DNA of 64,000 nt, taken from positions 62,001-126,000 of the forward strand of contig JADGKB010000010.1 of NCBI GenBank assembly GCA_027604185.1, in the 5' to 3' direction. The translations under genes were made by a program, and so were the position numbers. The stretch's first letter is position 1; each line of letters begins with the position of its first letter. This document shows, one piece after another, positions 1 through 64,000 of this stretch. Under the pieces are notes generated by a model. It saw nothing but the letters and a program-made list of their open reading frames with translations. It made no database searches and was not told the DNA's origin. Source of the DNA: Boothiomyces macroporosus. Lineage: Eukaryota > Chytridiomycota > Chytridiomycetes > Rhizophydiales > Terramycetaceae.

Positions 1-1
1 C

Positions 2-235
2 TGTAGATCAGAAACACTGTATCCGGTATGCAACAAGTCAGCTTTAAAAAAGGAACCCGTTGCTCAAAGAGTTGTTCCTGAACCTATACCAAGCAAACAA
101 GGATCAAAAGGATTGGAAAGGAAACAAACAAAAGTGGAAAAGAAACCAGATAAAAAGAAAAAGGATTTGTCAAAGTTACTAAAGAAACCAGAAAAAGAAA
201 AATTCAATTTAAACGACTTTCTATCGGGGTTATGA
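2..235 (+). CDS. 3' end of a Lys-rich protein (partial)
   Basis: The frame is open from the window edge to a TGA at 233-235 and gives about 77 C-terminal residues. It starts with two cysteines nine residues apart (CRSETLYPVC), runs through a Lys/Glu-rich stretch and ends in NLNDFLSGL. A Cys pair followed by a basic tail with a short hydrophobic end recalls the C-termini of Rpr2/Rpp21/Snm1-type RNase P/MRP subunits, but the similarity is weak and most of the gene lies outside the window. Its stop overlaps the stop of the convergent gene on the other strand. Confidence 0.55.
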   Translation, partial: CRSETLYPVCNKSALKKEPVAQRVVPEPIPSKQGSKGLERKQTKVEKKPDKKKKDLSKLLKKPEKEKFNLNDFLSGL

Positions 236-1171
236 TAGTAATTTATCCAATAAATAATAGTGTCTAGTATCAAGCTCAATCTTCAAGTGTCCTTTCAACA
301 ATGGCGAACTGTAGTGCTTTTGTAACACATGGTCATCCTTCTCACTTGTCCAGATTGCATTCCTTTGATCACTGGGTTCATAAACTGCCCATTGAACCCT
401 TGCATCTTTAATATCTGTGAATTTGTAATACGCCTTACCATACTTTTCAACCAACTTTGATATGCTTGCGACATCCTTACTTTCAAGGCGGGGATTCTTT
501 AATAAATACTGTTGTCTTCTTCTTAATCTTGCTGGAGAAAACTGTTGCAGATTTTCAAGGTGTAGCTTTGTAAAATCTGTGCATTCGATTACAAGTTTAT
601 CGTGTTTGGGAAAGAACGGAAGCTTTTCCTTGTCTACCAGTAACTCATACCGCTGACGGATTTGCTGAGTTGAAAAGGGAAAATCATGGACCAGTAAGCT
701 GAATTGACATTTGAGCTTTCTTCCTAGCACTAATAGTTTCTTGTCCATCTCGTCCGTCCATTCTTTACTTTCCAAACTATCTTGTTCAATCAATGGAATA
801 GTTTTATCTATTGCTTCTTGTAATGGCAAATCTTGCTGCTGAATATGCTTACGCAAGTACTGTTCGTAGCGATAATGTACTTGCTTGAAACTCTTATTTA
901 GTCGGAAAGCCAATTGTAACCACGTCGGACTCTTATTTTTAACCTTTTCGAGTATTTGTAAATCTTGCTGAATTGTAAATTCTGGATTCAAGTTTGGATT
1001 CAGTAACAATAATTGTTTACCGATTGTAAATGTATCTGTTTGTAGTTTGTATTCCTTTTTGATGGTCTTTGGATCGAATCCGTATTTAGCCAATCCCTGT
1101 ACTAGTTTCTTTTGGTACTCTGAATTGAATTCTGCCTTTGCAAATTCCTTTGCAATTCTTGATTTTAACAT
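230..1171 (-). CDS. SANT/Myb-like protein, 313 aa
   Basis: A single uninterrupted frame from an ATG (1169-1171) to TAA (230-232). The protein is basic and Gln-rich. Three segments look like degenerate SANT/Myb helices: around residues 80-110 (SPTWLQLAFRLNK), 138-180 (EWTDEMDKKLLVLGRK) and 275-290 (AIWTSEKDDHVLQ). Spaced Trp and helix-turn-helix character suggest a DNA- or chromatin-associated protein; this is inference and no orthologue was recognised. It is one of the few long genes here without introns. Its last codons overlap the end of the convergent upstream gene by 6 bp. Confidence 0.7.
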   Translation of the reverse strand: MLKSRIAKEFAKAEFNSEYQKKLVQGLAKYGFDPKTIKKEYKLQTDTFTIGKQLLLLNPNLNPEFTIQQDLQILEKVKNKSPTWLQLAFRLNKSFKQVHYRYEQYLRKHIQQQDLPLQEAIDKTIPLIEQDSLESKEWTDEMDKKLLVLGRKLKCQFSLLVHDFPFSTQQIRQRYELLVDKEKLPFFPKHDKLVIECTDFTKLHLENLQQFSPARLRRRQQYLLKNPRLESKDVASISKLVEKYGKAYYKFTDIKDARVQWAVYEPSDQRNAIWTSEKDDHVLQKHYSSPLLKGHLKIELDTRHYYLLDKLLS

Positions 1172-1259
1172 GAAAAAAATACTTTTAAGCTTTTGGGAGA
1201 TAGCAGATGTTCCGAACCAGAAAATAGAGTTATTTACAGTTTATTCTTTACAATTATGA

Positions 1260-4200
1260 TTATTCATTAAGATTATTGAAACTGCCTCTTGATCTTGCAT
1301 CTGCTATAGCTTTCCTTACCAAGGTAGTATTCATCATCTGCTGACTACCAAGGTCCTTTCTAGTAGATGTAGTCTTGAATTTGTTTGCTGTAGTAACATA
1401 CAATCGCAGTTTCTTCCATCCACCAGTTGGCTGATGTAACGATAGGCGGGATGGTGTCTTTTCAATAACTCTGATCTCAAGTTGCTGATAATCTCTCTTG
1501 GCTGGGATATCCTCCCCTTCAACAATCAAGAATCCTGGTACTGGGAATGGAGGAAGCACTCTTACCAAGTATCCAACCACTATACTACCAAAACCTAGAC
1601 CAAAAGATATCGCCCATCCTACACCATTAAGGCCATTTGAATCAATCTGGAACACTATTCCTCCGAATTCCACTATTATTATTTGACCAACAATTGTCAG
1701 TATTATAATGACAATGAATATTCTATTACTGAAAAAGTTGTCAAAGACATTATAGTCTAATTAATACTATTTTACCTGTTGTGATTGATCTACAGTTGAT
1801 TTCATTGAATATTTGACAGAATATAAACACATTGAATACTAGGGATGCGGTCTTGTACCCGGGATATGGGACATCTGTAGAAACTGAAAAGTCTGTTTGG
1901 GTAATTTCAAACCAATCTCCGCCTTTGAAATATAATAATAGGCAGACTGCAATTTGATAGATTGCCTGGGCTATAATCTGACGAAACATGTCTGCGTTTA
2001 CTATAGGCTCGGTTCGCTTTGACGGTGTACGATTTAAAAGTGCATCGGTTGGATTATCGGTTGCTAATGCCAAAGCAGCCAGCGTATCCATAATCAAATT
2101 CACCCACAGCAGCTGTACCGCTGTTAAAATGGATTTTGGCGATTTTGGCCCAGTAACGGTGGTATATATTGATGTTACTACAGTAATTACTACTGCACTG
2201 ATATTTACTGTTAATTGGAACTGTAAAAACTTTCTGATTGCATCATACACGCATCGTCCCCACACTACAGCCCTAACTAACGAAGCAAAATTATCATCCA
2301 TTAAAATGATATCTGATGCTTCTTTAGCTACTTCTGTTCCTGCTATACCCATACTAAAGCCAACGTGAGCACTAGACAATGCTGGAGCATCATTTGTACC
2401 ATCTCAGATTAGGAATGATTACCTCCTGTTACCGCAACTGTTTCCCCTAGCCTCTTTAAATTGTTTACTAAAATTTGCTTATCTAAAGGAGAACTTCTAG
2501 CTAGTACTTGCAGTTTGGGCAAAGTTGTATCCATTTCTTCCTGTGTCAGTACTCTAAATGCCGGTCCTTCCATTACCAAACCATCCGCGGTTAAAATTCC
2601 GCAGCCTCTGGCGATAGCTTTTGCAGTATCTATACTGTCTCCTGTGACCATTCGCACTGTAATGCCAGCTGCTTGACATTTAGCGACGGCCCCTGGAACT
2701 TCTGGCCTCAGGGGATCTAATATTCCAAATAGCGCAACCATTACTAATTCAGTGTCATCGGCTATTGTACCATCTTGGTAGAAACCTGTCTTTTCATTAG
2801 TAATCGGTTTAATTGCCGCACATATAGTTCGAAGTGCTTTTCCAGCAAATTCAGATATTTTATGTCTATACAGTTGCTTTTTTTCCTCAGTTATTAATTC
2901 AACTTTTCCTGTCTTTGTTAATATTCTATTGCAGTTTTCAAATACAATTTCAGAAGCTCCTTTAACAAATATGAACTCCATCCTTGGTTGTTCTGTCACT
3001 CCAAAAATGGTTTCAAGTTGAGCATCGCGGTCCAAAGATACAACGCATGACATTCGTTTTCTCAGGGAAGAGAATGGAACTATGGTAGTGACTTTGGTAG
3101 ATTTGCGATCGATATCATATGGATATCCTAATTTCGCCATAAAGTCTAGAATTGCAATTTCCGTTTTTGAGCCTTCAATAACTGCTTTTCCTTCGTGGTT
3201 AATGGTCAATCCGGCGGTTGAATTCACATTAAGCGATTTTGCAACAAGAGATAGCACATTATTCATAGCATCGGGATTTTCTTTTATGAGCAAGTCTTTC
3301 AGACCCCCATTCGTGTCTTGTTCAAAACAGGTTTCGATTAAAACTCCTTCTACAACAGTCATTTTGTTTAACGTTAGCGTTCCTGTTTTATCCGAACAAA
3401 TGGTTGTTGCATTTCCCATGGTTTCGCAAGACGCTAAATGCCGGACCAGATTGTTATCCTTGAGCATCTGAAGTGTAGCATGAGCAAGAGATAGAGTGAC
3501 AGCCAGTGGTAACCCTTCGGGGACTGCGACTACCACCACTGTCACTGCAAGAATCAGTAGCATTAGAATATCCTCTGATATTTTCAATGAATCCGATATC
3601 CCTCGATTTGTCACAAAATAAATTATCAAGAGTATCACAATCATGGCAATGGCCAAATAAAATGCACCTTTAGCAATAAAATCTGCCAATGCTCCCAATT
3701 TTTGCTGCAACGGTGTGTCTTCTGGTTCAATATCAAGCGCTTGAAGGGATTTTCCATTCATTGAATTTATTCCAGTACCAATGACGAGCATCTTTCCAAC
3801 GCCGTTGTTTACGTTTGTTCCAGAGAGCAAAAACGGATCATTCAATTCATCTTTCTTTATCGCATGGGGTTCACCAGTCATTGTACTTTCATCAATTTCA
3901 ACATTGAACCCACCTACTAGAATTCCATCTGCTGGTATGACTACTCCCGTTTCTATCACTACAATATCTCCGACAACGATTTGGTCCATAGCGACTTGAA
4001 TCGTTTCGCTACTGCGGATGATTTTAACCACACTGAGTGATTTTCCAAAGTCGTTTAATGCCCGAAATTGTCCTTGTTTTCTGTAATCCGAGATGGATCC
4101 TATTAGGACAACAATTAATACTACATCAATATTATATTACTAGCGACAATAATCGCACCTCCGTCTATCAATGCCAAACCGTCTTTCTGTGTTGCAAACC

Positions 4201-4510
4201 AAGATTTGTATATGCCAATGCTCACTTCCAATGCTGCAGCGAATATTAAAACGAGCAGTGTCTGGTCCTGTAAGGCTTCCCACACAAACTCCAGGAATGA
4301 ATGTAATACTGGTTCCGGTAAACTATTATCGCCGTATAATTCCTTCTGCTTTGCGATTGTATTATCATCATTTTTCAAGCCATTCTCTGTGCTAGAATTT
4401 AATAGTACTGCCAGATTATGGACACCTCCGAATTGTTTAAGCAGTTCGGGATTTTTCGGATCCACTAACTTTTGTAATTGCTCTATTGTCGGCTGATTAC
4501 TGACTTCCAT
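1260..4510 (-). CDS. PMC1: P-type IIB Ca2+-transporting ATPase (PMC1/PMCA type), 1063 aa
   Basis: Pumps Ca2+ out of the cytosol across the vacuolar or plasma membrane. Four exons are split by introns at 4121-4140 (20 nt), 2403-2422 (20 nt) and 1757-1775 (19 nt); removing them gives one open frame. Visible motifs are the actuator TGEP near residue 204, the channel motif [14 protein letters not shown], the phosphorylation motif CSDKTGTLT near residue 365, and the hinge GDGTNDAP, which is created exactly at the second splice junction. PEGL rather than PEGE-type channel residues and overall length fit subfamily IIB. The C-terminal tail holds a Trp followed by basic residues (GWKKLRLYV...), a possible calmodulin-binding segment as in PMCA, but this is inferred. 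Confidence 0.95.
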
Positions 4511-4782
4511 CGAGAGCTATTTTACGAATTCTAATTGGAAAATTAAATGAGCGTGTCGTGACGTAGACGGCAATCGTGTCTCGAAATATATGAATTTCTC
4601 CAGATTATGCAAACTATTTGGATGTAGAGAGGTATGGAAATCTTTGTTCCCGGCATTGGTATACCTGGGATATCTGAAGCCATAGGCACATAGCTAACAC
4701 CTCGCATGAGGGTTTCCATTATACTGGTAATATATGGCCAGTAGGCACTCACCCAATTCGCTTTCTGGTTTTTCTTTTTTTC

Positions 4783-5790
4783 ATGACTGACTCTTTTGAG
4801 AATACACAGAATTCCACAGGAAAGGATTGTGAACAGCCACGGGAAATTCCCACCAACAATCAGCATGAAAATACTAATACTCTGATGGCGGACGCTGCAG
4901 CACCAACAATATCGAAGCGCCAATTGAAAAAACAAAAGAAGCAGGAGAAATATCTGGAAAAGAAGGAATATATGCGCAGCAAAAGGAAGGAGGAACGAAA
5001 AGCAAAGAGAGAACAGCGAGTTGAAGCAGGTCTACCAGCGAGGCCAAAGAAGAGGAAAATAGAACAAGAATCCAGTGGGGTACGTGTAGTGCTGGACCTG
5101 TCTTTTGAAAAATACATGATGGAAAAAGTAAATAGCAGCTGACATCAGGAAATTAAAAGTACTGCTGCTCAAGTCATGTATTGCTATTCTGATAATCGCT
5201 CAAGAGAAAAGGCATTGTCGCTCTACATGACATCAGTAACTGGGGCCATACATGATGCATTGGTTGAAAAATCACCTTCATATAAGAATTGGAAGGTTCA
5301 AGAATTCTAATGCATAGATAGAGCAACACAAAGATCATTTCACCAAAGTTCCAAATTCCTTTTACGGGTTGGGAGGAGATGAGCAACCCCAGTTTTGCTA
5401 TTTAACTGCTGATTCGCCAAATGTAATTACAGAACTAGATCCAAAAGTCATATATATAGTTGGGGGCATTGTTGATAAAAACCGTCACAAAGGACTTTGC
5501 TTTCAAGAGGCAGAAAAGTGCAAGATTAGCCACGGAAGGCTTCCAATTGGAGAGTATATCAAGCTAGGAACTAGAAAAGTGTTGACAATCAATCATGGTA
5601 ATCTTAGTGCTCATAAATAGTAGTTGCAATCATGGGCGAATACGTTAATAACAAAGATTGGAAAGAAGCCTTTCTAAAAGTTCTGCCAGCAAGGAAAGGT
5701 GCTCAGGCAAAAGAATGCGTGAATAAAGACCAATCAGAGCGTGATGAAAATAGTGATGGTTCTGATGCTGGAGAAATCGAGGAAGCTTGA
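4783..5790 (+). CDS. TRM10: tRNA (guanine-N1)-methyltransferase Trm10
   Basis: SPOUT-family enzyme that methylates N1 of purine 9 in tRNA using SAM. Four exons with introns at 5128-5148 (21 nt), 5296-5317 (22 nt) and 5598-5620 (23 nt). The N-terminus is a very basic coiled segment (SKRQLKKQKKQ...), as in Trm10 proteins. Family landmarks follow in order: VVLDLSFEKYM, CYLTADSPNVITELDP, YIVGGIVDKNRHKG, LPIGEYIKLGTRKVLTINH, and after the last splice NNKDWKEAFLKVLPARKGA. The joined frame ends in an acidic tail and TGA. The start is the first ATG, which follows a pyrimidine-rich run. Confidence 0.93.
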
Positions 5791-6031
5791 AAGTATAGAT
5801 TGAATAAATTAATCACTGATGCTAGTCTTCATTTTGATATCGATATTAAATCTATGGGTTAATCCCTGCTATGTGTGCTAAACAATGACAGGTTTTAACA
5901 ATGTGACGTTTTGATTTGACACTTTTGCAATTTGTAATATATACTAAATCAAGTTACCCAAGAGTGATGTGGAATTCACAAGACGATAAAGTAATTGTGA
6001 GATATAACGATAGAAAAACAAAAGCTTTACA

Positions 6032-8800
6032 ATGAAGCTATTTACAAAGAAAACCTCATCAGTAGAACCGGAAGTCAGCAGCGGTCTCAAACGGGCAATT
6101 ACTAGTAAGGAAGGGAAAAGAGCAAATGAGGATGACAACAACGAGATTTTATCGAGTCCTTCAGTATTATCAAAAGCAATGGTGTTTGATTTTGCAACTG
6201 GAGAAAATAAAGAACACAGAAAATCTCCATCAACAAAGCTTGACTCTAGCGGAAACGTCAAAGATGGAGATGCAGCAAAGTCACCAAAATCTGCCAGAGC
6301 TTCTTCCAAAGACTGTCTCGCGTTGGAGGGGAAAAACGACACAATGTCGCCCCATTTGGCAAAGAACAAAGTCCATACAGATCACAAACCTCACAGTCCC
6401 CCTTTACCAGTAGAAAAGGAAGATTCGATCACAGAAGAGTCAAAATCGTCCGTCACCAAAGGCAAAATACTAAAAGGTGTGGCAGTAAAAGGATTAGAGA
6501 AGTTACAGTTCAATACGCATCATACAAATAGAACAGAGTATACAGATAAAATTGCAACTGTAATAGATTCTCCAAACACAGCAGAAGAGGTGCGGACGGA
6601 CAGAATTCGAGCATCAATCGGGTCAAGCCCTCTTGTAGATAGAGTACAGGATCCTTTCGCAAAAAAGGAACTTTCCAATCTTAAAATGCCTATTGCAACA
6701 GTGAAAATATTGGAAGATAACAGTTCAGATGAATATGTGGACCAAAAACCCAATTCAAGGAAAGAATCTCTCAAATTTGGGGCAAAGCCAAAGGAATTAA
6801 TAGAAAAAGTACACTCACCTATAGAAAAACCTGCAAACTATATGCAGATAGATGTCCCAGCGGCAAAGTACAAACCACCTCCTCCACTTGAAGATAATAC
6901 TTTTGTAATTGAAACCACGTCCCAAAAATCCTCACCAGCAGTTATCAAAAACAAAGCGAAAGGAATTACAATTAGAGGAATAGAAAAACTGCAATTTGAC
7001 GTGAGCCAGCCGTTGAGTCTGACCGATCCAGCCACGTCTTCATCTGATACAAAAATTATAGTTCAAAAGGCAGGAACCGATAGTAAACGACAAAGCTTTC
7101 CTGTTTCTATTGCAGACACTGTCAGTATACCTTCTGCAGGAATTCGGGAAACCGACCAGTTCATTTTTGATGAATTTGTAGTGAAAAACAGCAGCATAAA
7201 AGAGGATAAAAATGAAACGGACACTCTCGACAAAACTCCACTCATTTCGCCAGTGATAGGAAAAAATCCATTTAGTTCCAGCAGAGATCTGGGCATGGTT
7301 CCCTCACCAAGCGCGAAAAACATTCAGGGCATTCCTGTATCTAGCAGTACTCCATTTGGTCTCGGTTTAACCCAAACCAATACTAGTGTTTCTAAATCAT
7401 CAGGCAATATAGTTGGCAATTCCGGAATGCCATCTGGAAGCATCTTATCCCAAAATTCCAGCCAAAGCATATCGTTTCCTAAATCCGTTGAAAATGTCAC
7501 ATCGATGCCAAAGTCTCCTAGTGCGCAAAATACCACTCTTGAAAAGTCCCCAAGCAATCAAAATAATGTTGGAATTTCCAAATCTCCCAGCGGCCAGGGA
7601 AGCGGAACTTTAACCAAGTCTCCTAGCAATCAAGGAAGTGGAAATTTAACCAAATCGCCTAGTAGTCAAGGAATGGGAAGCCTTGGCAAATCCCTCAGCA
7701 ATCTTATTACCATCAGCATAAGCAAATCGCCCAGCGCTTCAAACTTTAAACCACAGGAAAGCGAATCCGCAAACTCCAATGCACTTGTAAATTCCAAACC
7801 CGATGCTGCTGTTCTAAAACGAGAAGAGAGTTTCAAACATCGCAAATCTGTTGGCAGCAGACCGACATCTGGTATATTCGATTCTCCTAAATTGTCAGAC
7901 AAGAGCATGTCGGAAGCCATGAAACCCACTGCAGCAAGTGCGAATGTCCTCAACACTCCGGCAGAGCCAAGTGAGGGCCGCTTAGCTATATCTGTGATCG
8001 ATTTGGATAGCAGAAAGCAGTCAATCACTTCTGCCATGTCCAGCCATCCCAGTACCGCCCATTCGAGTAGGAGTTCAGTAGGTCCGGAATCAGCAAGAGG
8101 CATTAAAAACTTTCAGATGCAAATCGATAAACCAAAAATGTCCCTATATCCTCCACCATTAATAGAAGAAGAGTCCACGCCAGAAGATTCTAAAAACAGA
8201 GCTCCAGACTTCAAGATGAAAGGCATTACTGTCCGAGGGCTTGAAAACTTTCATGTGGATACCAAGCTGGCAATTAAATCGAATTCAGAATCAGAGCTCA
8301 AAGCAATTTCCCCGGCAATTAAATCGTCTTCCAGTGAAGATGAGGAAGGTCAGACACTTGGAAAACAAAAAAAGAAAAGCAAACCATCGCTAGCAAAGAT
8401 ACCTATTGCTACCGCAGTGTCAGCCCCAGAAATTGACAGGGAGAACTCTGATGGACCGCGAACAGCATTAATATCTGAGATACCAAATCCATTTTCGGAG
8501 AATTATACCGGACCAGATGGAGCCGACATTCCATCTTCATCCACAGATTCACCCCAGCAGCATCGAGGGAAAAAGCACATAAAAGAGAGGAGAAATAGTA
8601 AGGTGGCTCAGTATATAGCTGAGGTGAAAATCGATACAATTGAAGAAAAACCAGAAATCGAGAAATCTAAATCAAATATTGCAGCATGGTTGGATGGCAG
8701 CATTCCAGAAGTAAAAGAGTCATTGGCAAGCTTAGTCAGCCCCAAATCTAACCCGGAAGTGTTTAAATCTAGCAGTAACTACAATCTAACGTCTAGCTGA
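6032..8800 (+). CDS. 922-aa low-complexity protein with three copies of a two-part repeat
   Basis: One exon, no recognised enzyme domain, rich in Ser, Pro, Lys and Asn. A two-part unit occurs three times: a Pro-cluster (SPPLPVEKE near residue 124; PPPPLEDNT near 283; PPPLIEEES near 707), the last two preceded by MQID, followed 20-30 residues on by a motif close to KGITVRGLEKLQFD (near 143-161, 307-324 and 728-745). Between copies 2 and 3, residues about 490-570 form a tandem KSPS-type repeat with Gln/Gly/Asn. The protein also has one DPF (QDPFAK) and two NPF tripeptides (KNPFSS, PNPFSE), which in known proteins bind AP-2 and EH domains. A cytosolic scaffold or endocytic adaptor is possible but not established. 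Confidence 0.75.
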   Translation: MKLFTKKTSSVEPEVSSGLKRAITSKEGKRANEDDNNEILSSPSVLSKAMVFDFATGENKEHRKSPSTKLDSSGNVKDGDAAKSPKSARASSKDCLALEGKNDTMSPHLAKNKVHTDHKPHSPPLPVEKEDSITEESKSSVTKGKILKGVAVKGLEKLQFNTHHTNRTEYTDKIATVIDSPNTAEEVRTDRIRASIGSSPLVDRVQDPFAKKELSNLKMPIATVKILEDNSSDEYVDQKPNSRKESLKFGAKPKELIEKVHSPIEKPANYMQIDVPAAKYKPPPPLEDNTFVIETTSQKSSPAVIKNKAKGITIRGIEKLQFDVSQPLSLTDPATSSSDTKIIVQKAGTDSKRQSFPVSIADTVSIPSAGIRETDQFIFDEFVVKNSSIKEDKNETDTLDKTPLISPVIGKNPFSSSRDLGMVPSPSAKNIQGIPVSSSTPFGLGLTQTNTSVSKSSGNIVGNSGMPSGSILSQNSSQSISFPKSVENVTSMPKSPSAQNTTLEKSPSNQNNVGISKSPSGQGSGTLTKSPSNQGSGNLTKSPSSQGMGSLGKSLSNLITISISKSPSASNFKPQESESANSNALVNSKPDAAVLKREESFKHRKSVGSRPTSGIFDSPKLSDKSMSEAMKPTAASANVLNTPAEPSEGRLAISVIDLDSRKQSITSAMSSHPSTAHSSRSSVGPESARGIKNFQMQIDKPKMSLYPPPLIEEESTPEDSKNRAPDFKMKGITVRGLENFHVDTKLAIKSNSESELKAISPAIKSSSSEDEEGQTLGKQKKKSKPSLAKIPIATAVSAPEIDRENSDGPRTALISEIPNPFSENYTGPDGADIPSSSTDSPQQHRGKKHIKERRNSKVAQYIAEVKIDTIEEKPEIEKSKSNIAAWLDGSIPEVKESLASLVSPKSNPEVFKSSSNYNLTSS

Positions 8801-8822
8801 GCTGTCTTTATTGCCCAAATTT

Positions 8823-9109
8823 ATGAGTGGAGTATATGTAGCGTTTGACATTTCTGTTTCGAAAGACATGAAAAGACTGCTGACGAGGCACTTGGTTGCA
8901 TATGATGGGTAAGCCTTATTAATTATAGCGAAGTGCATGAAAAAATCAACGAAAATACTACACACTATTGCAGTGTAGATGGAAAGAAGAACCTGGATAT
9001 ACTACTAAATTTTCCTGCGATTATCTTAGTTGATTCAAAATGGATATTACAATGCCACAAAAATCAATGCCGACTACCTGAATCGAAAGATTACTCTTCT
9101 AATCTCTGA
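8823..9109 (+). CDS. Single-BRCT-domain mini-protein, 88 aa
   Basis: Two exons joined across a 20-nt intron (8909-8928) give an 88-aa protein that is almost exactly one BRCT domain. It opens with SGVYVAFDISVS, has the THYCS strand after a loop (NENTTHYCS) and ends with the signature ILVDSKWILQCHKNQCRLPES, in which the invariant BRCT Trp sits in VDSKWI. BRCT domains bind phosphopeptides or other BRCTs in DNA repair. No other domain fits between the flanking stop codons. It starts 22 bp after the upstream stop. Both exons are short, so ORF-length filters would miss it. Confidence 0.82.
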
Positions 9110-9355
9110 CAAGCCGTTGCAGGTCAATATATATATGCCTAAATAGATTTATGTTAATAAATATTTCGTTTTGAACGTTTTTTGATTGTTTTTGGAGCAT
9201 TTCCCTCGTTGCAAGTGTGTAAAACGTCTTTTCCTTGAGTGAGACAACGAAATTTGAGTGCGCTATTTAAATCACGATTCCAGAGCAAGTGCAGGATTTA
9301 CATCCTACAAATCTCTAATGAATTGTCGTTAGAATTTTTCACTTTACGCGTTCGG

Positions 9356-10938
9356 ATGGCTTCCAAGTCTATACTAAATATGCGCCAAACCCAAAGTACG
9401 AATGAATTAATGTCAGCACGAAAGCCAACAAATCAAAATCAGCAATCGGAATATATCAGGAATTTGCAGCAACAAATATATCTATTGGAATTGGAAACCA
9501 GATATATGTATTTCGAGGCTCACCATAGGAAGGCAGGGAAAAAAGATAAAGGAGGTCTATATCGTCCAAAGTCGCTGGGGGGAATGCAGTCAAAATCGCA
9601 ATTGTTGGCCTCAAGTCCATCCCTTTTTGCTAGTTCTTCTAAAGTACTGAATGCAACTGAACAAACCCTCGACAATGAGGATTTTGATGAAGAGGGCGAT
9701 GTAAGTCTACTTGACATTAGGAAAGAGATGTTCTAATCAAAGAAATCAAGGCAAAAGAAGAAAGTTTGAAATTGGAAATCGAAGCTTTCAAGAAGGAAAA
9801 GAATGAATTGCAAGAAGAATTGAATCAATTAAAAGGTAACGCCGCTTTAAAATACAGAGCGCTATTCATCTTCCAAAGATGCATTGAATGGAGACATTAT
9901 TGCTGCAAAGCAGAAATACGACACAGCGGCAGCCCAAGTATCCCACTTGACTCTATCCTACGAAAGAGTACTGCAAGAAAAGGAGCAACTTTATCAAACT
10001 AATTTAAATCTACAATGTGAATCAAATGCGCTGAAACTTAAAGTAATTTTTATTTGATAAAGATTGAAGAGCAGCTGGCTATTCATAATCACGTTGAGCT
10101 GTCAATTCAGAAATCTCAAGCATCAAGAGCACACGATTCTCAGCGCATCAAGGAACTAGAGCAAAAGTTGGAAGAGCTAAATGTTGATGGATTCACCAGG
10201 GAAATTTCCGATTTGCAAACAAAGATATCCAGATTAATGGCAGACTTGAAATGTGAATCTTTGGAAAAACAAGCATTGATTGATCAGCAAATTCAGCTTA
10301 AAGAAGCTACAAAGGTGGCCATTCAAAGATCGTCCATGTTAGAGCAGGAAATTGACTCGCTAAAACTCAGAGTTGATCGAGAGAATAAAATTGGCTCATC
10401 CAAACGTGCAAAATCCGAAGCGTCAGTCAGGGAAGAACAAGAAAAGGCAGAACAACTGTGCCAATTGGAAAATCAAGTGAAAATGTTAAAGATATCTGTA
10501 GAGACAAAAGAAGCAAATATTGAAGCGCTTTGTCAAAGAGTGAAATCTGCTGAAATTGCCGCCTTGAAGCGTATTTATCTTTAATCCAGATTCCGAAAAT
10601 TTTACTGTTATCAAGGAAAAGCATGATAATCTGGAGCAATTGAATATGAAGAGAGCCCACGAAATAGTTCAACTAGGCCAAGATAAAAGGTTTCTTGAAT
10701 TAATGATAGCATTCTTCAGGATGAGCTGGCTGAATGCAAGAATGCGATTGATAGAAAGGATCAGAAAATCAAAAATTTGACTGAGGAAAACAAGAGTCTT
10801 CATGAAAGATTAGCACAGCTGGAAGCAGAGTCTTCGAAATGGACCGAATTTGCAAATATTGTTGATCAAGTAGAGACAACTGGCGCGAATTACTTGGCTA
10901 TGATGCAGGGGATAAAATCTAAATTGGGAAGAGTGTAA
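9356..10938 (+). CDS. Long coiled-coil protein, 493 aa
   Basis: Six exons with introns at 9701-9720, 9836-9857, 10043-10062, 10571-10589 and 10690-10709 (20, 22, 20, 19, 20 nt); spliced length is 1482 nt, fully open. Residues about 25-60 contain NLQQQIYLLELETRYMYFE, then a Ser-rich and acidic stretch, then nearly continuous heptad-type coiled coil to the end. No motor, kinase or nucleotide-binding motif is visible. Such proteins often belong to centrosome, flagellar or Golgi structures; the assignment cannot be refined from sequence alone. The stop lies 14 bp from the stop of the convergent gene. Confidence 0.8.
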
Positions 10939-10952
10939 AAACATTTTATTGA

Positions 10953-12611
10953 TTACAATTTTGCCTTTGCCAAATTCTTCTTGTCCATGTCTCTCAAAAT
11001 CCTTCTTAAAATCTTTCCTGCCGCGCTCTTTGGGATTTCGTTGATGAATTCAACGCCGCCTCTCAACCATTTATGATAACTTGTCTTTGATTCAATGTAC
11101 TGTTGAATTTCTAATTCAGTGGCTTTCGCTCCAGGCTTCAGAACAACATATGCCTTTGGAATTTCACCAGCATTCGCATCCGGACGTGGAATGACTGCTG
11201 CATCTGCAATAGCTGGATGTCCCAACAAATACGATTCAAGTTCTGCAGGAACAACTTGAAGTCCTTTGTATTTAATGAGTTCCTTGATTCTGTCAACAAT
11301 AAAAAAGTATCCGTCCTTGTTTACACGTGCTACATCACCAGTATGAAGCCATCCATTGATAATAGTCTCTTTGGTAGCCTTTTCGTTGTTCAAGTATCCT
11401 TTCATGATATTTGGACCACGGACACACAGTTCCCCTTCCTGGTCATAACCCAATTCATTACCATCTGGGTCGACAAGCTTTGCTTGAACGCTTGGAGCCA
11501 AAACACCAATACTTCCAGTAACAATTTTATCCATTGGATTTGAGTGGGTTACAGGGGAAGTTTCAGTCATTCCGTAACCTAATATAAATATGAAAAGTAC
11601 CTTGTTTGATTGGAATGCCTAATCTCTTTGTAAACTCTTCAGAAACTTCATTGCCTAATGGGGCTGCACCAGACATTGCAAATTTGACGCTGGATAGATT
11701 GTACTTTGACACGATTGGGTGTTTGGCCATACCAATTGCAATTGGCGGAACAATGAACAAAATAGTGACTTTATAGGTTTCGATCATTCCCAAGAAAGCT
11801 ACCAAATCAAATTTAGATTGGACAACAATAGTAGTACCCCTCCAGAGCCCAAAGTGCAAGTAAATATTCAATGCATAGATGTGGTAGAATGGAAGAACAC
11901 CAATGGTTGTATCTTTTTCATCCATTTTTTCAAATGCATACAGTTGGTGGATGTTGGACACAAGATTGTCGTGAGTAGTCATCACGCCCTTTGAACGGCC
12001 TACAGTTAAATACACTTACCAGTTGTTCCGGATGAGTAGCAAAGGTAGGCAGTGTCTTCCTTTAATTGGCGTGGAGTATACTTAACTACTGGCAAACTTT
12101 GTACTTTAGAAGCACCCAAGCCAACCATATCATCAATTGATAAATGAGATCCAACTTTTTTGCTTCCAAACACAAATACTTTGGATTTTGGGATCTTTGC
12201 TTGCGATCCAGCTTCCAATGCATTTTGCAAGACGCTGTCATGAGAGAAAATGAATTTCGCACCAGAATCTTGAAGCTGATATGCGAATTCTGAAGCCAAG
12301 TAATTTGGGTTGGCAGTGGTAACGACTGCACCCAATTTAACTGCAGCATAGATGACAACTGGATATTGAATATGATTTGGAGAATAGATGGCGATTACAT
12401 CTCCTCTCTTTACACCAATTGAGTGCAAATATGCAGCTAATGAGGTAATTTTAGTCAAGAGTTGTCCATAAGTGTACTGTTCGTTGGTAACTCCATCAAT
12501 CAATGCTGGCTTGTTGATTCGTTCCTTTGGAATGTTGCCATTGAAGAATACCGCAGAAAAAGTATCACTTGGTTGGTAGTGGATTGGAGGAAATGAGGAA
12601 TTGAAAACCAT
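10953..12611 (-). CDS. Acyl-CoA synthetase, 4-coumarate:CoA ligase-like, peroxisomal, 538 aa
   Basis: ANL-superfamily ligase that activates a carboxylate with ATP and loads it on CoA. Introns at 12000-12019 (20 nt) and 11579-11600 (22 nt). The P-loop-like YSSGTTGRSKG is completed across the first junction and GYGMTETSP across the second. Further motifs are GELCVRGPNIMKGY, GWLHTGDVA, DRIKELIKYKGLQVVPAELE and the catalytic Lys region AAGKILRR. The start is the ATG of MVFNSS, as in 4CL proteins; the frame upstream lacks an ATG. The C-terminus is KAKL, so the last three residues AKL form a type-1 peroxisomal targeting signal. The substrate (fatty or aromatic acid) cannot be read from sequence. 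Confidence 0.92.
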
Positions 12612-12725
12612 ATTTTTGGGGAGAAAATTCCATCTACGTTTTGATGTGGAGGCGCATGATTCTAAGCCCTTTGGCCGAAAGGAAAAATTATGGTCACGGC
12701 ATGTCAATATTAAATATTTGCTTTA

Positions 12726-14966
12726 TTATTGAAGAGGGATTTTCGTTTCAACGACTTTTACGTCCATGCTAAGCTTTTTCATTAGCTCATCCAATTCAAC
12801 TAGCTCTTGGTATTCAAGCGAAAGATTTGCTTTAACATCCCGAATCTGCTTTTCTCCTAAAATTTCAGGAGGTGGTGGCTGGAGAATATTCAATTCAAGT
12901 TTCAATTCGTCCGTCCGAGCTTGATACTAATATTAGAAAGACTTACCTGCTTATACTTTGGTAAATATACTTGAGAGTAAGTTTGCCAGAGATGCTGCAG
13001 GTTGTTTATCCATGAAATTTCTGCAGAGGAGAGCTCTAGTTGTGTAAGGTCAAACAAAATCTCAATGATTGTGGACATTCGCTGGTGTTGCTTTTCAAAT
13101 TTTTGAGAAATGGCTTTCTGTTTTGTCCTGTAGCATTCGATGCTCGCAGAAATTCTTTTCAAGGTTTCTTTTGAGGTTTGAATTATAGTGTCATGATTTT
13201 TTCCCTCCTGCTCTAAGGAATATGCCCTAGAATGAGTGAAAATTACCATTCTCTCAGATCGCCGTATGCATCAAAGAGCTTTTGAATATTTTCTCTCGTC
13301 TTTTCAGCGCCATTTGTATAATCCTTTACAGTTTTTTCAGTAACAAATTCAGGATAGGGGGCGGATTTGGTGGTTAGTTTTGTAGCGATCGGTATATCGT
13401 CAATATTTGGCTTTTTTTGTTTAATTACACTCGTTAGTACTTTCAAGTCGCTTTTAGACACTTCAGGTTCATCATACATATTGTAGACTGTATCAATGAT
13501 CAAACTGCCTTTGGAGGATAAACAGGAAAAGGAAGGACCTAGTGCCAAAGAGCCGATTAAGCACAATCCGTTAGCATAGCTAACATTAGGGATATCTTAC
13601 TCTTTCTGTGTGTCTACCAGTCTTCGAATCTTGCAAAGAGCACTCTTTGAGTTGATTTGATTAGCTTTTTCTGGATCGTTCAGGTATTTTTTCAATTGTA
13701 TTTGAATCTGACATACTTGCCGATTGCTTTTGACGAATACACTATCTGGAATGGCGGGGTTGTGATGTAGTATCATCGGGATCGGCTCTTGAGATTTGAA
13801 TAGAGAAATAGATTCATGAACAAATAGCATCGGCGGTAGTTCGAGTTGATTCTATGTAAAAGTTCAATTACTTCTTCAATCTTCCAGATTGGCTTTGGAA
13901 GCTCCGTAACTATACCAGTTATTAATTCCCCAGAATCATATGTAAGTACAACTAGTGGACAGAGGTCTGTGGAAAGTACTAGAATATCAGAACATCCTCC
14001 AAAGCTTGTTAAAAACTCTGAATTTGGCTTGATTAGCCATGGGGCACTGCGTGCAAGCTCCATTTCTTGAAGTGGTCTAACTTGAGGTTTTCCATCTAAA
14101 TTAAATACTAGAAACCCCTGGCAGCTTCCAATAGGTCGTTTAGCCATCTGTGTGTCCAGTAGTATTGAATTTCTTGCTTGACATTTGATTCATTTTCCCA
14201 TTCTAGCAGTACTTTATCAAAAGTAGCTTTAAGCCATTCGACTGGCAAATTTGAATTGTTTGGAACAACTGGCGAGACTGACACGATATCTCCAGATTTC
14301 AACATGGCATATACTGTGATACAGGTCCATCCACAATTTGGATTGGTGTACTCTCCAATGGTAAAGGCAGTAGTTTCAAATTCATCCAGGTTCGCTCCAA
14401 ACATTGTTCCTTTCCTTGGGAAATGCTCAATTAGCTGAAAAGTCTGTTCTGGATCGTGTGTGTCTTTAGAAACATCAAACATGTATAAAATTCCACTAGA
14501 TACCAGCACTAATAAATGCGAATACGTTGCTGAAAATGGATGCCACATAATTTTTACAATGTCAGAAGAGGAAAAGTAAGTTGATCCAATTTCAAAATTT
14601 CTACACATTAAACAAATTCTACTCGCAAACTAGTTGTTGGTTTTCGGGCCGAGCAAGCGGTATTACTGAAACCACTAGATGATTCCTGTCCGCGATCGCC
14701 AATAATCTGCCTTGTTCATTGATCAGCAATTCGTTGATTTCAAAATCGACTCGATCGTTTACCAATACTTTGAAACTTGCTTTTGTATCCCCAATAAAAG
14801 TTCTTTTCCACTGTAGCAGGTTGAACACCCGAATCTCTTTCTTGCAAGCGATAAACACTTCACCATCTTTTTCCTGAATCAAGTTCCGCTTATATTTGTT
14901 GTGTGAGAGTCCATGCAGAGCAGGATGCTCTTGAATGGTATCCATCCACGGCTCGATATATCCCAT
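12726..14966 (-). CDS. NUP82: Nucleoporin Nup82/Nup88 family, 705 aa
   Basis: Component of the cytoplasmic filaments of the nuclear pore, anchoring mRNA export factors. Seven exons; introns at 14601-14622, 14096-14115, 13852-13871, 13580-13600, 13227-13246 and 12927-12946 (22, 20, 20, 21, 20, 20 nt). The N-terminal half is a beta-propeller with family landmarks: ELLINEQGRLLAIADRNHLVV, then IVKIMWHPFSATYSHLLVLVSSG and PEQTFQLIEHFP. After the fifth exon the protein turns into coiled coil, as in Nup82/88. The joined frame ends at TAA 12726-12728. The start codon is only 31 bp from that of the divergent methylase gene, so the two must share a very small promoter. Confidence 0.85.
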
Positions 14967-14997
14967 TGAGATTGGTAAATTTTTTCAAAAAAATATT

Positions 14998-16330
14998 ATG
15001 GGGAATTCGTTTTATGACGTTGCAGCAAAGATTATACAGAAACTGTCTGGCCAAAAGGGGACCATCAAATCGCTAGTAATGGCGGAAAAAACTACGGACA
15101 AGAAACTGTTGTATGCCATCATTTGCGAGACTTTAAAATACAGGCAAGTAATTGAAGAGATTATGGAGAAATCTGGGATTTTAAAGCAGGAGAAAAAGAT
15201 GGGGAAATACCTGCTGACGGTATTGATTTATGATTTGCTATTTGGAAAGGGACGAATCAGTGGTGTTTACAAAGAGAAAATTCTTCGCCACAAAACAAGG
15301 TTGAATGCAGAATTAGTAAAGATAAAAATCAAAAGAGGATGCAAAGACAATAAAGATTTAATACCAGAGCATATCAGGAATGCCATAGTACTTCCGCGGT
15401 ATGTGAGGGTGAATACAATCAAGATTAGCGTTCCAGAAGCAATCAAGCACTTTGAAAAGAAAGGATATCAGATGGCGGATTCATCTATTCTTGATGCTGA
15501 TACTTGGCCGTAATAATTTATTAAGCCAGGCAAAATCAAATGTGCAAAGATGACCATTTACCAGAGCTTTTGATTTTACCACCTTCTGCCGATTTGCATG
15601 ACGATGAGCTGCTGCTTGATGGTAAAATAGTGCTGCAAGACAAAGCATCCTGCTTCCCTGCCTTTATTCTTTCACCGCCAGTCAATTCTGTTGTAATAGA
15701 TGGATGTATTTCTTGCTAATTTAGGCGCCGCTCCTGGAAACAAGACATCACATTTATCAGCAATTATGAAAAACACTGGCAAAATAACTGCTTTTGATAT
15801 GGATAGAAAGAGATTGGATACATTAGAAAGACTAACAGGAAGAGCCGGTTGCTCAAACATCAAAGCGGTACATGGTAGTTTCCTTGATGCAAACCCTAAA
15901 GACTACTCCAATATTGAATATATACTCCTTGATCCTAGTTGCAGTGGGTCAGGCATTGTTGGAAGAATGGATCATTTGGTTCAAGATTTTGAAGAAAATG
16001 AGGCAGAAGATACGCAGGAAAGAGTGAATTCGCTCGCAGAGTTTCAGAAACAAGTCTTGTTGCACGCGTTTTCATTCCCCAAAGTGAAGCGAGTTGTTTA
16101 CTCTACCTGCTCGAAGCACAAAGAGGAAAATGAAATGGTGGTAGAGCACGTCCTTTCAAAAAACAAAAGGTTCAAGTTGGTAGAAAATGTATTTAGTACC
16201 TGGAAAAGAAGAGGATTAGAAGAGTTCAGTTGTGGTAATCAATATTAATCTAGGCAATAAAGTTATAAGAACAGATCCAGAAAGAGATCATACAATCGGT
16301 TTTTTTGTAGCTCTGTTTGAGCGCAAATAA
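14998..16330 (+). CDS. RCM1: 25S rRNA m5C methyltransferase, Rcm1/NSUN5 type, 424 aa
   Basis: SAM-dependent RNA cytosine-C5 methylase of the large ribosomal subunit. Introns at 15510-15529 (20 nt), 15706-15724 (19 nt) and 16235-16253 (19 nt). The N-terminus matches the NSUN5 pattern (GTIKSLV, YAIICETLKYRQV, LLFGKGR, LPRYVRVNTIK). The SAM-binding GCAAPGNKTSH is created at the second junction. Motif IV is DPSCSGSG and the catalytic motif VI is VYSTCS. The last exon encodes the conserved ending TIGFFVALFERK. Transcribed divergently from NUP82. Confidence 0.95.
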
Positions 16331-16421
16331 AGCATTTATATTATGTCTTTAGAGCTGAAATATATCAACTCAGCTTACTACAAGGATGCTGGATATCTGC
16401 GGTACTAGTGATTGATAGTTT

Positions 16422-16580
16422 TTATTTTATCAAAGAGTTTACAATTGAGGGTGAGTTTTGGTTGATTGCCAACAGTATCACTAACACGCTGATCAAGACA
16501 AACAGGATAAACAACTGAAAGTAAATGACCTTTGACTTTGTTTTAATCTCGTATTGCTCCACAAATAATCCCTTTTCCAT
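16422..16580 (-). CDS. Possible small single-pass membrane protein, 52 aa
   Basis: A short frame from an ATG at 16578-16580 to TAA at 16422-16424. A charged N-terminal third (EQYEIKTKSK) is followed by about 22 hydrophobic residues (VIYFQLFILFVLISVLVILL) and a short polar tail, the layout of a tail-anchored or small ER/mitochondrial membrane subunit. No family was recognised. A competing small frame lies on the other strand, so this call rests mainly on the convincing hydrophobic helix. Confidence 0.35.
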   Translation of the reverse strand: MEKGLFVEQYEIKTKSKVIYFQLFILFVLISVLVILLAINQNSPSIVNSLIK

Positions 16581-16677
16581 TACCCATAAACTCGAAAATC
16601 GGCTATTTAAGCAGTGCATGGATATTAAATTTGAAATTAAAAATAATATTAAAAATTTCTTTATTTTAAAACAGGTA

Positions 16678-16962
16678 TCATTGCTTGGTGGTGGATTTGA
16701 GGTTTTCTAGGAGTGTTTGCAGTTCCTGTTCCCTTTGTTTGTTATTGAGCGCTTCTTCCTCCGCAGCCCCGATTGCTTCTTTGAGCATTTGATTAGTTTG
16801 ATAAATTAAAAGTATTTGTTGCTGGTAAATCTTGAGCTGCTCGTCCAGCTCTTCGTCAAATTCTGAATCATAGTCCTCTTCGCTTGAATTTAGCAAATCC
16901 TATGGGTTAATAAAATGTACCTCATCTTCTAATCCAGGAATACTGAATTCTTTGAGTGACAT
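16678..16962 (-). CDS. Small acidic coiled-coil protein, 87 aa
   Basis: Two exons joined over a 21-nt intron (16900-16920). The product begins MSLKEFSIPGLEDEDLL, continues with an acidic run (SSEEDYDSEFDEELDEQ) and then a heptad-like helix rich in Gln/Glu/Leu to the stop. An in-frame ATG further upstream (17122-17124) would add 54 residues that begin with a hydrophobic stretch; the shorter start is preferred because the extra residues do not look like the rest. Function unknown; size and helix suggest a small complex subunit. Confidence 0.5.
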
Positions 16963-17571
16963 TCTATTATTCACGGGAAATACGGAAAACTTTCCGCTGC
17001 AAAATTTCTTGGACAAGTCACATGATTGATGGTTTGAGTCAAAATTACTGGTCACCAAAAACAGAAGCTTTTGTTCAAGGCTGGACACAAAAAGGGAGAG
17101 AATGGTAATGGTGCAAAACAGCATGCGCTTTAACGCGAGACATTAAAACATCAAATTCAAGACAAGTCGAACTGTTGGATGAATGGCGCATCGTTAAAAT
17201 GGAGGAGCATTACGTGTCTAATCACTAAATCACTAGAATTAATCGCGTAGTATCAAGACGATCGCTGTTTCAAATCTCGGAATGCAAATTGTTTTAAAGC
17301 ACTTTTGAAAGCGTGATTTCTTTGCTATTGGATTTCTTTCTAACCGCCCGAAGTGTTGAAGGACTCACTACTTCTGTTCTCAGACGTGATTAGAATCAAG
17401 CAGATCAAATGGAAGGACATGCGCGATACAAATAAAACAGCTGATCAAACTCTCGCTTGATTACAATTTCTATACAACTGGTTCTAGTATCATGTTGATT
17501 CTCGATAACTAATTGGGCCAGTTCCGTTCAAGACAAAGCAGTCCAATTTTGTAATCATTTTTTTCTGAAAA
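16963..17571. other. Gene-poor stretch, about 600 bp
   Basis: No convincing gene found on either strand. The only ORF is the optional upstream extension of the small coiled-coil gene (to 17124). A B-box-like string (GTTTCAAATC near 17270) was checked, but no cloverleaf could be folded around it. In a window where spacers are usually under 100 bp this length is unusual and could hide an unspliced ncRNA. Confidence 0.4.
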
Positions 17572-18102
17572 ATGTATGAACAAAACAACCCCATAAAAGT
17601 CGCTTGTCTGTCAATTGCATTCCTGCAGTCATCATCATACAAACCACTGACTCAAATATCATCGCGGTTCATTAAAGAAAGGATTGCCTTGTCAAAACTC
17701 TCGACTTTACTAGATTATTTTTGCTGGACATTTATACCAAATTTACAACTGGAAATAGACAGTATAGATCCGGCATTGGCTTCGCCACCTACTTTTAAGG
17801 TACTCGATCAAGACACGATACACGCGCAAGTTTCGTTCTCAAACTTGTCTGTAATCCTATTCTTGGACGATATAAATTGGACCTTTCATGATCTACGAAA
17901 CCACATTGAACCTTGGTATCCATCAATTCAAGAAGCAAAGAAATCATTTGCGCTCAAAGACGAAATGCAGGTGGAAGTGGAGGATTACTGGAAAATGTAT
18001 GATTTAGTTATTGATCCACCGCAAGAAATCAAACGCAAAGCTGAGGAAGAAGTGGAAAAGGAAGAGTTCAATACAGAAGATGATTACTGGAACGCATATT
18101 AA
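17572..18102 (+). CDS. Conserved-looking hypothetical protein, 176 aa
   Basis: Single exon from ATG to TAA. The N-terminal two thirds look like a mixed alpha/beta domain; the C-terminal third is acidic and holds two copies of a D-Y-W motif: VEDYWKMYD (near residue 138) and TEDDYWNAY at the very end. Repeated DDYW-Y motifs near the C-terminus occur in uncharacterised fungal proteins, from memory; no function can be assigned. The convergent neighbour's stop lies 17 bp away. Confidence 0.65.
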   Translation: MYEQNNPIKVACLSIAFLQSSSYKPLTQISSRFIKERIALSKLSTLLDYFCWTFIPNLQLEIDSIDPALASPPTFKVLDQDTIHAQVSFSNLSVILFLDDINWTFHDLRNHIEPWYPSIQEAKKSFALKDEMQVEVEDYWKMYDLVIDPPQEIKRKAEEEVEKEEFNTEDDYWNAY

Positions 18103-18119
18103 TTTAATGTAGAATAAAA

Positions 18120-18686
18120 CTAGCGTTGTTTTTTGTGTAGATTAGGATATACCCAAGGCGTCATTGGCTTTTGTATCGTCGTACCAGGGTAGCTAGACCT
18201 ACATCAACAGTATTTACCAGTCAGAATACGGCTCTTCTCCTACTGGCTCCCAAATAGGCGGAACTTGCTTGGTATCAACCTCTTTCCAACAAACATGTGA
18301 CATGTTGGGAGTAGTAGAAAACACCATCAAATCCCTTCATTAATACCAGTTACTCTCCAAATCTAATTACTTTACCCGTCCGTTCCAAACTTAGTTGTAA
18401 CCGTTTGTTTCTGAATTGTGCATATACATCCGTTAGCTTGAGCATATCCCCTGGGAACAAATTCTCCCATACATCTCCCCACAGCGATAGTATAACCGAT
18501 CCAGATGAATCGCCAACCCAGATGGAATACAGAGGCTGGTTATTGCTTTTACTTATTGCCAGTTCACCTATGTTATTATTTAGTACGCTTCTTGTCAATC
18601 ACCATACATGTGATATTCAATCCTTTTCTCGCTGGTCGCAGTTCGCGAATGGGCGTAATTATATGATTTACATTTTTCTCACTCAT
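18120..18686 (-). CDS. SOSS complex subunit B / NABP-like ssDNA-binding OB-fold protein, 169 aa
   Basis: Four exons with three 19-nt introns (18568-18586, 18335-18353, 18199-18217). The spliced protein starts MSEKNVNHIITPIRELRP and follows the SOSS-B pattern: KGLNITCMVIDKK, WVGDSSGSVILSLWGDVWENLFPGDMLKLTDVYA, RLQLSLERTGKVIRFGE, and the family's FxMVFSxTPN element (EDLMVFSTTPN) after the second junction. SOSS-B (hSSB1/NABP) binds single-stranded DNA in break repair and, with Integrator subunits, in transcription termination. The tail is short and Pro/Tyr-rich. It is normally absent from yeasts, which helps place the organism. Confidence 0.85.
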
Positions 18687-18709
18687 GGTAAAATTTGAGG
18701 TGAAAATTT

Positions 18710-21700
18710 TTATTCCTTTTGCTTGAGCTTGTCTATAATTTGGTCAATTGACAATTCCCTATGTCCTAATCTAGTCTCCAAAGGTGGCAATTGCGATCGA
18801 TTAGTTGCTTTAATATTGCGGATTAAGATTGGGCGATTAAGGTAAGGCTTGTCATAGTAAGCATAAAGTTTGTGTGGCCAAGATTGCGGTTTTCTGACAT
18901 AATGAAGCAGTTTACCCTTTCTTGTGACTGTAACGGTCTCATCTGGCTCTAATACCTTAGCATCATACAACTTTTCAATCACCGTATCAAGATCGTTTCT
19001 CCTGCTTTTCTTTATCTTTCTGGATATGCTAAGGTGGTTGTGCTTGTAAAGTGTCTTGAAGTTACGTAAAAGGAATCGCCGTTTAGGTCTATGCGGAAGC
19101 GCATACTTGTATGCAATATTGACACTACCATATGTGAGTTTCTTTGAATTTCTAGGCACTATAACTTCATTTGATGGCAGGTCATCGGCTGGTTCTTGGA
19201 TAATTGCCTGATAATCAACTTTACGCTTGACTTGCTTTTGTACCTTTTTGACTTTTTCATCATCGTCTTCCTTTTTGTTCAAACCAATAAACCCTCGGCA
19301 GTTTTCACTCTGACACATGCACTTTTGCAATGGACCAAAAGATTCAAATTTGTAGTCGTAGGTCAACTCTGATCCTGGCTCGATATCTTTTGAAGCAAAC
19401 AACCCAATCCTGCACTCACCATCATAGCTCCTAATCGTCAGCTGTTTTTACCATTTCTCAATGTGGCAGTTTGGATCACAAGAGTGATTTGCAAATCTTG
19501 CGATCGTGCCTTTACGATATCCATCAATTACTTCGCCAAATCCATAGTTCAAGAAATAATGGTTGGATGCGTTGGCATATATCGTTCTCATTCGTTCTCG
19601 GCAGGTGGCATCGCTAATGATTTCACCCCGATATTCCATTATAAATTTGTTTTTGGGAATGAATTCTTGAGTTTGAAGTCCAAATCCTCTTCCAGGACAC
19701 TGAGTTAGAAGCGCCTCACCTTAATTACAGTTACTCCTTTGACTGTTTCTTTTCTTTCAAAACGCTTGTTTGAGCACCTATCTCCATTTGGACAATCGGA
19801 TGTACATTCAATGTACATGCATCTGTTCAGACAAGACGGCCCACAAGCTGGCGATCCATCTTCAGGTAACTCGCAATGACATATAGCAGGTGCTTCTGCC
19901 TTTCGTGGTTTGCGATCGACATAAATGTCTAAATTAGATCTAGACTACTCTTGGAAATAGTTTGGAATGAAGTAGGTGTGTTGGTAGAGAAGCTCCTCTT
20001 AACTCCTTTAACCCCACCATTCAAATCCACAAACAGTTTAATATCGTGGGGAATGTCAAAGTGCGAAACGTTGGAAAGCATGGCTTCACCTTCATCGATT
20101 GGCAGCGGAAATGTAAAGTTTGTATCAGCGTAAAACTTTTGGTGAACTTTGTTTGGATCTTCCTCCGCATATATTCCAGCTTTGAGAAACTTTTTCTTCT
20201 AAAGTCAATAGAAATTACATTATACAGGTTTTTAAGCTGGCCGTCCCATTGGTTCGCATAATGCTCCGACTTTGTTCCCCATGGTTGCATCACTACGGAA
20301 TGGTAGTGCTTATTTGCTTCGAGGTTGCTAATATGAGCAAAAATTACTCTAGTTCATTATTCAATGGATCTTCCCCGTTAACTTTGTCTATTGCATCTTC
20401 AATTTCATGGTTCTTTAGCTCTCTGTAACTAACTAAATTTTCAAACAACCCCACGTTGTGTGCTCCTACCAGTTCTCTGAGATTATATTCCAACAAAGCA
20501 CCCTGCATCCTTTCTCCAGTGTCTTGAGATCCAGAGAATACTGTTGGACACGGTGAGTTGAAAAAAGCAATGATTTGGTCCTGAATATTGGATGGATTTT
20601 TTCGATCTTTGGATAGTTCCAAAAAGCAAGATTCTGAGAGATTCTGCAATTCATATTCGTCTGAAGATTTTTCAGATTTTTTCAGACCCAACCGCCTCCT
20701 AACTCTCAGGGATGCTAATAAAGGATGGGCATAATCCGGAACTTGGTTAACTTTTGGGGGATTCCTTGGTCGTCCAATAGGTTTCTTGGTTGATTTGTGC
20801 TCAACCTTTCGTTCAGGTTCAGAGGAAGTAATTGAAGTATTCCTTGTTGCTCGAGCAATTGGAGTTGGCTGTTTCAATACAACTGCATCTGGTTTTAATT
20901 TCTTTGCGGGTGGTTCAGGAGTAATTTCGACATGTTTACTTGGTTGAACCATATTCATTACCATTAAATCATTTGCAGTGGGATTCTTCCTTGGCCTTCC
21001 CATGGAAGCAAACAGCTTGATTGGTTTGTATTTTTTAGGAGTAACTTCCTTCACAGGATAAATTCTTGGTCTTCCTTTCCTACGTTTTCCATACAAGAAC
21101 AATTCAGGGTTCAAAGGATCAAATACCCTAGAATTCTTGTTTGTAGTATTTCTATTTTCGTTAACGTTGTTTTCATATTCCTCTGTTTCACTTTTCACGC
21201 CTGTTTTTCTTCTTGAACGCAAAGATTGTTGTGCTTCCTTGGCAACGTTCAATCTAGTAGATCTCGAGAGTCCTTTTGGGGGCACAGACCTACTACTGAT
21301 CTTGTATATCTTGCTGGGAGTCCGCATTACATTGTCAGACAGAGCAAAGTCATACTCCCGATCAGAAGGTGAATCTGATACAGTAGACAAGCTGACTGCA
21401 TCTTCATCGACTTCGTTGTTTTCCAGGTATTGCAGGCGCTGTAAAGCCTCGTCATATTCAGATTTAGCCTAGGTTAAAAAGCAACAACATTTGTTGAATA
21501 ATTGATTTGAACTTCATTCATTTCCAGATCAACATGCATTAAATCTGATAACGATTTTCTGCGATCCTGTAATTAATTCAAAGTACATATTTCTGGGGAT
21601 ATTTCCACCGATCGTCCAGAAATTTATCCGCTTCCTGATCCTGAATAGTCTGATCAGAAGTCTCAGCAGTGTCGTCCATCCCCTTTTCGAACTGCTAAGT

Positions 21701-21728
21701 TAATACAAGTTACCTTGCTGGTGAGCAT
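18710..21728 (-). CDS. ASH1-like histone lysine methyltransferase (AT-hooks, AWS-SET-post-SET), 952 aa
   Basis: Nine exons; introns at 21695-21713, 21567-21586, 21469-21488, 20328-20347, 20199-20218, 19929-19948, 19700-19719 and 19431-19451 (19-21 nt). The first exon is only 15 nt. The N-terminal half carries three AT-hook cores (KRRKGRPRIYP, MGRPRKNP, IGRPRNPP). Then come KKKFLKAGIYAEED (typical just before AWS in ASH1), an AWS Cys cluster (ICHCELPEDGSPACGPSCLNR, ECTSDCP), the SET domain with GRGFGLQTQ, MEYRGEII, RFANHSCDPNC and ELTYDYKFE, and post-SET CMCQSENCRGFIG. This layout matches Ash1/NSD/SET2-type H3K36 methylases; AT-hooks favour Ash1. About 200 basic residues follow. Confidence 0.9.
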
Positions 21729-21853
21729 TTCAAGATCTAGAAAAAAGAATGAAAATTAAACTGGAAAAATGGAATTAAATTTTCGCAATATTTGAACTTG
21801 CAATAGCAATATAATTCTTTATTCATTAAGTGTTTTTCTTTTTCTTTTTTTTC

Positions 21854-23203
21854 ATGGACGAAAATAAGGGACTGTTTAAATATACAGAACAAGAACGCGC
21901 AAAAATAGCAGTGAAGCTGCTGCTATCGCTTTCAAAGCCTGTGCTGGCCGGCATCATAGGTACGCTAATCTAATAGAGATTCGCTCCAACCTTTGTTGAA
22001 AAAGGATCCCTTCCAAACACTTCCATATGAATTAAGCACAAAGATTTGCAGGTACTTGACAGTGGCAGACATTAGAAGGGTAATTCAAGTGTCAAAGAAT
22101 TGGAATCAATTAGGAAACGACGAGCATCTCTGGAAATTCTTGTTTTTCGCAAGAGGATGGCGTTGTAATGAACACTATATCAATGGAACAGAGCTGATTA
22201 ATACCCAATGGAAATACATTTATGAGCAGCGTTCAAGATTGGAGAATAATTGGATAAACGGGAGGTTGACAATACTAATACAGGTACACAGTTAGTGAGC
22301 TACATGGGCATGAAGATGCGGTATACACCCTTCAATTTGACGACCAAAAGATTATATCTGGATCTAGAGATCGAACTATAAAAATATGGGAAAATGGAGA
22401 TGTTTCAAAAACACTACTTGGACATAAAGCCTCAGTGTTATGCTTGCAGTACGATAAAGATATCATAGTGTCTGGGTCATCGGATTGCAGTGTGATAGTG
22501 TGGGTAAGTGGTTGTAATCGTAGGATATCTATACAGGCAATATCCTTCGTCATTTATTTTCACATTCAGAACCAGTGTTGAATTTGCAATTCAAAGATAA
22601 TATCCTTGTCACTTGCTCCAGAGATAAAACTATCAAAGTATATCTTGCTAATGTAGATATGGGATATTCAAACAGGGACGGTTCTGAAAACACTAATTGG
22701 TCACACTTCTGCTGTAAACGCAGTTCAATTCCAAGAGGATTTGATTGTATCCGCCAGCGGAGATCAAACTATTAAACTGTGGGATTTCAATGGCAACTTG
22801 ATAAAGACTCTGGTACAGTACACTAGAGGAATCGTTTGTATGCAGCTGAAAGGGAATTTAATAGTTACTGGCAGCAGTGATCATCAAATCAAAATATGGG
22901 ATTTAGACACTGGTATTTTTAATTAATTTAGGCCATCTGGTGGATTCCTTTGTTGGACATTCTCATCTGGTGCGCTCGATACAGTTTGACAAACGGAAAT
23001 TAGTTTCATCATCGTACGATCATACAGTAAAGATATGGGATATTAAAAATGGCAAACTCATTCATGATTTGAAAGGGCATACTGACTCTGTCCTAAAGGT
23101 CCAATTCAATGACACAAAGATAGTGTCAGCTGGTCACGACAAGAAGATTATCGTATGGGATTTCACTGTTGGATTGGATGACCCACAGTATTTCTATAAA
23201 TAA
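21854..23203 (+). CDS. F-box/WD40 repeat protein (SCF substrate adaptor), 417 aa
   Basis: Six exons; introns at 21960-21978, 22265-22283, 22504-22523, 22638-22656 and 22913-22931 (19-20 nt). The F-box is at about residues 45-90 ([29 protein letters not shown]). It is followed by seven WD40 blades with GH...WD/W signatures: [46 protein letters not shown], a blade ending [21 protein letters not shown] and [12 protein letters not shown]. Expected role: recognising phosphorylated substrates for an SCF ubiquitin ligase (Met30/Cdc4/Fbw7 class). The blades only assemble after the introns are removed. Confidence 0.93.
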
Positions 23204-23258
23204 GCTTTGTATTTAAAAACCTTATTTTTCTATAAATTACAATGAACATTTAAGCTTC

Positions 23259-23590
23259 ATGAAGAAAACCTTCAAGAAAAATTCTACCAGTAATAAAGAG
23301 ATAAATTAGTTTTATCGAATGGCAAGCAGGTTCCACTGCAAGATATTACAAATAATGTCAAACAAAGACAAAAAGATAAACTCGAATGCAAGGTTCCAAA
23401 GCAGGTAAAAGTAAAAGAAATACCTTACCCTGATTCACCAATTACAAAAGGAACTAGAATTTCTGATAAACTAGTGCCAACTGAACAACCAGTAATAGAT
23501 CCTTTTCCTGACCAACCAGACGTGTTTACTGAAATGGTAGATTCTGAAGACGAACTAATTAACGCAATAGCAGAGTTTGTGAAAATGTAA
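23259..23590 (+). CDS. Small protein with a PLQDITNN motif, 103 aa
   Basis: Two exons joined over a 20-nt intron (23290-23309) give MKKTFKKNSTILSNGKQVPL... to TAA. The N-terminus is basic with VPLQDITNN, a motif type seen near the N-termini of cell-cycle proteins such as mitotic cyclins; the rest is Lys/Pro-rich and ends in an acidic amphipathic helix (SEDELINAIAEFVKM). No domain recognised. A securin-like or other short regulatory protein is conceivable but speculative. It starts 55 bp after the F-box gene. Confidence 0.55.
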
Positions 23591-23658
23591 CTTGTCAAAT
23601 ATATACAGTTTATTTTCTACGATTTCCCCAGTACAATATTTACACAGTCTCTCTTTCA

Positions 23659-24229
23659 TTAGGAAACGATTGCCTGTTTAATTAAATGTGTATAGTATAA
23701 CTGTATAGTATCGGGATTCGCTACCAAATTCCAATCAATCATTTCCAACAGATCAAACTCTAGCATTCCTAGTTCCAGAGTCGTTAGTCCGCCCACTTTT
23801 GCGTAGTGCTTGTTTGTCAAGTAAGTATCGCACAGAGACTGGTTAATGAATAGTTACTTTGGTTGAGCAGGTTAAACTTGTAATTAGGAACCTATGGATT
23901 GTTAGACTGGATATGATGAAATTGGTCCGTTGAGAAATACGGTCAATGTATATCAGGATACAAATCAGGCTCTCTTTAGTAATATTGGCAAATTTAACTA
24001 TCCTGTTTAGATACTAGATTAAAAGATAAATACTTCTAGGATGCTTATTGGAGGTGCTGATCTGGAGTGAAATCTCGTTAGACTGTTTAGAGTAACTGGA
24101 ATGGTATCGTTGTGTTTAATCAGTTTGCAGAGCATATTGACTTGTTAGATACGAAATACCTATTAGTGTAATCAGTAGAGCATGATCTGCCTGGTAATAA
24201 TATTCTGGTGTATCTTTAGTTATGGTCAT
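23659..24229 (-). CDS. Pho80/PCL-type (cyclin P/U) cyclin, 170 aa
   Basis: Four short exons with introns at 24141-24159 (19), 24014-24033 (20) and 23839-23857 (19). Spliced, the protein shows the complete PCL cyclin box: FHSRSAPPISILEYLNRI, LICILIYIDRI, SSLTIHRFLITSLTCSTKV, DTYLTNKHYAKVGGLTTLELGMLEFDLLEMIDWNL. The YAKVGG and LEFDLL elements are diagnostic of the Pho80/Pcl6/CycU family, which activates Pho85/CDK5-type kinases in nutrient and cell-cycle control. No single exon exceeds 60 codons, so ordinary ORF searches miss it. The ATG used is the first in frame. Confidence 0.9.
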
Positions 24230-24749
24230 TAACTTTTTAGAGTGCAGACTCCCATTTATATCATTTGACTCCACTTGAACCAAGAACGGAAAACGTGTTT
24301 TCTGTGTTTCACAATAATGTAAACAGGTTTGTTTCAGATACAAACGTTCTTACAATGTGGATAAATACAAACTACTATTATTCACAATGTAAAATATGAA
24401 GAATGGATTGGCGAATCAAAATATCTCAAAGATTCAAGTGGTTACCACAAATAGTAAGAAAAAGACCTTGCTGCGGTTATGCCTTAATAGGGAATGCCAA
24501 GTTTATAACAGGATCGCACGTTTTCTGGAGCTCTTTTTAGTTGCATTGAACGTTGTAGCTGTCAACCAAATAGTTGACTCTATTTGATAGTATTTAGTGC
24601 ACACATGACTGTGGTTGTACAAATTAAAGTTACAAAGGGGTAATACAGGCATTGAGGATACTGAATTACAATGCCTAACACTTCACAATACCGCATTCTA
24701 GATTGCCATGGATAATAGAAGGTTCTGATTTTTTTTGTTTTTTTTTGAA
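24230..24749. other. Divergent intergenic region, about 520 bp
   Basis: Lies between the start of the cyclin gene and the start of the PPR gene. One 63-codon frame (24396-24587, plus strand) begins with ATG but resembles nothing, and no splice join improves it; it is left uncalled. The right end has a T-run (TTTTTTTTGTTTTTTTTTG) directly before the PPR start codon, similar to the T-rich tracts ahead of several other genes here. Confidence 0.4.
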
Positions 24750-26871
24750 ATGTTCAAAATAATACACAGGACAATTGTGAAAAGATTGAACAGCTCGCTA
24801 GCAAAAAGCTTGGAAATAGAGTCGGAAAAGCAGGTAGCATTACAATTAACCCTAGCTGGACATTCCGATTCTTGAATCGGACATTAACCAACTTTACGAG
24901 GCGTTGACAGCTCCAGTAGCAACCACTATTGGACCAGAGTCGCAAAAGCAATTGAAACTATCTCAATGTTATTTGGAAAGACTAAAGGTCAATTTCAAGG
25001 ATACCGACAAAGCATTACAGAATTCACTAAATGAACGGAATGAAAAGTTGGCGGCAATGTTAAAGAAACCAAACTTGGCAATGATTACAGAGCTGATTCA
25101 TGTGAATGCATTGGCGAAAAATCAGGAAAATGCAGTGAAAGCGTTTGAAGCAATTGAGCAAAATGGAATGGAGCCAGATATAGTCGCATACAATCATTTG
25201 CTCAATGCCCATGCCAGTGTTAACGATACAAAGAAGACTTTTGAAGTTTACGATTTAATCAAAGCTAAATCTGAACCAGACTTGGTCACCTATTCTACAC
25301 TAATTAAACTATTGGTCAACACAAAGCAACTACACAAGGCATTTGAAGTATATGAAGCAATGAAAAGGAAAAAAGTACATCCAAATCAAATTGTCTTTAC
25401 AACACTTATAAAAGGATGTATTCAATTTGGCCAGATTGACCGGGCTTGGAAAACCTTTAATCATATGCGATCTGAAATCGAAAGGCCGGATTCAATTGCT
25501 TTTACTCTAATGATATATGCATGCTCTAAAACTCAGGATGCTGAAAGAGCTCTCGATTTGTTCCAGGAAATGATTTCAAACAACTTGGAAGTAACCCCTG
25601 TAACATACACTAGCTTGATTCTTGCATGCGGTAGTAGAGCAGATTATTATAATGAAGCTTTTGATTTATTGGAGCAAATGATTGCCACTGGATTCGAACC
25701 AAACATTCAAACCTACAATGTATTATTACAAATTGCATCGAAAAATAATGACATTGACAGAGTAAAAACTGTGTGGAATGATTTAATCTCACGGAGCGAG
25801 AGTAATTCAGAATTGCTTCCAACTTCTGTAAGTTTCAAGTACCTACTCAGAGCATACACATCAGCTTTAAAGTCCAAACCGAAAAAGACTATTACCGCTG
25901 ATGAGCCAGAGAAAAAGATTGGAAAGCAATTTGAAATGTTTAAAGAGGAGAAAATTGAACCTCCTAAAACTTCTGTTTATCCAGTATTTAATGACTTGAC
26001 CCATTCCACGGGATTATTTATTCAAGAAGCCAACGATTTATGGGATAGGATAACTCAATTGGTGGATGAAGGTAGAATCCATATGAACAGCGAATTGATG
26101 TATGAACGACTGGAAAATATTTGTACACAGCCAACAAGAGATAACTTTGAAAGAGCGCTGCAATTTTTCGATCAATCCTATAAAAATTACAACATTGTTC
26201 CAACTGCAAAAGCTTATAGGTCGGTACTGAAAGTTGCTTTTGAAAGAAAGGCTGATTTAAATGAAAAAGCAGTTCCGTTTTGGAACAGATTTCTGGAGTG
26301 GGATACACAGCTTGAAGAGCAAATGAAAACTATGGAGAATGGGCCAAAAGGGCTCCAAGAACAAGAAGAATACAGAATGAAAACAAGTAGGTCGAGAAAA
26401 GTTATGCAAGATTCATTCTTAATTGTCGCCAGAGGATTTGCCAGGAATGACGACTTGAATAATGCAATTGAAATTTTAGAAAAGGCAAGGGATTTTAGAC
26501 AGCCATACTATTTACCGCCTATCAAGCTGGCACAGATACCAAATTTAATGGAAAAGGCTACAAGGGAGGCAGATAATGGTGACCATGAGCATCTTCGTAA
26601 GCTCTCTGAATTATGTCCACCAGTGCACCACTCCCCAGTCACTCAAGTGCAAGCAATGCTCAAAAAGAAGACCATCCCAAAGAATTGGTGGGGCTGGCAA
26701 GCGATTGGAATACCAGAACATGAACGAACCAAAATGGTCCGCAAGAATCAGAAACTCCAGCGAAAGAAAATGGATATTGAAATGACTATCCGTCACAAAG
26801 CCGAAAAGAGCCTTAAGAATCGTAAAGCTAAAGAATCTCAACAATCTGCAGTCGATCAATTCAACGAATAA
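24750..26871 (+). CDS. Mitochondrial pentatricopeptide repeat (PPR) protein, 699 aa
   Basis: Begins with a basic amphipathic presequence (MFKIIHRTIVKRLNSSLAK), then a 22-nt intron (24834-24855) and a long second exon. Tandem 35-residue PPRs are clear from about residue 95 to 310: EPDIVAYNHLLNAHA, EPDLVTYSTLIKLLV, HPNQIVFTTLIKGCI, RPDSIAFTLMIYACS, VTPVTYTSLILACG, EPNIQTYNVLLQIAS. Two further helical regions follow and the end is very basic (Lys/Arg-rich helix), as in some mitochondrial rRNA/mRNA-binding PPR proteins. Predicted role: binding organellar RNA in processing or translation. Confidence 0.9.
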
Positions 26872-26902
26872 AACATTTACTAGGTTCTTTGTGCCAGGTT
26901 AA

Positions 26903-27117
26903 TTAAGCGCCAGCCATATCTCGTGAGGATGAGTAGTATGACTGTCTTTTGGCCTTTGGATCATCAAACTTGTGGCTTTCAATACACGCGGTCTGTATTA
27001 ATTTACGAAAAATGTTGGAAAAGCTGTTTTTAATGCAATTCGTAAAAATATGGCTGAAATGCGTATAAACCACGTAATCTCAAAGACTGATGGCAATATA
27101 TCCACTATTATTTCCAT
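26903..27117 (-). CDS. Candidate small protein, 64 aa
   Basis: Tentative. An ATG at 27115-27117 opens a frame that joins, over a 20-nt GT-AG intron (27054-27073, without the usual TTAAY), to a frame running to TAA 26903-26905. The second exon contains two cysteines 17 residues apart and ends KAKRQSYYSSSRDMAGA. Coding character of the C-terminal half is convincing by eye; the start and intron are not. No family recognised. Confidence 0.3.
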
Positions 27118-27230
27118 TTCTGCAACTTACCAAAAGTTGGTCATCAGTGCTAGATCACCCACTATTGAGTCACTCGTACGGCCAGCGGAAAATCAAGCTT
27201 TTAAAGACAAAAAAAAATAATTTAACAAAA

Positions 27231-28235
27231 ATGGAAACTTCAGTAATAATCAGTGCTATTCTAAGTGGTATCTTTTCCGGACTTGTTGCGGCTTTGATTT
27301 CTGTGGGGATAGAGAAATTTGGGGGAAGGGTTGGTGGAGTCCTTGGTTCATCCCCTACGACTTTAATACCTGCCTCAATTGGGCTGTTTACCACTATAGC
27401 TAGTTCAATGGATTTGCAATCAGTAGTTAATTTTCAAAAATCTATGCTTGTTGTGTGTCCAGCAATGATTATCAACTGTCTCTTTTTGTATTGTTGGAAA
27501 TACTTCCCAAATATTTATCAAAGATGGACTAGCAATATTTATGCATTGATTACATTAATTACACTCACCTCATACTTGGTATGGTTTATACTAGCTGCAT
27601 GTCTGGTATTCCTTACTCGATCGATTTCTGCTGAAACTGTGAATGGCGACCTTTCATTTACATTTATCATTACAAATGGATCGGTGAATGCTTCGTTCTA
27701 TCTTGCATTAGGTTCACTGGTCTTGCAGTTGTTGGTTGGGGTACTGGGAAGCTTAAATTACAAGCGGACACCAAAATCAACCTCCAAAGTACCATGGTGG
27801 TCAAATATAGTGCGAGGATTTGCAGCTGGGTTGGCTATATTTGCAGCCATTCTGCTTGGACACATTTCGCCGATTATTGGTGGTATCACATCACTGTTTC
27901 CAGCAATTTTCGGAACTGCTATGATATCAGTATGGCTAACATCTGGATCTGCGGTTTCAATGGGGGCGATAGAACCAATGATACTGGGTTCGCTGTCTGT
28001 GTCATTCTTTGCCTTTGAATTCGCATTCATACTACCACTGTTCAACTCTTGGATGCATACCGGGTTAGCAATCACACTCGCTACAATATTATGCTACGTC
28101 ATCTCAGTTACACTCTTTTCGTTTCCAATATTAAAATTCTTGGAATGGCGCACAAAGTTAAATTCGGACAACTTGGAGGAGGAGGTAGCAATCGAAGAAC
28201 CAGAAGATAAAACAGATGACGAAAAATCGCCTTGA
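27231..28235 (+). CDS. Polytopic membrane protein with internal duplication, 334 aa
   Basis: Single exon. About ten hydrophobic helices, with a glycine/proline-rich segment in each half that look related: GGRVGGVLGSSPTTLIPASIG in the first and GHISPIIGGITSLFPAIFG in the second, suggesting an inverted or direct repeat as in many transporters. The tail is acidic and cytosolic (EEEVAIEEPEDKTDD). The ATG of METSV is chosen because it follows an A-rich leader; an in-frame ATG at 27090 would add 47 residues without membrane character. Family not recognised; a small-molecule permease is the simplest guess. Confidence 0.7.
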   Translation: METSVIISAILSGIFSGLVAALISVGIEKFGGRVGGVLGSSPTTLIPASIGLFTTIASSMDLQSVVNFQKSMLVVCPAMIINCLFLYCWKYFPNIYQRWTSNIYALITLITLTSYLVWFILAACLVFLTRSISAETVNGDLSFTFIITNGSVNASFYLALGSLVLQLLVGVLGSLNYKRTPKSTSKVPWWSNIVRGFAAGLAIFAAILLGHISPIIGGITSLFPAIFGTAMISVWLTSGSAVSMGAIEPMILGSLSVSFFAFEFAFILPLFNSWMHTGLAITLATILCYVISVTLFSFPILKFLEWRTKLNSDNLEEEVAIEEPEDKTDDEKSP

Positions 28236-28337
28236 GAATAAACAGTATTTATCCTGAAGAATCTCAAAGCTTCCGTTTTAGTAATTGTGACTTGCTGTTT
28301 TTTCCTTGTTTTTCCAGAAAATTCTTTGACAGCATAA

Positions 28338-28715
28338 ATGACTGAAAAATCAATGGGCGATATAATAATGTTTGCAGTGCATTCCAACAAGCGAGCATAC
28401 GAAAATGATCTGGTCAACTACTACGATGGCGACTACAGATCGTATCCAGCGAAAAGGTTTCGACCTTCACCAACACTAAAGAGACAGAGAGAAGATGACA
28501 CCATGGACACTGAACCAAAACGAACTTGTATATATCAACCGCTATCGCAGCCGCTTATACCCTATACACCTAATAATTTTATTCCTCAACAAGAAGCATT
28601 TACTATAAATCCAATTATTCAACTTAATTCTGATGTTTACTTTCCATTGCTAAAACAAATGCCAGAACGAATAGACCCAGAACATGGTCAACTAGTGCTG
28701 TGGAGGCCGCAATAA
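28338..28715 (+). CDS. Hypothetical protein, 125 aa
   Basis: Single exon, ATG to TAA. It carries a short basic cluster that could act as a nuclear signal (AKRFRPSPTLKRQRE; EPKRTC), then a Pro/Gln-rich region and a C-terminus with several aromatic residues. No domain recognised. Reading-frame quality and tight placement between neighbours support a real gene. Confidence 0.55.
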   Translation: MTEKSMGDIIMFAVHSNKRAYENDLVNYYDGDYRSYPAKRFRPSPTLKRQREDDTMDTEPKRTCIYQPLSQPLIPYTPNNFIPQQEAFTINPIIQLNSDVYFPLLKQMPERIDPEHGQLVLWRPQ

Positions 28716-28741
28716 AGCATTTTTTTCTTTCTTTCATTGTT

Positions 28742-28957
28742 ATGATTGATAACTTGATTAATCTGATACGGGACGGGCCCCTCAATTACTATACGAACAT
28801 ACCAAGGAACAGTAATGCAAGGACGTTTAAAAACTTGGGAGAGAACCCGCTCTTCAGGGCCAGAGTAACTGGTAGCTAATTACAGGAATTGAAAAAGGAA
28901 AAACGAAGCGGAGAGCAGTTACAGAAACAAGCTGCGAAAAAGAGTAGAAAGAAATAG
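28742..28957 (+). CDS. Small basic protein, 64 aa, two exons
   Basis: ATG at 28742 opens a 41-codon exon (MIDNLINLIRDGPLNYYTNI...), a 21-nt intron (28865-28885) follows and a 24-codon exon of mostly Lys/Arg/Glu/Gln ends at TAG 28955-28957. The intron has the full local signature (GTAACT..., CTAAT, ACAG). Function unknown; the basic C-terminal helix suggests RNA or ribosome association. Starts 26 bp after the previous stop. Confidence 0.5.
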
Positions 28958-29006
28958 CAAGCATGTATTTATGGAATAAATTGTTTATTAGAACGATCTT
29001 CTATTT

Positions 29007-30646
29007 TCAGGTATTTCCAGTGGCAACTTGTACCAGTAGTATAACATTGAATATCGTCAACAGCAGTCCGACGATTACTGCTAGCACTGTTGTGATTGTG
29101 TGGTTGGCAAAGCACTTTACGATTTCTTGTGGCGGATTATCCAGCTCTACCAATTCATCTTCGTTAGCAAATATGTTACTATGCTCTTCATTCGCCAATT
29201 CATTCCCGTTCCATTCTGCTTCGTCATTGACAAATGTAACTGTCATGAACTGCTTGCTGGATGTGAAATATATTAATGGCCATACTGCAAATGGCAGTTG
29301 GAGGGAAAGTACAATTTGAGAGAGAATCAACAAGTCGTTCAGTCTATTTTCACCAAACCATACAATGCAGATTAATGGTGGAGTAATTGCTAATAATCTG
29401 GTTACCAATCTTCGAACCCACGGTTGAATCTTGATTTCCCCTCCCAAGAATCCTTCCATAATAATTTGACCAGCCATAGTACCAGTAATTGTGGAAGATT
29501 GTCCAGATATTAGCAAAGCAGTTGCAAATACTGTTGCAAACGCACTTCCTAAAAGCTCTCCAATTAGATTAAATGCGTCAGGAATTTCAGCTATATCTGT
29601 TCTTCCAATAGTGTAGAAATTTGCAGATGAAATTATTAGTATAGATGCATTCACAAATAGCGCAAATGTAAGTGCAATCGCCGAATCCAGCCAAGACATT
29701 TGAAGAAAAGTTGGAATGTTTCTTAATCGACTGACCAGCTGCGTGTCTGTTTCTCGAATCAGCGAATTAGCATCTCCATTACTACTGACTTCGTTGACCT
29801 CTTCCGCATGGTTGGCTTTGAACCCTGATCTTTGCTGAACAATTGATGAGTGAAGGTAGAGATTGTGAGGCATTACCTATAGTTAGACTATTTATACTGT
29901 AGCCCCAATTATACCGACTGATACGTAAAGCGCTCCTGGTGCTGTAATTATATCCCATTTAGGTAAAAACCCATACATTACATCCGAGAACACTGGATTA
30001 CTCTTTCCAGTAACAATGAACAAGCAAATTGCGCAAGTGAACACCAGTCCAAATATCAAGAATTCAAAATATCTAAAGTTTTCAGGTTTCCATGCAAATA
30101 AAATCATCATAACATCCGCTGCAGTCACCAAGACTCCCCAAAACATGGGTATTTTAAATAAAAGTTTTAACGCAATTGCCGACCCAATTACTTCAGCCAA
30201 ATCCGTTGCCATAATGGCAAGCTCTGTCAGAACGTACAGTATTAAATATGCCCATCTGGGAAAGACTCTTCGACATAGTTGAGCACTGCGTTAACAAATA
30301 TTTACAGGTCCAGTCCCTTGACAACCCCTAATCGCACGCACATTGATTGAAGTAACACCGCCATCAAGTTTGATAAAAGAATAATAAAGAGAAGCAAGTA
30401 ACCGTATTGCGACCCAGCTGCCAAATCTGTCGCCCAGTTACCTGGATCAAGATATCCAACTGCAACCATGAATCCTGGTCCTACGAATCCAGCTAAAGTC
30501 ATGATGAATTTCTTTGTTTTTTGAAATGCTGTTAGCTGTTCCATTGGGATATCATTTTCCTGTATATCTTCCTCCTCCCTTAGATTCTGTGTCGATGACT
30601 GGGGTATAATGATGTGGTCTCCATTTTCAACGATTGCTTCGCTCAT
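29007..30646 (-). CDS. NRAMP/Smf divalent metal transporter, 532 aa
   Basis: Proton-coupled Mn2+/Fe2+ importer of the Slc11 family. Three exons; introns at 30286-30305 (20 nt) and 29877-29897 (21 nt). The metal-site motif [11 protein letters not shown] of TM1 is in exon 1. Exon 2 holds [18 protein letters not shown]. The TM6 motif [10 protein letters not shown] is completed at the second junction. [19 protein letters not shown], the consensus transport motif, is in exon 3. Roughly eleven membrane segments and usual family length. The cytoplasmic N-terminus is acidic. Its ATG lies 55 bp from that of the divergent DUS4 gene. Confidence 0.95.
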
Positions 30647-30701
30647 GAGTTTAAAGCCAAAAACTTTTGCAAAAGATTTTTCAATACCATTCGAATAAGA
30701 A

Positions 30702-31658
30702 ATGGATGAAAAAACAGAACCAAGACTTAATCCGAAGCAGTTGCTCAAAAACGGATATTTAAAGATTTGCGCACCAATGGTTCGGTATTCCAAATTACCG
30801 TTCCGTCAGCTGGTAAGGGACTACAATGTTGATCTCTGTTACACCCCAATGATCCTCGCAGATGTTTTCAAGCATTCGCAAATGTCGAGACAAGCAGAAT
30901 TTACTACAAATTTCAAGGATGACCCAGTGATTGTGCAGTTTGCAGCAAATAATGGAACAGACGCAGCAGATGCAGCAGAATTGATCGCAAAGTATTCAAA
31001 TGGTGTTGATATAAATTGTGGTTGCCCGCAGCCATGGGCAATCGGGGAAAAGATTGGCTCGTATTTACTTTCGCAGCCAGAAACAGTTAAAGATATTGTG
31101 GACCAAGTAAAAAGAAGGACTAGTTCAGTAAAGATGCAAGATGGCTCGTCTTTTCCTTGTTCAATCAAAATCAGAATTCATGAGGATTTGAATGAAACTG
31201 TTGAACTATGCAAAAGAGCAGAAGCTGTAGGTGTTGATTGGATTACCGTACATGGGAGACTAAAGAAACAAAAGAATCATGAGCCAGTAAACTTGGATGC
31301 ATTAAAAATCATGAAAGAATCTGTAAATGTGCCGTTATTTACCAATGGGGGTATTTATAACCTGAAAGAGGCTAATGCGATGATGGAATATACTAAAGCA
31401 GATGGTGTTATGGTGGCCACTGGACTATTACAAAATCCTGCCCTGTTTTCGGGCTATGATTACACACCTATAGAATGCGTAGAAAAATTCATAAATTATT
31501 CAGTGGGGTACGGCTCTAATCACTTTATATTTCATCATCATCTAATGTTTATGCTGGAGAATGTAATGTCAAGGGCCGAGAAGCAAAATTTCAATGCTCT
31601 GTATTCAATCCCAGGTGTAATTGACTACCTTAAAGATCATTATGGAATACTTCAATAA
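30702..31658 (+). CDS. DUS4: tRNA-dihydrouridine synthase, Dus4 type, 318 aa
   Basis: FMN-dependent enzyme that reduces uridine (positions 20a/20b in yeast) in the tRNA D-loop. Single exon. TIM-barrel motifs: [14 protein letters not shown] at the N-terminus, [12 protein letters not shown] with the catalytic Cys, [20 protein letters not shown] and [13 protein letters not shown]. Length and the CGCPQ.WA variant match Dus4/DUS4L rather than Dus1-3. Confidence 0.92.
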
Positions 31659-31791
31659 ACATAGTCATACGTGGCTCCATTAATCTTTAAGTAAACCTTT
31701 TAAGCGATAAATTACCTTTTTCTTTAAAGAATACTAAGCCACAAAGACAATGCAAATTAGAATGCGACTAGTATACAGATCTATTAAATCG

Positions 31792-31925
31792 ATCCCTGCC
31801 CAATCCCCCATGTCAAATCAAATCAGGATTCATTGAGTGCAAGTGTCACAAAGTGGTCACACTAGTAAAAATTTTTTTAAAAACGAAATTCAATTGCTTT
31901 CACTTTTGAAATATTGGGCAGGGAT
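31792..31925. repeat. 13-bp perfect inverted repeat, 108 bp apart
   Basis: ATCCCTGCCCAAT at 31792-31804 is matched in reverse complement by ATTGGGCAGGGAT at 31913-31925. The pair sits in the 297-bp spacer upstream of the CK2 beta gene, the right arm ending 30 bp before the ATG. Arms flank an AT-rich stretch that itself has a short AGTGT...ACACT dyad. It could be a paired factor-binding site or the relic of a small inverted-repeat element; no target-site duplication is evident. Confidence 0.6.
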
Positions 31926-31955
31926 GGACCAAACAGTAACAAATTGTTAATATAG

Positions 31956-32624
31956 ATGTCGGATGAGGAACTGTCTGAATCTGGAACTTCGTGGATAGAC
32001 TGGTTTCTTAGTCAAAAAGGAAATGAGCTATTTTGTGCTGTGGACGAAGACTATATACTCGATAAATTCAACCTTGCGGGACTCAATACTGAAGTACCAC
32101 ATTACCAGTTAGCAGTAGATTTAATAACCGATTCTTTGGAAGAGGATCTGCAGCAAAATGTTTGGGAAATAGTTGAGCGGTCTGCTAGACAGCTTTACGG
32201 TTTAATTCATGCCAGATATGTTCTTACTACAAAAGGTTTAACCAGAATGGCGGAAAAGTTCAAGCGCAAAGAGTTTGGAAAATGTCCTAGGGTGTTGTGT
32301 GAAGATCAACCAGTTATACCAGTTGCTATGATTGATCAGCCGGGAGTAAAGGGGGTTAAATTGTATTGCCCAAGATGCGAAGACGTTTATCACCCATCGA
32401 CAAAGAAACATTACTCTCTCATAGATGGAGCTTATTTCACTACTTCTCTACCTCACTTATTATTACAAATGTTTCCTCAATTAATGCCAGAAAAGAGGAG
32501 CGAAAGGTACGTTCCAAAGATATTCGGATTCCGTATCCACAGTATCAGCGAGGAGCATCGTAAGCAGGATGCCCACAAGGAAGCCATCGAGAAACAAAAG
32601 CAAATGATGGATTTTGAAGAATAA
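31956..32624 (+). CDS. CKB1: Casein kinase II regulatory (beta) subunit, 222 aa
   Basis: Dimeric regulatory subunit of protein kinase CK2. Single exon. The start has the family's SWIDWFLSQKGNELFCAVDEDYI and the acidic/helix region LEEDLQQNVWEIVERSARQLYGLIHARYVLTTKGL. The zinc-binding dimerisation site is CPRVLC followed by CPRCEDVYHP. The C-terminal tail carries PKIFGFRIH and charged helices. Complete at normal family length. Confidence 0.97.
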   Translation: MSDEELSESGTSWIDWFLSQKGNELFCAVDEDYILDKFNLAGLNTEVPHYQLAVDLITDSLEEDLQQNVWEIVERSARQLYGLIHARYVLTTKGLTRMAEKFKRKEFGKCPRVLCEDQPVIPVAMIDQPGVKGVKLYCPRCEDVYHPSTKKHYSLIDGAYFTTSLPHLLLQMFPQLMPEKRSERYVPKIFGFRIHSISEEHRKQDAHKEAIEKQKQMMDFEE

Positions 32625-32673
32625 AAAAGTTTTGGTCCTTTGTAACTTGATTGTTGATCTTACAGTTCTAATG

Positions 32674-32796
32674 GTCTAATCAGATTATGGGTCAACTGAA
32701 CCGTCTAATCAGATTATGGGTCAACTGAGTCGTCTAATCAGATTATGGGTCAACTGAGTCGTCTAATCAGATTATGGGTCAACTGAATCCATAATC
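32674..32796. repeat. 29-bp minisatellite, about four units, with palindromic core
   Basis: Unit starts at 32674, 32703, 32732 and 32761 give an exact 29-bp period with only a few changes at the unit ends. Each unit contains TAATCAGATTA, a palindrome of two TAAT half sites three bases apart (the P3 homeodomain-dimer layout), followed by GGGTCAACTGA. The last unit extends into GATTATGG...CCATAATC (32770-32777 and 32789-32796), a possible hairpin. It lies between the CK2 beta stop and the CPSF2 start (32851), so it could be part of the CPSF2 promoter. Confidence 0.85.
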
Positions 32797-32850
32797 CAAA
32801 TGATTATTGGGTTTTCAAGGTGAATTTTTTGCAGAACGATCTTTGTGAAA

Positions 32851-35136
32851 ATGTCATCTTTCATAAAGTTCATTCCTCTCACGGGAGTAAATGACCAGCA
32901 GCCGCTCTGCTATTTATTAGAAATTGATGAAGCCAAGATACTGCTGGACTGTGGATGGGATTTGAACCCAGAGTCTTTGAAAGCACTTGAAAAGTACGAA
33001 AAATTTAACTTAGAATCGCTACGCAAATTGATGCAGTCATTATATCCCATGGAGATATGGCTCATATATCAGGATTAGCCTACGCAGTGAAAAAATTAGG
33101 ATTGGACTGTGATATTTATACCACTACTCCTGTTTACGACATGGGGAGACAACTCTTGATAGATATCGTTAAATCTAAACTGGAACAAGATGAATTTCAT
33201 CTGTTTACTCTAAGCGACATCGAAACTGCGTTTGACAAAATATTAAGATTACGATACTCACAGCCTCATCAGTTATCTGGAAACTGTTCCGGAATAGTCA
33301 TAACGGCGTTTAATGCTGGACATACTGTTGGAGGAACTGTTTGGAAAATTCAAAAGGATTCAGAGCATATTGTATACGCGGTTGATTACAACCACAGTAA
33401 GGAAGGGCATTTGAATGGATCGGATCTTATGACCGCGGATGCACTTCGAAAACCATCGCTAATGATTACGGATTCAATAAATGCACTCGTTACACAGCCA
33501 GTGAAACGCAAGGAAAGAGATGCTCGATTAATAGGTGATTTTAAACTAAATAAAAGATCTGCTCTTACAAAGTTTAGCCTCAAATTCGAATATCTTGATT
33601 CCAATCAACAGCAGTACAAGAATATTGGAGTTGGCATACACTTTGGACAACTACTGGACAGACAATAGACCAGCAGCTACCCTTGTATTCCTAGCACATC
33701 AGTCAAATGCAATTTTGAACAGCGCCAAGAGTATGCTGGAATGGATGGGAGAAAACATCATCAAGGCTTTTGAATCACAGCCTTTTGATCTGAAATCTGT
33801 AAAGTGCCTGACCAAAATTGCTGATTTGGATGAAATAATTGGGCCAAAAGTAGTTTTATCCAGTTTTATTGGCCTTGAATATGGATATTCCTTTGATATA
33901 CTCTTGGAATGGGGCAAGAATCCAAACAATCTTGTACTATTCCCTGAAAAACCTGAACCAAACACCAGAGGAGATGCGTTATTCAAATTCTGGAAAGAAA
34001 ACTGTGTTGATAATGGAAATGTTTCTCTCAACATGAAATATGAACTCAAAGTTCACAAAAAGAAGCCTCTTGAAGGGAAAGAATTGCGAGATTTTCAAGA
34101 AAGAGAAAAACAGAGATTGGCTGAATTAGAAAAGGAAAATATAATTGCTATGGATGTTGATGAATCAGAATCGGATATAGAAAGTGATGATCAGCCTGGA
34201 CATGTTGTCTATGACATCTATGTAAAAGACCACGAACAGCGACAATCCTTCTTCAAGCAAGCCCAGGCATTCAAAATGTTTCCAGTTTATGAAGCCAGAA
34301 ATAGAATGGACGACTATGGTGAAGTGATTGATTTACTTGCTTATGCCAAATTTGAAAACAATCAACACGTTCTAGAGGAATTCAAGGTATACAGTGCTTA
34401 TTTTAGGATTTGGAAATGATTGAAGAAAATGTAGAAAAAGTCGAAGAAGTTATTCCTTTCAAGTATATTGTTCAAGAGCAAATAATGGAGTTGCACTGCC
34501 AAGTAAACTTTGTAGACTTTGAAGGCCGAGCTGATGGTAGAAATTTCTAATCCAGGTCGCTCTGTCAGGAATATTATTCAAGATATTGCACCAAAGAAGC
34601 TTGTTATTATCCATGGATCACCAAAAGCCACAGAGTCGTTGAAAGATTATTGCTTGGACTCTGAATACATCACTGATCAAGTATATGCCCCATCTTTGGA
34701 AGAACCATTAAACATCTCGTCAGCTACAAACATGTACCAGGTGCTATTATCCGATTCTCTATCTTCAGCCTTACGCTTGTCAAAGGTCATTTTATATTAA
34801 TACTAGCTAAACGAGTACAAACTAGCTTTTGTCACCGGTGTCATTAGAAGGGAGAGTACATTGACAGGGTCTAGGTTCGTTCTAGATCCACTTCCTCCAA
34901 ACGAAGAGAAATACCGTCCAGCAGTCACCATTGGAGATATTAGATTCAAAGAGCTAAAGAGAAAGTTGGGTGTTGCTGGCTATACCTCTGATTTCACCAA
35001 AAATGGAGATTTGGTTGTAAACAATGCGTTCGTAGTGAAAAGAAATCCAAATGGAAGCATTAGCTTGGAAGGCGGGCTAAGTCCTGACTATTACAAAGTT
35101 CGGGACATTGTCTACGGCTTTCAAGCAATCTTGTAA
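32851..35136 (+). CDS. CFT2: Cleavage and polyadenylation factor subunit CPSF2/Cft2 (CPSF-100), 727 aa
   Basis: Non-catalytic metallo-beta-lactamase/beta-CASP partner of CPSF73 in mRNA 3' processing. Six exons; introns at 32994-33013, 33535-33556, 34387-34406, 34537-34555 and 34786-34806 (20, 22, 20, 19, 21 nt). Landmarks: MSSFIKFIPLTGV, CYLLEIDEAKILLDCGW, VIISHGDMAHISGLAYAVKKLG (the metal-site HxHxDH is degenerate, as expected for CPSF-100), AGHTVGGTVWKI, VYAVDYNH, NSSTRILELAYTLDNYW, then in the C-terminal half VDFEGRADGRSVRNII and KLVIIHGSP. The C-terminal domain ends in a beta-rich segment at TAA 35134-35136. Confidence 0.95.
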
Positions 35137-35156
35137 TAAACACAATAATTTGAAAC

Positions 35157-35656
35157 TTATTTATTAGTCACAACGTATTCCTTTTATCAGTGAACCGATT
35201 ACCTGAAGTGCCTTCTTTTCCGCTAGTTTGAAGGCTTCTACCTCTTTCCAGCAATCTAATGGACGAGTAGGATTGTTTCTAATCAATTCAAAATTTACCT
35301 GTAGCATTGTATTACTTGTTCTTGTGCCAATTCAACTTCTGGTGATATTTTCAACACTGGGATTTCTGCTTGTCTTCTTAGCAAATCCTGCGCTTCTTTT
35401 GCTACTTGATCTGCGGATCGCTTCTCATGAATAACTCTCTTTTCTTGCTGCAGTGCTAATTCCCTGTTTACTCGCTCCTGCACAGTCTCTTCAAAATTGT
35501 CTGGCTTTGGAGGTGAAATTTCAAGTCCATGTAATCGCTTCAAGAAATTTGGTGAAAACTAGGTGAAATCAAAGGTACTTGAATTGGAATATCGAGCGAT
35601 TCTACTTTGGCATTTTTCAGGACAAATGTTGTTGGTTGTGATTGTTGCTGTCCCAT
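35157..35656 (-). CDS. MIC19: MICOS subunit Mic19/CHCHD3-like, 145 aa
   Basis: Inner-membrane-side subunit of the mitochondrial contact site complex. Four exons; introns at 35559-35578, 35279-35298 and 35181-35202 (20, 20, 22 nt); the last exon is only 24 nt. The start MGQQQSQP is a textbook N-myristoylation signal, as in Mic19. A Gln/Glu/Arg-rich coiled coil follows (ERVNRELALQQEKR). The C-terminal CHCH-type segment has CYRNNPTRPLDCWKEVEAFK with a C-x10-C pair; the second Cys pair of animal CHCHD3 is missing. The ATG is 35 bp from that of the divergent POP1 gene. Confidence 0.85.
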
Positions 35657-35691
35657 TTTTTGCTGAAAAATTTCATCACCAGAACAGTAGG

Positions 35692-38004
35692 ATGAATCTA
35701 TCCAAGCAAGAGCGGAAGGAAAAGAATCGAACCATACAAGCGCAAGCAGGGCTGCTGCCTGGTGCATTCAATGTGACCGAGGCAATTGCCGCCAGACAGT
35801 TTGAAATTAAAGCAATGGAGCAAGCTATTGCAAATGGATCGTAATTATTTCTTATACAGTGAACATACTGGGAATCTGCGTGTGTTTCAAACAGTTCCTC
35901 GATACATGAGGAGAAGGGCAGCTTCGCATAATGTCCATCGACTACCCAAATACGTTCGAAAAAGAGCACTGGCACAAGTAACTATTATTAAATTCAAGAT
36001 GGCCAAAGACCCAATTCACAAACCCAAGAAAAAGGAGAGCAGAAAAGCCAGGCGGAAACCAGCAAGACTGCTGTCAAAGATAGTTACCACTCCAGGTAAT
36101 CATATAACTGAAGCAGGATATCAAAAGTGGCTGGAAACTCATATTTGGCATGCAAAGAGAATGAAAATGGAAGAAAAATGGGGAGTTAAAGTAGTAAGAT
36201 GCTTGCTTATATAGCCAATTCACACCAACCAAAAGTCCCTTAGATTTGCAGTCAGGACTATGAAATATGACTGTATGATCCATGATATGTCTTACATGAG
36301 GATTATACAAATTCAAGGAAATTCAACTCTTATAATTGACGGTTTTGCAAAGATTTGCGACCCAACTGTTCCCAGTATCGGAGCAAAAAAGTAACGGAAT
36401 TTCTAATTCAAAGATTTCTTAATGGATCTAGATCAGGAAGTACTTTTTTGCACAGAGTTTACATGTACCCTAAAGACGCAATCTGCCCTGTTCAATTCTT
36501 TTGGGTAGATGTCGACAAATTATGGATCTGGGTTCATCCACATGTGTACAGAAAAGTTTATATTTTGATTCAACAAGCAATGGACATCAATAACAAAGTA
36601 GAGATTGAAGATACCCAGGATGAAACTGCTATCAGTAAACTCACCTAATTATAGATGGTGTTAAGATCAAGTGCCTGAATAATGAGTTTGTAAAATATTC
36701 GTTCACTGGCCCCAGATCGCATTCTTTATTGGCAAAGACTTTAACACTATCAACAGGAAAAGATGTCAATTCTGGTGCACACACACTTTGGAATCAACTA
36801 TGCACATTAAATAACTCTGCTTCACTGCCACCGGGAGTGGTAATAGCTCTAACAATTGAGGATCCACGTGTCTGGTAAGGTTCTGCTTATCTAGTTTTCC
36901 TAAAACGAAAGCAAATGGACAACCTCAAAGTTTTGATTCTTTTCAGCAAATGCTCGAATGGCCATTAGGTGTTTCTAAATCTAGTATTTACGATCTTGAA
37001 CATAATTTAAAGATATTCGAAAGTAGAGCGAGCAATAGCAGCATTAATGAGCGAAGATCTAAAGTAATACTTTAGCTAATGTCAGAAACTGTTACCAGGC
37101 ACTCCTTTAGAGCCTCTGCCATCGGATTCAAAAATACCTATTCTATTGCTTCATCGTGGCACATTGAATGCAAAAAGTGACTCGAAAAGGCTTGAAGTTA
37201 ATTTTGGATGGGATATAGTAGCACCAAAAGGTTGGGGGATGCCACTGTGGAACCTTTTTGCATTTGGAGGTGCAAAAGTTGGAGGGTTGAGAGATTACAA
37301 TATTCTGCATTTTGAAAGCGGTTTGGCTGCGTTTTCTAGAGACTATCCTGAAACAGAAACATATGAATATGAATCAAAAATTGAAGAGAAAACGAAGCAG
37401 GCCAAATATAAGAGAACTCCAAAATTATATCGCTTTGATTTCACAAAAACCAATTTCATAAACCCATTTGCGCCGGATTTCAAAGGACTTTTGGGAATAG
37501 AAGCCCAAAGCAGGATTTCTGTTATTCATTCCCAAAGACTTGTGGATATCTTGGTGGAAACACTGAAGGAAATTAAATTGTATGGAACATTTGAATCTTT
37601 TTGTGTTGGCTATTTGGAGAAAATCAGCAAACTACTCCAACAAAGATCGTTTGCATCAAAGTTAAAGTCCCTTTCGATTGAAACCATCAAATACCTATAT
37701 GTTCGTGTGAAAATATTGTTGAATGAAGGTTCAGTGGAGCACTATTCTGCAATATGTCTGCCGTCTCTTAAGAGCGAATTGGTAAAGTTCAATTAATTTC
37801 TAGGATCAAAAATTGGAAATCGAAAATGTGATGGGCTATATAACTACCGGCGGGTTTCAGATAACATCTGGGAAAAGCGTTGGAATTGGATGTTGTACGT
37901 TGCATGGATTGTATCGGTTTTACCACCAAGGACACAATCAAGTTGGAGTAAGGACGCCAAAAGGTAGATTAGAAAGGCATGGAAAGCTTGAACTCATTGC
38001 CTAA
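35692..38004 (+). CDS. POP1: RNase P/MRP protein subunit Pop1, 714 aa
   Basis: Largest protein of RNase P and RNase MRP, for tRNA and rRNA maturation. Nine exons; introns at 35841-35859, 35978-35998, 36194-36214, 36391-36413, 36635-36654, 36875-36894, 37064-37085 and 37782-37803 (19-23 nt). POP1 landmarks: VPRYMRRRAASHNVHRLPKYVR, YQKWLETHIWHAKRMKMEEKWG, IEDPRV and RGWD-like FGWDIVAPKGWGMPLWN (POPLD region). The end is GYITTGGFQITSGKSVGIG. The 35978-35998 intron is 21 nt with no in-frame stop, so it could instead be retained as seven codons; the splice signature and the family alignment favour removal. Confidence 0.93.
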
Positions 38005-38060
38005 ATAAATTCATTTCGCGCGTTTTACTTTTTGGATGGTGACTCGACTTTTGCCAACTA

Positions 38061-39402
38061 ATGTTCAGAAGAATTCCAAAACAACAGAAACTTTTTTCCA
38101 CAGCAAAAAATGGAGTAAAGCTCACAGAAGTCTATCACGGCAGACGGATCGAACATGATTTGCTCAACCCCAGTGTAAAGAAATTAAAGAAATTCAATTT
38201 GAAAAGCTTGCTCAGGGAAATGTTTCTACCAATCGGATATCCTAAAACTGTTCATCCAGCCTACAGGGATCTGCATATTTGGCAATTTACCGAAACCCTT
38301 GCTGGATCAATTGTACTTCACTCTTGACAGTAGATTACGGTTATCACCGCTGAAGCGATGCTTAATGCAGTTGGCGCGGCTACGCCAGTAGGTGATTTAT
38401 TTGTTAATGGCAGCTGCTGGAGGTGCTTCGTTGGCTATCAGATGGGCGTTAAAAGACGGATTTGGAGAAATCGGAAAGCTTATATTCATCCAAAACTTTT
38501 CCTATTCTTTCGATTCTCACCCGAAAACATGGAAGATTATTGGAGAAATCTCATCAGTTATTGGCGCTGGGTTACAAATATTGACCATATTCTTTCCGCA
38601 GTACTTTTTGGTGCTAGCGTCATTTGGAATCGCACTTCGAGGGATCCATTATAGTATATGGAGCGCAACGCATATTACATTTAATAACCATTCATCAGTA
38701 CATGGAAATAACATTGGGGATTTGGTTTCCAAAGACGATGCCCAACTGTCCTTGGCACATTTGGTTGGGTTGGGAATAGGCGTGTCAATACTAACCGTTT
38801 CCCATAGCCCGCCACTCTTGGTTGGCGTCTATTCGATATTGTCTGTTTGCCAGCTTGCAATGAGCTATGCGCTAGTGAAAGCTGCAAACTTTGAAATACT
38901 AAACTTACCTAGAATGCAGCTGATTGCAAAAATGTTTGTTCAGGAAGGTGAAATCTATGAATACAAGCAAGTTGCAGGTAAAGAACATTGGATTGGAGAA
39001 TACGCGACTGAAAAATTAATCAATCTCCAGATTCCCTCTCATTTTGCGGAAGCCAAGGCAGATCCAAAGCTAGTTGATCGTCTGAACGTGCTTTATGTAC
39101 AATATTGTTAAACTTAGGATGAAAACTATCTCCTTGCATATGATGAAAAGAATGATGCTTTTTGGATGATGCTATCGACAGAAGGGAACGGAAAGGATAT
39201 CCTCAAAGCTGTTCTTCATGCAACAAAATGGAAGTCGGAAATGAGCAGTAATTCCATTGATGATGCGTTTGTGAAATCTTTTGATTGGACTAAAGAAATA
39301 TTCCCGCTTTACTATGGTGAGCTGGCATCTTTGGAATGGGATATGCAGAGTATTGTGTGGAGTGATAAAGGTCTTAGAATTTCATGGAAAAAGCACCAAT
39401 AG
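38061..39402 (+). CDS. RUS family (DUF647, root UVB sensitive) protein, 425 aa
   Basis: Four exons; introns at 38313-38333 (21), 38392-38413 (22) and 39097-39117 (21). Family hallmarks: LLREMFLPIGYPKTVHPAYRDLHIWQF, AMLNAVGAATPVAAGGASLAIRWALKDGFGEIGKLIF, PKTWKIIGEISSVIGAGLQI and NIGDLVSKDDAQLSLAHLVGLGIG. Several membrane helices. DUF647 proteins act in plant vitamin B6/auxin-linked responses, and the animal C16orf58 homologue has no settled function; a role here cannot be inferred. The N-terminal residues (FRRIPKQQKLFSTAK) look like a mitochondrial presequence. Confidence 0.92.
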
Positions 39403-39434
39403 CTTGATACGCTGGAAATTTAAATGCATGACTA

Positions 39435-41572
39435 TCATATATTACCACTTTTTTCTATTTCTTTAATATTTTTTGCCCGTAGCTCGGAATCGCTAAATAG
39501 AGCTTTGATGAGATGAACCAAATCTTTAACTTTGAATTCATTCAAGGCTCCCAATCGCCAGCATTCCATTATATTGGACATACTCCATGCCAAAAGCTGA
39601 ATAAGGGTCAAATAGTGGGCATATTTTGGTCCAGTGTAGTGGTTGATCAGGGAATACGGGGCATCTTCTCTAAAGATGGATTGGATCGCCTCAATTGCCA
39701 GTATTTCTGACAATCTATTGGATTCAACTTCAGTGATATCATAGAGTAACAGAATTTCGTTTGTTAGTAGTTCAGAAAGGTGATCAACCAAATAGCCCAA
39801 TCCTATTAAACACACATGCCTAGGGATTATTTCCTTAAATTAATATAATTCACCTTCCAAACGGTATGCAAATCTACAAAGTGTTGTGAAACTTGGGATA
39901 TAGTAGTCTTTACTTTTCTAAATCTACTTTCATCTTCACAATCCAAGCCTTCTGCCTTTTCCACTATCCTCCCAATTATAACTTTTTGAGAGTCCTATTA
40001 TTAATCTGGGACTTGCGATTGCAGATCCAAAGAATCTTTGGGCTAGAGAACGAAATTTCACTGTTAAATCCACGATTGACAGTTCAGAAGGTAATTTTGA
40101 AGATTTGGATAGTAGCCATGTTTGGCATTTATGTCCAAGGTACATGCAATCATTGTGGTAAAGCATTAGCATTTCTGATGATTGCTCCAGGGATAAAATA
40201 TTATAAAACTGTGCTCTTGATCTATCCAATATGTTTTTAACTATCGAAGCCAATTTCAGTAGCCTATCGAATTAGATATGCTTACATTTGGTCGCTGCAA
40301 GATTCCATTTGTGAAACGATCAAATCTATCAAGCTAGTTAATTCAAAAACATTCGAGTGAACTGAGCATGAGGGGAAATTAAATATTCCGGCTTTTCCTG
40401 TTGGAAGACTGTCTCTTTTCTTTTCAAGTACCTTCACTTCTTGATATTGAGAAAATATGAGCTCCTTTGCTGTTTCTGTAAAGTGTTTGGTTTGCTCATT
40501 CAATACAGACTCTAAACAACCGGAAAGATAGTCAAAAAGCAATTCTCCGGTATAAAGGTCTAAATTAAAATCTAACTACCATTACTGATTCGCTGCAGAA
40601 AGTCTTCCACCACTAGAGTATACTGTTGCTGATAGTCATACACTTGATCTACATCACTTGGAACAAATATTTGGAGATAGTTATCAATGATAGACTGACA
40701 CGTTGTATTCCAAACTTTGTTGTAGAGTGTCAATTTAAATGAGGGGAAATTATTCAATTTCTTGTTCATGAAATTAATTATAGATGCAATAGCATTCAAG
40801 GAGGATATATTCCCCTTTTTAGGAGATGACAGTTCCACAATATCCTTCTCCAAAGTAAGTTTCAACCTGTCTTCCTCTTGAAATAGGAGAACACTGTCAG
40901 TTTTTGTGATTCGGGCAATCAAATCTTTGATATCTTTACAAATAGAGTCAAAGTGGTCTTGGTTAACATCAAATTCTAGCACTGCGGTCAATAAAGTCTC
41001 GAAAGATATCCATGATTTAAAGAAAGATGACTCCAGCTGCCGAGGAATAACAATTTCATTATCGCCTCCATTAAATACTAGAAATTTTTGGAATAACACT
41101 CGTAATTCTGCAAGGGCGCTCTTTCTAGTACTCGAAAGGCTGTCAAACTTTTCGCTAATGCGTGCAAATTGCTCTGCGGGGATATCTTGCAAATATAAAG
41201 CTTCAACTGCTGTTTTAACTCTGTCATGGGTATTGCAAGCATCTGCTAATAAGTCAACTGCAATGAATTGAGCTTGATTGTTTTCTATTGCTTCCACCAA
41301 TTCCTCAATGCGAATTTGCTGCTCTATCCTACTGATATTCCCCTTCATTTCCTTTATCCGCCTCTGAATTTCTCCAGCTTCAAACTTGTTTAATTCCTAC
41401 TTTAGTTTGATTTTACTGCTTCAATCATCTCCATATCTTGGTAATGCTTCCACACGTTTTCAATATCTTTGATTGCGGTATTGATATCCAGGTCTCTGAA
41501 ATTCCTCAGTTCATATTTCAAGAAATCCAATGTTACGTTGCTGGTCAAAATCTCGATTTCCTCTTTTTGCAT
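39435..41572 (-). CDS. ZW10: ZW10/Dsl1-type tethering or kinetochore protein, 678 aa
   Basis: Six exons; introns at 41397-41416, 40560-40579, 40264-40285, 39964-39982 and 39834-39853 (20, 20, 22, 19, 20 nt). An all-helical protein that starts with a coiled coil (ELNKFEAGEIQRRIKEM). The C-terminal quarter is the most recognisable: FVDLHTVWKEIIPRHV, then SEILAIEAIQSIF and the ending VKDLVHLIKALFSDSELRAKNI, which resembles ZW10. ZW10 works in the Golgi-ER NRZ/Dsl1 tether and in the animal RZZ complex. The start codon is 12 bp from that of the divergent YIF1 gene, so 5' UTRs must overlap the neighbour or be almost absent. Confidence 0.75.
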
Positions 41573-41584
41573 TTCAAAGCAAAA

Positions 41585-42776
41585 ATGTACAATCCAAACC
41601 AGAGAGCAAATAGTCCTCATCAGAGAGCGACCGCTCCATCGAGAGGAGCGCGCAGTAGTCCTAACCCTAGGGCAAACAGTCCTAGCCACTATCAACAGGA
41701 TTATGTGCAAAGCGATCATCAATATCAACAGCAGTACCAGCAATTTCAAGTTCCACAATACACACCTCAACATGATCAATACCAACAACAGTATCAGCAA
41801 CAGCCTTATATTCCTCAACAACAGCAATTTCATCCCCAGCAAACTCAGCATCAGCAGCCATTCATCCCCCAGCAAAAAAACCAACAGCAGGGAAATCAAC
41901 CGTTCCCTCAATTTCAAGCCCAGAATTACATTAATGAATTTCAGCAAAGTGCAACTGGGCAGATTGGCATGCAGCTTGGACAAGAAGCATTTAATCAAGC
42001 CCAACAGAAAATTAATCAAAATGTACTGGATATCTAACGATAGTTTGGCCGTTACTTTAATATTGTTCAATGGCGGTACTATTTTAACGTCAGCAATTCC
42101 TATGTGATGCACAAGTTACAAGTTCTGCTCTTTCCTTTCCTACACAAGAGCTGGACTAGAGTAATCGAACAAGGTTAGTTTTACTAATCCGAGGAAATAA
42201 TGACGGTACTTTTGAATATGCCCCTCCTAGATCTGATTTGAATGCGCCTGACTTGTACATTCCAGTAATGTCATTCGTTACGTACGTTATACTGATTGGT
42301 ATATATACAGGTCTGAGTGGGACAGCAGGCAGTACAAAAAACAGCTTTTCACCGGATGTTCTAGGGCTAACTGCTTCAACTGCGTTCTTTATGATCATGT
42401 TTGAAGTTTTGCTCATCAAGATGGGATGCTATCTCTTGAATATTTCTTCCAACGCACCATTCTTGGAATTAATCTCTTACACTGGATATAAATTTATCCC
42501 GTAAATGATATTAATGTAGAATCAATTCTGTGATAGCGACAAAAGCATTTCAAAACAGTTTCCTCACTTATGGAGTCTTTATTTACACTGCCCTGTCGTT
42601 TGTGTTCTTTACGATAAGGTAGCTGGTTACTGACAAGATCTTTAAAAGGGATGATTATGCCTGATGTTCCAGAAAGCACGGTGAATGGCGTTGGCGGCTC
42701 AGCTAGGAAACGTAGACTGCTTTTCCTTTTCATTATAGCTGGTGTTCAAGTTGTTACTTGTTATTTGCTCATCTAG
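41585..42776 (+). CDS. YIF1: YIF1 family Golgi membrane protein, 370 aa
   Basis: Partner of YIP1 in ER-Golgi vesicle trafficking. Five exons; introns at 42023-42043, 42174-42193, 42501-42519 and 42619-42637 (21, 20, 19, 19 nt). A Gln/Pro/Tyr-rich N-terminus is followed by the family core: GQIGMQLGQEAFNQAQQKI, FNVSNSYVMHKLQVLLFPFLHKSW, YAPPRSDLNAPDLYIPVMSFVTYV and about five membrane helices. The only plausible ATG is at 41585 because the next in-frame Met lies inside the conserved core. Divergent to ZW10. Confidence 0.92.
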
Positions 42777-42860
42777 AATAAATACCAGTGTGATCCAAGC
42801 AACCTGAGCGATATTAAAAAGCAAGTTTATTGATTACTAGACAGATGCATTAATAGACAT

Positions 42861-43457
42861 CTACCACGGGCAGGATTCTGGCAGTGAAGGATTAATCTTA
42901 TTATCTTTACTAGAAGGAACTGGAGTTACACCCGGAATAGGACCATACACACCCTGATCTACCGAACCCAGCAGTGCTTCAACTAATCCTTTTTTACCTG
43001 TATACACTTTTTTTGTTTTCTTGCTTTTCAACTTGGCATGCTTCACCAACGCATTCAGATGCTTCTTTTCCGTATCTTTATCTTGATCTGAATTATATTC
43101 GCTTTCTCTAACTACTTTTTTTAGCTTCTTTTTTCTTTTTTTTGACTCCTGAATTGGTTCGTTTGACTGTGCTTGGACGATTCCGTTCTTTAACGCCTCG
43201 TTATAGTGCTCAGTGCTGCGGATTGTATTAGCGAGGAACCTTTTATTAGTATTTGGGATTTTGCTTTGTTATCGAATATCTACCTTGGCTCTTCAACCAA
43301 ATCGAATCTGTTTTTTATCTTGTTGGACTGTTTCAAAATTAACTCTGCTGCGTATTTGTCCAAATCTTCGTCTTTAATATTTCTTGCTTCAACTCCTAAT
43401 GCCTTGTGGTTATTGTGAAATCATTACGGCTCGTTTTAGTCCTTGAACTTTGTCCAT
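42861..43457 (-). CDS. Lys-rich, probably nucleolar protein, 183 aa
   Basis: Three exons; introns at 43403-43427 (25 nt, the longest simple intron in the window) and 43264-43283 (20 nt). The N-terminal third looks structured (DKVQGLKRAALGVEARN, NTNKRFLANTIRSTEHYN); the middle is a run of Lys/Arg with Ser/Glu (KKRKKKLKKVV); a short hydrophobic element (KGLVEALLGSVDQGVYGP) lies near the end. Composition is typical of ribosome-biogenesis proteins, but the family was not recognised. Confidence 0.65.
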
Positions 43458-43491
43458 GAGATTGCAAATTAAAGAGGGAAAAATAAAGAGT

Positions 43492-43977
43492 TTATTGAGT
43501 AGCCTTACGCTTGATTATTAGTTGATAAATGGATGGCGACTGGTTTGGGAGATAAACGAATCCTTTCGGCTTCACCAATTCAAAAGTCATCCATTGTGGA
43601 TTGAACGATCCCTGAAGCGCTTTCAGGTATTCCTCCAATTCCACTTTTAAAACTAGCGCATAATGCCTGCATAAGAATACAGGACCAAGCAGTACTGATA
43701 AACTAATCTTGATGTATATCAGGTACGCCAACCAAGACAAATTTCCAATTTTCAAAAAGTAAATGAATGGTGTTGCTAGTAGTGTTACTATCCCGATAAT
43801 ATACATCCAATTGAGCGTATTGGCTGAAAATTGTTTGGGCCGAAGGTCTCCAATTCGTCTGAAAATGTTTTCATAGTCTATTTGATTCAGGATATCTGAC
43901 AGCACATAGAAATCAGTGGCAGAGATTTCCATTTGCTTGTATGGGCTATACTTTATTGTGTACACAATCGAATTCAT
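43492..43977 (-). CDS. Two-helix membrane protein, 161 aa
   Basis: Single exon; the ATG of MNSIVYTIK is chosen because the upstream part of the frame runs towards the neighbouring gene. A soluble N-terminal domain of about 65 residues precedes two hydrophobic helices (WMYIIGIVTLLATPFIYFL and LAYLIYIKISLSVLLGPVFL), then a polar domain rich in aromatic residues. Not recognised. It sits in tandem with GPR89 on the same strand, 54 bp downstream. Confidence 0.6.
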   Translation of the reverse strand: MNSIVYTIKYSPYKQMEISATDFYVLSDILNQIDYENIFRRIGDLRPKQFSANTLNWMYIIGIVTLLATPFIYFLKIGNLSWLAYLIYIKISLSVLLGPVFLCRHYALVLKVELEEYLKALQGSFNPQWMTFELVKPKGFVYLPNQSPSIYQLIIKRKATQ

Positions 43978-44031
43978 TTGCAAAAGTTTTCCTAAACAAA
44001 AGTGGCACTCAAAGAGCCAAATCAAAAAGTG

Positions 44032-45362
44032 TCATCTGGTTTTTATATACACATAATGAAAGACAGCTGATACTAATACGGATATCAGGAACCATAAATC
44101 AAACCACCTTTGAAATGTTTGAAATTCCAAGTCTCCCAAGAGCGAAGTAATTACGACCCTTTGATTAGTAATAATTACCTATACTGTACGGGTAAATTAA
44201 TTCTCAACATCAACACCACACTGGACAAGTAAAATCCCATCAAGTGAGTCAGGAAAGCGATGGGTGAATCTGAATCTGTAGTAGTAGCCATCAAGGAAAC
44301 CTGTAATGAGATATAGTTACTTTGGAAAACTGCATTATGAATCCCCTAACAGCAACGATTACCATTATCCCAATCAAAATAAATGACAACTGGGCAGACC
44401 AAAACTCTAAATCCAAGTCCAAACCAAGCCAGTGGACCATAATATTTAGAATTCGAGTGACAATATCCTTTCCGTTTGTTCTGCTGAATATCAAATTGAT
44501 GATGGAAGTGAGTACTTTGTAGATACAATAAAAGGAAAAAAAGTAACCTGAGTAAGTTAATAGTAACCAAGAATATTTGAATAGATTCCTCTCCATGAAG
44601 TAGCCAGCTTTGATTTCTCTCTATCCAACAACAGGTTGTCATAATCCATAAACATTTGAGTCAAAAACATTTCTTTAGCTTGCACATCATGGCTGTTTCT
44701 CTTCTTGCTTGAAATCAATGACTCCAATGAAGATAGCAAATTATGCTCAGCTTTCTGGACATCCTTCTCTGACACTGGTCGAAGAAATACAGACAGATTG
44801 GAATATGGTGAATTTACAGCTGCAAATCCTGATAAAATCGCCATGATGGTTACTCCAACCAAACCCACTCTTCCTATTAAGGATCCCAGCATTGTATCTG
44901 AATTTGACCAGGTAAAGAAATACAATGCAAAAATGAAACTTGAACTTCCGATACTTGCAATAGCTATCCTGTTTTTAATTAACCATGGATTAAACGTCCT
45001 GTCAATGTATAGCAATATTTGATAAAAGGGAAGGATTGCGAGTACGTTGAGAATGATTAGGTATAATTGAAATGTCCAGTAAAAGGTCCTTTCCGTTGTT
45101 TGATTGAACAGTATCTCCATCAACACCAATGATAGCAAAGAAATGGAATTTGACCACACGAGGGCAAAGATTAACCTTGATTAATCTAATAAGATTACCT
45201 AATTTAGTGTTAAAAAACCTAATATTAGATTTACTCACCTAAGTTAAAATCTGAATACCTGGTAACTATGGTTGGTTTTGATCCAAAAGAAATATAAATT
45301 ATCGTCTTAAAGCCAATATAAAAATACAATATAAAACCCGCAGCCAAAAACAGAATTTCCAT
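44032..45362 (-). CDS. GPR89: Golgi pH regulator GPHR/GPR89-like anion channel, 395 aa
   Basis: Multi-span protein for counter-ion conductance during Golgi acidification. Five exons; introns at 45176-45258 (83 nt, composite), 44548-44567, 44301-44320 and 44159-44178 (20 nt each). Spliced, it aligns with GPHR along its length: an N-terminal helix pair, LIGRVGLVGVTIMAILSGFAAVNSPYSNLSVFLRPV (core), a coiled segment, SFYCIYKVLTSIINLIF, FWSAQLSFILIGIMVIVAVRG, VVITSLLGDLEF and the end QRWFDLWFLISVLVSAVF. The C-terminal exons are too short to appear as separate ORFs. The ATG lies 12 bp from that of the divergent gene. Confidence 0.92.
45176..45258 (-). other. Composite intron: four intron-like units in tandem (20+20+20+23 nt)
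   Basis: In the GPR89-like gene the frame resumes only if all 83 nt are removed: codons ACC AG join to G TTA ATC TTT GCC. Reading the minus strand, the segment is four back-to-back units, each beginning GT and ending AG with an internal TAAY: 45239-45258 (GTATTCAGATTTTAACTTAG), 45219-45238 (GTGAGTAAATCTAATATTAG), 45199-45218 (GTTTTTTAACACTAAATTAG) and a 23-nt unit at 45176-45198. Every internal junction is AG|GT. No subset of the units restores the frame without a stop except removal of all four. The spliced protein keeps the spacing of GPHR homologues. Confidence 0.85.
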
Positions 45363-45374
45363 TTTTTTTACAAA

Positions 45375-46866
45375 ATGAAATTTGGTAATCAAATTTCAAA
45401 ACTTGGACTTTTACAAAGTAGAGGAATTCATATATCAGAATATATCCCAGCCTATCATTTGAAATATACTAGATTTCCAATTAAACCAAAGAGAGAATTT
45501 CCGTATTGGATTCCGCCCAGCAACAGATTAGTTTATCCCTTCACAAAAGAGATTGAATTCAAACCAACCCAAAACTATGAACTGATTTTTAAGGTACTTT
45601 TTGCTAATGCAGATTGATAAACCCGCTTTATCCAAAAAGCAGAGAAGAGACCATGTGAACAAGTACCAGAATTTATTTGATTTATTGAAAACAATGGATA
45701 AACCATTGATATTTCAAGCAATAAGGACTTACCAAAAGAAGGGAGATTTGAAACCATTTTTATTGGGGATCAATTACTTGGAATTAAGCGATGTTTTACA
45801 ACTACAATCCCAATTGAAAATTCAACCTACAAAAACGTACTATTCGCTACTGCTGCACAAATACAAGAACCATATTTTCAGTTCTAAAGATTCTGATAAT
45901 TCAAAACTTGAAAAACTACAAGAAATGACCAAATTATTGGAAAAGATTAGATTTGAATGCTTTTCAAAACCGGAAATGTCGGATATACTGCTGGTACTTG
46001 AATGCACAATTCATTTAAAACAGGATCCGCAGGAATTGTTCAAGCAAGTGTTGACTGAATACCAGCCAGTAGTGTCCTTCTTTATCTTACTTTTGGATTA
46101 CTTTCATCAAGGATCGCCAATTGACTTGATATCCACTTGCAGGAATTACCATGTTTTACACTCGAATGCGATCCAATTAAAAATATTAGAGATTATTTCA
46201 AAGCAAGAATCTGGGGAAATACTTTCAAAATCATTAGAATTTGTTTCTATTTTGAAACGATTAAACATCAAGGTGACAGAAGAAACCTTTAATCATGTGC
46301 TAAAACTGTATTCGGATCCAAAAGAGGCTCTCGAATTTATAAAAATCAATCATTTCCGCATTTATACAAAGAACGTCAAGCGGCTCTTGCATATGAATGG
46401 TGATCAAGCAATTTCAACAGAGCTATGGCAAAGAGCGTCTGCAAACAAAAGGCTGTTATCTCTGTTCATAAGATACTGTTCTACCACCAGGGATTTCCAT
46501 ACTTTGGTCAAAATTGCAGATTCAGTCAGCGACAAGGAACAATATGTTGAATTGCTGGATGGTCTAATGGAAATAGACTCTCCGTTGGAAACTGTTAGAG
46601 TATGGAAGCAGTCCAATCTATTGCAACATGAAAAGTCTTGGAAATGGTTACTGCTTTCTATCAATTCAAGAAATACAATGCCAATGTTCACCGATATTGT
46701 CACAGAGCTGCTTTTGCATGGTCCTCCAATCCCGACAAACCTATCAGAGATCCTTGTTCTCCTGCTACAAAGAATAGGCGAAAGCGACCTTGAAAAGCGA
46801 GAGCTGTTATTGGAGCATGTAAAGGAAATGGCTCTCTTTCATCAAGATATGGAAAATATAATCTAA
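45375..46866 (+). CDS. Mitochondrial helical-repeat (PPR-like) protein, 490 aa
   Basis: Two exons over a 19-nt intron (45594-45612). The N-terminus is a basic presequence (MKFGNQISKLGLLQSRGIH) followed by Pro/Tyr-rich sequence (ypipPSNRLVYPF type), common in mitochondrial RNA-binding proteins. The rest is helix-turn-helix repeats of PPR/TPR character (TKTYYSLLLHKYK, TEETFNHVLKLY), diverged from consensus. Likely an organellar gene-expression factor; exact orthologue unknown. Divergent from GPR89 with 12 bp between start codons. Confidence 0.7.
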
Positions 46867-46889
46867 CTTTTTTTTGAAAATTTTTTAAA

Positions 46890-47942
46890 ATGAGAAAACT
46901 TTGCAGATTCATTAGACGATATTCACAGGGAATAATAATTGTAAATCAATCATACATGGGTAGCTTGTACAATGATGTGTCAACCATCAACCCCAAACCA
47001 CAGTTCAGTGTCACACAGCTCGAAACCATGTTGAATGACAACCGGAGCCTGGATGATATATGGAAGTACTATCAATGTATTACACATGATTACGACTCAC
47101 TAAAGCAAATACCTTCAACGGTTTACTCATTACTTTTCCAATCAATCTCGCGGTCGCCAAACATGGACAAAATAGACTATTTGATTAGAGATATGAAAAT
47201 GATAAGCAAGTATCCAACCCGAACAGATTTTCATTATATCCTAGATGTATGCAAGCGGTTGAATCGAGATGTATTGCTGCAAATAGAGAGATGGAAGCTG
47301 GATAAATCAAAAGCAATAGAGCTGCTTGAACTGTTGGCCAGTGATATGAAAAATATGGATGTACTGGATCAGATTCCATTAATTATTCGGATTATTTCGT
47401 TTACCCTGCCAAATCGAATTCTAACTTGGCAGATATCTGGAAAATTGATTGAGCAGCTTCCGCATGAAGTAATGCTAGAAGTATGTACATACCTTCACAG
47501 TACTGGTGTTAGATTGCCGGATCTGGCCTATACAGAGCTGTTAAAGGAGAATTCAATCGAAGCCCTAGAAATATTGATTGAAAATGAAGCCATTCGCTAT
47601 CAAAGCAATTACAATCAATTATTTCTAAAGTGTGATATCTTGAATCGGCTAGATTTAGCATCCAAATTATGGGATAAAATGATTCCACAATTTAAAAGTT
47701 CGGCACGAGTATTTACTTGGGATTCTACTTTTATCTATATCGAAATGCTCATGAAATACAACAAGCACTATGAAGCTTCGCTTGTGTTCAAGAGGTTCTT
47801 TTCTTTGCAAAACGGACAGGTTTGGACATTCAAGGAAGCGGATAATTTGATTTGGATTGCAAAGTATTGCAAATTATGCGAAAAATACGAATGTAAGCAA
47901 TTTGCAGATGAATATGACTATATTAAATGGAATTGTAAATAA
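46890..47942 (+). CDS. Second mitochondrial PPR-like protein, 350 aa
   Basis: Single exon that starts 23 bp after the previous stop. Presequence-like N-terminus (MRKLCRFIRRYSQGIIIV). Diverged helical repeats (TRTDFHYILDVCKRL, LAYTELLKENSIEALEIL, NYNQLFLKCDILNRLDLASKLWDKM). Same style as the gene just upstream, so the two may be a duplicated or functionally linked pair; residue identity by eye is low. Ends with a short aromatic C-terminus. Confidence 0.65.
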   Translation: MRKLCRFIRRYSQGIIIVNQSYMGSLYNDVSTINPKPQFSVTQLETMLNDNRSLDDIWKYYQCITHDYDSLKQIPSTVYSLLFQSISRSPNMDKIDYLIRDMKMISKYPTRTDFHYILDVCKRLNRDVLLQIERWKLDKSKAIELLELLASDMKNMDVLDQIPLIIRIISFTLPNRILTWQISGKLIEQLPHEVMLEVCTYLHSTGVRLPDLAYTELLKENSIEALEILIENEAIRYQSNYNQLFLKCDILNRLDLASKLWDKMIPQFKSSARVFTWDSTFIYIEMLMKYNKHYEASLVFKRFFSLQNGQVWTFKEADNLIWIAKYCKLCEKYECKQFADEYDYIKWNCK

Positions 47943-47974
47943 AGTTAATTGTAAACAATGCGATTTATAAATAG

Positions 47975-50084
<2,110 letters not shown>

Positions 50085-50178
50085 TCTTTGATGGGAAATT
50101 TTTGAATTTGATTTTAAGGCTGTGTCACCAAACCATTAAATAAGGAATGCAAGTAAAAAATAAGGATAGCCAAATGAC

Positions 50179-50415
50179 TTATGATTCTAAATGTCCGATT
50201 TCATAAATGGTTTGGGTTTCGGATCCATCCCAGTTAGAGCTTAAATTTATCTGCCGGAAAAGCAAATTGCTCTCTAGTCGGTCTTTAAAGTCAATCTCTA
50301 ATAGTGTGTATCGCAATGTAACCTTCAAAGTAGTTTCACAATGGTGTGTGATGCCAACTGAAACAAATTCATTTTGATGGCGCCAGTCGCCTCGTAGTCT
50401 GGATATCAATAGCAT
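50179..50415 (-). CDS. Hypothetical small protein, 78 aa
   Basis: Frame from ATG (50413-50415) to TAA. Mixed beta-like sequence (FVSVGITHH, TLKVTLRYTLLEIDF) ending in an acidic tail. A second frame just upstream on the same strand (beginning near 50530, MAHCGNKMLDFD...) also looks coding, but no GT-AG join of local type links the two in frame. It may be one gene with an intron I cannot place or two small genes. Not recognised. Confidence 0.4.
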   Translation of the reverse strand: MLLISRLRGDWRHQNEFVSVGITHHCETTLKVTLRYTLLEIDFKDRLESNLLFRQINLSSNWDGSETQTIYEIGHLES

Positions 50416-50608
50416 TCATTTAGAAAAACTACAGCAGATATTGGCCTTAGCAATGAATACACAGTTTTTCTTTTTTTCTAGAGTCAAGATTTCACAGTTG
50501 ACCATGTCAAAGTCTAACATTTTGTTGCCACAATGAGCCATGGACGCCTTCGTGGTCTTCATATAAACCTGAAGCGCAATGAAATCTATTTTTTAAATTA
50601 GATTAAAC

Positions 50609-51478
50609 ATGCAATTCTCTGTATTAAACTCGTTTGTGCTTTTATCTCTTGTATCTGCTGAAATTAATTCAAACGCTGGAAGTTTGAAAAGAAGAAGATT
50701 GTGCAAGCAGAAACCACTGTATAATCAGATGGCTGTACCTACAACTACTGCAGCTCCAGTTGTTCCTACTAAGACTGTAAAAATAACCAAGCCAACCACT
50801 ACAGTAGCTCCAAAGCCTAAACCAACCCTTGCTGTAGCCCCAGTGGCCAAATCTGCTCCAAAAGCTGTTCCAAACCCTGCTCCAAAAAGTTTTACTGCAC
50901 CAATTGTTGCAGCAGCCAAGCAAGCTACTGCTGCTGCCTCATATGTATTGGATGGATTGCAAATTCCGTCTAATCTTATCCAAAATGCAAAAGCAGCTTG
51001 CGCATACGTATCTCAAAATCTTCCTTTGGCCAATACTGGAAGCTTCCAAGCTGACTGCACCCAAATGCACAACCAGTACCGTCAGTTGGTTGGATATGCT
51101 CCTTTGACATGGGACTCAAAGCTTGAAGCATATGCTCAAAACTGGGCAAATAATTTGGCTAATACTGACTCGTTCTCCCACTCTGGTGGCCCATATGGTG
51201 AAAACCTGTTCCAAAGCACTGGTGGATTCTTTACTTGTGCTGATGCTATCAAGAGTTGGTTTGATGAATTCTCAAACTACAATGGTCAACCAATTGGTGA
51301 AGGGAACTTTGAATCTTATGGACATTTTACTCAGTTGATGTGGCCTTCTACTACTTCTGTTGGATGTGCTGCCGCCCAATATCAAAGTGGTGGAAGTACA
51401 AAACAAAGCACTGTTTGTGAGTATTCTCCTGCAGGTAACGTTGTTGGTCAAAGCGTTAGCATTCAAATTAAGCCTTAG
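50609..51478 (+). CDS. Secreted CAP/SCP-domain protein (Pry1-like), 289 aa
   Basis: Single exon. An N-terminal signal peptide (MQFSVLNSFVLLSLVSAE) precedes a low-complexity linker rich in Ala, Pro, Thr, Val and Lys (residues about 40-110), which is probably O-glycosylated, and a C-terminal CAP domain. CAP landmarks: MHNQYRQLVGYAPLTWDSKLEAYAQNWA, FSHSGGPYGENLF, YGHFTQLMWPSTTSVGCA and CEYSPAGNVVGQ. Yeast Pry proteins bind and export sterols and fatty acids; pathogen and free-living fungi both encode such proteins. Codon use in the linker is biased toward GCT/CCA. Confidence 0.93.
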   Translation: MQFSVLNSFVLLSLVSAEINSNAGSLKRRRLCKQKPLYNQMAVPTTTAAPVVPTKTVKITKPTTTVAPKPKPTLAVAPVAKSAPKAVPNPAPKSFTAPIVAAAKQATAAASYVLDGLQIPSNLIQNAKAACAYVSQNLPLANTGSFQADCTQMHNQYRQLVGYAPLTWDSKLEAYAQNWANNLANTDSFSHSGGPYGENLFQSTGGFFTCADAIKSWFDEFSNYNGQPIGEGNFESYGHFTQLMWPSTTSVGCAAAQYQSGGSTKQSTVCEYSPAGNVVGQSVSIQIKP

Positions 51479-51510
51479 TTTCACCAATAAATTTTGAATT
51501 AGATTATATT

Positions 51511-53361
51511 TCACTCTTCTAGTTTAACCAAGTTTGTCTCTAGTACTGGATCCCAAATTGATATTTCTTTTTCCAGTACTTCTAGCAACTCTTCCATCTT
51601 GCATTCCTGGCCACATAGAGGAGTCTGGCCAAAATGTGATGATACACTTGATTTCAATTTATCCAGCTTTGACTCCCATCTATCTCTCCTCCAGTTTGAC
51701 TTGAAATCCACACGGTCTTTTCTCTGCCCACATTCGCGCAATAGAGTTTTCTACATTAAAATGAATGCGTACTATATTCTCCACTTGCTCTTGACTGACT
51801 GATGATATAGGGGCTGAATCGTACGTTAGATGTTTTGGTTTGTTCTTGTCTTCTTCCCTGTTCCCAACATAGAACCAGTTAATCGCAGACACAGATTTAG
51901 GTAGCTTGGGGTCATATGGAGCTGTGTTAATGAAATTTACCGACTATCGCACCAACAAATGGCTCCACAGAATCTTTCTTTGCGTCAATTTGATTCGTAT
52001 TTGTTCTAAATAAGCCTTGGTAATTCCTTTGATTATACAAATCAATTAGCGACGGATCTGGAGCAAAGGTAGGCTACATTAATAAAAACTAACGTGACTG
52101 TGATACCTAAATTTAGATTACTTCTACCATCCAACAATGGATAATCCCTTTTCTGCCACTAACTCACGAGTAGATATTTCGCTGGCTGGGTCCAGTTCAA
52201 CATTGTAATGCCTGTCATCAAAATCTTCAACATGATCCTGTTCGATTGATTTGCAAGGCAAGGCCAGTTTAATTTCAAGAGCTTATTAGTTTGATAATAC
52301 TATTCATTTCTCCGTGCCACGTCCCAGCTAAAAACCCAATAACTTCAGTTGACATTAAATGAGAGTGTAAATCCATCATCACCAAAGCTGTTTTATGCAT
52401 GGATATTTTAAACGGTTGTGCCCCAGCTATTCCACTTCCAGGTTCACCTACATACCGCTCACAAGGAATCATTACATGTTTATCAGGTCTTGCAAATAGC
52501 GCAGTTGCTATTGGATCCATTTCAAACTTTTTTCGTTGTCTGACGGGCCTGCTCAAAGCATATTCAGTTCTAATTCCTGAAAAATCTTCGACATAATCTT
52601 CCTGGACTTTTCTTGCGACAGGCTTTTTCTTTTTTACTTTCTTCTCTAAAGGTATATGGATATTATATGGTTTGGGTATACTGGATTAGTTCCTTTTTAC
52701 ATTTCCTCAGTAATAATCAATGGTGACTCGGAGTTGGGTTTTATAGTGATTTTAATTGCCTCAGTTTTTATGCTCTGTACTGGCAATGAATCAGTATCCT
52801 TCCTTGCCTTCATGTATGGTTTGGCAGCAGCAGATTCTGGGTCTAATTCCTTTCCGCTTAGCGTGTATCCTCTCCCAGACTCCAATACCTACGTTAATGT
52901 GGGGTCACCTTTGCGGGTAGTGGAATATTGTCTCTAAACATTTTAATAAAGTATTTTTGAGCATGGCTTCTAATAGCATTCGGATCTCTTGTTTTCACAT
53001 GCTCAGTAAGCTAAAAGTCAACAACAGCTTACTTTAAGCCAATCCCTTCCGTACAGTTCAAGGCCTTCCTTGAATTTCACAACTTCCTCCTCAGTGAACT
53101 TTCCAGTGTTCATGCCTTCTGATACGGTTTTCAGTATTTTCGGAGGCTTTACTTTCACTTCTTTCTTTTCCTCCGCTATATTAATGCAACGCTACATTTA
53201 ATCTTCTTCTTTTTCCTCATCGGTGTGAAATCATCGTCCTGCTGTCTGGATCGTGGTTCGTTGTCGAATCTGTTGTAATCCTCTTCATAGTAGTCGTAGC
53301 CGTCCTCTTGCGCAAGTAATATTGCTAATGCAAGATCGGCATCTTCCTGTGACGGCGGCAT
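51511..53361 (-). CDS. MYSM1-like deubiquitinase (SANT + JAMM/MPN+), 555 aa
   Basis: Probable zinc-dependent histone H2A deubiquitinase. Ten exons; introns at 53178-53197, 53011-53032, 52889-52908, 52681-52700, 52282-52300, 52107-52127, 52074-52093, 51922-51940 and 51751-51772 (19-22 nt). The SANT domain (GKFTEEEVVKFKEGLELYGRDW...IRSHAQKYF) is near residues 75-135. The MPN+ domain has STEVIGFLAG and the full JAMM motif HSHPTFAPDPSLID, i.e. H-x-H-x10-D with the upstream Glu, so it should be active. The exon with the HSH residues is only 13 nt. Human MYSM1 has a SWIRM domain between SANT and MPN; I see none here. Confidence 0.88.
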
Positions 53362-53378
53362 TGTAAGATTAATCCGTG

Positions 53379-53561
53379 ATGATATTGGATGGAAAGGAAA
53401 AAACTGGACATAAAATCTTTGGACAAGTTCTTATTAAATCTTTATACAACCAAATGGTTCTCCAAACTGCGGGCAATCAGATGCTTATCGTTCATGACAC
53501 CAGCCACCCAATTGATATTACCCAGCTGTGCAAGATCTGGACCTTGCGGAGTGAACGGTAA
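53379..53561 (+). CDS. Possible OB-fold mini-protein, 60 aa
   Basis: ATG to TAA with no intron. Starts 17 bp from the divergent MYSM1-like ATG and stops 8 bp from the convergent TIP41 stop, so it fills the gap exactly. The strand pattern (HKIFGQVLIKSL, MVLQTAGNQMLIVHD) recalls the small OB-folds of Rpa3/Ten1 proteins, but the length is only half a typical OB-fold and no family motif is decisive. Real-gene status rests on spacing and reading-frame quality. Confidence 0.4.
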   Translation: MILDGKEKTGHKIFGQVLIKSLYNQMVLQTAGNQMLIVHDTSHPIDITQLCKIWTLRSER

Positions 53562-53569
53562 TTTCTAAG

Positions 53570-54295
53570 TTAGAAACAGACTACAGCGACAAGCTCTGAG
53601 TGCGGAATTACTTTTTGTTGAAACTCTCTTACTAGCACATCTGTTCCAAATTCATGGTATAACCTTGTGTCATTAATCATTGCGACCACTCCATCAACTC
53701 GAACGAATTGGCGTTGAAGCACCAGAAAATTGTTTGGCATTACTCGCAATCGTTAGTGAGCCTTACCACTTTGATGGATAATATTGAAGTTCCGTTATCC
53801 CCAAGTTCATCCTCAAACAGCAGCACTTCATCATAAAACAGAATCGGATCTGGAGAAGTCAACTTTGAAAGGTCAATTTCTGTCGATCCTTGAGTAAATA
53901 CTTCCGGACAGGTTCCTTTGTAGAGGGAAGTGTATGTCCAGTCATATGGTTTAATGATATTCTTGATCCCAGTGTGGGTTTTCAGACTAGCATTTGTCCA
54001 TTTTTCTGATATCGCTACTTTGATTCTATCTGCCGAGTCGTGGGAATCATCGACCATTTTCAATGCATCTACCGCATTGAATGAGATCAGTATTTTCTTT
54101 GGGGTGGTAACTTCTAGCCTGTTGTTTCCAAAAAACATTTCTGGAAATGGAATCCTGATTTCATCAGATAAACTAATTAACAATCAAATACTCTGATAAT
54201 TCCTGGGAATTTAATATCGGCTTTTTGGTAGTTTTTATTTCCCAGCCTTTGATTCGGATTGTCCCGTTTGGTTTATCAATTGAAATATCGTTCAT
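53570..54295 (-). CDS. TIP41: TIP41-like TOR pathway protein, 228 aa
   Basis: Regulator of PP2A-like phosphatases downstream of TOR (binds Tap42 in yeast). Three exons; introns at 54173-54191 (19 nt) and 53747-53766 (20 nt, GT...TG). Family landmarks: IRIKGWEIKTTKKPIL, IPFPEMFFGNNRLEV, FNAVDALKMV, PYDWTYTSLYKGT, DPILFYDEVLLFEDELGDNGTSILSIKV, then after the second junction RVMPNNFLVLQRQFVRVDGV and INDTRLYHEFG. The IKV/RVMP join is exactly conserved in TIP41 proteins, which fixes the second splice site despite its unusual TG end. Confidence 0.93.
53747..53766 (-). other. 20-nt intron with GT-TG termini in TIP41
   Basis: On the minus strand, the 20 bases run GTAAGGCTCACTAACGATTG. The 5' site (GTAAG), length and branch-like CTAAC all match neighbouring introns, but the 3' end is TG. 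Using the next AG (four bases downstream) leaves a TAA in frame and destroys the conserved IKV-RVMP join. Either this is a genuine GT-TG intron or a single base (A read as T in GATAG) is wrong. Confidence 0.75.
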
Positions 54296-54342
54296 CAAAT
54301 TTTGAAAAAATCAATTTCTTGTTGCACTATTTATTGAATATC

Positions 54343-57300
54343 TTACAAGTTGGACATATTATGGACCAATGACCCCATGTACTGTTCCGCAAAAGAACTC
54401 ATCCAATATTCATGAGTTGAATCATGGGGACCATGAAAGTTATGGCCGAGTTCATGGCAAAAAGTCATGAACCAGTAGTAAATGGTGTTTGGATTTTCAA
54501 ATTTAAGATCATAATTTTGTAAAGTGCTGTCAAACTGCCAGGCCAGATAGTACCGCAAATTGAAAAACAACGTTTTGTTCCTGTTGAAAGCAATTGTTGA
54601 GCCATCACTATCCCAGTAGATGTGAATTGCATTATTAGGAAGATTAAAGGAGTTGCCAATAAACTTCAATACTTTGCCAAATCTTGAGACGCCTTCCAAG
54701 CTGTTTCGTATGATATGGTTGCCTTCTTCAGAGACATTTTTATCAACAAAGACGGGGATAGAATCAACCGTCGTCACTAGGGAAAGATCTTGATCCGATA
54801 GTATATTGCAAAGGTGGATTACTGGTGGAGCACTGGAAAGTGAAGGAAACTGGGCTTTAAAATTTGATTCATTCGTATTTTTAACGGATGAGATAGATTG
54901 CTCTAACTGTTTGGCCAACTCTTGTCTTTGATTTCTTGATATAGAAGGCTTTTTAACCACCTCTTCTTTAGACTCTGTCAAACTCTCTGAAGATGTGTTC
55001 ATGCTATCGATCGAATCACGGAGTCCCAGACTTTTGGTAAAGTTCTTTACCATCCCAAAGAAATCATTAGATTTCTTGCGGGGTGGGCTTTGAATCTCTT
55101 TTTTTGGTGTGATATCGGGTACATGTAAACTTGGTGGAACAACTTTGGGTGTCTCTGATTTTTGAGATTGAACAGGCAAGTATTCCACAGTTTTAGGCTT
55201 CTGTTTCAAATTAAGGATTCTATCCACTGGGAAGCCTTTTCTACTAAGATTTTGAAGGGAGGTTGACAAAAATGTAGAAATCAAAAGCGAATCACTTAAT
55301 CGAGGTTTTTTCAACAGCATTCCCCCTATAACCCTAATATTGAAATCCCAATTACCTAGCAACGTCGAAATAGTCAAAATGCTCTGTAACTGAAAGAATT
55401 GTTTCTCCTTTCAAACTAACAAAGCTTGCAGTGGTTTCCTGCTTCTTGCTGACATCCTTAAATGTGCGAATGATGTTAATCCGTGGGATTTCCATTACTT
55501 TAATGGCACCAAGTAAACTGCTAGCATTTTTGTTCAATTCTCTTTCCGATCTCATTTGATGTCCGTCATACAATAGTATAGGCGCTCTTTCCAAAATTGT
55601 ATTTTGCAAATCAATTGATACTTGGGTAATTTTTAATGATCCTTCAGGGGAGTAGTTTTCTTTAACGTGCTTCGATAACCAATCGGATCCCAAATCGGCA
55701 TAAAATCTTTCGAGAACCTCTTCCATAGGAGCGCTACATTAATAACAATTACCCCAAAGGCTTAAATAATTGAGCGACAACTGTGTCGTCAATTAAATAA
55801 ATATCTTTGGCAGTCGCAAGCCTAAAGCTGTCTGAGCCTCCCTCTTCATTATACTGATAAGCAGGAAGGCAGGGCGAAGTCTTCAGCAGCTTGTATATTT
55901 GTGACCGTTGTTGAATTTGAGCTGAGTTTGCAGCCAGGATCCTAATTATCTCTAAATAACTCTGATAATTGGATTGCAAATTCTGTAAAAACTTTATCGG
56001 ATCTTGGACAATGTTTTCTGCCAACTCCAATGGTGATGGTTGATCCTTCATACCACAAGCACGAAGAAAGGCGTCAGCAGATGCTCCAAACGTTACATAA
56101 CGGAAAATTCCTGCATACTGCTCATTTGAGTTATCAGTTGGCTTTAAATATACCTGAGTTGGAGCGGCGTGAAAGTACCCTTCTTGGTTTTTAACTGGGA
56201 TGAACTTTAAGCTCCACAATTCTTTCCAATTCGAACTTGTAAATATTGATTGTCTTGAAGATAAAAATTCAAAGATGGAGCTTGCATTAGCAAGGGTAGG
56301 TAAGTTGGACTTGAGCTGCTGAATTAAAACAGTTCCATTTGGCGATTGCGCAACCCCTAGCCTCTCGGAATACGTGGATATTGATTTGTCAATTACATTT
56401 AATCCCATTAATTCCACTCGTTGGTCTGAATAACATTCTAATGGAGTGGCAAGCGCTGTCGAATTTTGACAGGGCAAAAATTTGGTAGTAATTTGAGATG
56501 GTTTATAGTGTTCTTTGTATTCGCTTTCCATATTGTCCACCAAATAACGAATCAATCGCAAACGCTCCGCCCCGTCTTTCTTTGATATTAAACCCAACAA
56601 GTTGTCTAATGGTATTGAAAAGTTCAGTCCTATCTTCTTCATAAAGTTGGCTTCTTCCGAAAAAAACTTCCATTTCGACGTCCACAGTAACACTGGCAAC
56701 CCAAAGTTTTTAAACACATCATTAGGTGTGTATAACTCGGATGCACGTAGTCGCTCTTCTGAGTTAGAGTTTGCCGCTAAAAACAATGGTGTACTTTGAA
56801 GAGTGGAACGCTCTTTATCAGTCATTTTATCTTGAATGGATCCTAGATACTTGATTAACTGTGTTTGGTCCCACTGTAAATCAATTATTCTGTCGAAAAC
56901 TAATTGAAGCTCGACGTGTTGGCGAACACCCAAAGATATCAGAAAATCGTCAGAAATTTGCTTTTTATGGCTAAATCTAACTTTTGGTAAATCTTCGAAA
57001 AGCGAAACGTTGGAAAAATAAGCTTCCCTAGGGTAAACCATGCCCAGTTGAGTCGGGATGCATTTTTTTGAAGATAAAGTGGATGTAATGAAGGCTCTGT
57101 CCGCCAAAGACAAATGCCCAACAATCTTTGCAACTGTGGTTAAAACTTTCTCTGCAAACTCTGGATCGTTAGCAAGATCACTCCTAGTGGAGATATGAGC
57201 AACCCAATCTTTCAATTTCAGCTCTTCCCAATTCCAAAAGTAGTTACCTAAATCCATTAAATGAAATGACTGGGTAAGCTCTATCGGGATACAACTCGTT

Positions 57301-59118
57301 GGGAAATCCCTAGGTTGAAGTTTAACCGAGGCAATTTTATCCTTTAAGCCCAATTGAATCACTTCCCCTGCATTTGAATATAGCAAGTTTGATTTAAGAA
57401 TCTGAATATCCCTTTGGGAAAGAACTCCAGCTTTACCTTGATTTATCCACCATTTCATGAATTTAAGAAGTTCTTCAGTTTCCATACTTCGTTGTTGAAC
57501 CTCCACTAGTACGTCTGAAATAGAAACATTCCGCAATATCCCCAACTTTTTGTATTTTTCAATAAAATCTGTACACTTGGAGTGGATCTCTGCTGGGATA
57601 AATGGGGTTAGTTTCAAAAATGCTTGCACATCAGCATCAGGTGAAAGACGAACATTGTCTATCGAATGAAATCTCCCTGTACTCGAAAGAATTTTAATTT
57701 GTTCAGAAGTACAATCAATAAAGCTCTTGCTAACTATAGAGCTGACATACGCTGAGGGAGTTGACGGTTGAAAATCAAACACGTTTAGCAGATGGCCAGC
57801 TTTGTTGTAGAACCAAGTCGCACTAGTTGAACATTTGCTTACCTTTGAGAATCAAGAGTCATGTTGCCGAGTAATATCTGAATTTGATTTACTTCGTAAT
57901 CATTACATATTCTAGCCAAGGCTCCTCCCACAGAAAGTAAATCGGAATTCCATAATCGCAAAACTTGGTCAACAAAATCTATCGATTCCCTTTCAACTGT
58001 TGGAATGAGATGTGCTGCCAGATGAACACAACTTCCAGTAGTCTGGAAAGTTGGAAATCCGATAAATACTTTTCCCTGCTTTCCTGGTGATACAATCAAG
58101 TCTTCAAAAATACCATTGCTGCCTTTACTCGCTTGCAAGGTAGAATCATACTCTTCGAAATTCGAATATAACAGTTTGAGAGAAGTTGATTTCGGAGGAA
58201 GTTTTTTCGTAGTTCGAAGCATTTCCTCAGTTAATTTCCTTGGCAAATTTACATCCAGTTCGCCTGACACTATTTTCATGAATACAGTGTAACTTTCATC
58301 ACTCTCGTCAACCATTGCCAAATCCATCTATATTAGGCTCGCGTACCTGTATTTGGGAAATTGTGAGATCCTTTAATTTGAACAGTTTTTGTGGAGAGTA
58401 TAAATTGTAAACCTTTTTGTTCCACTCTATTTCCTTTGGTCTGGCTGCTTTTCTGGTACACCTGATTTTCAAAGAGTCCCCAATAAATACTTCTACATTG
58501 ACGATATTAGTTGAAAACGCTAATGAAGTTACCAGAAACTTTGCAAAAGTTCTCATATCCGGAGCAGGGAAAGGCTCACGACATGGCAAGTAAAACACCG
58601 TCCATGGGTTGACCAGTTCAGTTGGAACTCTTCCTCTTTTTGTGTATAACATGTCTTTCTTCCACAGGAATCCCATGGTATGCTCTCCAGATGAAATGAA
58701 AGGCTCCTCACAAATTGAAAATAAGGAATAGAATCCCACACCAAAGAAACCAATCTTTTGCTCATCCGGATTACCTTCTGCAATTTTCCGCAGCCGTCCA
58801 AAATCCTCCTCGCTGAATGCTTTTCCGTTGTTTTTGTATGTGACAGATTCAACATTGGTTTTATGGAGCCATGGCAACGAGAATTGAGAAGACTTGCTGG
58901 AGTCCGATGCTATATTGAAGACAATTTGGACTGATTCTGCTCCAGCGTCATTGGAATTCTGCAATAGCTCCCTGTATATGGTAAACTCGCTGGAATATCT
59001 CGCCAGAATTTTGTCAACTAAATGCCTCTGATTTACTTCAACCTGGGTTAATGAGTTTCACTTTTTCTTCAATTCCAGAGTCATTCAGAAGGTCAGCTTG
59101 AAATTTCTTGTAGTCCAT
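54343..59118 (-). CDS. Giant sacsin-like/DUF3684-type protein with HSP90-like ATPase domain, 1558 aa
   Basis: Six exons; introns at 59043-59061, 58328-58346, 57823-57842, 55734-55752 and 55334-55355 (19, 19, 20, 19, 22 nt). The N-terminus is a GHKL/HSP90-type ATPase as in sacsin: VEVNQRHLVDKILARYSSEF, YRELLQNSNDAGAESV (Asn-Asp motif) and IGFFGVGFYSLFSI (the Gly-rich lid). A long all-alpha/beta middle follows with no known domain. The C-terminus carries FCHELGHNFHGPHDSTHEYW, an HExxH zinc-protease-like motif with extra histidines. From memory, fungal DUF3684 proteins have a similar C-terminal His motif. Function: possible chaperone-like ATPase; proteolysis is unproven. Confidence 0.85.
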
Positions 59119-59132
59119 TTTGCAATCTCAAA

Positions 59133-60133
59133 ATGAAATGGGAAAAACCAAAGCTGGTGTTTGGCACAATGACATTCGGAGTCGGAGGTTGAATTTTACT
59201 GATATTAGATGGAGGAAGAATTAGCGACCGCCAAGCCATGAAGGATATTCTGAGATTGTATTCGTCGTTTGGAAATGAGTTGGACACTGCTCGAATGTAC
59301 TGCGATGGAAATACAGAAGAAGTGCTGTGCGAATTGCAAGTTCAAAAGGATTTCAAATTGGCTACAAAAGCATTCCCGTTCAAACCAGGAATGCACTCTC
59401 CTGAATTACTTGAGAAGCAGTTCATGGAATCTTTGGATGCATTAGGATCCAAGTGTGTCGATATTTTCTACTTGCATGCACCTGATCATGCCACTCCATT
59501 TGAAGATACTTTAAAGAAAGTTGATGAATTTCATAAATTGGGATATTTCAAGGAGCTGGGTCTTTCAAATTATGCTGCATGGAATGTAATGGAAATTTAT
59601 AAAATCTGTGAAGCCAAGAATTATGTACTTCCTACTGTATATCAGGGAAGATATAGCGTCTTGACCAGAGATGTAGAGCCTGAACTCTTTCCATGCTTGC
59701 GAAAGTTGAATATTCGATTTTATGCCTACAATCCTTTGTGTGGAGGATTGCTTGCGGGCAAGTTGAAGATGCAAGACGAACCAGATGGTAGATTTGCCAC
59801 AGAAACTATACAAGGTAAACGATATAGGGAAAGATACTGGAATACTGAATACTTTGCCGCATTGGAGGAATATAAAGCTATCTGCGATCGTCACGGTATC
59901 AGGTATGTTGAAGCCGCTCACAGGTGGATCATGAATCATTCCCAACTGAATGGGACTTTTGGTGATGGTATTTGAATCTTGACTTAGCGGTGATAATTGG
60001 GGCATCATCCTTTGAACAGGCTAAAGAAAACTTTGAAGACTGTCAAAAAGGAACATTGCCAGAAGAAATGGTTGCAACTTTTGACAAGCTGTGGAAAAAT
60101 GTCTCCTCAGTTTGTCCAAGATATGCGCGTTAA
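59133..60133 (+). CDS. Aldo-keto reductase, AKR7 (aldehyde reductase) type, 319 aa
   Basis: NADPH-dependent reductase of aldehydes, in the AKR7 group known for aflatoxin dialdehyde reduction. Introns at 59188-59208 (21 nt) and 59968-59987 (20 nt). Landmarks: LVFGTMTFGVG, NELDTARMYCDGNTEE with the catalytic Tyr, DIFYLHAPDHATPFEDTL, LGLSNYAAWNVMEI, LNIRFYAYNPLCGGLLAGK, RYWNTEYF, EAAHRWIMNHS and AVIIGASSFEQ, the last completed by the second splice. Start codon 14 bp from that of the divergent sacsin-like gene. Confidence 0.93.
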
Positions 60134-60153
60134 ACATTTATTGAAAATAAAAC

Positions 60154-62326
60154 CTATTGGGAAGACATGTCGCTGATCATGAACCGTGCAATTGAATGTG
60201 CAGTAGCGTAAACTGTGAGCATAGGGCTAAAGTTAACTAAATACTTACTTTACTCCACTTGCCGTAGGAAAGACACTGGCATCACTGATGTATAAACCAT
60301 CAATATCCCACGATTCTCCGGTAGGCTTTACAACCCCATATTCACGTTTTGAACTCATTCTGCATGAACCCATTTGATGAGCAGAAAACACGGTGATCTT
60401 TGTCGGATCAATTCCAGCTTGTTTGATCTTTTCCAGATAATCTTTCCATTCTTTGGATTTGAGAGTATCTTCTGGAGATTGGGTAACGTCAAACGGATCA
60501 ACATCTATTTGAGCGGTAAAGACTTTTTTGGCACCAGCTGCAACTAATGCGGCTAAACCCACTTCAAATGCTGCCAGCAAGGACTTTGCATCGTGCTTAC
60601 CAAGTTTCCAGTCCAACCTTCCTTTGTGTTCACGATCCACAAATATTCGCCCAACTGAATCTTTGTCTCTCGTAAGCGCAATTAGACTGACGGTATGTGG
60701 CCAATTTAAAAACTTTTGCTTGTGGTCGCTAGCAGACTTCCAAGCCTGAGTCCCTATATACAGCGATGGTTGCGAAGCTGGAACTTCTAAACGCGCTCCA
60801 TACCATAGTTGATCAAGATCAGCAACTTGGTTACAGATAGTAGTCATTATTCCTCCTTTGTAAGGTAAAATATCCCTATCTGGGAATACCCCAAATATCA
60901 AACTAACAGGATGCATTCTCAAATTCTGTCCAACATGTGGGGATAAATTGCTGATATTGGAATTTTGTAGCACAACAGGAGTATTCATCGAGCCGCAAGA
61001 CAATACCACTTTTTTAGATTTAATTGTAATTTTTCTTCCATTTTTGGTTGCCAGCACTCCAGTGGCCTTTCCATTTTGGTGCAATACTTTATCTACATTG
61101 ATTTCGCATGCAAAATGGCAGCCATTTTTTGCTGCATCATGGATGAATGTGATGCTGGAAGACTGTTTTGTCCCAGAAGGGCAGCCAAAAGTACAGTGTC
61201 CACACTCATGCTCTTTTCCAGCAGTGTTTTGAGGAATAGCAGAAACCTGATATCCCAATTTGTTGCATCCGTCAAGAAAGAGCTGGTTCGAATTGTTGAA
61301 TTTCAGAGGTTGAGAAACCCCAATCTTTTCAGATACGACATCAAAAGACTCTTGGAAAGCTGGGGAGCTGAAATGCTCCAACCCAAAAACACTATCCCAT
61401 TCTTGACGAACAATAGCTGGTAGCTCGAGCGATGCACACCTTCAATTAATTAATAATTACCAATTCACAAAGGTACCACCGCCCCAGGTTCTTCCCGCTA
61501 GTACAAATATTCCGCCGTCTTCAGAATAATATCCTGCTTCTCTTTCATAAAAGCCTGCCAAAGAGTTGTATTCCACCAAACTTAGTTCTGATGGGTGACA
61601 ATACGATCCCTTTTCTAGTAAAATAACTTTGTGACCAGCTTTGCTAAGCTCTGCAGCCATAACTCCTCCACCAGCACCTGAACCAACTACTACAACATCA
61701 TATTCGTATACATCTGACTCTTTCAAATCCAGAAATTCGGGTCGCCAGACTTTTTGTGCACTTTGACTATTTTTCTGTAGTTCACGGTTTGGGCCATCAT
61801 ATTTCAAGGCATTCCAAGCTTTATTATCGCCATTGCTGTCAACTGTTCCATATGAATGGATTAGTGTAATTAATCGAAACACCCTGAATAGCAATCTCAG
61901 ATCTGCAAACTTGCTGTGTTGCAGTGCATTGAGTACTTTCTCTCTTTTTGCCAAAGGCAATTCATAAAATGGCCGGAAACCTATACCCCCGGAAATCACC
62001 ATAGTGCCCAGAGAAGTGCTTAAGCTTTTCAGTACTAGCAAGATTGAACCAAGCTTGTCTTTTGGAACATTTCTTTCCATATATTCCAATATCAATTTTC
62101 CAATTCCCGGAATATGAGAACTTGGCTTGAATCGGTAGAATTCTTCCCGGTCCTGTTCAGTGACATGCAGTGAGGTTGAAATTTCTTTGGTATAGAGCAA
62201 GTTGTTCAATGAAGTTTGCTCATTATTCAATTCTGCAACAAAAGTATCCGCAATACTATCAAGAACTTGAACTACGGACTAGAATTAGTATTTCGATACC
62301 ATTTTGGATTCGATATCATAGTTCAT
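60154..62326 (-). CDS. Long-chain fatty alcohol oxidase, GMC oxidoreductase, 702 aa
   Basis: FAD enzyme oxidising long-chain alcohols to aldehydes, producing H2O2. Introns at 62279-62299 (21 nt), 61440-61460 (21 nt) and 60227-60248 (22 nt); the first exon is 27 nt. An N-terminal helical region (plant/fungal FAO type) precedes the FAD-binding YDVVVVGSGAGGGVMAAELSKAG. Then come AGRTWGGGTFVNWCASLELP, ECGHCTFGCPSGTKQSS, VVLSCGSMNTPVVL, VFSAHQMGSCRMS, and GLYISDASVFPTASGVNPMLTV, where the final GMC motif spans the last junction. Length fits the FAO family (about 700 aa). Confidence 0.94.
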
Positions 62327-62335
62327 TCTCTGTAT

Positions 62336-62688
62336 TTATATCGTTAATGTGGTCTCGTGCCACATTTGCGCGGACGGTCTCAATAGAGGCTTCAGGGCCG
62401 TTTTTCCATGCAACAAAAAGAGGTGTAAACACCAGTTGGGAAAACAAAATTCAGTTATCTCAAATTGAAATTTGAGCAGACTTGCTATAATCAATTGCCG
62501 ATGAATTGGCTTTGTTTCATTTGCAATGGGCTTTTTGCCTTTAAGCAGTTTTGAAATTAGCCACGATATGTTGGGTGGCGTAGTCCAAATTTGGTTGCAG
62601 ATGCCTAATCCCCAAATATAGATTATGAAGAAGAATAATTACTCAGGGTGGCACAAAACAGATCCCAATCTATCGTTCGAACAGCCAT
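62336..62688 (-). CDS. Tentative small protein, 104 aa, two exons
   Basis: Tentative. ATG at 62686-62688 (MAVRTIDWDLFCATL) joins in frame to a long open frame ending at TAA 62336-62338 if a 38-nt GT-AG segment (62605-62642) is removed. The second exon contains KLLKGKKPIANETKPIHRQL, which looks protein-like. Its stop would be 9 bp before the FAO start, in keeping with local spacing, but a 38-nt intron would be off the local size range and no family was recognised. Confidence 0.3.
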
Positions 62689-63259
62689 AGCGAATTAAAA
62701 ATTCATCATCAGAATTTCGCCAGCACATCTTTAAAAGCACAAATTTTGAAAAATACTATTTCGATTTGGCTAAACTGTGCACGTAAAAAAGTAGGTAATC
62801 AAGAACAACCAATCCTTTGATATATTGTGGAACACAGTGGGCCTGATTAGATGGCTTCTCTATTACAAATCCTGGAGATGGTGGTATTCCAAATTAAATG
62901 AGCTGAAGAGTGTCTGTGCTCAAAGCGGCGAAATTTGGGGGATTTCACATGGAAGTCTATCTTACCCAAATGGGAGGACTGCCTCATCAAGAATTGCAAG
63001 AATCGAATACCATCAAATTACTCTTTCATTCATAGTATGTATCGGTCACTGAATGATACCAGAATCTCAAGGCGAGTCTTCCTGTGGAATTAAGAGATGA
63101 CTTGAGATTCACTAGCTGTCAGGAAATCTGTTTTGTCGCACTTTTCACACATTATATACAATCAAATGCTATCTGGCGAAAGGGATAAACCCCAAAGTTT
63201 AACTGCATACAATATTGGGTGGCAATCTGTGCAAGATTTATCGTTACTTTTACCTCTCA
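62689..63259. other. Gene-poor stretch, about 570 bp
   Basis: No gene could be supported. One 75-codon plus-strand frame (62825-63052) lacks any recognisable feature. Several short minus-strand pieces (for example one reading MCEKCDKTDF) look weakly coding but are interrupted by stops and cannot be joined by local-type introns. Confidence 0.35.
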
Positions 63260-63775
63260 TTAACAAAATTTGTTGAATAGTTCACATCTTACGCTTAATC
63301 GACTCATCCAAAGATGGCTTCTTTGTGAGACTATGTTGGAGAACGGTGCAAATTGCATTTGAAGCAGGAACAAGAACAAAGACACCAAATTGCTCAATTT
63401 CACGAAAATCTTGTCAAGAGTTGGTCGTTGAAGTTTGTTGGAAACAAGGGTTGAATCTCTAAACACTCTGGTTTCTTGAAACAATCTCATCAGTTCATAT
63501 CGTCATTTTCGCAAAATCCTTCAACAAGCTTGATTGCAGCAGGGATTTGAGCACACAAGTGATCAATAACTTGAGGAGTGTCTTGTCATTCTGCAAGTCA
63601 ATCTTGGCATTGTCCCAAAGTTCCTCGTAATCAGCTGGATTACCAACAAACAAAAACATTCTCATCCAAACCAGCAAATTGCCAAATTATTTCTCTTGGC
63701 TTGATATCAAATACACGCTGTCTTTTGGTTCGCAAGAGACTTTCAATGGAGGCTAGAGACTTGTACTTACAGTAA
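63260..63775 (-). pseudogene. Frameshifted coding remnant
   Basis: Protein-like sequence on the minus strand jumps between frames without usable splice sites. Segments include KYKSLASIESLLRTKRQRVFD...GLDENVFV, then in another frame GNPADYEELWDNAKIDLQND, then in a third PQVIDHLCAQIPAAIKLVEGF, and further down REIEQFGVFVLVPASNAI. Between the first two there is an apparent 4-base gain (a repeated GTTT/TGTT) and between the second and third a 1-base shift; stop codons interrupt the rest. Every other long gene in the window reads cleanly, so this looks like a decayed gene or a low-quality sequence end. Parent family not recognised. Confidence 0.4.
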
Positions 63776-64000
63776 GAAAATACGTAATTTGCCTATCAGA
63801 GTTGTGGATATACATGAGTAATGAAAATAAGAAATGGACTCCATAGTATTTGAGATATCATGATAAGCTAGCTCAGTAATTTCAACTGGTTCGTACTTGA
63901 CTGCACTTGGAAATAATAGAAGACTCACTAATACCTAGCTAAGATGTTCTATTTTATATAAGAATTAAGAATTTAGAATACAATCTTGTATGAAAATAAC

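Follow-up and report, generated by a model that had tools for sequence, protein, structure and literature searches.

Putative composite introns made of abutting minimal introns in the GPHR gene and other genes of Boothiomyces macroporosus

Within the window, by which we mean the whole 64,000-nt stretch of Boothiomyces macroporosus DNA that was analysed, minus-strand positions 45258-45176 consist of four abutting GT..AG units of 20, 20, 20 and 23 nt (83 nt in total) with AG|GT at the three internal junctions, the tandem arrangement that the original prediction had placed there. With a probability of roughly three in four, we consider this interval, which lies in a GPHR (GPR89-like) gene, to be one of many composite introns in the genome, in which minimal introns stand end to end, separated by zero-length exons, and are spliced unit by unit or occasionally a few units together.

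By sequence, the GPHR units fit U2-type spliceosomal introns, with GT..AG ends, a branch element and the length typical of the lineage, and U2 and U6 genes are present in the genome. Specifically, unit 1 (45239..45258, minus strand; GTATTCAGATTTTAACTTAG, 20 nt) has an intron score of 3.8, unit 2 (45219..45238, minus strand; GTGAGTAAATCTAATATTAG, 20 nt) of 4.3, unit 3 (45199..45218, minus strand; GTTTTTTAACACTAAATTAG, 20 nt) of 1.4 and unit 4 (45176..45198, minus strand; GTAATCTTATTAGATTAATCAAG, 23 nt) of 4.7, against a median of 3.9 and a 5th percentile of 0.2 for the predicted introns of the window (n = 102). A TAAY element had been claimed for every unit, but in unit 3, the weakest of the four, the place of the branch element is taken by CTAAA, and the sole TAAY (TTAAC) lies farther upstream. 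The AG|GT arrangement recurs at both outer edges of the array, where AG closes exon 1 and GT opens exon 2.

When both strands of the window were shuffled 40 times by dinucleotide, four-unit arrays were absent, compared with one observed, while a three-unit array arose once in the 40 shuffles, compared with two observed, both within the GPHR array. Among the 48 places of the window with at least two abutting GT..AG units, the GPHR array alone has all its units above −0.9; its weakest unit scores 1.4, and the weakest unit of the second-best place −0.9. The array is therefore a single long exception within the window, as had been proposed, but not in the genome, where 18 arrays were catalogued. 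As a side observation, three abutting GT..AG units with weak scores (−1.3 to −0.2) lie at 31675-31734 on the minus strand, outside predicted genes.

The GPHR coding region (44032..45362, minus strand, its end computed from the length of the product) encodes 395 aa once the array and three single introns are removed. Exon 1 (45259..45362, minus strand) comprises 104 nt from the ATG at 45362, and the array separates it from exon 2 (44568..45175, minus strand), splitting codon 35 after its second base; the single introns, each of 20 nt on the minus strand, lie at 44548..44567 (score 0.9), 44301..44320 (score 4.0) and 44159..44178 (score 5.4). The codon-based gene finder on its own did not pick the GPHR array, probably because exon 1 is short, and we used a frame test and homologues instead. 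When all 16 combinations of retained and removed units were translated, removal of all four gave 395 aa, while the other 15 stopped at 35-106 aa, bearing out the claim that the GPHR frame is restored only when all four units leave.

Comparison with homologues points to the same exon join. The Kappamyces protein P0006 aligns across the exon 1/exon 2 join (KPSVPT-R-FLFSLIWANS vs KPTIVT-R-LIFALVWSNS), the alignment of Globomyces P0004 picks up again at the same arginine, and the more distant homologues P0009 and P0015 have about five additional residues there. Pfam detects GPHR_N and ABA_GPCR in the 395-aa product, both downstream of the join, and a deposited Boothiomyces macroporosus protein is 100% identical to the product over 61% of the query. 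Judged from reading frame and homology, the whole 83-nt interval must leave the GPHR message.

Introns of the window fall into a narrow length class. A self-trained model predicted 102 introns of 19-25 nt with a mode of 20, in line with the proposed length of about 20 nt. For a genome-wide count, we searched for strong donors (GTAA) that are followed at defined distances by a strong branch-acceptor motif (CTAAYNNTAG). Pairs with a total length of 18-23 nt number 713 (118.8 per length), those of 30-60 nt 275 (8.87 per length), those of 61-91 nt 281 (9.06 per length) and those of 150-180 nt, used as background, 286 (9.23 per length). For these strong-signal pairs, the genome-wide excess at 30-91 nt is −16 ± 41, compared with 658 at 18-23 nt; the counts are compatible with a few long introns, which may amount to up to about a tenth of the strong-signal class. 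A reversed-pattern control for the 18-23 nt pairs gave 68 against 713, but it has another base content and the spacing controls were used in its place.

The codon-based gene finder was also run with priors that admit long introns. With a length prior kept flat up to 200 nt, it fused intron-exon-intron stretches into false long introns and was therefore dropped for counting. With a 5% long-intron prior, four candidates longer than 27 nt appeared in the window, all of which were rejected: 42079-42184 (minus strand, gain 8.5) falls in a YIF1 gene on the opposite strand, 39995-40061 (minus strand, gain 3.0) reads as open coding sequence within a predicted gene at 39435-41572, 23188-23298 brings zero gain, and 44512-44678, with a gain of 0.3, lies opposite GPHR.

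Pattern searches of the 15.2 Mb genome suggest that abutting introns are numerous. Three AGGT motifs at intron spacing give 157 matches, compared with 44 at 34-39 nt spacing; the 100 matches listed of these 157 correspond to 60 places, at 24 of which all units score above −1. Similarly, the pattern TAAY..AG|GTA..TAAY gives 150 matches, compared with 51 when the second element is shifted by 20 nt, and 18 of these 51 control matches contain a further AGGT. We relied on spacing controls and not on reversed patterns (503 against 157 for the AGGT triples, 94 against 150 for branch-AG|GTA-branch), because the reversed patterns differ in base content. Dividing the pattern excess by 0.29, the detectable share of window introns, yields a rough estimate of 340-400 intron|intron junctions genome-wide, a figure that presumes array units like single introns and counts segments present twice in the assembly twice. 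Identical matches reappear on C2, C3, C10 and C20 at constant offsets of about 42.6, 21.6, 53.7 and 45.1 kb, which indicates large near-identical duplications or assembly repeats.

The original prediction had proposed searching the genome for longer introns with inner AG|GT, and such a search indeed yields arrays of two to nine units. Our catalogue, picked from the fetched loci, contains 18 arrays with 73 units and is a non-random sample, as arrays were fetched partly for their striking look; it leaves out places on C37, C42, C60, C63, C14, C9, C5 and C1:393038-393151 as well as locus L031. Abutting introns were modelled in seven of 17 loci (L066, whose gene model is low-scoring, and L067, L054, L059, L048, L019 and L031), and no abutting-intron model was obtained for the other ten, including L064, L065, L068, L069 and L070. 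Among 11 further loci fetched, L076 (C61) contained no chain above threshold. In a gene-model test of 13 arrays, 12 of which lie within a predicted gene, taking out all units improved the score in 11, left it unchanged in L078 and lowered it slightly in L074. Unit number is equal within each of the duplicated locus pairs L078/L079 and L080/L081, which thus give no sign of variation. Units scoring below 0, which count against our reading, are present in the arrays of the MGM101, WD40, p62 and C24 loci.

The longest catalogued array (C1:351601-351779), with nine units in 179 nt, interrupts an MGM101 gene. Residues 53-220 of the spliced product match Pfam Mgm101p, and the solved MGM101 structure (9yi6) aligns without a gap over the array site, after residue 111. 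In an SPX-ankyrin gene, which carries four units and then two farther on, solved SPX domains likewise align gap-free over the first site. Pfam matches span the array sites of the WD40 gene (seven units), the BRE gene (three identical or near-identical 19-mers and three more units), the ING gene (five units) and the MATH gene (four units); that of TFIIH p62 (four units) also covers the site and lies just below cut-off. In the chalcone-isomerase-like gene (five units) and the METTL-like gene (three units), the array is not covered by the family match, which falls downstream of it, and an ELMO gene carries two units. Finally, the array at L064 (C24:126578-126829, minus strand) is composed of eight abutting units, then a 44-nt piece that lacks an inner AG|GT, then a further two units; it adjoins an apparent coiled-coil gene.

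The original prediction offered two routes for the GPHR array, skipping of the internal sites or removal of the units one by one. Both options were apt, and the stepwise route is favoured by the lack of a detectable 30-91 nt class and by the branch elements kept in internal units. We propose that a spliceosome tuned to about 19-25 nt would clear the units singly, occasionally in short runs, and in any order, each removal regenerating either AG|GT or the exon joint. Enumeration indicates that every removal order leads to one product, by 60 ordered paths for four units. Since every path ends in the same mRNA, extra units would be nearly invisible to selection and their duplication nearly neutral.

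Alternatively, only the outermost donor and acceptor may be used, so that an array leaves in one step and its internal sites are idle relics of duplication. We regard this as unlikely, although it is the rival that fares best. The absence of a detectable excess at 30-91 nt makes it likelier that the units leave singly or a few at a time. To this is added the state of the internal signals in a diverged-array set, comprising 12 internal units of five arrays that were found by AGGT spacing and lack near-identical neighbours. Their branch elements equal single introns in quality (p = 0.80) and greatly surpass non-intron GT..AG stretches (p = 6e-8), which speaks against idle relics. At positions +3 to +8, their donors fall short of single-intron donors (p = 0.002) and exceed background (p = 0.005), which fits one-step removal better. 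When the comparison is widened to 37 internal units in 14 arrays, found partly via their branch elements, the two signals show no difference from single introns (p = 0.21 and 0.28). Furthermore, AG always precedes the donor at internal units, as against 28 of 102 single introns; this AG may offset the weakness of the internal donors, or some internal donors may be skipped.

The 44-nt piece of the C24 array also agrees with one-step removal; lacking an inner AG|GT, it suggests that double-length removal may occur or that this array is decaying. Together with the weaker internal donors, it speaks against strictly unit-by-unit splicing. In addition, the GPHR array folds slightly better than its shuffles (z −1.7; 10 of 200 shuffles equally good), and such folding could bring the array ends together for removal in one step, but the folding of two further arrays does not exceed the shuffled level.

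The sequences of neighbouring units hint at how arrays lengthen. Of 55 neighbour pairs, 13 reach an identity of at least 75%, a level attained by 6% of random window-intron pairs (p = 1.6e-5, only a guide because the catalogue is non-random). In the MGM101 array, neighbours among units 3-7 are 90-100% alike, exact copies included; two units of the BRE array are identical; and in the C24 array a two-unit block (20 + 22 nt) occurs twice in succession with one difference. Neighbour likeness is thus found in the arrays of MGM101, BRE, ING and the chalcone-like gene and, at the level of the two-unit block, in that of C24, and identical or near-identical neighbours in several arrays argue for growth by tandem duplication. 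In such growth, an intron of about 20 nt or a block of units would be duplicated in tandem and the array would lengthen; the copied unit would come complete with donor, branch element and acceptor, and AG|GT would arise automatically at the new joint.

A second rival, which we hold to be less probable still than one-step removal, is that the units came by separate insertion at AGGT of intron-sized elements, introner-like or repair filler, and not by tandem duplication. It agrees with the 42 of 55 neighbour pairs that are less than 75% identical and with the GPHR units, which are unrelated in sequence: GPHR neighbours are 55-70% alike, the level of random introns (mean 61%), so that this array is either old or of other origin. 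The exact or near-exact neighbours and the duplicated two-unit block in several arrays oppose it, as does the host site. In each of eight distinct arrays inspected, the last two bases of the upstream exon are other than AG, which indicates that the array junctions do not derive from an AG|GT host site. The suggestion that such arrays record serial growth therefore survives for several of them, on the evidence of near-identical neighbours, with duplication of whole units in place of insertion beside existing sites. On balance, we lean towards a picture in which introns here behave like minisatellites, the minimal intron serving as the repeat unit: arrays would expand and contract by tandem duplication, a spliceosome gauging length at about 20 nt would clear the units singly, by many equivalent paths via zero-length exons, and unit number would be free to drift in essential genes.

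Among known systems, tandem duplication of segments with AGGT has been described as creating splice sites (PMC3443670; PMC4974935); in those cases an exonic or boundary segment gives an intron at a new place, whereas here a whole intron would be copied beside itself. At zero-nucleotide ratchet points of Drosophila, acceptor and donor are juxtaposed as AG|GT and stepwise removal regenerates the donor; these points sit within long introns and require a cryptic exon at the site (PMC8605326). The arrays share with this recursive splicing the AG|GT joint and the zero-length exon, and differ in that their pieces are about 20 nt long, up to nine in a row, and each a complete intron. The proposed likeness to ratchet points accordingly holds for the AG|GT at the three internal GPHR junctions but not for the host, since 83 nt is no long intron; each junction is followed after some 20 nt at most by the end of the next unit, which leaves little room for a cryptic exon.

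Stwintrons, also composite introns of fungi, offer a further parallel, as consecutive reactions would take place in both. Under a published definition (PMC9024468), they require a fixed order of removal, one intron lying inside a splice element of another and obligatorily leaving first. Such nesting is very improbable here. The units are complete and lie side by side, each with its own donor, branch element and acceptor, their order would be free, and splicing of the outermost pair also gives the right product, which the definition bars; the proposed likeness to stwintrons stops short of their defining nesting, which is absent here. What does resemble the arrays is a composite intron of Lipomyces starkeyi with abutting donors, reported to leave in one or two reactions (PMC7138796), which is the nearest precedent for converging paths. 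By analogy, splicing of the arrays would be a miniature form of recursive splicing through zero-length exons, and they fall outside the strict definition of a stwintron. An origin by chance, from a coding minisatellite or through an erroneous gene model is equally improbable: some AGGT tandem repeats among the matches listed (C16, C34) lack intron signals and resemble other repeats, but homologues align across the array sites, and the shuffles, the frame test and the unit scores all oppose such an origin.

With the ultra-short introns of nucleomorphs and ciliates, the arrays share a narrow length class, and for nucleomorph introns length itself may serve as a recognition signal (PMC5014332). 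In that paper, 'tandem' and 'adjacent introns' are without match, as are 'tandem', 'adjacent intron' and 'recursive' in the main text of a Stentor paper (PMC9505925). Consistent with the claim that no array of minimal introns has been described, we found no such description in titles and abstract starts of the open-licence literature, among the matches listed.

Deposited gene models of related strains deviate at the same sites. The GPHR model P0001 of Boothiomyces JEL0838 begins with MEIL and continues with FFNTKLGNLIRLIKVNLCPR, which equals window units 3 and 4 translated in that frame, so that these two units are seemingly present in JEL0838 and were taken as coding. The GPHR models P0002, P0003 and P0005, from JEL0838 and related strains, start downstream of the array region. 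All four deposited models (Boothiomyces, Terramyces) are thus wrong or shortened at the array, and P0001 and P0002 also extend into the following gene. Among the predicted MGM101 proteins, that of JEL0838 is intact, that of Boothiomyces JEL0866 (P0019) has 12 additional residues exactly at the site of the nine-unit array, and that of Terramyces (P0020) lacks the stretch around the site. The 12-residue insert looks like translated intron sequence, in which two Phe-Asn pairs would derive from TTYAAY.

In practical terms, several deposited gene models of these fungi err at array sites. If our reading is true, the arrays would form ladders of 20, 40, 60 and more nt, a natural test of whether a spliceosome is able to measure the length of introns. 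They would also represent a route of intron multiplication in which the protein stays unchanged at every step, and would thereby bear on how introns spread.
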